From Cristatella mucedo (lineage: Eukaryota > Bryozoa > Phylactolaemata > Cristatellidae), in NCBI GenBank assembly GCA_009760855.2, contig WPIO01000056.1:1430501-1494500 (forward strand): 64,000 nucleotides of DNA, written 5' to 3'. The translations under genes and the position numbers were made by a program. Shown here one piece after another: positions 1-64,000 of the stretch. Every line of letters starts with the position of its first letter. Positions within the stretch are counted from its first letter, which is position 1. The notes beneath the pieces were generated by a model. The model saw only the letters and a list, made by a program, of their open reading frames with translations. It did not search any database and was not told where the DNA came from.

Positions 1-150
1 TGACCCTGCGCGTGTCACCTCTAACCATGTTATGCTCGTTGGCATTCAGCATGCTACCACTAACCATTCGATCATGCATCCTTTACAGCATATGTTAAGT
101 ATCTAGAAAGAGATTCAAGTTCTCTAAGAGCACTATACAACTATAATAGT
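1..150 (+). mobile_element. L2-like LINE family A, 3' end
   Basis: Opens with the family A 3' UTR (the CTGACCCTG...GTGTCACCTCTAACCATG region), then the nested hairpin with AGAAAGAGATT and TTCTCT arms and a degenerate A/T tail. It matches the 3' ends of the better copies at 33.7 and 61.6 kb. The 5' part lies outside the window. Confidence 0.75.
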
Positions 151-404
151 AGGAGCAGCAGCAGCAGAGAAACAGTAGCAGTAACTTGCCACGAATGAGA
201 ATTCTGCCAGGACTAACACTGTACCAACTTACCTTATAACTCGTAGGCTGTAACTTTTAACTTGCCTATGAGTCATCTTCTCACCCTCTCAGCCCAAAAC
301 TCACGTGCCTTCTGAGGCCCAATGGTGTACGTCTGCACGGTGTACGTTTTCTTTAATCTTATTGCACAGTACTAGGTGGTCATGAGAGTGTACACTATAA
401 ATAC

Positions 405-477
405 ATGATCCTTGCAAATGTAAAGCCCCTAGAAAGAGATTGAGTTCTCTCTGAGGGTGCTTTATCGAGTGGTACTA

Positions 478-508
<31 letters not shown>

Positions 509-512
509 TATC
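405..512 (+). mobile_element. LINE family A 3' tail with (ATT)n
   Basis: A short copy of only the 3' hairpin (CCCCTAGAAAGAGATTGAG, then TTCTCT) and an (ATT)n run. It lies in the exportin-4 intron left of the 749-865 exon, antisense to that gene. Confidence 0.75.
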
Positions 513-748
513 CTTGCTGCCTGTTCTACTGTGACAGTAGTGATGCCCTAGCTATATCACGAGCGTGCTCCAAGCATTAGCTGAGCAATGACATGTGGCA
601 TGCATGGTCAGTAAGAAGGTGGAAATTACTGGTGACATGCTGGAAGTAGTTAGGGAAAGGTAATAATCAACTATGCAAGACTATACACGAACTAAAAAAG
701 CTGAATACAGAGTACTAGCAAGATGAGACCCCGGCCGGGCACTCTTGC
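513..748. other. Exportin-4 intron sequence
   Basis: Unique-looking sequence between a LINE tail and the exportin-4 exon. I see no further exon in it, although the next exportin-4 exon (the region like EEDLRQIFML in vertebrates) is expected leftward. Confidence 0.4.
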
Positions 749-865
749 CTCAAAAGCTTTCTTGCAGTTGAAATGGAATTCCCAGGTCACACAGCAGCTA
801 CTTGATTTCCCGGTGTAGGCGCATTCGTCTAGCAGCGCCACCAGGGAACTGCAGGCGATCGTTTG
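749..865 (-). CDS. XPO4: Exportin-4 exon (fourth seen)
   Basis: 39 codons in phase 0, starting [14 protein letters not shown] and ending CKKAFE. They align with the XPO4 segment QTLACSILTALLSEF...MEFHGNCKRVF. The acceptor is TTTTTTGGCTTGCAG. The donor reads GAG|GCAAGA, a GC-AG intron border at the place where the homology stops; no GT donor fits nearby. Confidence 0.88.
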
Positions 866-3461
866 CTGCAAGCCAAAAAACAGTACGTTGTGCCAGGGGT
901 CAGTGTCTATCAGTCATAATATGACGGTCGTAAGCACCATCAGCACAACAATTTTCCTACATCCCATGATTTCCTTAAGACAGCTCTTTTAGGCATGGCA
1001 TCACTTGCAGGCTTGAAGCTACTAATTTTATGTAGCGTACCCAACCTAGTCTGGACATTCTGAAGCCACAGAGGTCACCGTAGGAATAGAGAGACCCTAA
1101 TGGTCGGTAAGTCTCCTGATCGTTACAAGCCATCTTTGGCTTGCAAGATGCTCATCGTTGTTGACGACCGAGGTCGCGTGCTTGCACCCTGAGGCATATG
1201 TAAAGTTTTCGAATAGAGATTAAGTTATCTTGGGGCTCTACACAAATGAATTACATTTATATTTATATATAAAAGTCTATTGTATTATATAAGCACGGTG
1301 GTCAACATTTAAATCACCAAGTTGACTGATAAAAAACCGTTGGGATCGTAGACAGTCTCGTGACACGCTTACTGCCCAAAGAATATGCTTTGCCAATAGA
1401 ACAATAAGGTGACATGAAACTTGTCGGAGGAAAAATGCTTCGACACAACAAGTAATTTCTTAATGCATCTCCGTCTGTAACTCCAAAAAGTCATGAAGAC
1501 CATGTGGGTGTTACGCAGAAGAGTTTTGTATAGCGCACTCACAGCCTAAGCGGCTTTCGGTACGCATTCGGTAGCCAACAGACTTCCTCTCGCGCAACAA
1601 AGAAAAAGTGGGAAGCATAGCAGAGTCAGGAGAGCAGTTAAGGTAGTGAGTAGCATGGAAGTGGCAGCTAAGGACCGCTGAAAAGAATGTGCCATAGTCG
1701 GCAGCAGGAGAGTAGCTGTCGTTGCGTAAGAATTGTGGAAGCAAGTTCCACAGTCTAGGACCTGCAGAGCTAAAGCTTCTATCGCCAACGGTCTTTAGGC
1801 GGAGCAATGGGACAGCTAATTTATTGTCCCCAGAGGACCTGAGGGCGCGAACAGGCTGAAACTGGTGCAGCAGTTCAGCAATTGCGCTGGCGATCGACTA
1901 AATAGTACTTGCTGTTTTAACTCCATTGGCATGAGATCTGTATAGCATGTTGTGAACCAACTGCAAAAGCAACTCACTTTAGTATAAGAGACATAATGTA
2001 TTTTCAGCTTGGGGTCGTTGCTATACAATGCAAAAATGTTTGCTTTGTTTTTTATTGGGCCAGTGATGCTGTGAACCAATTGCAAAAGCAACTCACTTAA
2101 GTATAAGGGACATAGTCTATTTTCAGCTTTGGGTCGGTGCTATACAATGCAAGAATGTTTGCTTTGTTTTTTATTGTGGCCAGAGTATCACCTGTTTGGC
2201 CCAGTGGTATATGTGCTCAGCTCGACCAAGGTCTGGCCGAGGTCGTGGGCTCAAGCCCCAAGGCATATGTGAAACGCCTGAATAGAGCTTAGGTTCACTT
2301 AAGGAACTATACAAACGAATTATATTTTTTATATTTACGTGCAGAATGGGTGTTTTGGGCAAAAATGGCGTGTCACTAGATGACCAAATCAGTGCCCAGG
2401 TCAAGTAAACCTCCTTGCAGCTACTTTGCGTAACAAAAATTAGGGCTTGCTTTGATAGGGATACCACAGCCTAGATGTGCCATACATTAACAACATTCCT
2501 ATTTAGACTTCGTAGCTCACTACTTGCTGTTCTTCCTGTCTGAGCAATAGTGGGTGCAAATCTCAACAGCTAGGCATGTCTGTCGTGAGCGTAGCAGTAG
2601 CCACATTGCATCACTTATCTTCGACCTGCAACTGGCCCTGCAAGAAGCATCTTATGAACTTCAAGGTTCTAAAATTTGACTTTTAGGACCCCAATTTGTT
2701 TTTTGTTTTTATACTACTATCAGTTCTTGGTAGCTGGTCAGTACCATGTGCAAATCTGGCCGCAATAGGGGAAAATAGTTCACTACAATCAATAGATGTT
2801 TTAGATGAATAAATAAAAATTGTTAATCATTGATCTACATGGCAACACCATAAAATTCCACTTATGCACAAATGAACTATCGTCGGTAATGCATTGAAAG
2901 GCTAGTAACTCCAACACGAAATTTTGAATTCTACACAATCAAGTTGGGTTTGGCATTAAAGGATCAATTAGGTCATCTCATAACTTCAAATGTCAAAAGA
3001 ACACAGCAGCAGCAAAGCAACTGCCAAAGACGTCATTTTAAAGTACAGAGCAACAGGAGGCCATCTGCCGTGGGACTGACCTGAAAAAAATTTCTTCACG
3101 GGTCAAGTGCAATTCGTCAAGTGCTCTATCGATTAAGCAGACCAGGGTCAAGGTGAATGTATCTCATGGCCGAGCTCACATGCTCGAGCCCCGTGGCATA
3201 TGTGAAGCCCCTGAATAGAGATTTAGTTCTCTTAGGGCTCTATAACAAGTGAACTATATTTTGTATTATAATCCTTCGACGCTTGATAAGGGGCCTAAAG
3301 GCTAAGCTTTAAATTTATACTTTCGTTCTCGAGCCTAATCTCGGTGTGTTGCATGAATTGCTGCGTGTGTTGCATGAATTGCTGCGTATGTTAATCAATG
3401 CAATTTGGGCCAAGCTTAGGCAAATTCCAAGTCAAAGAACAGCCACGACAGCCAGACAAGA

Positions 3462-3513
<52 letters not shown>

Positions 3514-4847
3514 ACTCACGCACACAAGTGCGAGCACACACAGGAGTCTATTCCTAGTAGAAAACGGTCAAAAGAAAAATCGGCTTCTGCTGCTTCACGG
3601 GACCAAACAATGAGTAAGAATATTTCACAAGAGATTACAAAAACACTGCTGCATACTGCAACGTCAACAAGTTGTGCAGCTGACAGCAGTTCAGGTGAAA
3701 CAGTGGAGCTGCAAACCTTACAAGATGTAGCTGGCCGCTGCTGATGAGTTGACCAATTTCAGACAGGATCCTAGTCTTGCCATGATGGTCCTCACTAAGC
3801 AGCCCTCTTTTGACAATCACAGCAATTGTCTGCAGGGCAACGTTACGAACATACGGTTCGATGCTGAAACGGTACATATGTTAACACGTCATGGAATAAT
3901 TTCACACAGAAGGCAACACATAGTAGCCATTGCTCATCGTGCTTAAGCGAATCCGACTTGATACCTCATCTTAAATTTCTCAGTCAGTATCACTATATCT
4001 GCCAGGAGTAACCATGCAGAATTCTAAATCAGTCGGCAGTACAGATAAAAACAATTTAACTACCATAATCTTCCACACAACGTCACATCTAACACAGGAT
4101 ATTCTAATGGAGTAGCATAGTCAAAAAGATCAGACGGTGTATTCATTCTTGCAAAACAGGAATTGACATTACACTTTTCCTTGCACACAAACTCATAGAG
4201 GTATACTAAGGAAGCCACACAAATAGACTGGTTAAAGAGTATAGCGTGAATTTTTTCTGGCGCCATCAAAAGACGTACAAGTATAGTCAATAAACAGTGC
4301 ACACATTTTCCTGTGTCAGAATGTCTAGCTGTGAACGGTCTTCAGTGGTAGAGCCAGGAGGCAAAAGGGACATTTCCCCATCATTTCGGGGTAGTAACCT
4401 GGGCCGGCCCTTATTCCTATGGGGAGGTACCAACGATCAATTGATGTCCTACTACTGACGACGATGGCACATTCTAGTCAAATTGCCATTCCTACCTTAG
4501 GTTATGAACAACATAACTGAACAGGTATTGCCGCAGTGCTTCAACCTGGTCTGCATGAAGGAGAGACCACTCTCTCACGACACTCTCTTTAATAGCAGCC
4601 ATAGCTTGATATTGCACATACGCGGTCTTGGTGACTTCTACAAAAACAAAAGCAAAAGTCCACACATGTGCACCCAATAAAGCACAGCAATAAAGATGCA
4701 GCAATAAAGATGCAGCATAGACGCAAAATAAAATATACTACCGAGGACGTGCTTGCACATATCATAGGGTATCTTGGACTTCTTGAGATCCAGGAAGACG
4801 TTTTCGGCAGCATGCCTCTGTTCTGGGCTGACAATTGCGGGAGGTGC
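749..4847 (-). CDS. XPO4: Exportin-4, internal exons near the 5' end (partial gene)
   Basis: Exportin-4 is a karyopherin-beta family nuclear transport receptor; known cargoes include eIF5A and Smad3. Four minus-strand exons (4847-4742, 4637-4496, 3863-3722, 865-749) join in phase 1, 2 and 0 to give 169 residues collinear with the N-terminal HEAT-repeat region of animal XPO4. Matching blocks include [42 protein letters not shown] and [12 protein letters not shown]. The vertebrate protein is about 1,150 residues, so this is roughly 15% of it. The short first coding exon (about 20 residues) was not found upstream, and later exons lie beyond position 1. The last intron seen starts with GC instead of GT. 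Its introns hold LINE and SINE copies. No stop or frameshift is seen in the exons. Confidence 0.93.
1135..1271 (+). mobile_element. SINE family 2, diverged copy
   Basis: It contains GACCGAGGTCG and GAGGCATATGTAAAG, then a weakened 3' hairpin (AGAGATTAAGTTATCT) and an ATTTATAT tail. It matches the tRNA-related SINE family best seen at 34600-34777. The 5' (A-box) half is poorly preserved. It lies in an exportin-4 intron. Confidence 0.65.
1461..1885 (-). mobile_element. L2-like LINE family B, 3' end
   Basis: On the minus strand it encodes the C-terminal tail of a LINE polyprotein ([20 protein letters not shown]...[15 protein letters not shown]) followed by the family B 3' UTR ending TTACAGACGGAGATGCATT. 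It is 5' truncated, as is usual for non-LTR retrotransposons. The same tail occurs at 11.4, 35.3, 43.7 and 52.3 kb. Confidence 0.85.
1951..2183. repeat. 119-bp tandem duplication
   Basis: Two adjacent copies of a unit beginning TGTGAACCAA and ending in a T-rich stretch plus GGCCAG. The copies start at 1951 and 2070 and differ by a few substitutions. There is no coding signal. It sits between a LINE B fragment and a SINE-2. Confidence 0.85.
2188..2337 (+). mobile_element. SINE family 2
   Basis: tRNA-like head (TTTGGCCCAGTGGTATATG, A-box type; GTCGTGGGCTCAAGCCCC, B-box type), then GGCATATGTGAAACGCCTG and the LINE-A-like hairpin with a T/A-rich tail. It lies in an exportin-4 intron. Confidence 0.8.
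2490..2690 (+). mobile_element. LINE family A internal fragment
   Basis: A degraded piece of the ORF2 3' part. GCATGTCTGTCGTGAGCG and the following bases match the segment that encodes [20 protein letters not shown] in better copies. Stops break the frame. Confidence 0.65.
2691..3124. other. Exportin-4 intron, no recognised feature
   Basis: A/T-rich intron sequence. I see no exon, repeat or RNA signal that I can support. Confidence 0.4.
3125..3270 (+). mobile_element. SINE family 2, diverged copy
   Basis: It holds the B-box-like GCTCGAGCCCCGTGGCATATG and the 3' hairpin with AGAGATTTAGTTCTCT; the 5' head is weak. The tail is A/T-rich. Confidence 0.7.
3463..3525. repeat. (CA)n microsatellite
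   Basis: A CA dinucleotide run with some CG and CT interruptions, in an exportin-4 intron. Just upstream (3350-3390) a short TGTTGCATGAATTGCTGCGT unit is repeated twice. Confidence 0.95.
3722..3863 (-). CDS. XPO4: Exportin-4 exon (third seen)
   Basis: 142 bp; the first base completes a serine codon, then 47 codons follow: [20 protein letters not shown]... to ...[13 protein letters not shown]. It aligns with XPO4 YVREQILLAVAVIVKRG...QLISSG. Acceptor CCGTTTCAG, donor CTT|GTAAGG. It ends in phase 0, which fits the exon at 749-865. Confidence 0.93.
3864..4495. other. Exportin-4 intron
   Basis: Ordinary intron sequence between two exportin-4 exons. GC-rich inverted bits near 4375-4410 (such as GGGCCGGCCC) are the only structure seen. 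Confidence 0.5.
4496..4637 (-). CDS. XPO4: Exportin-4 exon (second seen)
   Basis: 142 bp: two bases completing the glutamate of CKHVLE, 46 codons ([20 protein letters not shown]... to ...[10 protein letters not shown]), then two bases. It aligns with XPO4 VDYVLFQAATAVMEAVVREW. Acceptor TTTTTGTAG, donor AAG|GTAGG. Confidence 0.93.
4742..4847 (-). CDS. XPO4: Exportin-4 exon (first seen)
   Basis: 35 codons plus one base: [20 protein letters not shown]... to ...YDMCKHVL. It aligns with human XPO4 APPSMVNAEQRHNAESIFLQ and starts at the same residue as vertebrate exon 2. Acceptor TTATTTTTCAG, donor CTCG|GTAGTA. Upstream exon 1 is expected to be very short and was not identified. Confidence 0.93.
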
Positions 4848-6404
4848 CTGAAAAATAAATAGCGTACGATATGTGACCGAATATTGGAATGATACCATCC
4901 TATCGCGCAGTAATGATTCAATCATTCGACACTCCCTCTCTTTTCAGAGATGAAGATGCCCCCTTGCTGAATGACGACTGCAGAAATAAACATCTTTGAG
5001 GCATACCACGCCTGAGCTCCTTCGAACCAAGATGAACTCTAGCAGCAATATCAACCACCCCTCCTGGTGTTCTCAAATCCTCCCGCCATACATTAGCTGT
5101 GCCTTTCGTCTGCCAAAAGAGATGGAAAGAGAGGTTTCAGCTCGGCTGGTCGCTGAATAAGAGCCTAAAACAACTCTTTCTCGACGATGCCGTCTGTTAT
5201 ATACCGGCCACTCTCCTCGCTACCTTTCCAGCCGTCAGTCTCTGCTCGCATTTCAGCAATGCTTCACACACCTTCTTTGGTACCACAAAGAGTAGGCTCC
5301 TGGTCACCGATTGCTCATCAGAAGCTCATCAGACAAAAAACTTCATCCACACCCGCTGAAAGAGTTGCTACTACTCATTTAACTCCCGCTACCTCGTCTA
5401 GCTCCCAACCATTTAAATAGAACTGGACAACAGCAGACTCGAAGGCTATTAAGTGACGTCGCAGCAGATTAATCGGAAATAACGCAACTGCTACTTCCCA
5501 AGGACAAAGGAAACTTTCAAAATGGGAAAAGGTTAAAAATTAACGGAGGCTACTTTCGACCTCGAAATTTGCAGCAACCCAGCTCCGCACAGCTTTTTCC
5601 AGAGTCAGGACTCCCCTCAATTTATGTCCAGCGGGAATGATGAAAACCGAGTAGTGTGCATACTTGGGGCCAAAAATACGGCAGACACATACGAATGACA
5701 GCAAATACGCGCGGCTGGATCAAGTGCGAGTACCCGTCGGCGATTTAAGTTGACTCAAACAAACGGTACGCTAACAAGGCGGCCTTCACTTGCTCCTGGT
5801 CGACCGGGAGCCCGTGGCTACTAGAAATTTACCCGGTGGAGCCAGAATTTTGTCTGCATAATATGACAGCAGTGAGCAACAGACGACATGGCACCGCGGT
5901 ATAGCATACCAAAACGACGACAGCTGACTCTTCCAACCGCGCCAGCAAGGGGTCCATCCCGCCAGCCTTGCTAAATTTGAATCGCTGAATACTCCAGGGT
6001 CAAGGTTGGTTAGTAGGGCACGCCCCCTAAACAACTTGGACCCGCAGCATTTGCAATGCTTCAGAAGCCTCCGCTGGTACCAACTCGAGTACAACTGCAT
6101 TTCATAGCGATTCCGCATGTCTGCAGTAATAATTCGGTCAAGGCTGGTTTGACTCAGTCGCCAGAGTTAGGTACCGTAGCTGCGTAGCTCTTCAAACCAG
6201 CACCGCGAAGTTTGGGTGTCCAAGAATAGGACCAAAATACAACATTCGCTGGTACGCCTCTTTTGCCGATATGCGAATAAGGCTGCAGAATTTTGGCACC
6301 ACAAATAAGTCTAGTGTTTTGCAGCGTCTTTGGAAGGCAGCAGCCCTGTTGCCGTAATTCTTAGGCTGCTGCAAGAGTCAGCCATGCTATTCAAGTAGTT
6401 TATC
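4848..6404. other. Probable exportin-4 first intron or upstream region
   Basis: No recognisable exon or repeat. The short ORFs here on both strands show no family motif. The exportin-4 start codon may lie here or further right, but no segment like ENAAKVLM next to a donor was found. Confidence 0.35.
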
Positions 6405-6612
6405 AAGCAAATGTACAGCGCCTACAGACAGATTGAGTTCTCTAAGGGCACTTTATCAAGTACATTATTATTATTAAGCATGATATTACTCACCTTTCAA
6501 TCGCTTTTCCCTTTGCAGCAAATGTAAAGCGCCTAGAAAGAGATTTATTTCTCTGAGGGCAATGTATCAAGTGCATTATTTTTACTATATTATGATTATT
6601 ATTATTATTTGT
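6405..6612 (+). mobile_element. Two LINE family A 3' tails in tandem
   Basis: Two successive copies of the hairpin plus A/T tail (6410-6476 and 6477-6612). The second includes AAGCATGATATTACTCACC and GCAAATGTAAAGCGCCTAG and ends in an ATT run. Confidence 0.75.
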
Positions 6613-6708
6613 TCGGTAGCCCAACCAAAGTCAAATCGCTATAATCTAGCCGAGACAGAATCGGGGATCTGGTTAAATTTTTGCAACCCACAGTACTACA
6701 CAGTGTAG

Positions 6709-8021
6709 TGTAGCGGCCTTGCTGGCTTTGGCTGAGTTTTAGCGCGAACAAGAGCTGTTCGGTGGCGGGCTAGAGCTCCTTTGTCCTGGAGAAGTGGGCC
6801 AGAGAGGAGCGTCAGTGCGGTTAGAGAGGAAGCGCTTAAGAGCAAGTCAGGAAGCTCTGAGACGAGCGGCGGCGATTCGGCCTTTAGAATTCGTCCGATA
6901 CCCGCGGAAGCTGCTGATAGATGTTGGCTGGCCTGTCAACCCCCGCCTTCCCTCTTTCCAAGGAAGAATCGTCTGGAACCCATTCGCCATTCAAGCTGGA
7001 CAGAGGTGCCCTTCCAGTGGCCTGGGGACGGTATTAATTCCTTTCCGTAATGGGCCAAGGTGTCCGGGCCCAATACCATTAAGCTCTTGCCCCATTGTTT
7101 CAGCTAGGTATTTAAGAGTTGAGCGACGCTCGCTCTTGGTCTTACGGTCTTTTGTCTTTGGTCCGGCTTCGACGCCGTCGCACTCGTTTCTCTGAAAGCG
7201 AGGGAGGAGGGTGGGCTGTTCGCCGGCGATTGACGGAACAGGACGAGACAGCACTAGGAGGATTCGGTGGAACTCCACCGAATACGGTCGTATCGCGCCC
7301 GAGCTGGCATTTTGTGTGTTCTTTCGTGTTTTGTGTGTGCGCGCTAGCACGTGGTCTCGGCATAGGGATTTGCCGGTGCGAGCTAGGCGTAGTTGGCGTG
7401 TGTGGAGCCCTAGTTCCCCAGTTAGGGTTTAGGCTCCGGTTCAAGCTTCAGTGTGGAGAAGTATTTCCTCCGCAAGAGTGCTTGAGGTGGCGTGTGTGGA
7501 GTATTCCTGTCGCACTGGTGGAAACCGAGTTCTAGTTCTCCGGGTAGGGTTTAGGCTCCGGTTCGCGCTTCAGTGTGGGGAAGTATTCCCTCCGCAAGAG
7601 TGTTTAAGTTGGCGTGTTTGGGGTATTCCCTCGGCACAGGTGGGAACGGATTCCTAGTTCTACGGCTAGGGTTTAGGGTCCGGGTCGCGCTCAGTGTGGA
7701 GGAGTATTCCCTCCGCAAGAGTGTTGGTGCAGTTGAGAACGTGCGAGGAGTGTGGAGATAAAGCTGAACTAGACGCGCAGCGACTTTGTGCGCTTGCGAA
7801 TAAAGTTCAGTAAAATCCCCAATTTGTGTGTCTCGCTTTCCAATTCACGCCGCGGACTCACGACCCCCTTTAGTAACGGTAAGCAGGTTAGCGACAGAAA
7901 CGCTCGTTTCGTGGCGGCCAGCTTATAGTTCGTAGGCGCGCACCGAACGGCAGTAGGCGCTAGGTTACGCCGCTAGGGAAGCGGCAGGTCAAGCCTACCC
8001 CGCCGAGCCTTCGGCGTTACA
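6709..8021 (+). mobile_element. Solo LTR, probably Ty3/gypsy-like (fossil)
   Basis: A 1,313-bp unit starts TGTAGCGG and ends GGCGTTACA, flanked on both sides by the 4-bp direct repeat GTAG (6705-6708 and 8022-8025). Inside are a TATTTAAG box (7109), a polyadenylation signal AATAAA (7799-7804) and a 122-bp tandem repeat between them. No internal coding region follows, so it is read as a solo LTR. The family is inferred only from the TGTA...TACA ends. Confidence 0.5.
7390..7727 (+). repeat. 122-bp tandem repeat, about 2.7 copies
   Basis: The unit carries TAGGGTTTAG, CAGTGTGG and TATTCCCTCCGCAAGAGTG, with copies phased at 7423, 7545 and 7667. It lies between the TATA-like box and AATAAA of the solo LTR, so in its presumed transcribed part. 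Confidence 0.85.
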
Positions 8022-8025
8022 GTAG

Positions 8026-8476
8026 TACGGTTGCCGTCGCGAACAGCACAGAACGTTCACGGACGACCAACGCCGAGATTTTATTTCACCACTCGCATGG
8101 AGCACTTCGGGGAAGCACGACTCTCTTCGCCCCTCTTGCCCACCGGAGTTTGCTACCTCCCACGAATGCCCAGGTGACTGCGTCGCGTCGATCCCTAGAA
8201 GCACATCGCACCCACATCGAGCGTCACAGCCCAGTCGAAAACGATCAGGTGCAACGACCGTCGTTTAAACAAAATCACGTACACAGTCACGAGTCCTAGA
8301 TTTGGATCGGACGTACTGGCTAGGTGTTGAGGCAGTCTTCTTGATGAAGAAACTTTATGAATTTATGAATACGTCATAGACGACACCTTAACTTTGAGCA
8401 CATGGCTACAGTCGCTCAACAATATCACCTATTAGAAGAGCAAAATCTTCTACACCAGCCAGACGCATTGGATGTC
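8026..8476. other. No recognised feature
   Basis: GC-rich near the LTR, then ordinary sequence. No gene or repeat is supported. Confidence 0.35.
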
Positions 8477-8585
8477 ATAATAATAATAATAATAATAATA
8501 ATGCACTTGATAAAGCGCCCTCAGAGAACGCAATCTCTTTCTAGGCGCTTTACATTTGCTGCAAAGGAAATACGGTCGAATGGCT
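8477..8585 (-). mobile_element. LINE family A 3' tail
   Basis: An (ATA)n run, then GCACTTGATAAAGCGCCC and TCTCTTTCTAGGCGCTTTAC: the reverse complement of the family A 3' hairpin and tail. Confidence 0.85.
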
Positions 8586-8614
8586 TATCTTTCCGACTGG
8601 ATATATTCTGGCCC

Positions 8615-8745
8615 GGTGAGGTACTGCTTGGCCAAGTCTATTTTACACCCTGGCTATAAAGTGGCCAAGGCCGTTTTAACCCCGGGTATAAAAGGGCCTG
8701 GCCAGTTTAATCCCGGGTATATTTTGGCAGGGTATACTATGGCCT
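8615..8745. repeat. Degenerate tandem repeat, about 33-36 bp
   Basis: Three to four imperfect units share GGCCA, a TTTTA or TTTAA stretch and CCGGGTATA. Repeated TATAAA-like boxes (CTATAAAG, GTATAAAAG) come from the unit itself. Confidence 0.6.
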
Positions 8746-8961
8746 GTTACACCGGCAACTGATCAGCCACGTAGAGAAATTGAACCGATGTCTGGGTGAT
8801 ATTCATATCAGCAAAACGTAAGCTGTTAGTGGTGAGGATGCGATTTCTTTTCAGTCAATACGGCTTCCGAATCAGTAATCATAAGTGCCAGGGTCTGAGA
8901 TGCCTGTAATTTCGCAAATTGATTAGTGGTTAAATGAGCTGATAAGTACGATAGCACTGAC

Positions 8962-8993
8962 TAGCTCTAGGCCGAGGGTTCGGCCTAGAGCTA
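8962..8993. repeat. Perfect 14-bp inverted repeat (hairpin)
   Basis: TAGCTCTAGGCCGA, a four-base GGGT loop, then TCGGCCTAGAGCTA. No T-run follows and no transposon ends are visible around it. Confidence 0.9.
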
Positions 8994-9989
8994 ATAGTTG
9001 TTCAGAATACACAGTGCATAATTGGTGTCATTTGTTGTTGGTGCGTGTGCACACGACGTCACGTCACCGCAAAGGTACGGCAATTTAAGGCCACGTTCGA
9101 CAGAGTGAACATTCCGTATTGTCGGACTTTAATCTAGGAAAGTACCGGGATATTGTGCTAGCTTCGCGCCGCTCTCAATCCTGCCTCCGTCGTTCGATAG
9201 CGAGATCCTCGCGCTCACCAGTCAATCAATCAACCAATCAAACGCCTTTGGCGCTTCTTCTTTTCAACTGTACAGCGAAGCTCGTGGGACCGAGCGTTGA
9301 GTTGGTGCTTCCGACAGACTGCGGAGCAAACGTTCGTCGCATACCTACGTGCCCTACCCACGTTTTTCTTTCGGGCTACGCCATTTCGCTCACTATTGCA
9401 TCTCACTTCTTGGCATAATTCTCGAGAAATCGAATCCACGCTTGCAGCTATTAATGAAAGACCATATTCCTGGCACCGTGAGCTGGCGGCTGGTGACGGT
9501 TTTCTGTCGCGGCGGCTCCGATATCGGAAAACGGGCTCGTGCGGAAATTTCACAAAAGCCCGTGGCAAACCGCGGCTTCTCTTAACTACCGAACTTGAAT
9601 ACATGTTCTGTGTGATGTCATGCGTGAATGAATGCCTCAGGTCACTGCAGGTCGATGACTCTTGGTTCCAAGAAAATACCTATAGATGCTCAAGCGATAA
9701 GTAGGCCTAACGTCAAAAAAAGACTAAGAATAGCTCCTATCTTTACAATGAATGACGTGGTCGTGTTAAGTCCACGCATTCGGCACTAACTATGAGCGAC
9801 CAAAATCCTTAAGGAAACAGCATATCCCAGATCCAGATTCAGCTTTTTAGAAACTATGGAAATCATAAACATAAGGAGCTAGATATTTCATAATGTATTA
9901 TGTAGACCACATCTGCAGTAATGGCCAGTCGGATGTGCTTCAGGCAAAGAATGAGACCGAGGCTGTATTTGGCTTGATCGCTTGTGAGA
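8994..9989. other. No recognised gene
   Basis: Overlapping ORFs up to about 135 codons (9297-9704) run on both strands without family motifs or convincing splice context. CpG content is moderate. Confidence 0.35.
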
Positions 9990-12053
9990 GGGAATTCAAA
10001 TCCCATGCTTTAAAGCCCTGCATTGAGTATCGAACGATAATCAGTTCTGAATTGAGCTCAGCCTTTCGAACCCTGAACCTTTGTAACGCAGAGGTTTCGC
10101 CCTCGCTCCCGCTAGAGACGAAATTTGGTCCAGGCGAGTTTTCTGCTTGCGATGTGGCTACTTTAATAAGGTCTTGTAAAAAGAGCTCGTCTCCTGAAGA
10201 CCCTAGACCATCACTCTCTGTTTTCTCAGTGGCAGACCAACGTAGCCCTGCCATAACCGAGATTTATAACGCTTCTTTGGTCAAAGGGGTCGTACCCAAG
10301 TCTTTCAAATCTGCAATCGTTAGACCAATACTTGAAAACCCTGGATTAGACACAGAGGTCCTTGCAAACTATCGTCCAGTTTCCCTTCTTCCTTATTTGT
10401 CAAAGATTCTCGAAAAATTGTCGCTAAGCAGTTGCTAGCACATATTGAAAAGAATGAAATGTCAGAAACATTTCAATCGTGGTTCAAGAGGCAGCACTCC
10501 ATTGAAACTGCTCTCCTTAGTGTTAACAATGACATTCTATGTGGCAACGATGACGGGAATGTCACTGCCCTAGCTCTGCTAGATCTATCAGCTGCCTTCG
10601 ACATCATTGATCACAATATCCTACTCGAACGATTGAGAACAACGATCGGTCTGGCAGATGAGCCATTGGCGTGGTTTAAATCGTACTTGTCTGGTCGTGT
10701 TCTATCAGTGTCGTGTGTGGGTCAGGTCTCACCCGCGAGATTGGTCACCTGTGGAGTCTCTCAAGGGTCCGTTCTCGGTCCCTTGCTGTTATCCATTTAT
10801 ACTCGACCTCTGGGAAAAATAATTAAGACCCATGGAATAGGATATCACTTTATATTGACGATACTCGACTGTATTTGTCATTTAAGCCGTCGGAATCTGC
10901 TTCAGCAATTGATAAGCTGAATTATTGCCTTACCGACATTCGATCCTGGATGTCGGAAAACTTCTTGAAACTAAATGACAGTAAAACTGAACTATATTTC
11001 GTTTTTGACAGCCGCATAAATTTTAAAACCTTCACTCAGAAGACTGCTTCTAAAACTAGCCATCACATCCGATTCCTATCTAAGATGAGGAGCTGTCTTC
11101 CATGGTAGCTTGCAAACAATTTCACAAGCTCTTTAGTTGTGTCTCGGTTTGATTATTGTAATTCCCTTTTGGCCGGCTACCAAAAAAAGCAACTAGGTCA
11201 CTGCAAATGATTATGAATATGGCTTTAAGGCTAGTTTTTAAGTTTCACAGGTTTGACTACGTGTCTCCTTTGCTAAGAGAGCTATGATGGCTGCCGGTTG
11301 ATCAACGGATACAGAGCCAAGTTCTTACGCTGACCCACAAGGCCCACCACGACTAAGCTCCTCCGTACCTAGCTGAACTGCTGTACTAGTTTTAGCCTGT
11401 TTGCGCCCTCAGGTCCTGCGTGGACAATGAATTAGCTGTTCCATTCCTCCGCTTAAAGACCGCTGGCGACAGAAGTTTTAGCTCTGCAGGTCCTAGACTG
11501 TGGAGCTTACTTCCACGATTCTTACGCAACAGTCAACTACTCTTCTGCTGCCGACTATTGCTCATCCTTTCCAGCGGTCATGAGCTGCTACTTTCATTTC
11601 ACTCTCCATCTCAACTGCTCTCCCGACTCTGTTATGCTTCCCACTTTCTCTTTGTTGCGTGAGATGAAATTTGTTGGCTACCGAATGCGTACTGAAAGCT
11701 GCTAAGGCTGTGAGTGTGCTATACAAAGCTCTCCTGCGTACTGTGGCTTTAGTTAATTGGTGACACTGCCCCTGATCGCTGTACGAGTGGGCTGTGACAC
11801 TCGATGTGGTAAGCAGCCGGGCCGTGCGATTAGTGGTTTGTTTTGCCAAGGGAGTCGGGGGGGGGGACTCCGGTGGGCGAGAGGGGCGAGGAGAGTCGTG
11901 TTTCGCCCTGCTCCGTGTGTAGGGAGAATAAACTGGTGGTGTTGCTCGTCGGCTGGTGTTCTGTGCCGTTCGCGAAGATAATTCAGACTACACGTACCAC
12001 ACACATTGTCTTTGTGGCTCTGTACAGTTACAGAAGGAGATACATTACAGGCC
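9990..12053 (+). mobile_element. L2-like LINE family B, longest copy, with nested solo LTR
   Basis: Shows the reverse transcriptase fingers ([34 protein letters not shown]), palm (ALALLDLSAAFDIIDHNILL), GVSQGSVLGPLL and the C-terminal tail ([18 protein letters not shown]). These are hallmarks of the L2/CR1 group. Frameshifts split it: the first RT block ends at 10438 and the next runs 10432-10920 in another frame, and the YADDT box is destroyed by a small deletion near 10855. The 3' UTR is interrupted by an LTR at 11742-11992 and resumes at 11998, ending near GGAGATACATTACA. No endonuclease domain is seen upstream. Confidence 0.85.
11742..11992 (+). mobile_element. Solo LTR, 251 bp (fossil), inside a LINE
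   Basis: Starts TGTGGC, ends ACTACA and is flanked by the 5-bp direct repeat CGTAC (11737-11741 and 11993-11997). It interrupts the family B LINE 3' UTR exactly, and LINE sequence resumes on the far side. It contains AATAAA at 11927-11932. A 5-bp duplication fits several LTR retrotransposon families; there is no internal region from which to choose. Confidence 0.75.
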
Positions 12054-13445
12054 CTCAGTCCTACGGTAGACAGCCTCCGGCCAATCTGTATTTTAAAATA
12101 ACTTACTAGTGATATCCAGGCGTAGCCTTTATGAGCTCTTCAATAGATTCTTCTAGGTCGGCTACACAGACTTGCCATGCAATGTATGCGCTCTGGGCAG
12201 CTGCCGCGCTTTGCTACCGTCGGCGTAACTGCATGTATTGCATGCATTTACGCATTTATTACAGTGTATCGTTATGCGTGTACGCTGGCAGCCTCTGCCG
12301 ACTCGTTCACCGTATGCGTAGAGGCGCCAGCCCCGCTAGTATTTGTCAGGCGTCTGCAAGGAGTGGTAGCCGCAACGCGCACTGTGCAATTGGCAAAGGG
12401 CGAGAATTCAGTTATTTATCATTGTTTATTACCTAGTATTTGCTTTTAATAATTATTATTTAATTATTTTATTTTAATTATAGTCATTCTAGTATTTATT
12501 TGCTGCCACTCTCTACCACCGTCGGCACGTCGGCATGTGTCCGTGCTGCGTCTACGACTCGTCGGTCGTGCGTCGAGCGAGCCAGCTCCTACCAGACGCA
12601 GTGGTCGCGCGTCTGCGCGAGGGCGTTACTCGCCGCCGCCGTTACTCTTAGAGCTGCTTTAAGCGGCGTAGGACTCGGCGGTCAGAAACCGCTGCAGCGT
12701 TTTCGTTGGCAACACTACCGCTGCCCATCAAGGTGCTTCCGTTGCACAATCAGCGAGCAGAGTGCTGCGCGGTGCTGATAGCAAACCTGTCGCGAGCGAC
12801 CACCTGCTGGTTTGCACAGTAAGCTGAGCTGCTACGTATCTAAGGCAAACGCAGAGATCTCCTACCATATCCGTGCATGACCTTGCACACATCTGAGCCG
12901 TTTTTTTTCTCGAAAGATCTTGATCACACCCACGTTTGTCACTTACGCAACGTCACTGCTTAGCTTCTCGTTTGTTTTCGCTGACAGCAAGGTACTCGTT
13001 GGCATTTCTGATTGACTGCTCGATTTTAGAGTGAAACGACGTCAAAGTAACGCGCCATTCGGAGTCCTTGGAGCTACTCGGCCGCTTAACTTGGCTCCCA
13101 CTAAACTTGAGAGCGGCGGACATTTGTCTTCAGACAGCTGGAGCTTAAAGTTCTTCGCATTTTGGCGCGAGATAATTCCACGTGATCCCTCTTTAAAATG
13201 CACTTTACGAAGGGGCATCAGTTTTATTCATCGTAAATTCCGTTAGCCGCCAGTGTACGGTGAGACCAGGGCAGACCGTCGAGTAACCAACGGCGCGACT
13301 CCAGGCTATCAAAGGGGCTATAGCTTGGTCGCTGCTGCGAGAGCACGTGTCCTTTATCAGCGGCTGCATCTATCTATTTGTCTTCACTCCGTACCCGTTT
13401 CAGTCGCGTCAGCCGCTTGTTCCCGAGCTCTCCCGACGCGAGGCC
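12054..13445. other. CpG-rich stretch, no recognised gene
   Basis: Rich in CG and GCG, with an A/T-rich island near 12440-12490. ORFs up to about 100 codons carry no family motif. It could be a promoter region for the small ORF at 13446 or decayed repeat sequence. Confidence 0.35.
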
Positions 13446-13577
13446 ATGCTCCGAGCCGTGAAAACGTTCGTCATCCTGTGGGCCCTGGCAAGTACAGATT
13501 CGTTTGCAGGATGGTTGTTTGATCTCCAGCGCCCCCGCCACCGCGCCGAGCCTCGGAAGCCGCCGAAACAAGAATAG
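13446..13577 (+). CDS. Candidate small secreted peptide or first exon
   Basis: From an ATG in the context GAGGCCATGC, 43 codons encode MLRAVKTFVILWALASTDSF, then AGWLFDLQRPRHRAEP, a basic Pro/Lys tail and a stop. The first 21 residues look like a signal peptide (basic n-region, hydrophobic core, cleavage after SFA). A polypyrimidine stretch ending CCGTTTCAG lies about 40 bp upstream and could be an acceptor. The setting is CpG-rich. I recognise no family; a chance ORF is quite possible. Confidence 0.25.
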   Translation: MLRAVKTFVILWALASTDSFAGWLFDLQRPRHRAEPRKPPKQE

Positions 13578-14180
13578 AGAGCTCTGGCGTGCGTCTCTCG
13601 TCTGTACACTGCTAGGGGAGACGACTCCGTTTCGTGGTTCTTTGACCGAGATCCCCGGTGTTGCTCCATTGCGCACGTGCAACTATTGCGTTAGCAGCAG
13701 TCAGTGGCTCTGCGAAGCTCGTTGACTTTGGGATGCGTGCGTTGCAGTGTGCTTTGACTGGCTCGGGGACATGCGAGCCTCAAGAAGATGCGTGCACTGC
13801 GGTGAGTCAAACTCCGCCGGTTACGTGTGCGCTTTTGGGCTCCACGCTCGATCGTTGGAGCTTTCACGTGACACTGTGTGCTGTCTACTGGACTCATGCC
13901 GGTCGCACCGGGTCCAGTCTTCTCTGCGTGCCAACTTCGAGGGCGTGCTGCTAGAATTATGAATCGCGAGTAACGTAAAGCCAGACGCTCGTCATCATGC
14001 TAGTGATTCAATGCCTGCTGAGTGCGGGCGTGCGACTCAGGCTAATTTGACCAAGGTCCGCGGTGGCACCGTCGTCGCATCTCGGCGCATCTGTGGTTTT
14101 TTTATACGCCGGTTGTCGCCCACGTGTCGGCGCGAAGTGCTTCTGCCATGCTGGATCACTAGTTTGCTCCGATCCGAGCC
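13578..14180. other. CpG-rich stretch, no recognised gene
   Basis: Short ORFs only. This continues the CpG-rich region from 12.5 kb to the 34-bp minisatellite. Confidence 0.35.
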
Positions 14181-14470
14181 GGCTGCACCAGCCAGGCTCT
14201 AGCGGCTGTTAGTTAGTTCCACCAGTCAGGCTCTGGCTGCGGTGAGTTAGTTCCACCAGTCAGGCTCTAGCGGCTGTTAGTTCCACCAGTCAGGCTCTAG
14301 CGGCTCTTAGTTAGTTCCACCAGTCAGGCTCTAGCGGCTGTTAGTTAGTTCTACCAGTCAGGCTCTAGCGGCTGTTAGTTAGTTCCACAAGTCAGGCTCT
14401 AGCGGCTGTTAGTTAGTTCCACCAGTCAGGCTCTGGCTGCGGTGAGTTAGTTCCACCAGTCAGGCTGCGA
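14181..14470. repeat. 34-bp minisatellite, about 9 units
   Basis: The unit is built of GTTAGTTAGTTCCACCAGTC and AGGCTCTAGCGGCT. Some units have a variant middle (CTCTGGCTGCGGTGA) and some lack one GTTA. The variant occurs near both ends of the array. Confidence 0.95.
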
Positions 14471-15780
14471 ATCTCTACAGACCGTGTGGTGGTGCCGTTG
14501 ATTCTGTCCGGAGTCGCTCCGCCCACTCGCGGAGCTAAACTCGTTCAATGTAGTGACTGTGCTGTTCTCAGGCACAACTACAACAAACAACAACAACAAG
14601 AGATTATGTAATGGCAGCCAAGAAAAATGCTCCAGTGCATAATGGGTGAGCTTGACCGCATAAGCGATGTTATGTGTTCACCTTTCTCGAAAACGAGCAA
14701 GTTAGACCGCTCCGGAGAGACATTTTGATCAAGTTAACACGGATTCATTAGCTCTTTTTATAGCAAGGCGTTATGTAGTCAATGTTATCATTTGTTATCA
14801 ATGTTATCAATATTATTTTTACTGGGTTCGTCTTTGGTCCATTGATTGCTAATTATCGTTCCGCCCGGCACGTTTGGAAATCTATCGATTAGCGCGACAT
14901 ACAGAGGTCTATGAAAGGGATTGCAAATGCGAGAGTGTGAAACTTTAAGCCAAAGCCCAGAAATAATATAAAATGCTAAATATATTAATTGCTCGCAAGC
15001 GCTAATAGACTGACTACTTAGTTTTCAGCCTGGTGAATAGCTCTTCGACGGTAGGGGTATTTCTATACTAGATCGCATACTGGACGCTTAGGAAGATTCG
15101 AGGAAGGATTGAAGTATGCTGCCAACCATTTACACGGTCTACCAATGACACGTCCAAATTATCTGAGCCATTAACGGCAGAGAAATTCAGAACGACGAGC
15201 TTCGTTTGACTTAGATAAATAAGCTAGAACCGTTTATTTGAGCACGAAGGAGGTCAGGCTACGGGTAAACGCTTCACGTGACCAGTGACGTCACGAGATC
15301 GACTATCCTTTAGTGCAGCCCGCGTTGGTGACGGCTGTTGATGCTCATCGGCAGGTACATAAAATGAGGCTGTTAAATCGTCGTCTTACCCCTGTTTCAA
15401 ACACATAATTTGGTAGAATGAGTTAATTAATGAACGCAAATGGTATAGCGCCACAGGTCTTTCATTACCCCTTTGGGTGCTTGGCAAGATATGAAATCTA
15501 CAGCCTGTTCTCACAATTTTTTCGACGCACGGCATTTCTTGTCGTTAGTTAGCATTGTATCGTACTGTAGCACCGAAAATTTAGGCTCGCGCATTGTTTT
15601 GGAAACTGCTGATTGTGACGCCTCTGGCCGTCAAATCCTAGCGTCTTTAGGCAAGCATGATCATTTAAAGTTCTATTTGTGATTGCACAGCTACCGGCTG
15701 CGAGAACTGCTTCTCAGCTTAGAGCAGAATGTTAGATGCAAAGTGAATTCTTCTACTTACTGTCCAAGCCAATTGCTCTC
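14471..15780. other. No recognised feature
   Basis: Ordinary sequence, with a small ACAACAACAA patch near 14580 and a repeated ATGTTATCA motif near 14780-14810. No exon or mobile element is supported. Confidence 0.35.
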
Positions 15781-15803
15781 GCCCGCTCTCGCTCTCTCTC
15801 CTG

Positions 15804-15838
<35 letters not shown>

Positions 15839-15875
15839 TATTTCTCTCACTCTCACCCTCTCCCCCTCTCTTTCT
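15781..15875. repeat. CT-rich microsatellite
   Basis: An imperfect (CT)n tract with short CCC and CAC interruptions. ORFs across it are low-complexity artefacts. Confidence 0.9.
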
Positions 15876-16205
15876 ACCAGTTTCACGGACCCACTCTCTC
15901 CGAAAATAATTTTCAGCCACTGCGGACTTTACTTTTACTGCTGCGCTCTGTGCTTCGGCTTTTGTCGAGTGAGCAGAGACTAAGACTTTCCAAGTATTTG
16001 AGAATTTCTTCAAATTCAAATTGTCCACTCGAGAAATCAGAAAGTGCTGGTGAATACGCTTGCGTAATGCCGGCGATAACTCCACAAGGCGAAACTGCGG
16101 CCGAAGTCAAGCTAGCTACAATTGTATGAAGATCCACTGGGTATAGAATGAAGAGATGGAGATAAATAGATGGAGGCAGGCAGAAGACAGACAAAAAGAC
16201 ACAGT

Positions 16206-16208
<3 letters not shown>
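15876..16208. other. No recognised feature between two microsatellites
   Basis: ORFs reading into the simple repeats on either side are not supported as genes. Confidence 0.35.

Positions 16209-16299
<91 letters not shown>
16209..16299. repeat. (GA)n microsatellite
   Basis: About 50 bp of pure GA followed by interrupted GAGACA units. Confidence 0.95.
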
Positions 16300-16980
16300 T
16301 TTTGTACCTCAGCCAGTAAAACTCGCACTACAAAAGTGTAAGGGTGATAGCTCGTAAGCGTATGCTCTACTCAAAGGTTTTCTCGCAGACGTGGGGGCAC
16401 CTGCAGATATTCGTAATCTTTTTTAATACGGGACTCAGTTCAGAGTCCTACCACAAACGCTCCTTCGACGCATCTGCTAATATTCGCTAAGCAATGCATA
16501 CCACGTGCACACACCATGTTTCAAAGTGATAATGTGCTTTGTTCTTCAACTATCGCTAGGCCGTTCGTTCCACTTGAGAACTTGTTTCAGTATTCTTTTC
16601 GATGTTCGGCAAATTATTTTGAGTGTTAATCAAATCATGTTTTAGGTTGACTGTCAGCCGAACCATTTTTGCAAGGATGCAAGATGCTATCACGTTGGTA
16701 TGATATTGAATTAGAGATGCTTGTTTTGCAGCGGCTTTTAGATAGAATGCCATATGCTTAGACATACACTCTTTAATTTCGTAGCGTACGTGTAGCATTA
16801 AACACCCGTGTGGCCCTTACAAATGTAAACTCTAATTTTAATCAGTTTTCAGGAACTGATCGACTTTCTCTCTTTTTATGTTTTAACTGCGCTTTTCTAC
16901 GTATTTATCTTTGAGTTAGATGGAAAGTAGGGAATCTCACAATTTTGAAGCATGCGTTAAACTTCCATGGTAAATCTTTC
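16300..16980. other. No recognised feature
   Basis: Ordinary non-coding-looking sequence. Confidence 0.35.
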
Positions 16981-17150
16981 GGTGAGCCGTAATGGCTCGC
17001 TGGGTAAGGCGGTTGCTTTTCACGACCTCGGCCCCGAGGTCGTGGGTACGAATCCGGCGGTGGGCGATCCTTTATCGCCACCGCAAGTGGGGGCGATAGC
17101 CGTAAAGGCTTTTCTGTCGCTATACAAAAAGAGTCTGTTAAATCAGATAG
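16981..17150 (+). mobile_element. SINE family 1 (tRNA-derived), good copy
   Basis: Pol III A-box-like GGCTCGCTGGGTAAGGCGG and B-box-like GGGTACGAATCC, then GGCGGTGGGCGATCCTTTAT, CGCAAGTGGGGGCGATAGCC and GTCGCTATACAAAAAGAG. It has no tRNA fold with intact acceptor arms, so it is a SINE, not a tRNA gene. Nine further copies are in the window. Confidence 0.88.
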
Positions 17151-17215
17151 TATTTCCTTTTATTTTTCCAAGCGTATGTACAGGTATATGCCAGCAAATC
17201 TACATATCTAGCCAG

Positions 17216-17251
17216 ATATATATATATATGTATAAATATATGTGTGTAAAA

Positions 17252-17284
<33 letters not shown>

Positions 17285-17296
17285 ATATAATATATA
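17216..17296. repeat. (TA)n/(TG)n microsatellite
   Basis: ATATAT runs around a short CACACA patch. It lies just 3' of a SINE-1 and may be its expanded tail. Confidence 0.85.
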
Positions 17297-17419
17297 TTCG
17301 GCGTGTTTGTGTTTGCATACACGTTTTTCGTTTTTAATTGCACAAAGCCTCGGAGATAAATTTAGGTATAGCACATAACTGTGCTCCGTAGCACACGCTA
17401 AGCAGCACAACCTTTGGTG

Positions 17420-18100
17420 TTCATACGGTAATTAACAGACTTTGCCCTACTTGCAGGTCTTTGCTCCCGCGAAATCAGGCACTTACTGCTGGTGCAAAAC
17501 TCTGCAGTTAGGCTTGTCTGTCGTGAGCATCGCAGTTGCCGCATCACACCACTTCTCGCTGACCTGCACTGACTCCCAGTCAAACAATGCATCGACTTCA
17601 ACGTTTTCTTGCTTTTAGGTCTCTTCATTCTTTGGCTCCAGCTACCTATCAGATCTACTCCTCCACCAGGCTAAGCATCGTACCACCCACTTTTTCGGAT
17701 CTAACGTTTTACCAATACCTCGTACATACCTCAAATCCTTTGGAGACCGTGCATTTAGTTCATATGCTCCCAAAGCCTAGAACTCACTTCCGGCTTGCAT
17801 CACGACATCTCCTGACTTGACCACATTAAAAAACCTAAAACTCACTTATTTATGAATGTCTTTATTGGCTCCCTGCGATTCATCCTTTGTGTGCTTACGC
17901 GTGCTGACAGTGTGCATGCTGCCAGTAACAATTCCTGCATGCTGACCCTGTGCATGTCATCCCTAAACATGTCATTTGTGTTGTTTATTAAGCATGCTAA
18001 CACTAGCAATTCGATCGTGCTTCCTTTGCAGCAATTGTTAAGCGCCTCGAAATTGATTTAGTCATCGGAGTGCGCGCTCTATCAAATGTATTATTATTAT
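17420..18100 (+). mobile_element. LINE family A, 3' half, degraded
   Basis: GGTGCAAAACTCTGCAG, GGCTTGTCTGTCGTGAGC, ATTCTTTGGCTCCAG and the 3' UTR (GTGCATGCTGCCAGTAAC, CTGACCCTGTGCATGTC) end in an (ATT)n tail. The ORF is broken. Confidence 0.85.
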
Positions 18101-18463
18101 CAAAGCAGCGTGCCGAAGCCAGACGAAGTGTTTTCCCGAGAATCCCCAACCGCAGCTTATCGGAGCCCAGTAGGGGTCCTCTGTCTGTCTTCTCCGTCAG
18201 CCCCTTAGCCACGAGCCTCAAGCGTCGGTCTTCAGGGGCCTCGAGGGAGGGAGGGGGGACCTCAGGCTCCCGCGGTCCCTTTGGCTCGCATGCTGTGAAT
18301 CACTGCTGGGTCTCTCTCCAAGAAAATTAAACCCCCTCCCCCGGCCAGGGTCGGCTAGCCTAACATTTCAGACATATCTGTCTCGCCTGCTTGCGATTCT
18401 TCACGGATTCGGTTTGGACAGATGATGCTAAGTGCTGACTGAATAACTTCCAAAGAAATTCAT
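18101..18463. other. No recognised feature
   Basis: GC-rich sequence with purine and pyrimidine runs near 18250. No family motif. Confidence 0.3.
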
Positions 18464-18883
18464 ATGATTGATGCTGTGATCACTTCGCCAGTTAGATGCG
18501 ATGCTGGCTCCTTGATGGCTTGCAGCTTGAGCATAGACCGCATGCACCTGTCCGAGCTCTCTGCTTTCAGCATGTCCGAGGCCAGTTTACAAGCTAGACT
18601 TCTGCCAGCTTGTGAGACCCGGTTTTTTCTGCAAAAACGACGCGAGCTGCCCTGGCTCGCACTGCTGCCCCGGAGACTGCGGCGGCTCCTACTGCTTGAA
18701 TCGCTAAGCGACGGCCGACCATTCAGCTCACACTCACGTCAGTCTGAAACGAGTGCGGCGGACATTCAGCGCACTCAGCAGCCTGTCAGCGCTTCGCGCG
18801 TCCTGTCGCGCTTATACGAATGGCTTATTAAACATGAGTGTCAAGGCACGCGACAGCACAGAGGAGCGTGCCCAGGTAAATGA
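18464..18883 (+). CDS. Hypothetical 139-codon ORF, unsupported
   Basis: ATG-started ORF beginning MIDAVITSPVRCDAG, with a Leu/Arg-rich middle (LLPRRLRRLLLLESLS). A possible donor (CCCAG|GTAAAT) lies at the stop. I recognise no domain. The composition looks like GC-rich chance coding more than a gene. Confidence 0.15.
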   Translation: MIDAVITSPVRCDAGSLMACSLSIDRMHLSELSAFSMSEASLQARLLPACETRFFLQKRRELPWLALLPRRLRRLLLLESLSDGRPFSSHSRQSETSAADIQRTQQPVSASRVLSRLYEWLIKHECQGTRQHRGACPGK

Positions 18884-21800
18884 GTGGCAAATGAGCTCGA
18901 CAGTGGCCCGCTTTTGGGCTCCACGAGTTGATAGTTGATAGATAGATCCATGAGTTGATAGTGTTCCTTTTCAGCCTAGAAGGAGATTGGCTATATTAGG
19001 GCACTGCAAGATGCCCTCACATAATTAAGCACTCTCATTTGGTGGCAGGTTTCCTGCTGTAGATTGCCTTTCAATTAGTAACCCGTAAAATTTCGCCCTC
19101 ATCCGTAGTGTTGTCTGGAGTGAAGCTCCATTTTTGAGCACTTAATTGAGGTTCTAACTTTGGTTGGAAATTCTATTTTTGAAATCATCAAGTCTTGGAC
19201 ACTGGATAGCTCTCCTAAATAAAATGGCAACACACAATGCACTTCCTCTTATATGAAAAGCTGCAAGTGAACACGAGGCCGATTAATTCAGATGACCAAA
19301 CCATTATGCAGTATTTAGAATGCAAGCAAGTTAGCTCGACTATAATTTATTGCAGTTTCAATTTTATTTAGTTTTTCAAGAATTTTTTCTAACAGATCTC
19401 GTGAGTGGTCATTAGCTGTATTTGCTCAATTTTCAGAACTACTAGATTATACCTCAGAATCGTACTATTTCTCAAATAGCTACTTGCTGGAACTGCACCA
19501 TTGTAAAACTTCAAGCATTGCAGCCAAAAAATCAACAAGCACATACAAATGTACAATTTATTTGTGTAGCGCCCTATGAGGTCTTACTCTTTATCCTTGC
19601 GCTTCAAATTTGCCGAAGGGCTCAAGTCCAGAACCTCGGTTATCGCAGTAGAGTACCTTCACCGTGGGCCAAAATTTCCTTCCCTCAGCATAAATTACGC
19701 ATTCATAGCTAACACTGTGCGGTGACATGCTAGCTTCTAGTAATACCGGAAGAAAAAAGTAAAACTGCTAAAGCCAGCAGCCCACAGGCTAAGCGCGTAC
19801 GTCATGAGCATGAGTGCTGCGTGCTGTAGAACTGGGACTATTTTTTAAAGAAGCTCGGCATCACCGGTTTTCTTAAGCGTTTAAAGACATATTTCATTGT
19901 AATTATGCACGCACAAATGTAATGTGAGACAACCTTGATGGCAGAGCTTGCTAAAATAACTGGTCCATATCCAATCCCAGCGACAGTACGAGCCAGTCTG
20001 TGATCTCAGCAATACAAACTGCTTGGAGCTACGCATCCGTGCAGACGGCTATCAGAATTGAGGGTAGGGGCTTAAACACTAGAGATACCATAGTTCTGCA
20101 TGAATCAGTACCTGAAGAAGTACCTAAAGCAAAACGTCATCCGATCTAAAACGCCATGTATTGCGACTGGAGAGTGTTCGGCTATAAATCCCGCTCGCAT
20201 CCCTTTGTACACCACTTTGTACATCGCTTTGTACACAACTACATGCTGCTGCAGGACTCGAACCCACTGCAGCTGAAATGAATTCTTCAGCGTCAACTGC
20301 GCGCTCGGGTCACCATGATAAACTGCCCGTTGGCACGATAAAATCCCAATTGCGTCGCTCGTGAGAGCCCTTTGCACGTGACCTTTGCTCCTCTTCAGAG
20401 TCGTGCACTGCCAATCTGCTGCTCAGCAGGCATTAGAGCTAGAGGTACTTCGGTCCGAGCGTCCGTAATTAGTCATTCGTTGCATCGCCATACCACCACC
20501 GTGATTCTTGCCCAGCGGTCCACTGGGGATGGTCACGCCTGCGTCACGAGGCAAAGCAATTTATCTCTGCCTTGGTCACCTGGGGACATCGTAGCTAGTA
20601 AAGCCTTTGCCGAAATATTGCGGCAATGCAGTCTGATACGTAGCTTTAGAATTTTTTCGGGCACTTCAAAAGCAATTACTTTCATTCAAGAGTAGAGTTC
20701 ATCTCTATTTCGTGCATGCACATATTTTAGAAATGAGGAACTTGATGGACACTTGCAGGATTTGCGTTTCGAAAACTTAGTCATGCCAGGGTGTGGATAT
20801 GGCGTCTTTAGATTACCTAGCCAGTGAATATGGATGATTCTATTACGGCGATTAAACCTATTGAATTTTCCAACTTTCCGAAAAACAGAACTTTATAGCC
20901 TGTTATGACAGCAGTTTTGTAAATTCACCAATCTAATGTTTATATTAATATGAAAAGCGAATATTATAGATTTTTATGTTATCTGCGAAACAGGGAAACC
21001 GGATCGCTTGGCTACCTTTGACAGTCTATGAACCAGAGAACCGGTCTTCTGTCGGGCCCCTCGGCTTTGGAGATCGCGAGCTCAATCTCCATTGACGACC
21101 TAAGATAGTGCTGCAACCACACTTTGGAGTGCTTTGCGAGTAGTAAATATGGCAGCAAGTGGAAATACTCTTGACAATATATACTACCTTTGACTACTGT
21201 TGCTTTCAAAACAGCGGCAAAGACACTAATAGTGTTTGCTCGATTAAAAATGTGAGCCTATTTGCCCCACAGAGTATGTTTGTGTGCTTTATTACTGATC
21301 ACTGTGAATCCGGTGAAGGGAAAGAGGAGAGGCTGTCGGTCAAGAAGCTGCTAAAGTTGGACAGTCCAGGCGCGCTCAGTGCCTGACTTCTGGCTCTTTA
21401 CCTACATTCGCCATCAAATTCATTCTCTTTATCATTTCCTTATCAGCGAGTTACTAGTACCGTATTCCTTACAAATTTGATCCTAGCTGCTATCGGCTTT
21501 CTACATTTCTCTGAATTCTCCGACGTAAGGAAGTAGCCGACGCAGGAAACTCGGCTTCTTCCTCCAAAGGAACTCGTTCTCGTGAGCGCATCGGGTCCAT
21601 CGGGTCAGCTGATCGTCAAGTCAGCTGACTCGCACGATCGATTGTCTTTCTAATTAGGGCTTCTACTAACCGGAGTCACTTCTACTAACCGGAGGCCGTG
21701 AGTTCTTTTGTGTTCTGCAGCCTGCCTGTCTTAGCACGATAATTTCGTGCTCTTGCCTGCTTGCTTAAGACGGATTCTTGCTTTTCATTAACGATAGGCT

Positions 21801-21990
21801 ATTTCTTCTCTTGCAGCAGTTGCAAAGTACTTGAACAGAAATAAATTTTCTTTTACAGTGCTATACAAAAGATCTACCGTTGTCGTTATTGTAATATATT
21901 AATTGAATCTCTATACAGTTATAAATGCGTAAATATTTACTGCATGCATAGGGTATATAGGTACATATGCGAACGTACATACCTCTATAC
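18884..21990. other. Long stretch without recognised genes
   Basis: Mostly A/T-rich intergenic-looking sequence. Small structures: a TTTGTACA unit repeated near 20205-20240, a tRNA-B-box-like GGGTTCGAGTCCTG on the minus strand near 20255 (possible SINE-1 relic), and a weak LINE-A-like tail near 21810-21872. Confidence 0.4.
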
Positions 21991-21991
21991 C

Positions 21992-22037
<46 letters not shown>
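21991..22037. repeat. (TA)n microsatellite
   Basis: About 45 bp of pure TA. Confidence 0.95.
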
Positions 22038-22043
<6 letters not shown>

Positions 22044-23402
22044 ATGCATGCATCTCTCTAGGCTATATCTAAATCTGTGCGTGTATCTGCGCATGGCAGA
22101 GTATTGCTTTACTTCTGGTCATCGATGGCCAAGCACTACGCAAACTATTCTAGGAGTCTGTGTACAGAGAAGCTTATCATCTCTATATGTAATGTCACAG
22201 AGTCAAAATCACTAAGCGAGAATTAACTACAGACAATTCAAAGCATAAGTTTATATTTTTTTACTTCACATAATCCTGATGTTTCACATAAAATTCAAAT
22301 TAGGAATCGCATCAGCAGCTAATTACTTTATTAATACGCTATTAGCGTATTTTACCTTTTCAAAAACTATAGACGCTTTCATGACATGTGCAGCTCTAAG
22401 AGAATCAGAATCTTTGGTTACTGACCGCTGGTGGCCATGACTAGCTATTAACTGACACGACTTAACCTCTAACTGGCTATTGCAAGCACAGGTCATGCTC
22501 GAGACTGCACGTGAGACGTGAAAGCTGTCAACATTCTCACCTGTCTTACCTATGGGTCATTCAACGGCCAAGGTCGCCACAAAAGTAATGCCATCGGCAC
22601 TCGTAAGCGAGACCCATCGGTCAACCTTATCGAAGTTGTGACATTTTTTTTGTTCACCAACGTCACAACAGATTAGCCAAGAAGTTACTTACTGATCTAC
22701 ACAATTAAGGAAGTCAAAAGTTCAAGACAAATACTAAGCTCTGGTGGACATTTCGAAGTGAAATCGCTCGCCTCGGGAGCCTTGAATCGCTCATTCAACT
22801 TACGAAATTTCTCAGTCATCCATGTGCCAATTTGATCACTAGATTCTGCAACCAAGTTGGGAGAATTCGACTTAATAAAAAAAAGAAAATGATCAAAGCA
22901 CAGATATAGCTAGCTGTGTGTTATCTGCATAGACCTGAAAATTCATAAAAATAGAATCCCGGGAGTTTAGTTAATATAAATTTAAAGATCGTCAACACTA
23001 CTGTGCCTTTCCTACGCGAAATTCAATGTTAATTCGCTTGTTGGTGCTGACAAATATATATATATTATAAAAATTATGTGTATATTCGTTTTAAATAAAA
23101 ATTATTAAACATAATTTTGAATGACGTTTAAATTTTTTTCTCAAATAAAAATTTTGCTAGATTAAGTAAAGAGCCCTAAGTTTGGCAGTTAGTTGGGTGG
23201 GCTTTCCAGCTAGGTCAGCAGACGGCTCGTAGTTTCTGTCATTGTTCACGGATTCAGGCTAATTTCCCGATAAAACCTGCGGTTGACGCCGCATTTGTGG
23301 AAAATTTCCTCAAGTCGGGAGATGTCTGGACATCAGACGGGAGTGATTTTCAGGCTTTGGAATTACACAAACTGATGTCTCGATATGGTTTAGCGTTGGT
23401 TT
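22038..23402. other. A/T-rich stretch, no recognised gene
   Basis: A/T-rich especially at 23040-23160. Near 23310-23380 there is a faint minus-strand LINE A resemblance (GTCGGGAG...CAGGCTTTGG). Confidence 0.4.
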
Positions 23403-23935
23403 CAGCTCTCCGTCAAGCAACGCATCGACTCCAAGGTTCCATCGCTCACTTTTAGGTCCCTTCATTCTTTGGCTCCCGCTTACATGTCAGATCACTTCCT
23501 CCACCAGGCTAAGCATCGTAGCGCCAGCTTCTTGGAATCTAATCGTTAACTTAAACCTCGCACGAACCTCGAATCCTTTGCAGACCGTGCCTTTAGTTAG
23601 CATGCTCCCGAAGCCTGGAACTCACTTCCGACTTGCGTCACAACATCCCCTGACTTGACAGAATTTAAAAAAGAAACTAAAAACATATTCTTATCACAAC
23701 ATTAAGTGACTCCGTGTGATTCTTCCTTTGTGAGCTTGTGCATGCTGTCACTTACCAAAAGCATGCTGAACCTGTGCATGTCACCTCTAACCATGTTATG
23801 CTTGTCATCATTGAGCATTCTACCATTAACCAATTAAATATGCTTCCTATGCTGTAAATTTAAAGTGCCTAGAAAGAGATTGAGTAGTTCTCTGAGGGGG
23901 CTATAACAAGTGCATTTGTATTACTATTATTATTG
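23403..23935 (+). mobile_element. LINE family A, 3' end
   Basis: CGTCAAGCAACGCATCGACT, CCACCAGGCTAAGCATCGTA and the 3' UTR with CTAGAAAGAGATTGAG and an ATT tail. It is 5' truncated and its frame is broken. Confidence 0.85.
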
Positions 23936-23959
23936 AGTCCGATGAAGAGATGGTACCAA

Positions 23960-24700
23960 GATTAATTTGATACGAAAGCAGTTTGGATAGGCGCGTCAGT
24001 TCGCGAGAATGAAAGAACCTACAAGTGAGTGAGAAATCTTTAGATACCCTGATTGATGGAGACTCGGTGCATTCATTAAGAAGTGATTTACCGTGCTATC
24101 TGCAACCTTCGCTGCAGTCAAGCTCAGCTGCGAGTTATAGAAGTCCAGGCGGAGTATGTCACCAATGCTTTGGCCGCGGTATGCTCGTCTAAGCAGGCTC
24201 GAATTCATGCAATAAAAAAAAGATGAAAGTAGGCTCACTTATATGCGGAGCTAATGTGGTCATCTAGCGAGTGAGAGGTCACTTTTGAATGGTACACCCA
24301 GATTGTGGGCAGAGGATACAAGAGGTATGTTGGCCGAGCCCATGTTGAGGGTTAGAGCGTCTTATTTCTCTAGCTATTCTGGGTTTTCGCATAGTCGGCA
24401 AGTTGGCGAGTTATCTTCATTAAACTCGAGGAAGCTTACTGTCATCCCTATTTGAATGTCAGTAAAACGCTGCAAGGAAGTTAATAGGGCGTCAAGGTAG
24501 TTCAATTCTCTGGAAGGCAGAAAGGGGTCGAAGCCTTGTCCAGCCACTGAAGGAGCCAGGATCGTCTGCGAAGGGGGCAAGGCCTGCAAAATAATCACGT
24601 TAGTGTACGGACAAGACTCCAAAGATTGTTTCATGTACGCGAGGCTAGACCGGTAATTAACGAAAACATTATCGCACACAATCACTGTGTCTATTCGACA
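23960..24700 (-). mobile_element. Diverged L2-like LINE relative (family C)
   Basis: The minus strand is collinear with the family A ORF2 region downstream of YADDT: TDIQIGMTVSFLEFNED parallels DDIRTWMAANFPKLNDD. Further on, segments parallel the LKIGSAS and ARNLGVIF regions, and GCTCGAATTCATGCAAT parallels the KIRACLDKD region. Identity to A is low and the frame is broken, so it is an older or separate subfamily. Confidence 0.65.
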
Positions 24701-24989
24701 CGAACTCGGCTGTTGGTTATTGAATGAAATAGAGATATAACTTTGTCGTCGGCAGCTGTGCTAGGAGGACGTAGTAATAGGAGACTGCCCAGACCGCTGC
24801 CCCGCAGTTCGGGTAGCAAATATCTTCCCTCCGCCCTCGCTCCCTGGCTCCTCACTGACTCCAGCTGTGGGCGTCATTCACATAATAATAACAATAAAAT
24901 TGTAAAGTGTACTTAGTGACTAAGTCGCCAAGAGAGATAAAGAGAGTAAAAGTTTGGAAATATGTTGAACATTGCAGGTAAAGCATAAG
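24701..24989. other. No recognised feature
   Basis: Short stretch between a LINE relic and a SINE, with an ATAATAATAACAATAA patch near 24880. Confidence 0.4.
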
Positions 24990-25178
24990 TTAAATAAATA
25001 AATAAATCCTAGCTGATTAAACAGCCTCTTTTTGTATAGCAACAGACGAGCCTTTATGGATATCACCACCGCTTGCAGCAGCAATACAGGATCGCCCACG
25101 GGAGGAATCGAGCCCACGTGACCTCGGGAGCGTGTTTGTGAAAAGCAACCGCCTTACCTAGTGCGAGCCATCATGGCT
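24990..25178 (-). mobile_element. SINE family 1
   Basis: On the minus strand: the A box (CTAGGTAAGGCGGTTGC), GGCGATCCTGTATTG, GCTATACAAAAAGAGGCTGT and an (ATTT)n tail at the left end. Confidence 0.88.
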
Positions 25179-25401
25179 CCTTCTTCGTCTCTAAATTAAG
25201 CATTTGAGCCTTTGTCCCTTTAATAGACGACTACATTCGGCTGTAGTCAAAATTGAAACGGCCGTTTCTAGGATAATTTTCGATTGATAATGATAAGTCT
25301 GAATCCATGTTAACCTAATCTGTACAGGAACCGTAGTTTATTTCATATGTCAAATCAACGTAGCTTCAGTTAACTTAAAGCCCAGGACTGGTAATTCAAT
25401 A

Positions 25402-25601
25402 GTTAAATAATAAATAAAATAAATAAATAAATTCCAGCTGCTTAAACAGCCTCTTTTTGTATAGCGACAGAAGAGCCTTGACGGCTATCACCACCGCTTG
25501 CAGTGGCGATAAAAGATCGCCCACCACAGGAATCGAACCCACGACCTCGGGGCCGAGGTCATGAAAGCAACCGCCTTACCTAGTGTGCCATCACGGCTCA
25601 C
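25402..25601 (-). mobile_element. SINE family 1
   Basis: Minus-strand copy with TGAGCCGTGATGGCACACTA, the B box GGGTTCGATTCCTG, GGCGATCTTTTATCGCC and an (ATTT)n-type tail. It is close to the copies at 25.0 and 29.1 kb. Confidence 0.9.
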
Positions 25602-25852
25602 CTTGGGATTATCAGACTGCGACACTTCTTTAGAAAGCCCTAGCTGCGGCAACACGGCCACAAACTGTTCCCGCTGCTTCCTCTCACGTCTTTCAACTCG
25701 AGAGAAGTAGCTGCGACTGTGCTTATTATGGTTTGTTACTTGTGTTCGAAGGCATACTAGTTTTCGGTAGTTCTTCGCTGAAAACGGCTGTGGTTTGGTA
25801 ATATTGTCCAATGACTTAGGTCTTGATCTAATATTAAAAAGAAATATTAGCG

Positions 25853-26002
25853 CATTTAACAGACTCGTTTGTATAGCGGTAGAAGAGCCTTAACGGCTAT
25901 CACCACCACTTTCAGTTAGCAATAAAAGATCGCCCACTGCAGGATTCGAACCTACGACCTCGGTCATGAAGAGCGAGCACCTTACCACCACAGCTATAAC
26001 GC
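25853..26002 (-). mobile_element. SINE family 1
   Basis: Minus-strand copy with the B box TAGGTTCGAATCCTGC and GGCGATCTTTTATTGC, and a short A/T tail. It is the third SINE-1 in the same orientation within about 1 kb. Confidence 0.85.
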
Positions 26003-27229
26003 CTTTATCTCGATCAGCAAGACAATTTTTCTTTCGTGCAGCATTGCTATTAACTATTTTTTTTATTTAGCAACCCTATGCCGATGGCCCTGTCTCTACA
26101 GCCAAATTTTGACAGTTAATTAATGCAACCAGAGCGAGTAGAAAGAAACCATTCCTCGTCGCCGACTTATAGTTGTCATGCACGTGGTACAAATTGTGGT
26201 GCAATATTTAAAAGTAGTGCAGGCCAAAAATAAGCTAGATGGCAGTGTGCATTTGGCTGCTCTGACCGATAAGCTGATAAACTGTCGCAGCCCGGTCAGG
26301 CAGCGGATGGGTCAGGCAGCGGATTAGGTTCCTTGGCGGCCAAAAACTGAGGCCGAAGCATTATTCAGCTCACCCCTAGATGGTGTCAGCTTGACGAGGT
26401 GTTCGACCTATGCTCACCCATCCGTATCATCACGGACGCTCCACGTATATCCATGGAAAGCCAGCTTGCCAATCCAGAACGACAAATTATCCCGAGGGCT
26501 TACTTATTCGCTAAGGCTACTGCTGAGCAATCTTCGCATATAGCGGCCTGCGGTGTCAATGCATCGGTCATGGGGCAGAATCTATTCATGTGCTCATGAG
26601 CAATGTTTCGGTATCGTTCGATACGCAGCTGAGATTTGCGTCACCATCCCCGTAGCTCTTCGCAGAGCCAGCCACGCCGGAGAGCAGTAAATCATGTTAG
26701 CTGGCATCCAGGATACGACCAGCGGGCTAAAGGCTTGACCTGCTCATCAGGCTATGACATGCTGCCTGCTCCGGCTTCAGCCGCTGTCCTTAGTGCGAGT
26801 GTGTATGCCATTTTTGGAAGAATCGCTCGTCGTCGCGTGCGATGACCTATTCATAAGCTACTTCTTGGCTTCGCAACTTTGCCTTGCACGAGCAGTAAGC
26901 AGATTTCAACTAAATAGGCAAGCCTGGACGAATTATAGAACGGGAGACTAGGGGCGAAAAGCCTGGCTGGATCAACTAATAACCGAGACTAGTGAGCAGT
27001 GATGCCTGAGTTCGCTGAGATCAAAGCTGTCGCAGTGAAGGATTGGATGAGCATATACACCATCCACCGCCTCCCCGCTGAACTAAACTGAATTTGGACT
27101 ATTGCTGACCCGAATATTAAAAGGCACGCATCAGGGCTTCGATGCATTCTGCCGTCAATGACGTCACGCTGAGGTACATCGACACGGCCAGGAAAGTCAA
27201 GCAGCGAACGCACTCTCTGACCATAGCGG
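26003..27229. other. No recognised gene
   Basis: Short ORFs only. A GGTCAGGCAGCGGAT unit is doubled near 26294-26322. Confidence 0.35.
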
Positions 27230-27718
27230 ATGTGATGGCGGGCGTGATGGCGGGCGTGATGGCGGGCGTGATGGCGGGCGTGATGGCGGGCGTGATGGCG
27301 GGCGTGATGGCGGGCGTGATGGCGGGCGTGATGGCGGGCGTGATGGCGGGCGTGATGGCGGGCGTGATGGCGGGCGTGATGGCGGGCGTGATGGCGGGCG
27401 TGATGGCGGGCGTGATGGCGGGCGTGATGGCGGGCGTGATGGCGGGCGTGATGGCGGGCGTGATGGCGGGCGTGATGGCGGGCGTGATGGCGGGCGTGAT
27501 GGCGGGCGTGATGGCGGGCGTGATGGCGGGCGTGATGGCGGGCGTGATGGCGGGCGTGATGGCGGGCGTGATGGCGGACGTGATGGCGGACGTGATGGCG
27601 GACGTGATGGCGGACGTGATGGCGGACGTCATGGCGGACGTCATGGCGGACGTCATGGCGGACGTCATGGCGGACGTGATGGCGGACGTAATGGCGGACG
27701 TGATGGCGGATATGATGG
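27230..27718. repeat. 12-bp minisatellite, about 40 units
   Basis: Unit GTGATGGCGGGC for roughly the first 28 copies, then GTGATGGCGGAC and GTCATGGCGGAC variants up to 27718. Because 12 is a multiple of 3 and the unit lacks stops, frames on both strands stay open and give 200-305-codon ORFs with (MAGV), (ITPA) or (ARHH) repeats. These are not considered genes. Confidence 0.97.
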
Positions 27719-28394
27719 CTGCAGCTCGAAGCAAATGTGCGACGGTAGAATTCGCACTTATTCAGGCAGTGCAATACGGATCGGCTCGAGCCCCTTAGTG
27801 AACACATCAGCTGTAAGAACTGTGTTGGTTTTGACTGCAGAAAAATGGAGTCTCTACCGTGGCGCAAAAGTACTGAGAAAAGCCAGAGGTTCCCGAATCG
27901 GTCCACTCTCGGGGCAATAATGTGTTGCTTCGCTTACCATGGCTATGCTAGCTGCCGCGTACTTTTTTATGAAAAAATTGAGTCCTCTAATGAGTAAGCT
28001 TGAACTCGCAAATGTCTGTCTTTTTAAACTCATCGGTTCATTAAGACTTAGTTATTCTAGAGGCTTTACCATAGCAAACAGAATGCCGAAGCCCGCTACT
28101 AGTGAGCATAAGGTAGCCGGCGGACTTCATCTCGCGCAAAAAAAGAGAAAGTAATGTGTTTAGTTTGCAGTCCACAAACTATCAGGTAGATGTGAAAGCT
28201 TGACATACAAGCCACAGTTAGAGGCCTTGCGACTGAGACATTAGGCCACTTTGAGACATGCATTATATAATTCATTAATTTGTTCATTACGTCGCCTGTA
28301 GCTTTTATTTACAATAACGATTGGACGATACTGTGGCATGATCCTCAGTCACAGCGACGAGCAAAGACAAACTGTTGTACTGTTATTTTTTTTA
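27719..28394. other. No recognised feature
   Basis: Ordinary sequence between the minisatellite and the inverted-repeat element. Confidence 0.35.
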
Positions 28395-28746
28395 GATGAC
28401 TGGCCATATCCGTAAAAATTTCGAGAACAATTCGGCCGAATTACATGAGGACCTCTTTCAGAATTTTACACATCTGCCCAGACGCTTCCGCCTTTCGCAG
28501 TGAGTAGCATGTAAGTGTAGTTGTGGAGGATTAAGTTAAGCTGAGGTAGAAGCCGCATTTACGTAACTTACGCACTTGCATGGCGAGGCGTATTCACGTT
28601 TCGCAACCCGAACTCTACGAAAGCGTTGGCGCACGATGCACCTGCGAAACGGAGCGGCCTGTCTGTCTGGTTAAAGAGAATAGACGCCGCTTTTTGCCAC
28701 CTTGGTCGCTAAGGTCGCTCGCACCTAAGCCAAGTGTGCCAAAGTT

Positions 28747-28827
<81 letters not shown>

Positions 28828-28957
28828 AGAAAACGTGAAAGTTATGCAATTTTTTCTCTAGGGTGGAGGCGTCTGGGCAGACACATCAAATTCAGAAAGA
28901 GGTCCTCGCATAAGTCTGCCGACTTCTTGACATTATTTGTGGATATGGCCAGTCACC
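28395..28957. mobile_element. Non-autonomous DNA transposon (MITE-like) with long TIRs
   Basis: The first 97 bp (28395-28491) and last 95 bp (28863-28957) are inverted copies at roughly three-quarters identity. Outer ends are G(A/G)TGACTGGCCATATCC; the inner parts share GAGGACCTCTTTC and CTGCCCAGACGC. TA lies on both sides (28393-28394, 28958-28959), as expected of a TA-targeting (Tc1/mariner-like) element. There is no transposase; the interior holds a GA microsatellite. Confidence 0.7.
28749..28829. repeat. (GA)n microsatellite
   Basis: About 75 bp of GA inside the inverted-repeat element. Confidence 0.95.
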
Positions 28958-29089
28958 TAACAAAAGAAATACAAAGCTACGGTTTGTGCTCGCTCTACGC
29001 TTCGACAGAGGGCCATGGCAAACTATCGTTTAGTCAACATTGTAAATGAAAGTTGTCGGCAACCTAATGCCTTTTTCAAAGTGGTCAAA

Positions 29090-29264
29090 GATAAATAAAT
29101 AAATCCTAGCTGATTTAACAGCCTCTTTTTGTATAGCGACAGAAGAGCCTTTACGGCTATCACCACCACTGGCAGTAGCGATAAAGGATCGCCCACCGCA
29201 GGAATCGAAATCACGACTTAGGTCGTGAAAGCAACCGCCTTACCTAGTGAGCCATCACGGCTCA
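29090..29264 (-). mobile_element. SINE family 1
   Basis: Minus-strand copy: GTGAGCCGTGATGGCTCACT, GGCGATCCTTTATCGC, GTCGCTATACAAAAAGAGGC and an (ATTT)n tail. Confidence 0.9.
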
Positions 29265-29559
29265 CGTCTCAAAGAATCTGACAATGGCAGTTTTCACGTC
29301 GGCCCAATACTCAATGGACAGCCAGCCAACCACGTAGCCCTCTCCGCGTCCGTTCGTTCACAGCGAGGCACCCGACTTCTCCTGCAGAGTGCCCGTCGGA
29401 TGACCGCGGAAACAGTCACTGCACTTACACACTCTCCGGGCTTGCGTAAGCCGATGTGGCGATTTTCTCCAGTGTGGTTTCCTGCAGTTTACTTTAAACA
29501 GCCATGCTGCCAACTCTGTTTCGTAATGTTTTGCGACTGTTTGCACGCTAGCTCGTAGC
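29265..29559. other. No recognised feature
   Basis: GC-moderate sequence with short ORFs, none recognised. Confidence 0.35.
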
Positions 29560-30190
29560 TACAGATGATTGATGCCTCGTGCATCAAACATCCAGCAGTT
29601 TCTAAAAATTTTGCTGCTTCTTGCAATAGGCTCATTTGAAGGTCGACTCCTTCAACAGTACGGCGTCTGTGTCGTGCACGTCGCAACAGCCTCGTAACAC
29701 CACTTCTCATCGACGTGGGCTGGCTGCTCATCTAGCGAGCCATCTAGCTGCCCATCTAGCTATCTATCTATTGATTTCTAGCTTCTGCTACCACTCATGT
29801 TTAGGTCCCGTCATTCTATGAACCTTGAATATCTAATCTGAAAGGCTTCCTACTCAGACTTTGCATCGTGCCACCCGGCCGAGAGCTAAGGCCCGGAAGC
29901 TAAGGAGCTCCTCGCTCATTACGACCGAGGTCATGAGTTCGAATCCTACAGTAGGCGATCCTTAATTGCCAGCTGCAAGCGGTGGTGACAGCCGTTGAGG
30001 TTCTTTTGCCGCTATTCAATGTGGCTGCTAAATCAGCTAAAGATCGTTTAGCTGTGCCTCGAGCCTACCTCAAACCTTTGAAGACCCTCCATTGTGTCTT
30101 GGGCTCCCGACGCCTGAAATTTATTCCCGACCGACGTCAAGACATCCCGTGACTTGACGAAACTTTAAAAGGCGATACAAAATCACCCGT
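29560..30190 (+). mobile_element. Old LINE family A copy split by a SINE
   Basis: Degraded ORF2 C-terminal sequence (CACCACTTCTCATCGACGTG, TTTAGGTCCCGTCATTCT, CTTTGCATCGTGCCACCC). It is interrupted at 29881 by a SINE-1 and resumes at 30043 (CCTACCTCAAACCTTTGAAG, GACATCCCGTGACTTGAC). A CATCTAGC unit is repeated near 29725-29765. Confidence 0.65.
29881..30042 (+). mobile_element. SINE family 1 nested in LINE A
   Basis: B box GAGTTCGAATCCTAC, GTAGGCGATCCTTAATTGCC, AAGCGGTGGTGACAGCCG and TGGCTGCTAAATCAGCTAA. LINE A sequence lies on both sides. Confidence 0.8.
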
Positions 30191-31184
30191 TCCGCACAAA
30201 ACTTGTTTGCTCGGTCCGTGTTAACAATCATTTACCAGCCGTGCAACCGTGAAAAGTACCGGCGGTAAACTTAAACTTTGCTTTTGATGACGTAGTTAGT
30301 GAGCTCGCCACACTGATTTCCAAACTTTAATTTATCGCAAAAAAACGTGCAGGGGGAAAATGAAAATGTATTTCAAAACTCCTAATTAATTTATTTTAAG
30401 CGAAAAGAAATCTAGCTTTGTGAAATTTAATCGTCAGCGACGTGTAGCAAATCAGCATTGAGTTGCGTGCACGGATCGTACTGCAACGCTAGCCGTCTTA
30501 ACGTACACTATATCTTAAGACCTGTGAGGAAAACGTACAGGTAGATTCTTTTTGTGCGTTTCCATCGCTTACCAAAGACAGGCGAAGCACAACTTCCGGT
30601 CGGTCGTACTTATTCTAGTAATTTTCAAATACTTCTACTCTGGGAAGTGCCAGAAGTGCCAGTCGCCAGTTTAGGCGACAGCAAAAGGGATCGTACAAAA
30701 ATGAGAGAATATAGTTCATTTGAATAGCACCCTAACAGAACTTAATCTCTCCAGGCCCTTGCTATTTGCCGAATAGCTCAAGCCACGACCTTTGTCATCA
30801 CACGCATTCACCTTGACCTCGATCGTTAAAGACGGACACATTCGCCCAGGGGCCAAACCACGGTGGCGTACTGCAGAAACCACAAGCTGCTGGAATGCCA
30901 TGGCCCACCTTTGAAAAAAAACAGTTAATTTCACAGTCTCGTGACGCTCTGACATTTCAATGTTTAATTTCAACTATCAGAGTGCATGTTGTCGGTACAT
31001 GTGCAGATTAGGAATTCATCTCCCACTTTTTACAATCATCGTTGCTATACCGTCAATGCCATACTGTAAATATATCACGAAGGACTCAGTGTGAATGCGA
31101 CCTTCGCGACTTTGCCGGACTTATGGACTGACTAACCTAAATTCTTACAGTGAGAAAAAATAATATTAACTATTAGAATTATAT
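30191..31184. other. No recognised feature
   Basis: A/T-rich, no supported exon. A GAAGTGCCAG unit is doubled near 30645. Confidence 0.35.
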
Positions 31185-31445
31185 GTTTGCATAATGCTCT
31201 CAGAGAAATGTATCTCTTTCTAGGTACTTTACATATTCTGTAAAGGGTGCATGAACATATGGTTAATGGCAACATGCACAGCGTCAGAATTCATAAGCAC
31301 ACAAAGGACAAATCATAAGGACCAAGCAAATGGTGTGAGAAGCATGTGCGTTTTTGCTTATTTCTAAATATTGGCTAGCCAGGGGATGTCGTGAGGTCAG
31401 TCGGTAGTGAGTTCAAGACTTTGGGAGCATACGAACGCATGTTGA
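31185..31445 (-). mobile_element. LINE family A 3' end
   Basis: Reverse complement of the family A tail hairpin (AGAGAAATGTATCTCTTTCTA) and of the 3' end of the ORF (GGGGATGTCGTGAGGTCAG, TTTGGGAGCATACGAACG). Confidence 0.75.
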
Positions 31446-31555
31446 CACTGCATGTTATTACTAGTTGTTTTTACCAGTAAATATAGAAATCCTAGAAAGA
31501 GATTTAGACCTCTACGGTTCTGAATTGTTTTATTATTTATTAATAATATCATGAT
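31446..31555 (+). mobile_element. LINE family A tail, inverted next to the previous copy
   Basis: TTGACACTGCATG, then CCTAGAAAGAGATTTAG and a T/A tail in plus orientation, directly abutting the minus copy. Confidence 0.6.
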
Positions 31556-32439
31556 TGTTATTGCACCTTGCTGGTCATAAACTCTTGTTTACTCCTTTTT
31601 ATGAAGTAAGTAAGTTCAAATAAGCCTAGATAAGTATTTAGTTCTCTTAGTTCTTCTCTTCTAAAAAAAAGGCTTATAGTTTTTAATCCAGCGTTAGAAT
31701 CTAGACGTGACACAGTTATTCTAAATTATTCTTGTTTCTCAAGGACCTCGTTGCAGGTATGTTGGCATGGTGGCTGCACCTTGACATTGAGTTTGCATAA
31801 GTGGATGTTACTTCAATTGGACGTCATGAGACATATTTCGATGTCCACATTCGCTGCAATGGAAAGCTGAAGTGGTAAATTCCAAAATGTACCGAAGTTA
31901 AGATAGAGCGGACGCTTAGATTAGCCATCGCATCGTAAGCTCGCAGGTGTTTTACAGAGAGACAGAGTGAACTTCAAGTAACTCCTCAAACTTGCGTGTT
32001 TCTTTAGGGTAAATGCTTAAAGCTCCCTGTATTTTAGTATTCTCCTTTTTATAACTATGGCCCATGCTGAATAATCTTTTGCCGTAAATACGAAACGTTT
32101 TTGCCGGAACGAAGCTCCCGCAAAGGGCCCTCATTCAGCAAGGCTGCTATGATGTATTCTCAATTTATTCTATTGTATTATCCGAATGCCTCAGAACTCG
32201 GGCGGCGGCAGGCTATCACATGCCCAATCAATCGCATCTGCACGGCTGCTTAAGCTCTTACATCCGCATCGGCTGGGTGCATAAACTAACGTTAAAGAGT
32301 GATCCGGCCATAAATCTACCCCAAAAGTGCACCGCTGCAGACGCATATGAAAGAGAAAGCCCAAATAAAAGGGCCATAAATTAGCCAAAGCATAATAAAA
32401 AAGCCACAGCGTACGCCCAAAAAAAATAACTCCGGTCGT
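31556..32439. other. No recognised feature
   Basis: A weak LINE-like tail near 31615-31670 (CCTAGATAAGTATTTAGTTC). Otherwise nothing supported. Confidence 0.35.
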
Positions 32440-32600
32440 CTGATCCAACAGCCTCATTTATTAGGCGGCAGAAGAGCTTTCGTAGTCCCTTTAGTAGTAG
32501 TTATGTCTCCTCTTTCGAATGGTCCGATGCAAGACTCAAACCCGTGATCTGCGTGTCGTGAAGTGCGTGCACCTTGCCCCTATGGTCAGCACTCAGGTGC
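32440..32600 (-). mobile_element. SINE family 1-like, diverged
   Basis: Minus strand: GGGGCAAGGTGCACGC, the B box GGGTTTGAGTCTTGC and GCCGCCTAATAAATGAGGCT. It shares layout with SINE-1 but at low identity. Confidence 0.55.
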
Positions 32601-33357
32601 CTTGAGTTCTCGAGTACTTTTACCGTCCAGCAAGCTCTCCGAACATTATGAAGTTGTAGGTATAGGGGAATACGTTCAAGCATCGCAGTCGTACGTCACA
32701 TGGCCAGTGGACGGCCATTAGCGACCGAAGCTACGTGCTTCACCTGGTAGGGCGACGCAAACGTGTTCTTCTGCAGCTGATGTCATTAAAAACCGTATAC
32801 CGCTAAGCCTTCTGCCTGTACGACCGCAAATCCACGGAGTTCGGTCAAGACATTTTGAGCATCAGATTTGAAACCACATGGACATGTCCCGAGTAGATGC
32901 TCCCACAGGTGGTCGAGTTGCAGAGAGCAGGTGCATAACCTGTGTGACAGAAAACCCGCTACACTTCACTGCCCAAAAGTTACCTGATTCCGATGGCTGT
33001 GCCAACCAGCTGCCTAGCAGTGCTTTTATTGATTAGGTAATAGACTTTCATCCAGTAGTAAACACGAGCGACAAAACGGCTCCCGCCTGGCTTAGTATCC
33101 ACGAGCCGCAGTCCCTTCCATTGAGGGGGAAGGTGTGAACTCGTCAGAGTGTTACAGAAGGAAATAGGTTATGTTACAGAAGGATATAGGTAAAACTTCC
33201 ATAAACTTCGCTCGAGTCTCCACCGGAGCTTTTTATGCTCCGAAGTCCTATGACGGGTATCCTCTATGCTCTGTGCTGCTTGGATTGTTTCCAATACATA
33301 TCCAGCTCTAGCAGAAACAGAGTGGTATAGCCTTACTGATTGACTAACAACCATCTA
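32601..33357. other. No recognised feature
   Basis: Ordinary sequence. The minus strand near 32865-32930 encodes HLWEHLLGTCPCGFKSD in one frame, without further support. Confidence 0.35.
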
Positions 33358-33560
33358 CTAAGAGATGTATCTGCCCGAATTTAGTAGCTTATGCATGTAG
33401 GGAAACTTTATGCTATGCAAAAGCACCGGGGCCTTTCCGTCAATTAATCGGCGAGTACCACTACACTATGACTAACCTGTAAAACATTTGCTCGGTGCCT
33501 GGGAAAATATTTGCAAGACCGTGACCAATATAATGTGATCTGTGCCAAAGTCTAAGCTGC
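33358..33560. repeat. Dispersed repeat, copy 1
   Basis: Collinear with 39535-39725: shared blocks include GATGTAT(C/T)TGCCC(G/A)AATTTAG, a CAAAAGCA block and TTTGCAAGACCG(T/C)GACC. Element type unknown. Confidence 0.7.
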
Positions 33561-33679
33561 CAGTCATCAGTGACCTTGCTGGAAGCTATGCTAAGGTCGC
33601 AGCGGTACGAAATTATATCGCTGTCATCAGAACTAAGCGGGTAAAGTTAAGCAGTAGAGTAAAGGTAGAGTGGCATGTC

Positions 33680-34423
33680 AAAGCGGGCTTGTTTAGATAA
33701 GGATACCATGTCCAAGTTGGTCCATGCATTCGTGACATCCCGTCTCGACTTCTGCAACTCACTGCTTACTGGCCTACCAGCATGTACGATCAGGCGATTG
33801 CAGCTGGTGCAAAACTTCGCAGCTAGGCTTGTCTGTCGTGAGCGTCGCAGTTGCCACATCACACCACTTCTCGCCGACCTGCACTGGCTACCAGTCAAGC
33901 AACGGATTGACTTCGAGGTTTTGTCGCTCACTTTTAGGTCACTTCATTCTTTGGCTCAAGCCTATCTCTCAGATCTACTTCCCCACCAGGCCAAGCATCG
34001 TACTAACCACTTTTCGGAATCCAACAGTCAACCAACTCCTCGTACAAACCTCAAATCCTTTGGAGACCATGCATTTGGTTCGTACGGTCCCAAAGCCTGG
34101 AACTCCCTCCCGACTTGCGTCAGAATATCCCTTGACTTGCCCACATTTAGAAAGACTTAAAAACACCTATTTAGGACAGCATTTAGTGGGTCCCTGTGAT
34201 TTGTTCTTGATGTGCTTATGCGTGCGGACAATGTGCATGCTGCCACTAATCACATTTGCATGCTGACCCTGTGCATGTCACCCCTAATGATGTTATTCAT
34301 GTTGTTTATTAAGCATGATATCACCCACCATTCAATAGCATTTACCTTTGCAGTAAATGTAAAGCGCCTAGAAAGAGATTGATTTCTCTGTGGGCGCTTT
34401 ATCGAGTGCTTTATTATTATTAT
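33680..34423 (+). mobile_element. LINE family A, 3' half
   Basis: A 5'-truncated copy starting at the ACLDKD region. The frame reads LDKDTMSKLVHAFVTSRLDF... through [20 protein letters not shown]..., to the 3' UTR and hairpin (GCGCCTAGAAAGAGATTGAT) with an (ATT)n tail. The ORF is open for about 150 codons, then shifts near its end. Confidence 0.9.
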
Positions 34424-35627
34424 AACAATGACATTCTACGTAGCAGCGATGACGGAAATGTCACTGCCATAGCTCTGCTAGATCTGTCTTCTGCCTTAGA
34501 CACCATTGATCACGATTTTCTGCTTGAACGATTGAGAACAACGATTGGTCTGGCAGAAGAAGCACTGGCCTGGTTTAAATCGTACTTGTCTGATCGCGTC
34601 GAGCTGGTTTGGTCTATCGGTTAAGGTGCTTGCACCGATCAAGGTCTGACTGAGGTCGTGGGCTCGAGCCCCGAGGCATATGTGAAGCGCCTGAATAGAG
34701 ATCAAGTTCTCTTGTGGCGCTATATAAATGAATATATATATATATATGTATATATATGTGTGTGTATATATATATATATCGCGTTCAATCCGGGTCGTGT
34801 GGGGGTCGGCTCTGACACACGAGATTGGTCACCTGTGGAGTCCCTCAAGGGTCTGTACTCGGTACCTTGCAGTTTTCCATTAATACTCAACCTCTGGGAC
34901 AAGTGATTAAGGCCCATGGAATAGGATATCACTTCTATCCTGACGTTCTCAGTTGTACTCAGTTGTATTTGCCATTCAAACTATCGGAATCTGTTGCAGC
35001 AACTGAGAAACTGAATGCTTGCCTTGCCGACATTCGATCCTGGATATCATTCGAGCACGTGTCTCCTAGCTAAAAGAGCTTGGATGAATGCCAGTTGAGC
35101 AACAGATACAGAGCAAAGTTCTTACGCTGGTCCACAAGGCCCGCCACGGCTTAGCTCCTTCGTACCTAGCGGAACTGCTGCATTGGTCTCAGCCAGTTCG
35201 CGCCCTCAGGTCCTGTGTGGACAATAAATTAGCTGTTCCATTCCTCCGCTTAAAGACCGTTGGCGAGAAAAGCTTTAGCTCTGCAGATCCTAGACTGTGG
35301 AACTCGCTTCCACAATTCTTACGCAACGACAGCTACTCTCCTGCTGCCGACTGTGGCTCATCCTTTTCAGCGGTCCTGAGCTGCTACTTCCATGCTACTC
35401 ACTACCTTAACTGCTCTCCTGACTCTGCTATGCTTCCCACTTTCTCTTTGTTGCGTGAGACAAACTCTGTTGGCTACCGAATGCGTACTGAAGGTCGCTT
35501 AGGCTGTGAGTGCACTATGCAAGACTCTCCTGCGTAACACCTACATAGTCTCTATGGTTTTGTGGTGTTACAGACGGAGACACATGCATACATACATACA
35601 TGCATGCATACATACAGAGTCTTTGGT
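34424..35627 (+). mobile_element. LINE family B, 5'-truncated, with nested SINE-2
   Basis: It begins exactly at the end of the LINE A tail with the palm region (IALLDLSSALDTIDHDFLLERL) and WFKSYLSDR. It is split by a SINE-2 at 34600-34777 and continues with [24 protein letters not shown] and VPFLRLKTVGEKSFSSAD. The 3' UTR ends in a CATACATACATG tail. About 80 bp is missing near 35050, and the YADDT box is changed. Confidence 0.9.
34600..34777 (+). mobile_element. SINE family 2 with target-site duplication
   Basis: tRNA-like head GGTTTGGTCTATCGGTTAAGG, then GTCGTGGGCTCGAGCCCCG, GAAGCGCCTGAATAGAGATC and TTCTCTTGTGGCGCTATATA, with a TA-rich tail. It is flanked by ATCGCGT (34593-34599 and 34778-34784) inside LINE B. 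Confidence 0.92.
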
Positions 35628-36050
35628 GCTTGAAATTAAGACATCTGACACGCTCACCTTTCTTCCTCTTCATCATCCTGCTTCTCTTTCTTCTCCTGCT
35701 AATATATACATACGTATATATATATATATATTTATATTTATATTTATATTTATATTTATATATATATATATATTTGATAAAGCTGCTATATCAAGGTGTG
35801 CCTGGGTGAAGCTTGAGCACTACCCTGGCACACGGCTACGCCAATAAGAACAAGCCAAAAGTCTCGTTGGTAGCTTGTGTGGCGTAATGGATGACTGCAT
35901 GCATGCAGGGAAGCAAATCTTCTTTCGAAGGAGCGACGCCTCTGAAGTTTGTCAATGAAGATCACGGAGCCTCTGGTGGGCAACGAGATATTAGCATCTC
36001 TAATTCATTTCTATTATGAACCTTCTCCAGCCACAGCAGCAATAATTTAC

Positions 36051-36051
<1 letters not shown>
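35628..36051. other. Unassigned stretch with A/T microsatellite
   Basis: 35711-35774 is a (TATATT)n/(TA)n microsatellite. The remainder has no recognised feature; GTGGCGTAATGGATGACTGC near 35880 resembles a tRNA A box only weakly. Confidence 0.5.
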
Positions 36052-36083
<32 letters not shown>

Positions 36084-37548
36084 TCACTTGATAAAGCGCC
36101 CTCAGAGAACTTAATCTCTCTCTGGGCGTTTTACATTTGCTGTAAAGTGAAATGCAATTGAATGGCAAGTAAAATCATGCTTGAAAAACAAACGAACTGA
36201 ATAATATGGTTAGGGGTGACATGCACAGGGTCAGCATTCAAATGTGGTTAGTGGCAGCATGCACAGTGTCAGCACGCATAAGCACATCAAGGACGAATCA
36301 CAGGGACCCACTAAATGCTGTCCTAAATAGGTGTGTTTTTAGGTTCCTTTTAAGTGTGGTCAGGTCAGGGGATGTTCTGACGCAGGTCGGAAAGCAGTTC
36401 CAGGCTTTGGGAGCATACGAACTAAATGCACGGTCTCCAAATGATTTAAGGTTTGTATGAGGTATTCCTAGACTGTTGAATCCCGAAAAGCGGGTGGTAC
36501 GATGCTTGGCCTGATGGGGTAGTATATCTGACAGATAGGCTGGAGCCATAGAATGAAGGGACCTAAAAGTGAGGGACAAAACCGTGAAGTCAATCCGTTG
36601 CCTCACTGGTAGCCAGTGCAGGTCGGCGAGAAGTGGAGTAATGTGGCAACTGCGACGCTCACGACAGACAAGCTTAGCTGCAGAGTTTTGCACCAGCTGC
36701 AATCGCCTGATCGCACATGCTGGTAGGCCAATAAGCAGTGAGTTGCAGAAGTCAAGACGAGATGTCACGAATGCATGGACCAACTTGGACGTGGTATCTT
36801 TATCTAAACAGGCCCGAATTTTAGCAATGTTATGAAGCTGAAAATAGGCGGATTTGACTGTGGAGCTGATATGGTCGTCTAACGAGAGGTCGCTTTGGAA
36901 TATGACACCTAGATTTCGAGCTGATTCAACTGGAGATATGCTGGCAGAGCCAATTTTGAGAGTCAGCCTTTCCAATCTCTGGATCACACTGGGTTTTCCC
37001 ATAACTAGTAAGTTAGTTTTGTCATCGTTTAGTTTTGGAAAATTTGCTGCCATCCATGTGCGGATGTCATCAATGCATGCAGCTAGTGAGTTTAGACAAT
37101 TTGAGGTGCTCGAAGGCTGGGAGGAATCAAAGCAAAGGTACAACAGAGTGTCATCCGCATAGAAGTGAAAGCCTAGATTGTGCTTAGCAATCACATCAGC
37201 AAGAGGGAGAGTATAAACCGTGAAAAGAACCGGACCTAGCACTGAGCCCTGAGGTACTCCATATTTTAGAGGTACTTCACATGATCTTTGTCCATTCACG
37301 TCAATACTCTGGAGTCTCCCACTGAGATAGGACCTGAACCACTGCAGAGCAGTGCCAGTGATGCCCAGGCTAGATGAGAGGCGCTCTAGAAGAACTTTGT
37401 GATCGATGGTGTCAAAAGCTGCCGAAAGATCAAGCAAAACAAGCAGAGACACTCTACCCATGTCTGCATTCCTAAGTAGGTCGTTGTATACCCTAAGCAA
37501 TGCTGACTCTGTGGAGTGATTAGCTCTAAAACCGAATCACAGGTTAGA
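36052..37548 (-). mobile_element. LINE family A, best-preserved copy
   Basis: On the minus strand, a 5'-truncated L2-like element runs from GFRANHSTESALLRV through the reverse transcriptase to the 3' UTR, hairpin and (ATT)n tail at 36052-36082. The coding part is open over its whole length. It is highly similar to the copy at 38079-39064, so it is among the youngest in the window. Confidence 0.93.
36298..37500 (-). CDS. LINE reverse transcriptase fragment, 400 codons
   Basis: Part of the family A LINE ORF2. RT motifs in order: VLLDLSAAFDTIDHKVLLERL (palm block A), [23 protein letters not shown] and FHFYADDTLLY (catalytic Asp pair intact). The L2-type C-terminal segment follows (LHSMAPAYLSDILPHQ, FGDRAFSSYAPKAWN, FKRNLKTHLFRTAF in related copies) and then a natural stop. 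The endonuclease and the RT fingers are missing by 5' truncation, so it is not autonomous. The reading frame continues upstream to about 37548 without an ATG. Confidence 0.9.
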   Translation of the reverse strand: MLRVYNDLLRNADMGRVSLLVLLDLSAAFDTIDHKVLLERLSSSLGITGTALQWFRSYLSGRLQSIDVNGQRSCEVPLKYGVPQGSVLGPVLFTVYTLPLADVIAKHNLGFHFYADDTLLYLCFDSSQPSSTSNCLNSLAACIDDIRTWMAANFPKLNDDKTNLLVMGKPSVIQRLERLTLKIGSASISPVESARNLGVIFQSDLSLDDHISSTVKSAYFQLHNIAKIRACLDKDTTSKLVHAFVTSRLDFCNSLLIGLPACAIRRLQLVQNSAAKLVCRERRSCHITPLLADLHWLPVRQRIDFTVLSLTFRSLHSMAPAYLSDILPHQAKHRTTRFSGFNSLGIPHTNLKSFGDRAFSSYAPKAWNCFPTCVRTSPDLTTLKRNLKTHLFRTAFSGSL

Positions 37549-38016
37549 GGTGCAGGCACAAGTCCATGTATGTCATTCCACGTCGTCGGAACAAAAAACT
37601 AACAGCGTAACCACTGCCGGACCGGCTGCAATGCGGCTGCTAACATGACACATTGTGTGGTTATGAGCATGTTTTAGGACAGGAAAAAGACGCTGCTCTA
37701 TTTAAGGAAATAAGCAAAGCCCGTTCCGAGCTCTTTTCTTATCAAAGCACGAGGATTGAGCTTGGATAAACCACTGTATCCTAAAGGCGAATCGAATGTG
37801 GACTCATAGGAATGATTGGTTTTAAAAGTTGACATAGTTTAATTAAACAAGTAGCTTTGGAAGGGTTAAGACTTACAATTGCTTGACTTTGGACATAATA
37901 AATCAGCCTATAACGTTGGCCCTAAAAGTGAGAGAATAAAAAGAAGCGTTTCCTTGTTCACACGCTCGTGACACGATGCTCACACGCGACGCACGCACGC
38001 GCACACGCGCATGCAA

Positions 38017-38058
<42 letters not shown>

Positions 38059-38078
38059 ATACGTTTTACTTTGCATAT
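37549..38078. other. Spacer between two LINE A copies
   Basis: No gene. A TA/TG microsatellite lies at 38013-38060, just beyond the tail of the second copy. Confidence 0.5.
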
Positions 38079-39064
38079 ATAATAATAATAATAATATTGA
38101 ACTTGATAAAGCGCCCTCAGAGAACTTAATCTCTTTCTAGGCGCTTTACATTTGCTGCAGAGTGATATGCAATTGAATAGTAAGTAAAGTCATGCTTGAA
38201 AAACAAACAAAATGAATAATATGGTTAGGGGTGACATGCACAGGGTCAGCATGCAAATGTGGTTAGTGGCAGCATGCACAGTGTCAGCACGCATAAGCAC
38301 ATCAAGGACGAATCACAGGGACCCACTAAATGCTGTCCTAAATAGGTGTGTTTTTAAGTTCCTTTTAAATGTGGTCAGGTCAGGGGATGTTCTGATGCAG
38401 GTCGGGAGGGAGTTCCAGGCTGTGGGAGCATATGAGCTAAATGCACGGTCTCCAAAGGATTTAAGGTTTGTATGAGGTATTTCTAGACTGTGTGATTCCG
38501 AAAAGCGAGTGGTACGATGCTTTGCCTGATGGGGTAGTATATCTGACAGATAGGCTGGAGCCATAGAATGAAGAGACCTAAAAGTGAGCGACAAAACCGT
38601 GAAGTCAATCCGTTGCCTCACTGGTAGCCAGTGCAGGTCGGCGAGAAGTGGAGTAATGTGGCAACTGCGACGCTCACGACAGACAAGCTTAGCTGCAGAG
38701 TTTTGCACCAGCTGCAATTGCCTGATCGCACATGCTGGTAGGCCAGTAAGCAGTGAGTTGCAGAAGTCAAGACGGGATGTCACAAATGCATGGACCAACT
38801 TAGATGTGGTATCTTTATCTAAACAAGCCCGAATTTTAGCAATGTTATGAAGCTGAAAATAGGCAGATTTGACTGTGGAGCTGATGTGGTCGTCTAACGA
38901 GAGGTCGTTTTGGAATATGACACCTAGATTTCGAGCTGATTCAGCTGGAGATATGCTGGCAGAGCCAATTTTGAAAGTCAGCCTTTCCAATCTCTGGATC
39001 ACACTGGGTTTGCCCATAACTAGTAAGTTATTTTTATCTTCGTTTAGTTTTAGAAAATTTGCTG
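38079..39064 (-). mobile_element. LINE family A, second young copy
   Basis: Same orientation as and closely similar to 36052-37548 but truncated further. It encodes 234 open codons (38313-39017), from MGKPSVIQRLERLTFKIGSA to the natural stop, then the 3' UTR, hairpin and (ATA)n tail on the left. Confidence 0.93.
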
Positions 39065-39534
39065 GCCGCTAAATTATTTAAATATATATGCTTGAATCTT
39101 GCATATGAGAAGCACAGCCTCTGAGCGCAACAAATTCTCGTGCGAAAATAAGGTTAGTGGCAGCATCCACAGTGTCACCATCTCCATCGCATCACTGCTC
39201 CATACTAGGATTAGGTCTCCCGGTGCCGCACTGCATTAGCTCTTTTCTTATTCGAGTACTCCGTTGTACTCCGAATTTATCATTTTTCAACAATCCTTAA
39301 ATGCTACGCTCAGGCGATTGGTCTCACGGTCCGTACCCAGGATAGCTACTCGTATTGTTTTCGTATGGCTGGCAGTCTGGGAAGTCCACGAGGGACAGTA
39401 CGTATGAGAATGACAAAGCCGAGAGATAAGAGCATCCGTATTGGCATTGGAACTTTGCCAGGAAGTGGCGACCTATTGCGACTGTTACGTACGGTGCCTC
39501 AGTAGCCATTGACGTGCATGAGCGTGGGTTCCCC
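39065..39534. other. No recognised feature
   Basis: Ordinary sequence. GTTAGTGGCAGCATCCACAG near 39152 recalls the LINE A 3' UTR. Confidence 0.35.
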
Positions 39535-39725
39535 TCTAAGTGATGTATTTGCCCAAATTTAGCGGCCAGCGTTTCTAAGAAAATTGTGTGTATTCAAAAG
39601 CAACAGGGCTTTTCAGCCAATGAATCGGCTAATGACGCTACTACGCTACGGCGCATGCGGAAAGCAGCTTCGTAACGTCCGGTTAAATGTTTGCAAGACC
39701 GCGACCGGTCTGGTGTTTTCTGTGC
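39535..39725. repeat. Dispersed repeat, copy 2
   Basis: Pairs with 33358-33560. This copy keeps CG at several places where copy 1 has TG or CA. Confidence 0.7.
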
Positions 39726-42700
39726 CGCCGCCGGTCTTTCGCCGACCGTTGCATTCGATTTCACCCATCGATATCACGATGCCACACCATCAGCGGGTCG
39801 GGGCCTCCGGTCTACTTTTTTGTTACTTGCTCTACGTCGTCCGACGAGGAGCGTTCGCGATATCTTAGCAGCGACGCAGCCTCCGACATTCTGGCATTCT
39901 GGTCGGCCCGGTATCTCTTTTGTTGAACTCGCGTAAGTGCCTCTTGGCCGGTCATTCCGGGCCTAGCGATTCGTTCACCAAGCGCGCCTGGACGTGCTGC
40001 TAGTGGCTGCTCCTTGAAGTCGGTCATAACCCGGGACGGTTACCGGCTGCCGCCTTTGCGCACGGAGGCAAGAGATCGTTTGCCACGTGCTGAGCCACGT
40101 GCCGGCCGATGTTGCAAGTGGTCAAAGCAGGACACAGCCTGGTTCTCGGAAATCTTGGTAAATCCGAGCTCTTCCAGCCACCGCTCACCAGCTAGCCGGT
40201 TGTCCGGCTCTCAAGCCGGATCTGGCGATGGATAAACGACAGCGCCGATGTGGTAATCGCTCATGCGACGATGCTGCTCGAGGGCGGCGAGCCTGCACCG
40301 GTGGCGGCGGCCCGAAACTAGGCCGATAAGTGTGCGGCCATTGCCCGGTCTTTCGTGACCGCTGGCTAATGGTCGGCGGCGGTGAGGCCTTTGTGGTAAG
40401 GGCTCTCGGCAGCTGGTGGCCAAACAATGAAGCTTGCCTGGCGAACCTCGGCATTCCACGCACGGAGCGTAGGACATTGTTGCGGCTGTGCGTCTGTGAC
40501 ACCACTACCGACTCGGAAGCCATGCGGTCCTGTTCTTGAACCAGGAGGTAAGGGTAGCACCCACGACCCGGCAGGTCAGGTCCCCCAAGCTAATGTATTA
40601 TATATTGGCAAATTTGATATTTTAATAAATCCTGCAAATTATGCAGTCTAAATAGTATATATACTCTACAATCAAAATTGCGAGCAATTTTTTGCTCTTG
40701 CAAGAGCAAAATTCCGAAACATTTTGTAACTGGATTTCATAACTCCAGCAGCTGTAGCGCTCGCTATGGATCACTGCTGCTGCTGCTCTGGCTCTTTGTG
40801 GGCGTGGCATTGCACCATGTCGTCCCACCCTAGCCTCACAGGGCAGGAGTGAATATAGCCTCTGCAGCCGGGTCCTCCGCGCTGATTTTGTGAAGGCATA
40901 AGTGAAGGGCCACGCGGTCATGCGACCCTTTCCCGCCGGCGCTCTTGTTCAGCTCTCGCAGCCGTGAGCGGACGTGTGGTCCGTCTCCGGTACACACACA
41001 TGTGCACTGCACGCGAAGAGGAGAGCCTCGTGAATGCAATTACATCCTGTGGAGAGGTCAGTGGCTTCGTTTGCCATCGGTGCATGCTGCACCACGTACA
41101 CGCTCGCCAGCCTCCCGAGCGCCAAGCTGAAGACATCCTAACTCGTGTAAGCACAGCAGCTTTATGCTGCGCTTACACGGCAGACTTTCCTACTGACAGA
41201 CGCCGACTTTCTTACTAGTTAAGAGGTTTAAACGACAGATTTCGTCTCGCCCACAGCCTGCGCTCTAATCCGGGAGGCTGGTATAAAATAGGGCTTCCCC
41301 GGAGACGCCAAGCCGACGCAGGCAGAAGTTGGGTTCGCCGCTGCATTCGTCATTGTAGAGTAATTTAGAAGAATATAAATAAAATGAAAATAAGCATTTT
41401 AAAAAGCTTTTTCGGGAAATGGAGCGGTACTGAAGTAATGTGCGCCGCTACGGGTGTGCGAGTGTATATTGCTAAGTAATGTTCGCCGTTACGGGTTTGT
41501 TAGTTGATTTCATAAACACGAGCACGGCGCATGCTATTGAGAAAACGCAGAAGCATTGGCTACGACGCCGTAAGCATCCCATATTTAATAACTTGCTTTG
41601 AACGCCTCAGTATAACCCGAGCCTACAAACGTCAGCCATTTTTATTTTGGCCGTGAGATGTATGCGACGATCCGGGTTTTGGTTGGTTGGTTGGTCGGCT
41701 GGACCGACGAGGAGCCAAAATGTTGAGACAAATTCTCCTTCCGACGAGTGTGCAGACCTGGCTCCTCCCACAAAATGCTATGACTTACGATGACGTTGTA
41801 GCCCAAATCTGTGGGGGAAATCTGTCCAAAATCTGCGGGAAAGGCTGCCGTGCAAATGCAGCTTCAAGGCGAGGCTTGGCGACTTCATCCGTCGACGGGC
41901 TCGCCGTGCGTTTCAGCAGTAGACGATACGCTAACGCGGCGCCGCCGCCGCCGCGACGAGGCTACTTACGCTTGCGGCGCATGCCTCGTCGCATCTGACT
42001 TGGTCGAGTTAGGCGGTACGCCGCTATTCTGCCTGAAGTTGCGGCAGCCGCCTTCCCCCCACCCCACTTTCGCCATGTCGCGACGTCGGCGACGCAGCAA
42101 CCTCGCAGACTGGCGGCTGGGAAGCGCGCAGCCTCGGCGCCTCAGCCGCGCGTGCGAGCGACATCTGCCGGCTGCTTTCCGATGGGTGCCGGTAACCTAC
42201 ATAAATTTCGACGCGAGCGAAACCTCGCGCTGACCCCGCTCGTTCATCAACCTGCCAGTCCGAACGACCACCAATCAATCGCGCACGACCGTCGGGCCGG
42301 CCCCCATCCAGGGCGAGCCGACGCTTCGCGAAACGGGCCCGCAATCCGGAGGTTGCCGAGGCTACCGTACAGCATATAAGGCGATGCCGAGTGCCGAGCG
42401 GCGATAGAGCGCTGCGGACGTCGCGCTGCTTTTTACGCTCCGAGCTCCGACTCCCGGAAGCGAAATGAGTCAAGCCGATTTCTTTTCGCCCGAGGCGAGG
42501 TGAGCGCGCGCACGACTGGCGGCAACTGGTGGGGCAATTGGTCTCTGCCCGGTTGCTCGGCCGCTTGGCTTCCGGATGAGAACGGCGACGACCCGTCACC
42601 AGCCAGCTTGAATCGCGCCTTCTTTCGGTCGCTCTGCGGCTGACGACGCGTATCTTTCTTTTTTTGCGACGCTCTCTTTTTTACGACGCTCTCTAACGCG

Positions 42701-43126
42701 CCCGAGATATCCACTCACCCGCCCCCACCGCGCACGGTGCAAGCGCAGCCTCACGCGGCGGCGGCGGTCGTTCACGCTGGCCGCAAACGTGCGCGCAGTT
42801 GCTGACGGCACTATCGGCGATCAGCAAGTCGCTTTGCAGCAACAGGCGCACCTGCAAACGCCTTGCTCAGCTGTGCCGGTCCGTTTCGCCGGGTTCGAGC
42901 CGTACTCTTCCACCGTCGGCGGAGTGGGAGCGGGAGCCGGACGTATTTTACACTTTAGTGCGCATGCGCCGCAAAATGGCCTGTTCGAGTTGCCCTTCTA
43001 CCGAAGCCGGCTTACGTTCGCACGTGCACCGCTGCTCGAGCTCGCCGGGTTGAATGTCGCTTCGCAGACCGTGCCATCGTTTGGCGGCCACGACTCTACT
43101 TTACCCCGCTGGAAAATGCAGGCACA
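39726..43126. other. CpG-rich region without recognised genes
   Basis: GC-rich from 39.7 to 40.5 kb and again 41.9-43.1 kb. Many overlapping ORFs on both strands (for example 191 codons at 42024-42599 minus) are Arg/Ser/Pro-rich and have no family motif. A TATAAAATA box lies at 41283 with AATAAA about 95 bp later; another TATA-like box (CATATAAGG) lies near 42372. It could hold promoters or LTR relics. Confidence 0.4.
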
Positions 43127-43218
43127 TAATAATAATAACAATAATAATAATGCACTTGATAAAGCGCCCCCAGAGAACTTAATCTCTTTCTAGGCGCTTT
43201 ACATTTGCTGTCTAGCTT
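43127..43218 (-). mobile_element. LINE family A 3' tail
   Basis: An (ATA)n run then GCACTTGATAAAGCGCCCCC and TCTCTTTCTAGGCGCTTTAC: only the terminal hairpin and tail, inserted in CpG-rich sequence. Confidence 0.88.
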
Positions 43219-43483
43219 AATAGGCGTTCTCGAAACGCTGCAGACTCACACGCGCCAGCCCGCCGTCGGGCGCGGGCAGCTCACCGTTCCGCGGCAACCG
43301 TTGACGTTAGCGAGACTACGGACTTAACCCTTCTGGCGCGGCTACTCCGACAGAGGCGTAGAGGCGCTGTCATGTTTGGCGTTCTTGGCCGCCGCCGCCG
43401 CTGCCAAGAACGCTGCGGCTCATCAGCTGACTTACCGACAGATCTCTGCGGCTAGCGCCATTGTACTCCGGCCTGGCGCCATT

Positions 43484-43838
43484 ATGCATCGTAATGTATC
43501 TCCGTCTGTAACTCCACAAAGCCATAGAGACTGTGTGGGTGCTACGCAGGAGACTTTTACATTGCGCACTTACAGCCTAAGCGGCTTCTGGTACGCATTC
43601 GGTAGCCAGCAGACTTCACCTCACGTAGCAAAGAGAAAGTGGGAAGCGCAGCAGAGTCAGGTGAGCAGCTGGGGTAGCGAGTGGCATGGAAGTAGCAGCT
43701 CAGGACCGCTGAAAAGGATGAGCCGTAGTCGGCAGCAGGAGAGTAGTTGTCGTTGAGTAAGAAATGTGGAAGCGAGTTCCACAGTCTAGGACCGGCAGAG
43801 CTAACGCTTTGGTCGCCAACGGTCTTTAAGTGGAAGGG
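43484..43838 (-). mobile_element. LINE family B 3' end
   Basis: The minus strand encodes [20 protein letters not shown]...[18 protein letters not shown] and the family 3' UTR ending TTACAGACGGAGATACATTA. Confidence 0.88.
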
Positions 43839-44592
43839 CCAAGTGCTCTCTGCGGCTAGTGCCAATCCAGCTTTCATTGTGTTCCGGTCAAAGTAATCTT
43901 GATAGATTAGCTACGATGACCTGTTTGTTATTGTCTAGCACCGCTATTCTCGGTGTACAGCACCATCATTCAGCCTAGCGCGCCGGAAAGTAAAGGAAAG
44001 TGCAGTCCTATATGACCTCCGAGAGTTAAATCAAACTGTCATACCGTCAGACGAAAACGGTGGTAGTTACGCGACTGAAAGAAAGCGACTCGGGTGACGC
44101 CAGCGTTTTCGCTAGCCTTATTCGCCTCTGACCTCTGACCCTTTTCATTAATTCAGCTGCTATCGGCCCTGCTCGGCTCGTCATCCTGACCAGTTCAGAG
44201 GCGACAATTTTACCACAGCCTGACCGCAGCCGAGCTTAGAAGTCGGGTCGAGTAATGCGAATTGGATAAGCAAAGGGTTCGTTCCTTTGACCATTCCATG
44301 CTATGCGTTGAGGACAGCAGTCCCACGACCCGTTGCACGAGAGCCACTTTTTAACAGGCGCCCATGAAGTTTGACTTGGAGGTTCCCTTCCTTCGTCCTT
44401 TGCCACCCTACCTTTTTCTTCTCAAGTTTTGTACGTGCAAAGAGCGGCGGGGCTATATTACTATCTTTCTATTTTGACCAGAGTTTTTTCAGTGCATAGA
44501 GGCACAGCTCCTACTGTGCTGTCGGTCGCTGGCATAGATTCAGCTTGCCACAGTGCGACGATTCAGCTAGCCACTTCAGCGGTCGGCAACGG
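43839..44592 (+). promoter_or_regulatory. Upstream region of the CYP26-like gene with nuclear-receptor half-sites
   Basis: Between a LINE B relic and the CYP26-like ATG. TGACCT occurs at 43917 and 44012, and a direct repeat TGACCTcTGACCC at 44129-44141. The first exon's 5' end is not defined; a possible acceptor (TTTTTTCAG) lies near 44490. Confidence 0.35.
44129..44141 (-). promoter_or_regulatory. DR1 nuclear-receptor element
   Basis: Minus strand GGGTCAGAGGTCA: two AGGTCA-type half-sites spaced by one base, the consensus for RXR-containing or HNF4-type receptors. It lies about 450 bp upstream of the ATG of a CYP26-like gene, a family regulated by retinoid receptors in chordates. Function is inferred, not shown. 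Confidence 0.4.
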
Positions 44593-44787
44593 ATGCGGTG
44601 GCTTTTTTGCAGGTCATTCGCAGAGGCCGTGCTGCCGTTATTCCTACCCGTGATCCTATGCTTGACAGCCTTTAAGCTATGGCAGACCTTCGTCAGCACT
44701 CACAAGGATCCTGCAAGCAAGCTGCCTCTGCCGCCGGGTAGCTTTGGAATTCCATTCCTCGGAGAGACACTCTCCCTGGCTCGTCAA
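44593..44787 (+). CDS. CYP26: CYP26-like exon 1
   Basis: 65 codons from ATG (MRWLFCRSFAEAVLPLFLPV...) with a hydrophobic anchor of about 20 residues and the Pro-rich hinge, ending FLGETLSLARQ in phase 0. Donor CAA|GTAAGT. An upstream in-frame extension has no ATG, so this start is preferred. Confidence 0.88.
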
Positions 44788-47700
44788 GTAAGTAAACAAA
44801 GAAATGCTGCAAGAGTCCAAGTGCAAGATGAGTTGCTCGAGAGCGTGTTGCGGTCGACCGTGCAGATGCCGTAGGAACGTGATCGACGAGAGCTGCATCA
44901 CAGTATCAACGACAGGTTTGGCCGGTGAAACAATAACAACCCTACCGTCTTGCAGGGCTACGATTTCTTTCGGCAAAAGAGGGCAAAGTACGGTCGAATA
45001 TACGCGACTCACTTGATGGGCCGACCAATTATTCGAATATTTGGAAAAGCCAACATCAGCCGCATACTTGAATCAGAAGACACCTTAGTCACCATGAGCT
45101 GGCCAAGGTCTGTCCAGCTACTGATGGGCGAGGGTGCTTTAGGCCAGAGCACCGGCGCTGTACACGGCCAGAGGCGGGCAGCCATCCTCCAAGCATTAAC
45201 ACCAAAGCAAGTTCAAGGTGAGAAAGTCTTGTCTAAAAAAGAACAAGGAAAAACTCTTATTGCAGGCCTTCCTTGACTTCATTCGATGCCCAGGCATAGC
45301 CATGCACGACCTTCCAACATAAATACTGGCAGCTTGAGGCCACTTTACCTAAATGCACCATCATAACCTGCAGCATGAGACATTGCAATAGTCGGTTCTT
45401 GGGGCTCAGCCTTAACCCAGACTGTCTAGACGTCCTAGAACTCCGAAGGTGGCAGATCAATTGTTCTGTTTGATTGATTACATCTCTTACTGAGCTAGGG
45501 CTTGGCACACGCGTCTTGGCTCACAGGCAGCGGCTTCAATTTCCCTACCCTACGTATGTGGGTTTGAGTCCTGACCGTGGGGCAATGTTTTATTGCCCAC
45601 TGCAAGTGCAAGACGTGGCCGCAAAGGCCCTTTTGCGGCTACATATGTGTAGCTGCTAATCAGCTGAACTTTGCTGCTACGCTTCATGCATTACTCAGTT
45701 TGCATGACTACAGGCTTAATCAATCAGCTCAAATATCTGGAAGGCTTGCAATTGTTAATCGAACAAACCTCAAATCCTTTGGAGACCGCGCCTTAATTCG
45801 TATGCTCCCAAAGCGCGGAACTCACTCTCCACCTGCGCAACGACATCTCCTGACTTGTCCACATTTAAAAAGAAATTAAAAGCCCATCTATGTATGACTG
45901 CATTAAGTGGATCCTTGTGACTCGTGCACTGTGTGCTTCTGCGTGCTGACACTGTTGCATGCTGCCACTAACCACACTTGCATGCTGACCCTGTCCCCCT
46001 AACCATGTTATTCATGTTGTTAATCAAGCATATATATATATATATAATTAGACAAATAAATTATATAAGCATGATATTACTAGCCACTCGATCGCGTTTC
46101 CCTTTGCTCATATAAATCGCATAGAAAGAGATTGAGTTCTCTGAAGGTGCTTTATCAAATGTATTATTATTATTATCAATTTTTACGGGAGCCTATTAAC
46201 TGCTCTGACACATGAACGTGTACAGATAGTGCCATGATAGTGTATTAGGAATTCTTAAGGAAATTCTCGCCCAAAACCTAAGATCATCCCCCTGCAGATT
46301 TTACAATCATTCATTCAACTAGAACGTTTGGGATCATCGACGTGAAAACTGCTATTCTGTCGTAGACGAATTCCGGCATGGATCGTGTTGCCTTGCATTT
46401 TTACAGAGGAAGTATTCAGCATCGATGTGGTCAGCATATAGTCCTGGCCAAGCATGCCTTCATTTGCTAACCATATTAATCTAGAAGATATCCTTACAAT
46501 ATCCTTATATCCTTACAATATCCTGACAATGTGCAGTATATATTATCCGCACATATTCAAATATGCAAACCTTTCTGTAACATAGAAAACACAAGTTTCC
46601 CATAGCAGCTGCTAATTCTGTACACTTTATGAGTTGTAGGTGTAGCATATGAAATTCCAGTACATAAAAGTGCACATTTTTCGTATTTTATCAATGTTTC
46701 CATTGCCTTTTCCATAGCTTGACTTGTGTGCTATCTTAGTTCTGCAATACAGAGATCAGTTGGCTTGTATTTCATATTTCAGCATTTTTACCATTAGTCC
46801 AAAAAGTTACTCGAACCCACATCAGTAAATGGCAGAAGGAAGCTGTAATGTCCTGCTACACTGATAGCCGACGACTGGCGCTTGATTTGACTGCTCGAGG
46901 GCTGCTCGGCCTTGAACTAAGCGATAGCCAACTGACGTCAGTACTCGGCGACCTTTGTACCATTCAGGAGAACTTCTTTTCTCTTCCTTACGGACTTCCG
47001 GGATTCGGTATGAGCAAGGTGTGTATAAATCTGGAGCAAACTATGTGGTCCACATTACATAGCGGCCAGATAAGTCATCTTGAGCAACATCCGCATAGCT
47101 GAGAAAAGTTGAATTACTATGGAGCGAATAATTCTCAGCTGGCCACTCCCCCAGCTGCTTGCCGGCCATATACGTTTTCGTGATCAGCTGTGCTGCTTAC
47201 TGCAGGGAATGGCTGCCCGAAAATCCATTCAGCGGCAGCTTGACGCAGCCGTGCACAAGGCCATGACCAGCAAGAGCTACGCGGGCGATTATTCTCAGGA
47301 TGCCCTGTCTGCTCTGCTAGCATCCATGGAAGCGAATGCGCTCAGCCTGCAAGATGTCAAGGACAGCTGCCTGGAAATGCTATTCGGCGGCCTGGAAGGT
47401 CAGTAAATGAGTGAGTGAGTTATGCTACGGTATCATCCCTCTGCCATCTACCTTACATCATTTCTGGTTTTTTCTGGCTTGCCGTGTCCTAGACTAATCC
47501 TAATTCTTGCGACACCGACCGTTCACCGAATGGCAAGCCCTTCTGTCGAGCAACTGCTAATAATAGTCGCTTCCAGTGGTGGTGATCGTAGCTAACCCTG
47601 GGTCTTATTCAAAGCTTAAGGTGCTTGCTCGTCGCGACACAGGTCCGCTGGATTCCGACCCAGCAGTGGGCGATCCTATGTTGCCTACTGCAACCGGTAG

Positions 47701-50560
47701 CGATAGCCATTAAGGCTCTTACGCAGCAACATAAAAAACAAGCTGCTGAATCGGATAGCTATTACTTAAGCGGTTTTGCTGACCAGTTAAGGGCTGGAGA
47801 TGCTTAGTTGATGTGCTTGCTCGCACGGGTATGCATGGACACCGGCACGGAGGGGGAGGAGCGAAGGTACTTCAGTACGTGTCAGGCATTTATCTTACAA
47901 CTGTTGCAGCAGTTCGCATATGTGAATATTTCTTTAAGGAAGAAGCCAGCCATTGGTCAGCCAGCTGACTCGATGAAGCGCTGCCGAATTGAGCTCGACC
48001 GTACTAAATTGCTACACTCAATGTGGGCCATTCAACGTCCGATAAGCTTCAGGCAACATACCTGGCTGCCGCCATTGAGAGGTTGAATTCCAATTCTCAA
48101 TTCAAGCGAGACCAGGCCAGGGAATGCCCTAACCGCTCTAGTTAGCTCTGGCTGGGAAGGGTCTCCAGAAGCAGCTGCTCCTCCTCCTTGAGAAGCTCCT
48201 GCCTCTTCTGGCATTGAGTTTTGTTAGCCTGCGAAATTGCCATCAAAGAGTAAGAGCCCTTTCCCAAGGTCTCAATTAAACATGCAGTCTAATATGCCTT
48301 TAACGGGAAGACCGATAGGTGATAGCCGCAGCCAGTCTGAATGTCACAGGAACTTGGCCAAAGTCGAGTACGCAACGTCTACTGTAGGTACTATTTAGCT
48401 CATGCAGCAGCTTCCGATCGGAAGTGGAGGTCGATGCCAATGTCGGTACCGGAAGTAGAGCTTGCTGGCCCGTGCTTGCATCACAATAGCATGTGAACGT
48501 GCTTCTCTGCTGCAGGCATATCCAGCGCCCTGTGCACAATAATGATTAAGCTTGCCACGCAAAAGGCTTTCCACGATAAAGCTGCAACGGAAGTGCACAA
48601 TTGGTACCTGAACCAAGATCGTAGTAGCGCCTTGCAAGTGCCTTTGTGCATCAAGAGCATTGTTCAAGAAGCACTTCGCGTAACACCTCCTGTTGGAGGA
48701 GGTTACAGAAAAGTTCTAAAGACATTCGAACTGGAGGTAAGATATTAACATCTAGCATTAATTCCGTGCTTGCTCTATTTAGACAACTTAATTGTAACTA
48801 TTAGTCACATCAATGAGGTTAACCGTATATTAGCATTGGCCGTGCCAGTATGGTCCAATCACTGCCTCAGCATATACTGGAATCCACAGACTACTACTAC
48901 TCTACTAGTCGACTACTACTACTCTAGCCACGTTTTCTGAAGAAATGCAGTTGTCACGAGGATAAAAGTCGTTTCATCAAATGAATTTGCTTTAACTTCA
49001 ATTACTGGATCATTGCAGAATGCTAGTGCAGCAATACTTACAAGCAATACTACAGAGTTGTATTGCTTGTCTTGCATCGCTGTAGGTCTACCCCTGAATT
49101 CAGACCTACGTATACAGAGTACCGTCACTGCAAGCACACGGCGACCAATAGATGTTTGTGTGTGTGAGTGTGTATGTGTGAGTTCGTGCGTGCGTGTGCA
49201 TTTGTGTGTGTGTGTGTGTGTGTGTGTATTCAAGTTGCTAGCGCCCACTCATAATGACTGCACGACAGCTGCCTTTGGTTAATAGTACAGTTGTACCCAT
49301 TACGGGCAACTGAGCTTGACCAAAAATACCTAGCCGCCGAATAAACTTAAATGCCACCGTTAAATGATTGCCTCGTGAAGGTCGGGCGAAGGTCAAGTCG
49401 GGAAATAAAAAATGGCAACACTAGGAGCCCATTAATCTTAGTACATGCCCTAAGTCATTTTGAAAGCCATAAGTGGAATGCCAATCTCACTTCTCATCGA
49501 GATTTATCTACTTTTCGGATATTTGTTATAGGATCGACCGTGGTTTACTGCAACTGTGATTGACAATGTCTCAGCAGCAGCACTTGTACCATCAGGGAGT
49601 GGGAGAGTGGTTGCTAATTACGCGACCACTTTGAGTTAACTTATTGTTACAAACTAGTTGCTTGGTTCCACGTCCGAAGAGAACTAGGCCGCTAGCAGCA
49701 CTTGTGACGGTGAGTCACGGTAGAACACAGAAGCAAAGACGAAATAACCTAAACCTTAACAAGTAACAAGTCCTTTCCGCTAGGCAAATCTATTCGGCAG
49801 CAGCTGGAGGGTTACAGGCGTTTAACAAAGTACACTTGGCCCGCAGCTCAAATCAGCACAAATGCCAGTACCAGCTTCGGAAACACAACTGCCTATCTAT
49901 CTCATGGCGTCGGCTTGTATATGGCCGAGGCCATAGGTTGTCGCATAATCAGTTCCTAGCTGTTACAATACAGGAACCATGAATAATGAATATCGGTCGT
50001 AATCTGGCCGATTTAGCTTGCCACCCTTTATATTTTGTGTCTACGGTTGACTCAATGCACTTGACATTTGGTTGTCAAGTTCCTGCAGAATGTATTAAGC
50101 TTTGAGCCTGAGCTAAAGCCGCTACTGATGCTGACGTGCGATTAAAATGGTGCCGCTCTGTTACATGTAGGGATTCTATAGAAAGTTATTCTTCATGTTC
50201 GAAGTACTAATATTTTCGTTCTAGGGTTATCAAATACCTCGCGGTTGGACCGTGTTGTACTCGATTCGTGATCAGCACGAATGCGACGAATCTGTATCGG
50301 ACGTGGACTCCTTCAAACCAGACAGGTGGTCTGCTGCAGACGGAAGTGCTGAGGCAATCTCGAGCTACATTCCATTCGGCGGCGACGGACCGAGGTCGTG
50401 CATTGGTCAGCATTTCGCCGTCGCAACATTGCAGGCCATCACCGTCGAACTGCTGTCAAGCTGTAGATGGAGCGTTTCCGGTGGCGTCGAGCCGAGTTTC
50501 GTACACTTTCCGACCCCTTACCCAGCTCACGGCACCTGCATCAAGCTGTCTGCAAAATAA
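44593..50560 (+). CDS. CYP26: Cytochrome P450, CYP26 family-like (retinoic-acid hydroxylase family)
   Basis: CYP26 enzymes are haem-thiolate monooxygenases of the endoplasmic reticulum that clear retinoic acid. Six exons (44593-44787, 44956-45217, 46783-47018, 47206-47398, 48516-48736, 50225-50560) join in phase into 480 codons, near the usual ~500. In order: N-terminal membrane anchor, hinge KLPLPPGSFGIPFLGETL, KYGRIYATHLMGRPIIRIFG, HGQRRAAIL (C-helix), FLPLVQKV, FSLPYGLPGFGM, I-helix FGGLEG|ISSAL, K-helix EALR (ExxR), GYQIPRGW, SFKPDRW, haem loop PFGGDGPRSCIGQHFA. The alignment to CYP26A1 is collinear throughout. Oddities: the two I-helix threonines (GGHETT in CYP26A1) are replaced, and the haem loop has one extra residue. 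All introns are GT-AG; introns 2 and 4 hold LINE and SINE copies. Confidence 0.93.
44956..45217 (+). CDS. CYP26: CYP26-like exon 2
   Basis: 87 codons plus one base: GYDFFRQKRAKYGRIYATHL... to ...LTPKQVQ. Acceptor CGTCTTGCAG, donor AAG|GTGAGA. It covers the A/B helices and the C-helix haem-propionate region (HGQRRA). Confidence 0.93.
45491..45667 (+). mobile_element. SINE family 1-like, diverged, in CYP26-like intron 2
   Basis: B box GGGTTTGAGTCCTGAC, GGGGCAATGTTTTATTGCCC and GCCGCAAAGGCCCTTTTGCG. SINE-1 layout with many changes. Confidence 0.6.
45740..46178 (+). mobile_element. LINE family A 3' end in CYP26-like intron 2
   Basis: Encodes NRTNLKSFGDRALIRMLPK and carries the 3' UTR, the hairpin (AGAAAGAGATTGAGTTCTCT) and an (ATT)n tail. 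A TA-rich insertion at 46030-46065 interrupts the 3' UTR. Confidence 0.88.
46179..46782. other. CYP26-like intron 2, remainder
   Basis: A/T-rich intron. TATCCTTACAA is repeated near 46490-46525. The pyrimidine tract before the acceptor ends ATATTTCAG. Confidence 0.5.
46783..47018 (+). CDS. CYP26: CYP26-like exon 3
   Basis: Two bases completing an alanine codon, then FLPLVQKVTRTHISKWQKEA... to ...LPYGLPGFGMSK. The acceptor TTTCAG at 46782 is preferred over a later TTAG because only it restores the block matching YVPVITEEV in CYP26A1. Donor AAG|GTGTGT. Confidence 0.9.
47206..47398 (+). CDS. CYP26: CYP26-like exon 4
   Basis: 64 codons plus one base: GMAARKSIQRQLDAAVHKAM... to ...CLEMLFGGLE(G). 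The start matches CYP26A1 GMKARNLI. Acceptor TTACTGCAG, donor GAAG|GTCAGT. It ends within the I-helix. Confidence 0.92.
47610..47765 (+). mobile_element. SINE family 1 in CYP26-like intron 4
   Basis: AAGGTGCTTGCTCGTCG, the B box TGGATTCCGACCC, GTGGGCGATCCTATGTTGCC and AGCGATAGCCATTAAGGC. Confidence 0.75.
47766..48515. other. CYP26-like intron 4, remainder
   Basis: No missed exon is needed: exons 4 and 5 join in frame across this intron. Short ORFs here are not coding. Confidence 0.5.
48516..48736 (+). CDS. CYP26: CYP26-like exon 5
   Basis: Two bases plus 73 codons: ISSALCTIMIKLATQKAFHD... to ...GGGYRKVLKTFELE. It contains the K-helix ExxR as EALR and the VTPPVGGGYR block, as in CYP26A1 NPPVPGGFR. 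Acceptor CTGCTGCAG, donor GAG|GTAAGA. Confidence 0.92.
48737..50224. other. CYP26-like intron 5
   Basis: Holds a (GT)n microsatellite at 49157-49228 and a CTACTACTACTCTA patch near 48890-48925. No exon is supported. Confidence 0.5.
49157..49228. repeat. (GT)n microsatellite
   Basis: Interrupted, then pure GT run inside the P450 gene's last intron. Confidence 0.95.
50225..50560 (+). CDS. CYP26: CYP26-like exon 6 (last)
   Basis: 111 codons and TAA: GYQIPRGWTVLYSIRDQHEC..., the FKPDRW motif, then the haem loop with cysteine codon TGC at 50399-50401, and the C-terminus GTCIKLSAK. Acceptor TTCGTTCTAG. No canonical AATAAA is close; ATTAAA lies at 51278. Confidence 0.93.
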   Translation, partial: GYQIPRGWTVLYSIRDQHECDESVSDVDSFKPDRWSAADGSAEAISSYIPFGGDGPRSCIGQHFAVATLQAITVELLSSCRWSVSGGVEPSFVHFPTPYPAHGTCIKLSAK

Positions 50561-52079
50561 TCGGATCGCACGCCTCTGGCTCTCGGGCCAAAAACTGACC
50601 GCATACAGGGCTCGGCTCACACCTATTGCTTCTGACTTTTTCTGCGAGCTGACTGGGCTATTGTCTGTCTGTGCAGGCTTCCTAAGCCGCAACGCTAGAG
50701 GCCACTGCACCGTACCCTTCTGGAGGCCACTGCACCGAGGTCTCTTTCCGAGCCCTCCGACCGAGCTGGACCCGCCGACCGGCCGGCTGAGCATAATGCT
50801 GCCTCTATAAAGCTCTGCTCTCAGTGGCACTGCAAGCGAAACGAACGGCCGCACTGCCCGGCTAGGGCACAGCTCGTCAACATATCGCTTACAAGGCCGT
50901 CGACGTAGGCGATCAAATCTGGCACGGAGCAGGTTCGGTCCAACGCCGACGTTCGGCTACTACCCGGACTGCTTCGCTCGATGCCCAGCCAGTAGTAGCC
51001 TGGTCAACGTGGTCACGCTCATGGTGACTCGGGAGAGCTCGCCACTCGACGTTCGATCCAACGGCTGTCCATAGTCCGGAGCTTTGAGGAAAGCGCCGAT
51101 AACTGACGGAATCGGCGAGTTCGGCGACCAGCGACTTGGCCCACAGTAATCAGAGCTGCCGAGCGTTGTCGCCGACGGCGCGGCACCTCTGTTTGCACAC
51201 CTGTTCGCTCAGTCTGACGTCGAGCACTTGGGATCCACCTTAGGACTTGCACGAAAGTTTGCTGCACGCACTGAGCAATTAAAGCTGGATCTCAGGCCGA
51301 AGGCCTTCTAAGTGGGCATCTGATCTCGCCATGCAGTAAACAGGGAGCCGCGAAACGATGCAACGCTAGGGCGTCGTCGTTGCTAACGTCGTCGAGGTTA
51401 TGGTCAAAGAATGCCAGGGAGGAGGGCGAAGGCTGAGGGCAAAGGCGCTAGAACGACATGCCAGGATACCACGACAAATGCCAGCTCAAAGGCTGCAGAA
51501 ACAGTCATCTGGCACAGTTCAATGTCCAAGCTACTTCACTATGTCAGATTTCGCGGCACAAACGTGCATTCTCACGAAGTGAATGGCCGTTTATCCAGGC
51601 TGTTTATCCAGTCTTATATAGGTTGAGTGCTGCAAGTATTAATCCAAGAAAGGAGCCAGATATTAACTCATTAACAGACATGCACCTCAGGCATCCTATA
51701 ATAAGAACTCAGCATAGCCTGCTGGGCCTTTGCCCGGAGATTCGGTGCTCGAACTTGAAAGAATGCGAACGTATCCCGAAACTTGAGTTAATGTAAATTG
51801 CCGAATGGTGAAATTACGCGTCATCAAACCGTTAGCCTTAGGATTATGTCAAAAGATCTTTGGAGAATAAGGTGCTCACAGCTGCCCTCACAACTGTCGC
51901 GGTTTACCCTCAAATGTGCGTTTACGCCGTGTGCTGGAGTTGATGTTTGAGCGACTGGTTTCCATGTACAACGGCATTTAAGCCGACCAAAAAGCTCGCT
52001 AGCAGCATAATATATTCACTCGCACAGAAAATGCAAGTAACTTAATGGTTATCATTTGACTTGTCTCCGAAAAAGCCAC
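50561..52079. other. 3' flank of the P450 gene, CpG-rich then ordinary
   Basis: A TATA-like box (CTCTATAAAGC) lies near 50806 in GC-rich sequence. At 51455-51600 one frame reads CQLKGCRNSHLAQFNVQ, faintly like a Cys-rich transposase tail. No gene is supported. Confidence 0.35.
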
Positions 52080-53240
52080 CAGGCCGCTGCAGCTGGTGAT
52101 AAATAGGGCTGCAGGGCTAGATAACTAACCCAAGAAGTTTTACACTGTGTCTCTTTTGCTGGAGGAGCTTTCGGTTGATCAACGGGTGCTGAGCAAAGTT
52201 CTTAGGCTGACCCAAAATGCTCGCCTCGGCTTGGCCCCTTCATACCTAGCTGAGCTGCTGCACCAGTTTCAGCCTCTTCTTTTCCTCGAGTCAATATCCA
52301 AGGACAAGACATTAGCTGTTCCATTCCTCCGCTTAAAGGCCGTTGTCGAAAGAAGCTATAGCTATAGATCGCAGACTGTGGAACTCACTAACACAATTCT
52401 TACGCAACGACATCTTATCGCCTGCTGTTGACTATGGCTCATCCTTCCCAGCCGTCTCGCTGGAGCTGCTGCATCCATACTACTCGCTGCCACAACTGCC
52501 CTCCTGATTCGGCTTTGCTTCTCGCTGTTTTCTTTGTTGAGTGAGATGAAGTCTGCTGGCTACCAAATGCGTACCGAGAGCCGCTAAAGCTGCGAGTGTG
52601 CTACTACAGAGAGCTCTCTGCTACAGAGGGCTCTCTGCTACAGAGGGCTCTCTGCTACAGAGGGCTCTCTGCTACAGAGGGCTCTCTGCTACAGAGGGCT
52701 CTCTGCTACAGAGGGCTCTCTGCTACAGAGAGCTCTCTGCTACAGAGGGCTCTCTGCTACAGAGGGCTCTCTGCTACAGAGGGCTCTCTGCTACAGAGGG
52801 CTCTCTGCTACAGAGGGCTCTCTGCTACAGAGGGCTCTCTGCTACAGAGGGCTCTCTGCTACAGAGAGCTCTCTGCTACAGAGGGCTCTCTGCTACAGAG
52901 GGCTCTCTGCTACAGAGGGCTCTCTGCTACAGAGGGCTCTCTGCTACAGAGGGCTCTCTGCTACAGAGGGCTCTCTGCTACAGAGGGCTCTCTGCTACAG
53001 AGGGCTCTCTGCTACAGAGGGCTCTCTGCTACAGAGGGCTCTCTGCTACAGAGGGCTCTCTGCTACAGAGGGCTCTCTGCTACAGAGGGCTCTCTGCTAC
53101 AGAGGGCTCTCTGCTACAGAGGGCTCTCTGCTACAGAGGGCTCTCTGCTACAGAGGGCTCTCTGCTACAGAGGGCTCTCTGCGTGGCATCCATTTAGTAT
53201 TAGTAGTTTTGTGGACTTGCAGACAGAGATAAATACATAA
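52080..53240 (+). mobile_element. LINE family B 3' half containing an expanded minisatellite
   Basis: Encodes [15 protein letters not shown] and VPFLRLKAVVERSYSY; the 3' UTR begins near 52590 (TGCGAGTGTGCTA). The 17-bp array (52603-53181) is followed by the remaining LINE end (TTTTGTGGACTTGCAGACAG and AGATAAATACATA). The ORF is broken. Confidence 0.85.
52603..53181. repeat. 17-bp minisatellite, about 34 units
   Basis: Unit GCTACAGAGGGCTCTCT, nearly invariant. Variant units with the perfect palindrome CAGAGAGCTCTCTG start at 52607, 52726 and 52862, spaced by 7 and 8 units. The unit corresponds to the LINE B 3' UTR segment GCTATACAAAGCTCTCCT of other copies. Confidence 0.97.
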
Positions 53241-56234
53241 ATCCCCGTAAAATTCTTAGTTGTATTTACACATAAGGTCTGTGTGCTTTTTCTGCTCTTT
53301 AGTGACAAGCCTGCGGCTGATGTAGTTGTTTATATTCAATTAAACAGTTCCTCCTGAATATTACACTACAATTGCCGACGTCTCCTGACTTCAATTAATT
53401 ATTAAATAATGTCACAGTGCAAAACCCGTGAAGATTACGCGCACATTATCGAATTTATTTTAGCTTTTATTTTGGCATATTTTCCACGAGAATTCTGAGT
53501 ATCGCTGCTTATCATTTCTTTCTGGGCAGATTGTGCACACACTTCTCATTGTCTGGCAATGGTTTGGAATTTTTTACCTGAATTATAGCTTCCCCTGGCA
53601 TAAAACAAGTGCAGAGTCAGCAGGAATAAATAAACCAACGAAAATTCCCCAACCATGGTAAGTTAGTAATACACGCCAAGTAGTGAGCAAAATGGGGTAT
53701 TTTAGCAGCGATTGGCTACAATTGACTTCGCTGTCCAAGAATGTGGACGTGCAGTAAATTGTTAAACGTGCAAGATTTCAAGATATTCACCGTCGCACGT
53801 TCGGCTTAGACTCTTGGAACTAAAGAGAAAGTAGCTTAATAGCAGCTTCTTCAGAAAGTGCTGTCGGCTGACGCGATGGCGACCTTATCCCTATCCTGAC
53901 CGGGTGACCTTGGCCAGTTGACCGGAGGGCGGATCAGGAGAGTTGCGGCTCTAATCTTAGATTAAGAGATTGGTCGAAAATAGGAAAAAGACCTTTGAGG
54001 AGTAAACCATCAGCATTGCAAGCTGCAGGTGGACATGTCCTCGCTGAAGCCTGACCTTGCTAGCCTTGCTAACCTCGCCTCGTGACCTTGCTAATCCCTG
54101 GCGCCTAGGCCTCTGCAAAAAATGTTTACGAGCTTGAATCGTGGGAAATTGGACTATCCCCACGGCGCGCAGCTTGGCTCAAGCATGAAGTTCTACATCC
54201 TGGTTGAAGGGCTTCTGACTGCGTTCGGCCTACATGCATTTATGAATAATGCATGCATTCGTGACTGACATTGTGAGCATTTGCGACTGACAAATGCACG
54301 CAGACGCGAGCGCTTTTGCGACACGCGATTTCCGTCGAAAGAAGCGACGCATTTCGCCAGCGACGCATTTCGCACGCGCAAATCAGTCAGAGTATCCACG
54401 CGCGTCTACTTACGGACATCCTCCGCAGAAGCAGACTTATCCATAGCAGTTTACATATTTGGAGTCCAGACGCGTGTGTCTTGAGCATCTCTCGAAGCAG
54501 CACCGCTGCTTCGGCCGCAGCCTCACCAATGACGCGAAAATGAGGAGGCGGACGCTAGCCAGGGTGAACTAGACCGGAACTTCGCTGAACTTTTAGGGAC
54601 TCGGGAGCGCTCTAGACAGCGCCTAGCCAAAACAGGGCGAATGAGCGACAGGCCGGCGACGACGGTCGGCCAACATAAGTACTTCGCAGCGAGGTCTAGG
54701 TTGCCACGAGAAATATTCGGTCAGCCGGCAAATGTGGGGCCGCAAACTCATCGGAGGAGGGCGGGAAGTGCATTTCCCTCCCTCCCTCCCTCCCCGCTAA
54801 GCTTTAAGCTCCGGCTTAACCGTTCTTGGAAAGTCGCGCGCTTGTAATCTAAGCCGCAGCTGATCTGCGGGGCGGTGCACAGGTGACACGATCGGGCGAA
54901 GAGTGGCGTGTCCGGAGTGCGACCTCTGCTGCGAAGTTCAAGCTTAGCTGCCGGGCGCGGTGCCGCTGGCGAGAGGCAAGTGTGGGGCGAGGGCGCGGCC
55001 TTTGCTGCCGCTGAGGACTGCCGGTGTGGCTACGGACATTTAGTGACGCAACGCTTGCGGTGGCAGCGTGACTCGCAGAGAATGCGCGTCACGCTGCCAC
55101 AGCGACATCGAGTGCATGTGCAGGATCTAGCCGGATGTACACTGGACGGCCGGGTAACAAACGGGAGCCTACGGTGACGTACAAATGCGGTTACGAACAC
55201 CCTGCTTGATAAGAAGAAAAAAATGACTCGGCTTACGAGCGCAGCCATGAACCTCGTCATGAACCGAACCTAATATGAACTAGCATGTGCTTTAAAAGTA
55301 TTCCGGTGTAGTTTTGGCGCCTTTGAGTGGATCGGCTGCTGGAGGTTTTCAAATAAAGCACGTGAGAGCAAAATAATTCGTACCAATTTAAAGAGCGCTA
55401 ATTTGAGGTATCTAAGCAGGTGTCATTCCAACGCGAGGGTGGGGTGAGAATAGGGTAAAACCTATGCAATGAGTGAAGACAATCTTCCTACCACGAGTGG
55501 AGAAGCATTTCAAGCAGTAACTTTCAATTTAGGAAAAATGGCCGGCGAACCCAGTATTGGTGAGGATTAGTTTCAAAACCCGGGACTCCATTTGTCTTGC
55601 TTCGGCTAGTCATGCATCTAGCCGAGTGCAGTAGACGGGGCCCTGCTGTCCTAAGCTACGTAGCGTAGTGCCATATTGTCGGCCTCAACAATTAGTGGAG
55701 CCTCCTCTTCGCCGGTACCGCGACATGCATTTGCGCTCTTATCTCTTTTTAAAGAGATATATTTGTGCATGATGCTTGAAAATACCGCCGTCGACGCCAA
55801 GCTGATTAATAATTTGCTCCAGCTCTGAATCGACTACCTCAACCAATTATGCTAAGATTTTACACTTGATTCGGAAGATTATTCATTTCCCTAGCCAGAT
55901 TGGCATGCAAAAAAAACCTAAAACACGTTCGGCATCTCTGAAGTTAATTGGTTCAAATCAAGTATGAAAGAATTGACGTGGTCTGCTATAATGCTCCTAC
56001 CCTCATCGAGCTCTAGACCTGCAGCATTCGTCGGTCAAGCTACAAGGCAAGACTGTGCTAGAATTTGCAATGCAGAGGCGCTTTTCATTTGTGCAAATAA
56101 TATGCTGCTGCTGTACTTGTGCTTTGCTCCGTTCCTGCCTCTCAGTACGTCAAATTCTGCCACACCCCTTCATGCTTGTATTGCTGACATTTACACTTAT
56201 ACTGATGTCCTTACTTACACGTACATATATTTGT
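53241..56234. other. No recognised gene; CpG-rich 54.3-55.2 kb
   Basis: A/T-rich to about 53.8 kb, then GC-rich with short GCGACGCATTTCGC repeats near 54340-54375. ORFs of up to about 90 codons lack motifs. Confidence 0.35.
55060..55100. repeat. 13-bp perfect inverted repeat
   Basis: GTGGCAGCGTGAC and GTCACGCTGCCAC separated by 15 bases, in a CpG-rich stretch. Confidence 0.9.
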
Positions 56235-56236
56235 AG

Positions 56237-56316
<80 letters not shown>

Positions 56317-57042
56317 TACTGCCTAGTCTCTCACTCTCTCCTCTCTTATCTCACTCTACATTCTCTTCTCTTTACCTATCTCACTTTTTCATCTCCTCTC
56401 GCACTCTCCCCTCTCATCTCTTATTCTCCTCTCCCTCTCTCTCTCACTTTTTTATCCTCTCCTTTATTACTCTCTCCTCTCGTCTCTTACCCTCTTACTC
56501 CCTCCACTCCTCTCTTTTCCTCTCCGAATCTCTACTCTCTCTCTCTCCTCTCTCATCACCTTCTCTACACTCTCTTTTCTTCTTGCTTACTCTCTCCTCT
56601 CGTTACTTACTCTCTAGTCTCCCAATCTCACCTCTCTTATCTCACTGTACTCCATCCTCTCTTTTTCACCTCCATTCTCTCCTCGCCTCTTGCACTCTCA
56701 CCTCTTCTCTCTTAATCTCTCCTCTCTCTCTCTCTCACTTACTTCTCTCATCTCTCACCTCCCCTTCTACTCTCTTTTCTTCTCTCTTACTCTCCTCTTT
56801 TTCAATCTCTTCTCTTCTCGTGATCTCTCCTCTCCTCTCTTATTCTCTAGTCTCTCCCTCTTCATTCTCTTATTTCTACTCGCCCGCGTTTCCTCTCTGA
56901 CTCTCTCCTCTTCTCTCGAACTCTCTGCTCCCACTCTCTCTTCTCTCTCTCTCTCACTCTCTCCTCCCCTAATTCACTATCTCCTCTTCTCTCTTAATCT
57001 CGCTTTTTACTTCTTACTCTTTACTCTTTGTCTCCTCTTTAC
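56235..57042. repeat. Polypyrimidine tract, (CT)n then CTCTCCTCTTA-like
   Basis: About 78 bp of pure CT is followed by roughly 730 bp of imperfect C/T-rich sequence with scattered A. The long ORFs across it (Ser/Leu-rich) are artefacts. Confidence 0.95.
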
Positions 57043-57690
57043 AATATTAATAATACACTTGATAAAGTGCCCTCGGAGAACTCAATCTCTTTTAGGTGCT
57101 TTACATTTGCTGTAAAGGAAACACGATCGAATGTTGAGTGGCATCACGCTCATAAACAACAAGAATAGCATATTTAGGGGTGACATGCACAGGGTCAGCA
57201 TGCAAGTTTGGTTAGTGGCAGCATGAAACAGTTTCAGCACGAATAAGCACATAAAGGACGAATCACAGGGACCCACTAAATGCTGTCATAAATAGTTGAG
57301 TTTTTCGTTTCTTTTTAAATGTGGTCAAGTCAGGGATGTTGTGAAGGCAGTCGGGAGTGAGTTCCGGGCTTTGGACGCATACGAACTAAATGCGTGGTCT
57401 CCAAAAGATTTGAGGTTCGTACGAGGTGTAGGAGAGCAGTTAGATTCTGAAAAGCGGAGGTTGCAATGCTTTGCCTGGTGGGGCAGTGGATCTGATAGGT
57501 AAGCTGAAGCCAAAGAATAAATGGACCTAAAAGTGAGCGACAAAACCTTGAAGTCGATGCGTTGTTTGACTGGTAGCCAGTGCAGGTCGGCGAGAAGTGG
57601 TGTGATGTGGCAACTGCCACGCTCACAACAGAGAAGCATAGCTGCAGAGTTTTGTACCAACTCTAAGCGCCTGATTGCACAGGCCTTGCA
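57043..57690 (-). mobile_element. LINE family A inserted in the polypyrimidine tract
   Basis: The minus strand encodes [27 protein letters not shown]... and TNLKSFGDHAFSSYA, with the 3' UTR, hairpin and short (ATT)n tail at 57043. It is 5' truncated. The same C/T tract resumes on the right. Confidence 0.9.
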
Positions 57691-58050
57691 CAGGCCTATT
57701 TCCTCTCATTCACTCTTCCTCGCCTCTCTTACTCTCCTCTTTTCTTACTCTCTCTTCTCTTCTCTTGCTCTTATTTCTTCTCTCTCACGCTTTTTTCTCC
57801 TCACTCACTCCAATCTCCTATTCTCTCTTCTCATGACTTACTCTCTTCTCTACTTTCTTGCTGTCATTTGTCTCATTACCTCCTCTCTCACTCTGTCTTC
57901 TCTTCTCTTAATGTTTCTTCTCCTCTCTTGCTCTCTCCTCTCTCTTTCGCTCTCTCCTTTCCCACTCTCTCTTCTCACATACAACTCTCTCGTCTATTTG
58001 AATCTCTCACCTATTCCTCTCCTCTCTCCCCCATCTCCTCTCTCAGGTCA
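57691..58050. repeat. Polypyrimidine tract, second part
   Basis: Continues the C/T-rich tract beyond the LINE insertion. ORFs here are low-complexity. Confidence 0.93.
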
Positions 58051-59048
58051 TCATCCTGATTACTGCCATATAGCTTATAAAATACTGTAGCTAGCTACGT
58101 TTCACGAAGTTGCTTTTGAAATCTCAAAGAATTTTGTTGCCATAGTATTCTTTGACAAATCTCTAAATTACTATAACGCCAACTTTCACCTAAATATGCT
58201 ATCACCTGATGATTTTTGCTGCTAAATAACTGGCCTACGGTTTAGGATCGCCAATCCAAGCCACGGTAGTATGTGCTGCTTAGCAAGCGAATCTCACACT
58301 TGTCAGTGATTAATCAGAGCCAATCCATGTCAACAGCGCTCTATCTTTAACTTCTTCTGTCTTCTCTAGCAATTTATATTTCCAATTAGCATTGCCTTTG
58401 CAGGTATTCATTTGTAGATCGTGGCGCCTGGAACCCGGCCACCGAGACAGGCTCAATGTCCTCCGACATTCCAAAGCTATTATTAGGTGTGAAGTATTAG
58501 GGTTGAAACGATGGGTGAGCTGAACCACCTCCTTCTTATATTCTCTCCTGCCAACCACCGACACTTTACAAGAATATGCGTCTCTGTGGGAAGCCACGTG
58601 CTACGAGTCAGTTTGGGCTACTACAGTGGAGAGCTGAGAGAACGATTAGATAAAGGATTGAGTTCTGCTCTCGCTCTGCAGCAAACATAACAAGGGTAAC
58701 TAACTGCACGTATCCTGATGGAGGCATGGGGCACGAAAAAATGGTGAACAACACACATCGGCTGCAACTAAGCAGATACGTCGGGCATGGCTGAATTAAG
58801 CGCACACTTGGAGATACTGGTAGCGTGGATGAGAACGTCCAAAGACCGTCGCATAACATGCGAAGTTGGGGCTGCAGTAACAAAGACGGCTTCGCATGGA
58901 AACTCTAAGGCACCCACGCTCAACGACCAGCAGGACAGAAGTGCCCGCACTGCAGGGTAATTCATAATCTGAAGAACAGGTAGCTGACTCATTATTCATA
59001 GAAGACTTGAAAGCAAGCTGTAAGCCCTTGCATTAGCAATGTATTCTT
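58051..59048. other. No recognised gene
   Basis: Minus-strand ORFs of 91-95 codons (for example 58310-58597) lack motifs or homopolymer bias. None is recognised. Confidence 0.35.
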
Positions 59049-59211
59049 GGCGAGCCGATGGCACAGTAAGTAAGGCGGTTGCTTTAAGTGGGTTCGATTC
59101 CTGCGGTGGGCGATCCTTTATCCTGCTGCAAGCGGTGACGATAGCCATAAAGGTCCTTCTGTCGCTGCATAAAAGAGGCTGTTGAATTAGCTAGTTTTTT
59201 TATTAATTAAA
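59049..59211 (+). mobile_element. SINE family 1
   Basis: GCACAGTAAGTAAGGCGG, the B box GGGTTCGATTCCTGC, GGGCGATCCTTTATCC, GTCGCTGCATAAAAGAGGCTG and a T-rich end. Confidence 0.88.
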
Positions 59212-59793
59212 AGCAATGGCTCTGGAGGCGTTGAGAATAATCGGATGGATTTTTGTTCACACCTGGCTCCTGTGACTTTGAGCCCGGTACCTCATTTTAT
59301 TTCGAGGATGCGTAAATTCCTTGGATTTTCGTTTGCATGTGGTAAAAAACTGTACACCCGCTTAAAGTTCCTTTAATAGCGATAGCAGAAAGTATCTCTC
59401 AAATTTGGGAAGAATAATATCGCAGTCGCGATAGGGTTAAGCAGATCCTGTCCTGCGACGTTGTATGTCGATCTACATAAATTGACCAAATCGAGCCTGA
59501 TAAACAAGTGCTGGTCCGTGCGCTGAGTTCATCAAGTTACTTGGAGATATTTAGATAAAGAAACGGCATCGTAAAGCTGTTCCTACGTACGTAAGGTTCA
59601 ACCAAGCCTTGGACTAGCCAGTTAGAGTGCGTGTTCGTAAACTGTTCTTCTAAAATGATCTCCTAATCAATGCAATCAACCAACACCGGCAAGTCGTAAG
59701 GGGACCGAGATAGCATAACTGACAGATATTCCTCAGCAGACTGCAACTGGCAGGTCCTTATTGGGGGGGGGGGTTACTTTCCCCTCCGCCTAC
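59212..59793. other. No recognised feature
   Basis: Ordinary sequence with an 11-G run at 59763-59773. Confidence 0.35.
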
Positions 59794-60021
59794 CCGGAAG
59801 AGGCGCTTTGCTGAGGATGCTTCCTTAAGCCCCCATTCTTGCAGGTAGCCGTAGTGTTTAACAAGGTTCTTGGCCGAGCCTACAATGCTTTTAGAAAGCA
59901 GTTCTAAAGGCTTCACCGACGGCGAGCCTTCAGCGTATTTCTTCATGTTGTCCCTACGTGGGGAGCTGTCGCTTTTTTTTTTATCTCGACCGAAAAGGCT
60001 GGGACGGTTCACCTTCGGCGC
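59794..60021 (-). CDS. Candidate coding exon of unknown family
   Basis: 76 codons in phase 0-0 between a possible acceptor (GGCTTAG, weak pyrimidine tract) and donor (CGG|GTAGGC): APKVNRPSLFGRDKKKSDSS... to ...WGLKEASSAKRLFR. A basic, Ser-rich start is followed by a helix-like part (ELLSKSIVGSAKNLVKHYGY). Composition looks protein-like, but I recognise no domain and have no neighbouring exon. Part of the upstream region (60040-60130) is also open in two other frames, which weakens the case. Confidence 0.25.
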
Positions 60022-61627
60022 CTAAGCCGAGTCAGGCTGCAGAGGCGTTTCGTCGTCTTAGATAGGTCAAAGAGCTGCCGGTGGTGCTCTTTAAGCGAGA
60101 AGCTCCACTTCGTTTTAAAGAGTCTGTCTACAGACGTCTGCTGGGCAGCAGCTGCTGCAGGGCTACCAGTCCAGTACTCCAACCGAGTGAGCTATCGAGA
60201 CTACTCTTCCTACGGCAGTCAATACTGGGCGATAAGGACCCACTTTAAATTGCCACTTACTCTCAGGCCCAATCTCGGTGAACCTCGTGGATGAATGCAT
60301 ACTTACAAATGGAAATATTCAAGCAAGTGCATCCATTAAGCCTAGGTGATTGTCGAACAGCGAGAGCATCCACTGCATTTGATGAGCCATTCATATTCTG
60401 AACTTGTGGTGAATCCGGTAGGTGAATCCGGTTTGGCTGGCCACTCGTTCTGCCAGCCAATCAGAGCAGTGGACGAGTCGTGTTTTGGATCTATTCTTTT
60501 GAAAAACTCAATCGACAGTTTGGCCGCCCTGCTGCACCCTCCTTAAGCTGGGTGGCATCCCCCTTTCTAGGAGCAAGTTGCCCGCTATAATTGGCTCAGG
60601 CAAGGGCAAGGTCTATCCTTCCTCTAAAAAAGGTTCAGCCTCCTTAATAGTTAATCCGTGACAGCAGCACCAGCAGCTGCTGCTGCAGCTGGGCAACGGC
60701 AGCTTTTTCCTTCGGCATGCGCTGGGTGCATTAGTGCTGCACTTACAAGGCCTTAGCGCGAATCCAAGGATCAGAGCGTCGCCGCGTATTTGTCGTGCGT
60801 CGGTTGAGACTAGGTAGCACTGTCAGGAGGCGTGGCGTTGGCAGATCTCGTTCTGTCCAGACGCGGAGGCCGCCGCTTCCCGCCTGTGACTGTGTATGGG
60901 CATTTATTTCGAGATGGCTAAAGAGCCCTCTCGGACGACACGGCGTCAGAGCGCCGCCTCCAAGTGTTTTTCTCGAGGGAAAACCAATTTATTTTCAGAG
61001 AGGACTAATCGAGCCCGCTGTTCAGCGCCCCATCGGGCGCTGCCGCTGGTACTCCCAATGGAGGCCCCCGATTTTTTCTTAGATCGGGCCTGAAACGGCT
61101 CCACGTCGGAACGGCGCTCATTCGGCGCTGAGCTTTAGGCGTTGCGAAAATTAGTTTTGCCAATCACTTACAGGGACGAGCTGAGGAGCTTATGCGGGCG
61201 GCGGTCCTTCGGCAAGCGGATTCAAGCTATTGAGTACTATATTGGCTATATATTATTGTCTCTCTCTATATGTAGCGTAAATGTTTGTGTTATATATTAT
61301 TTGTATTAATATATATATATGTTATATATTATTGGCTATATTGTGTCTAGAATTTCCTAGAGGCTCAAATAGAAGTACAAAGGGGTTCTCTAGCGCATCC
61401 ATTGAGAGCTCTTAGATGGTCTCTTTAAGTAGAGAGGTTGGTAGTCATCCCAGAACGTTCGTCTACAGAATGGCCACACTATATTTAATTTTAAAATGGA
61501 ATCCGTAATTTTCTAAATACACTTGACCTTCCGGAACTAACCAGAAGCAGTCGTGTGCGGGTCCAGATATTCAGCTAGTTGATGTTTCGTCTGACACAGC
61601 AGTGAAGTTAGCTAAGCAGTGACTTTT
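60022..61627. other. No recognised gene; tRNA-like head near 60150-60230
   Basis: On the minus strand GATAGCTCACTCGGTTGGAG resembles a tRNA A box but no B box follows, so it may be a truncated SINE head. Repeats of GCAGCAGCTGCTGC lie near 60665-60690. A/T-rich repeats with TATATTATTGGCTATA lie near 61245-61345. Confidence 0.4.
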
Positions 61628-61808
61628 TGCATGCTGACCCTGTGCATGTCACCCCTAGCTAGCCATGTTATTCATTTTGTTTTCTTATCAAGCATGATTT
61701 TAGTCACCATTCAATTGCATTTCCATTTGCAGCAAATATAAAGCGCCTAGAGAGAGATTAAGTTCTCTGAGGGTGTTTTATCAAGTGCATTATTATTATT
61801 ATTATTAC
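61628..61808 (+). mobile_element. LINE family A 3' end
   Basis: GCATGCTGACCCTGTGCATG, GCGCCTAGAGAGAGATTAAG, TTCTCTGAGGGTG and an (ATT)n tail. Confidence 0.9.
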
Positions 61809-61936
61809 TTTTCAGTAAGCTGCATAAGCTTCTAGAGAGTGTTCATGACCAAAGCCTCCTGACTGATGGCTTTCATGCAAGCTATTTGGAATACTGTGGT
61901 GGCAGACTATCAATAAGTATAACTATTTTCTCAGCA
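61809..61936. other. Short spacer between two LINE A copies
   Basis: Nothing recognised. Confidence 0.4.
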
Positions 61937-62310
61937 TAATAATAATAATAATAATGTGTTTGATAAAGCGCCCTCAGAGAGTTTTGCACCAGCTGCAATC
62001 GCCTGATGGCACATGCTGGTACGCCAGTAAGCAGTGAGTTGCAGAAGTCAAGACGGGATGTCACGAATGCATGGACCAACTTGGAAGTGGTATCCTTATC
62101 TAAACAAGCCCGCATTTTGGCATTTTGTTACGTAGATGAAAGTAGGCAGATTTGACTGTGGAGCTGATGTGGTCGTCTAACTTGAGGACACTTTGGAATA
62201 TGACACCTAGATTTTGAGCTGATTCAACAGGAGATAAGCTGGCAGAGCCAATTTTGAGCGTCAGCCTTTCCAATCTCTGAATCACACTGGGTTTGCCCAT
62301 TACTAGCATA
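61937..62310 (-). mobile_element. LINE family A with internal deletion
   Basis: From the left: (ATA)n tail, TTTGATAAAGCGCCCTCAGAG, then a direct jump into ORF sequence (GTTTTGCACCAGCTGCAATC) and on to the LVMGKPSVIQRLERL region. The whole 3' UTR and the ORF end are missing between the two parts. Confidence 0.88.
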
Positions 62311-63164
62311 GCATTCTTACAATAAGGAAACAGCGTTTGTAATTCCTCTGGTACACAACCTTCTAAGTTGTTTTACTACAATCATTTTTTCATATATTTT
62401 AATTGTAAATACTTCACAGAAAGCTTCTCTTTTGTCGTCTTTCAAGCCATCTGGAAAGGGTAACCTAGATTTATGAAGCCACATTTCCGATAACCTTTGG
62501 TTACGTTCAATTAAAGCATAGGTCTAACCTCGCTTGTACAAATTCCTGACTGCGAGCGTAACAAATGATAACTCAGGGGTTAAAAGACTCCACGTGGCTT
62601 GGCGTTCGATCAGGGCTGAAACTATTCGAATAAGCCCTACGACTGTCCGTGCTGCGGCGAAGCTTTTTAGAGACTATCATTTTTAGGAGCTCGTGTTCTA
62701 GAGTAGAAAAAAAGCTGAAAAACGCGCCGCTAAGACGCCAGCTGGCTTTACGGAGCGTTTCGGCAGTGCTAAAATGAACGCAGCGTCGGAAAGAAAGAAG
62801 TGCGCCTGGCGCCTTCATCTGAAGTGAAAAACCTACGTCATCGGCTGCACAGACGGCGAGAGCGAACACGCTCGCTCGCCCGTTTCGATGGGTGCTTATA
62901 AACGAAAGGCGACGCGAATCTCTTGCCTATACGAGTAGCGCGGCTGCGGCGAGCCGACGCCGACCCGCTGTTACTCGCGAAGAAAGCATGTGTGTGACTC
63001 ACACGAGAAGCAGCTTTCCCGGTGACTGCGAGAAAATTAGTCGTATCATCCTGAAAGCTACTTTCCTCGCAAATGCAAGCATAAATATGGCGCTGCTACA
63101 GTATCCCGCCCAATTTGTGCTATTCATAATTACGCACGGTTAAGCTTGGATGAATCATAATTCG
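62311..63164. other. No recognised gene
   Basis: A/T-rich, then moderately GC-rich from 62.6 kb. The ORFs at 62573-62869 (minus) and 62892-63143 (plus) have no motif. Confidence 0.35.
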
Positions 63165-63847
63165 TCAAAGCGTAACCGCAGGGATAACGCATCTAAGTTG
63201 GTCCATGCAATTGTGATATCCCGCCTTGACTTCTGTAACTCGCTGCTTGCCGGTCTACCGGCATGTGCAATCAGAAGCTTACAGCTGGTGCAAAGCTCTG
63301 CAGCTAGGCTTGTCTGTCGTGAGCGACGCAGTTGCCACGTCACACCACTTCTCGCCGACCTGCACTGGCTACCAGCCAACCAACTCACCCACTTCAAGGT
63401 TTTGTCACTCACTTTCAGCTCCCTCCATTCTTTGGCTCCAGCCTACCTATCAGATCTACTGCCCCACTAGGCTAAGCATCGTACCACCCGCTTTTCGGAG
63501 TCTAATTGTTTACCTATACCTCTCACAAACCTCAATTCCTTTGGAGACCATGCCTTTAGTTCGCATGCTCCCAAAGCTTGGAACTCACTCCCGACTTATG
63601 TCACGACATCCCCTGACTTGACCACATCTATAAAGAAGTTAAGCACGCAACTATTTATGACAGCATTTAGTGGGTTCCTGTGATTCATCCTTTACGCGCA
63701 TATGCGCCAAGCTGGTTTGGTCTAGCGGTTAAGGTGCTCGCCCCGACCAAGTTCTGACTGAGGTCGTGGGCTCGAGCCCCGAGGCATATGTGAAGCGCCT
63801 GAATAGAGATCAAGTTCTCTTGTGGCGCTATATAAATAAATAAATAA

Positions 63848-63904
<57 letters not shown>

Positions 63905-64000
63905 GCCACTAACCATACGTGCATGCTGTCCCTGTGCATGTCACCCCTAATCGCGTTATTCCTATTGTTTATTGAGCACGATACCACTCACCATCCGATC
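63165..64000 (+). mobile_element. LINE family A, 3' half, with nested SINE-2
   Basis: Encodes [20 protein letters not shown]... and [20 protein letters not shown], then shifts frame. The 3' UTR is split at 63707 by a SINE-2 and resumes at 63901 with GCAGCCACTAACCATACGTG, running off the window edge before the tail. Confidence 0.9.
63707..63900 (+). mobile_element. SINE family 2 nested in LINE A
   Basis: GGTTTGGTCTAGCGGTTAAGG (A box), GGGCTCGAGCCCCGAGGC (B box), the hairpin AGCGCC...GGCGCT, then (AATA)n and a long (TA)n tail. Nearly identical to the copy at 34600 over the body, so both are fairly young. Confidence 0.92.

Follow-up and report, generated by a model that had tools for sequence, protein, structure and literature searches.

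Two CYP26-like cytochrome P450 genes without the catalytic I-helix threonine in the bryozoan Cristatella mucedo

Retinoic-acid gradients in animal embryos owe their shape to CYP26 enzymes. In cytochromes P450 (P450s), the textbook site of O2 activation is the acid-alcohol pair of the I-helix. Natural P450s without the threonine of this pair include EryF, P450cin, CYP74 and CYP152, which belong to bacterial and plant families and have mechanisms of their own. Degenerate I-helices are also listed for other animal P450s in three papers (PMC4229089, PMC8110760, PMC4964396), so the loss of this threonine is not unique among P450s; the motif is described as variable, and membership does not require it (PMC4229089). 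Human CYP20A1 is reported to be without the AGx[DE]T motif of the I-helix and to have an altered haem loop (PMC4964396), and comparable motif changes are given for cnidarian CYP20A1 forms, the haem loop of the Hydra form being one residue longer (PMC8110760). Closer to the genes considered here are the annelid clan-26 P450s CYP26D1, CYP3068A1 and CYP3069A1 of Capitella, which are tabulated with varied I-helices (AGYETT, ASQETL and GAQETL, respectively), all keeping the catalytic threonine, and with haem loops of normal length (PMC4229089). A fourth Capitella sequence, outside the three tabulated, is said to cluster with CYP26. The CYP26 gene counts quoted for other invertebrates and for Capitella itself are 2 in Capitella, 2 in Lottia, 3 in Crassostrea, 4 in Lingula and 1 in Octopus (PMC5247814). 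The retinoic-acid-bound structure of CYP120A1 (PDB 2ve3) is described as the template for CYP26A1 models (PMC6274249). No report of a CYP26 without this threonine was found in the literature covered, largely open-access.

The window analysed here, the whole stretch of 64 kb of C. mucedo DNA, contains one P450 gene (gene A, 44593-50560, plus strand; table 1), with six exons, five GT-AG introns and a stop-free frame of 480 codons. A second P450 copy or duplicate exon gave no significant match within these 64 kb. The product matched the Pfam p450 profile (PF00067, E=3.2e-43, profile positions 1-442 of 462), and its top PDB match, the best solved relative, was CYP120A1 of Synechocystis (2ve3, E=4.5e-66, 31% identity). 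A shuffled-CDS stop test (0/20000 stop-free each for gene A and for its paralogue gene B, described below) says little. The human CYP26A1 sequence used for comparison has 497 residues and agrees with 28 of the 28 positions named in PMC6274249. Exon 1 of gene A aligned to the N-terminus of this sequence, and the hydrophobic N-terminus, which the two proteins share, is likely a membrane anchor. They also share LPLPPG, the R90 and W112 positions, PPVxGG[FY]R, FELxGYQIP[KR]GW and the haem cysteine. Unlike gene A, CYP26A1 has two threonines, Thr304 and Thr305, where gene A has Gly and Ile, and no extra aspartate in the haem loop; overall, 171 of 473 aligned residues were identical (36%). CYP120A1 resembles gene A in that the second threonine is absent (ETL), whereas CYP120A1 and its cyanobacterial relatives keep the catalytic threonine and have no haem-loop insertion. 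The likeness to CYP20A1 is one of motif changes only; it is a different family, and the human form is said to have one haem-site residue fewer. The first-pass annotation had described the gene as CYP26-like, with an intact ExxR and haem cysteine. The kinship is borne out by the PDB match and by a clade with human CYP26A1 (see below), and both the ExxR (EALR) and the haem-thiolate Cys428 are present, but the annotation had missed that the haem loop is one residue longer: FGGDGPRSCIG keeps GxRxCxG, with one extra residue before it relative to the rule FxxGxRxCxG.

The DNA of the window is of animal type and contains simple repeats and remnants of LINE reverse transcriptases. Among ten other ORFs of the window, Pfam recognised 2 reverse transcriptases and 8 were without match; the LINE-type remnants (RVT_1) lie at 36298-37533 on the minus strand and 10336-10917 on the plus strand. 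At 52604-53182, 2 kb beyond the stop codon of gene A, a 17-bp unit, CTACAGAGGGCTCTCTG, is repeated in tandem about 34 times (99% matches), and at 27232-27709 a 12-bp unit, GTGATGGCGGGC, is repeated about 40 times, with several frames open on both strands. A long pyrimidine (CT-rich) tract spans 56239-57001, the GC skew being -0.425 over 56001-58000. Elsewhere in the assembly, contig C688 (loci L105 and L106) is a mitochondrial contig of 21 kb with an invertebrate-type code. The mitochondrial genes recognised by eye are all on one strand. In cox1, TGA codes for Trp, and inspection by eye favours ATA=Met, AGR=Ser and AAA=Lys. A block of this contig is also repeated, in both direct and inverted orientation, with repeat ORFs at 11632, 13747 and, inverted, 3078 that are alike over the residues compared.

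Table 1. Features of gene A in the window, and the position of gene B.
Feature	Position	Strand	Description
Exon 1	44593..44787	+	start Met; hydrophobic N-terminus, LPLPPGSFGIPFLGETL; GT donor
Exon 2	44956..45217	+	262 bp, as in gene B
Arg92	45034-45036	+	in exon 2; equivalent to human CYP26A1 Arg90, modelled carboxylate anchor
Trp114	45100-45102	+	in exon 2; equivalent to human CYP26A1 Trp112
His135	45163-45165	+	in exon 2; equivalent to human CYP26A1 His133
Exon 3	46783..47018	+	236 bp, as in gene B
Exon 4	47206..47398	+	first half of I-helix, ...LFGGLE/G; 3' end CTGGAAG/gtcagt
Altered acid-alcohol site Glu295-Gly296-Ile297	47395..48520	+	spans intron 4; CYP26A1 Glu303-Thr304-Thr305
Glu295	47395-47397	+	gene A
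Gly296	47398/48516-48517	+	split codon
Intron 4	47399..48515	+	GT-AG, phase 1; cuts the codon of the catalytic threonine position; gene B intron at same site
Exon 5	48516..48736	+	G/ISSAL, second half of I-helix; start ttctctgctgcag/GCATATCC; TPPVGGGYRK
Ile297	48518-48520	+	gene A
K-helix EALR	48668-48679	+	within exon 5
Exon 6	50225..50560	+	GYQIPRGWTVLYSI; haem loop FGGDGPRSCIG; Cys428 at 50399-50401; stop
Extra Asp423, haem loop	50384..50386	+	in 0/37 relatives; present in gene B
Gene B	contig C111:16639981-16643762 (locus L063 3491-7335)		only close relative of gene A found in genome

When exons 4 and 5 of gene A were joined, the I-helix read L-F-G-G-L-E-G-I-S-S-A-L. Thus, with respect to CYP26A1, Glu303 is kept, Thr304 is replaced by Gly and Thr305 by Ile, and the motif [AG]Gx[DE]T[TS] is matched neither by GGLEGI in gene A nor by TSFQAL in gene B. 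The first-pass annotation had read FGGLE/GISSA across the intron and had considered the frame intact and a splicing misread unlikely. Both points were confirmed by a junction scan, in which GT/GC donors in 47300-47599 were combined with AG acceptors up to 48639 and the in-frame, stop-free joins were kept. None of the 60 joins gave Glu-Thr at the exon 4/5 junction, and 47398/48516 was the sole donor/acceptor pair among them yielding the full 480 residues. One other GT-AG pair (47402/48526) gave LEGHALCT, two residues shorter and also without the threonine, and a GC-donor pair (47365/48582) gave Asp-Thr, but with the I-helix deleted. A splice misread was therefore rejected. A microexon in intron 4 was judged unlikely because the helix of gene A aligns to its relatives without a gap, and a sequencing error is unlikely because the same threonine is lost in gene B. 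On these sequences, the absence of the threonine from gene A is very unlikely to have an artefactual origin.

The site was then compared with 37 relatives, comprising 36 usable ORFs from 42 bacterial loci and the 2ve3 protein; the remaining 6 loci, which have no single frame with both the ExxR and the haem motifs, were dropped. The catalytic position was occupied by Thr in 35 relatives, by Asn in 2 and by Gly in none, while the next position, Ile in gene A, was Leu in 25, Thr in 10, Ser in 1 and Ile in 1. The replacement of Thr by Gly is therefore a striking change, whereas a change at the second position is common and, taken alone, unremarkable. The first-pass annotation had named both I-helix threonines as conserved; this stands for the first but is overstated for the second, which is not a conserved feature. 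Gene A matched the relatives at 49 of their 78 conserved columns (63%), and the lowest relative, when each was left out in turn, held 62 of 84 (74%), in a comparison that favours the relatives, which are mutually similar. Since its share was lower than that of any left-out relative, gene A has also simply diverged. In one scan of viral contigs, 60 pattern stretches were obtained, with no relative among them.

We searched the source assembly (572 Mb, 688 contigs) with the window protein and recovered gene A itself and one close gene, gene B on contig C111, with exon pieces of 28-50% identity. The remaining two matches were weak (E 8e-4 and 0.004) and fell at other P450 places. Rebuilt from exon 2 on, gene B has an open frame of 434 residues, and the lengths of its exons 2 and 3 and the phases of its introns 2-5 are those of gene A. 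Its intron 3 is GC-AG (one GC donor), and no exon 1 was detected in the stretch searched upstream, which is N in part. The I-helix of gene B, LLTSFQ/ALSSV, has Ala in place of the threonine and Gln in place of the acid, and the haem loop, FGGDGQRSCVG, has the same extra Asp as gene A. The search for a close relative with the normal motif thus returned a single close relative, and it too is without the threonine. The two proteins are identical at 166 of 406 residues (41%), with a dN of 0.58 and a dS that was not computable (NG86). Given this identity and the two open frames, A and B are old duplicates, both without the threonine, and by the evidence of their sequences they are an old, maintained paralogue pair. 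Based on the codons (ACN, GCN, GGN), the shortest path would have Ala replacing Thr in the ancestor of both genes and Gly later replacing Ala in gene A.

The other P450s of the genome are different at this site. We picked 22 distinct loci from 108 genome matches as expected to span the I-helix; 3 of them were unreadable at the helix, and the catalytic threonine was kept in all 19 of the readable ones. Large P450 clusters occur on contigs C331 (2.29-2.78 Mb) and C22 (4.12-4.84 Mb), where 10 and 5 I-helices, respectively, were read, all with the threonine. Two loci, L043 (contig C497) and L044 (contig C652), are long P450 frames without interruption, of 814 and 717 codons, unlike the other P450s, whose matches are split into exons; both retain the threonine (AGHETL and AGYDTT).

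When human CYP26A1 was used to search the genome, genes B and A came first (E 4e-19 and 5e-19), and a third, canonical CYP26 was not found with this probe at E<=0.01. Eight other matches were weaker (the best on C497, 8e-7, and C332, 1e-5) and all lay at known P450 places; they probably belong to other clans, and of these only L043 and L044 were placed in a tree, on very long branches. One tree had 22 rows, among them 14 of the 36 bacterial ORFs, and another had 41 rows, with all 36. A and B were sisters in both (100/100 and 100/99, respectively), and A, B and human CYP26A1 formed a clade (100/98 in both trees), although all three have long branches, and the tree programme flags this part of the tree as one where such branches meet. 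Human CYP26A1 was the sole animal CYP26 among the rows, and no row was a CYP16. By rule of thumb, members of one CYP family share at least 40% identity, and the 36% identity of gene A to human CYP26A1, the only CYP26 compared, is below this value. The name CYP26 is therefore provisional for A and B, because the trees were without CYP16 or other animal CYP26 sequences and CYP16 lies near clan 26. It is rather unlikely that A and B belong to the poorly known CYP16 family and not to CYP26 in the strict sense, in which case the odd I-helix and haem loop might be typical of that family. In one published tree, CYP16 clusters with clan 26 (PMC8110760); against this stand the 171 of 473 CYP26A1 residues kept by gene A, much of FELEGYQIPRGWTVLYSI included, and the fact that human CYP26A1 finds A and B before other genes. 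Such an assignment concerns the name and leaves room for each of the mechanisms considered below.

The residues expected to face a retinoid were examined with the haem and retinoic-acid contacts of a CYP26A1 model (PMC6274249), from which Pro498 was left out because the CYP26A1 sequence used has 497 residues. Identical residues were found at 20 of 28 contacts in A and at 18 of 28 in B, to be compared with overall identities to human CYP26A1 of 36% and 34%, respectively. Arg90, Trp112, His133, Arg375, Tyr396 and Cys442 (CYP26A1 numbering) were kept in both genes. This enrichment is weak evidence, because some of the contacts are haem contacts common to P450s. The genome also has a RAR-like nuclear receptor gene on contig C221 (loci L119-L121, minus strand). 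Its identity to human RAR-alpha is 86%, 73% and 82% in the DNA-binding pieces and 62%, 40% and 52% in the ligand-binding ones. Retinoid signalling is therefore not plainly lost.

Taken together, we suggest, with a probability of roughly 45%, that gene A encodes an intact, maintained CYP26-group P450 with altered O2 activation, and that A and its ancient paralogue B make up all the CYP26-like genes found in the genome. The protein would bind haem and a retinoid-like acid and still accept electrons and O2. Without the threonine, the hydroperoxo-iron intermediate (Compound 0) would be poorly stabilised, and the formation of Compound I would be left to Glu295 and water, with much lost as peroxide. 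Instead of fast canonical C4 hydroxylation, one would expect hydroxylation at a low rate, chemistry by the preceding peroxo species such as polyene epoxidation, or both. In gene B the proton path would have to differ from that of A, because B has lost the acid too. By analogy, the most likely activity towards a retinoid-like acid appears to be slow, leaky or of the peroxo type, since mutants elsewhere without the threonine form Compound I but leak. For aromatase T310A, residual activities of 36% and 27.5% in two assays are quoted together with more H2O2, and coupling falls from 52.2 to 15.0% in a table with estrone as product; P450 BM3 T268A can match the wild type on some substrates (PMC9366932). 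The loss of the threonine alone thus does not abolish oxidation. In P450cam T252A, effective hydroxylation is reported to be lost and 5-methylenylcamphor to be epoxidised via the hydroperoxo species (PMC9112060). The second threonine is said to aid the hydrogen-bond network in CYP199A4 and P450 BM3 (PMC9366932); being absent in gene A it cannot contribute there, but water could replace it. By the same analogies, normal hydroxylation via water would rank after leaky chemistry, and binding-only or oxygen-independent roles appear less likely. The isomerase- or sensor-like activity suggested in the first-pass annotation is one candidate among several.

Normal hydroxylation would make gene A an ordinary monooxygenase, in which waters, Glu295 or a substrate hydroxyl stand in for the threonine, as in EryF or P450cin, and hydroxylation of retinoic acid or some other substrate proceeds as usual. 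The retained Glu295, the Asn found at the threonine position in 2 of 37 relatives and the varied I-helices of annotated Capitella P450s (CYP3064A1 GVSDGS, CYP39B1 ASLANA and CYP3062A2 AGTESM; PMC4229089) fit this explanation, which is nevertheless doubtful, as the threonine is absent from both genes, the acid from B as well, and a haem-loop insertion is shared, which is more than a single tolerated substitution. Quite unlikely is an O2-independent enzyme (isomerase, lyase or peroxygenase), to which the substrate brings the oxygen and which would be convergent with CYP20A1 or CYP74. Gene A retains Glu295, and the parallel with CYP20A1 is imperfect: the haem loop has an extra residue here, whereas human CYP20A1 is said to be one short (PMC4964396), and Capitella CYP20A1 is listed with AGFHTT (PMC4229089), so that motif loss is not universal in CYP20. 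It is hardly probable that the protein is a P450 that binds retinoids and hardly converts them, if at all, acting as a sink or sensor beside the RAR-like receptor; most modelled retinoid-facing residues are kept and the receptor gene is present, but a pure binder has no obvious need of the ExxR, haem cysteine and hydrophobic N-terminus that are also kept. Finally, a splice misread, sequencing error or pseudogene, for which one might cite the high divergence of gene A and, in gene B, the GC donor and the failure to find a first exon, is very improbable in view of the 60 junctions without Glu-Thr, the same loss in an independent gene and the open frames of 480 codons in A and 434 in B (from exon 2) at 41% protein identity.

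A wider proposal is unlikely on present evidence: that A and B, as the entire CYP26 complement of an animal with a RAR-like gene, are both without the usual O2 activation and use peroxide or substrate-borne oxygen for retinoid chemistry, or capture retinoids without turnover. If this were true, retinoid signals in this animal would be ended by another route. A CYP26-like complement without the threonine, together with a RAR-like gene, may be regarded as a natural experiment on whether CYP26 enzymes end retinoid signals and on how dispensable the threonine is.
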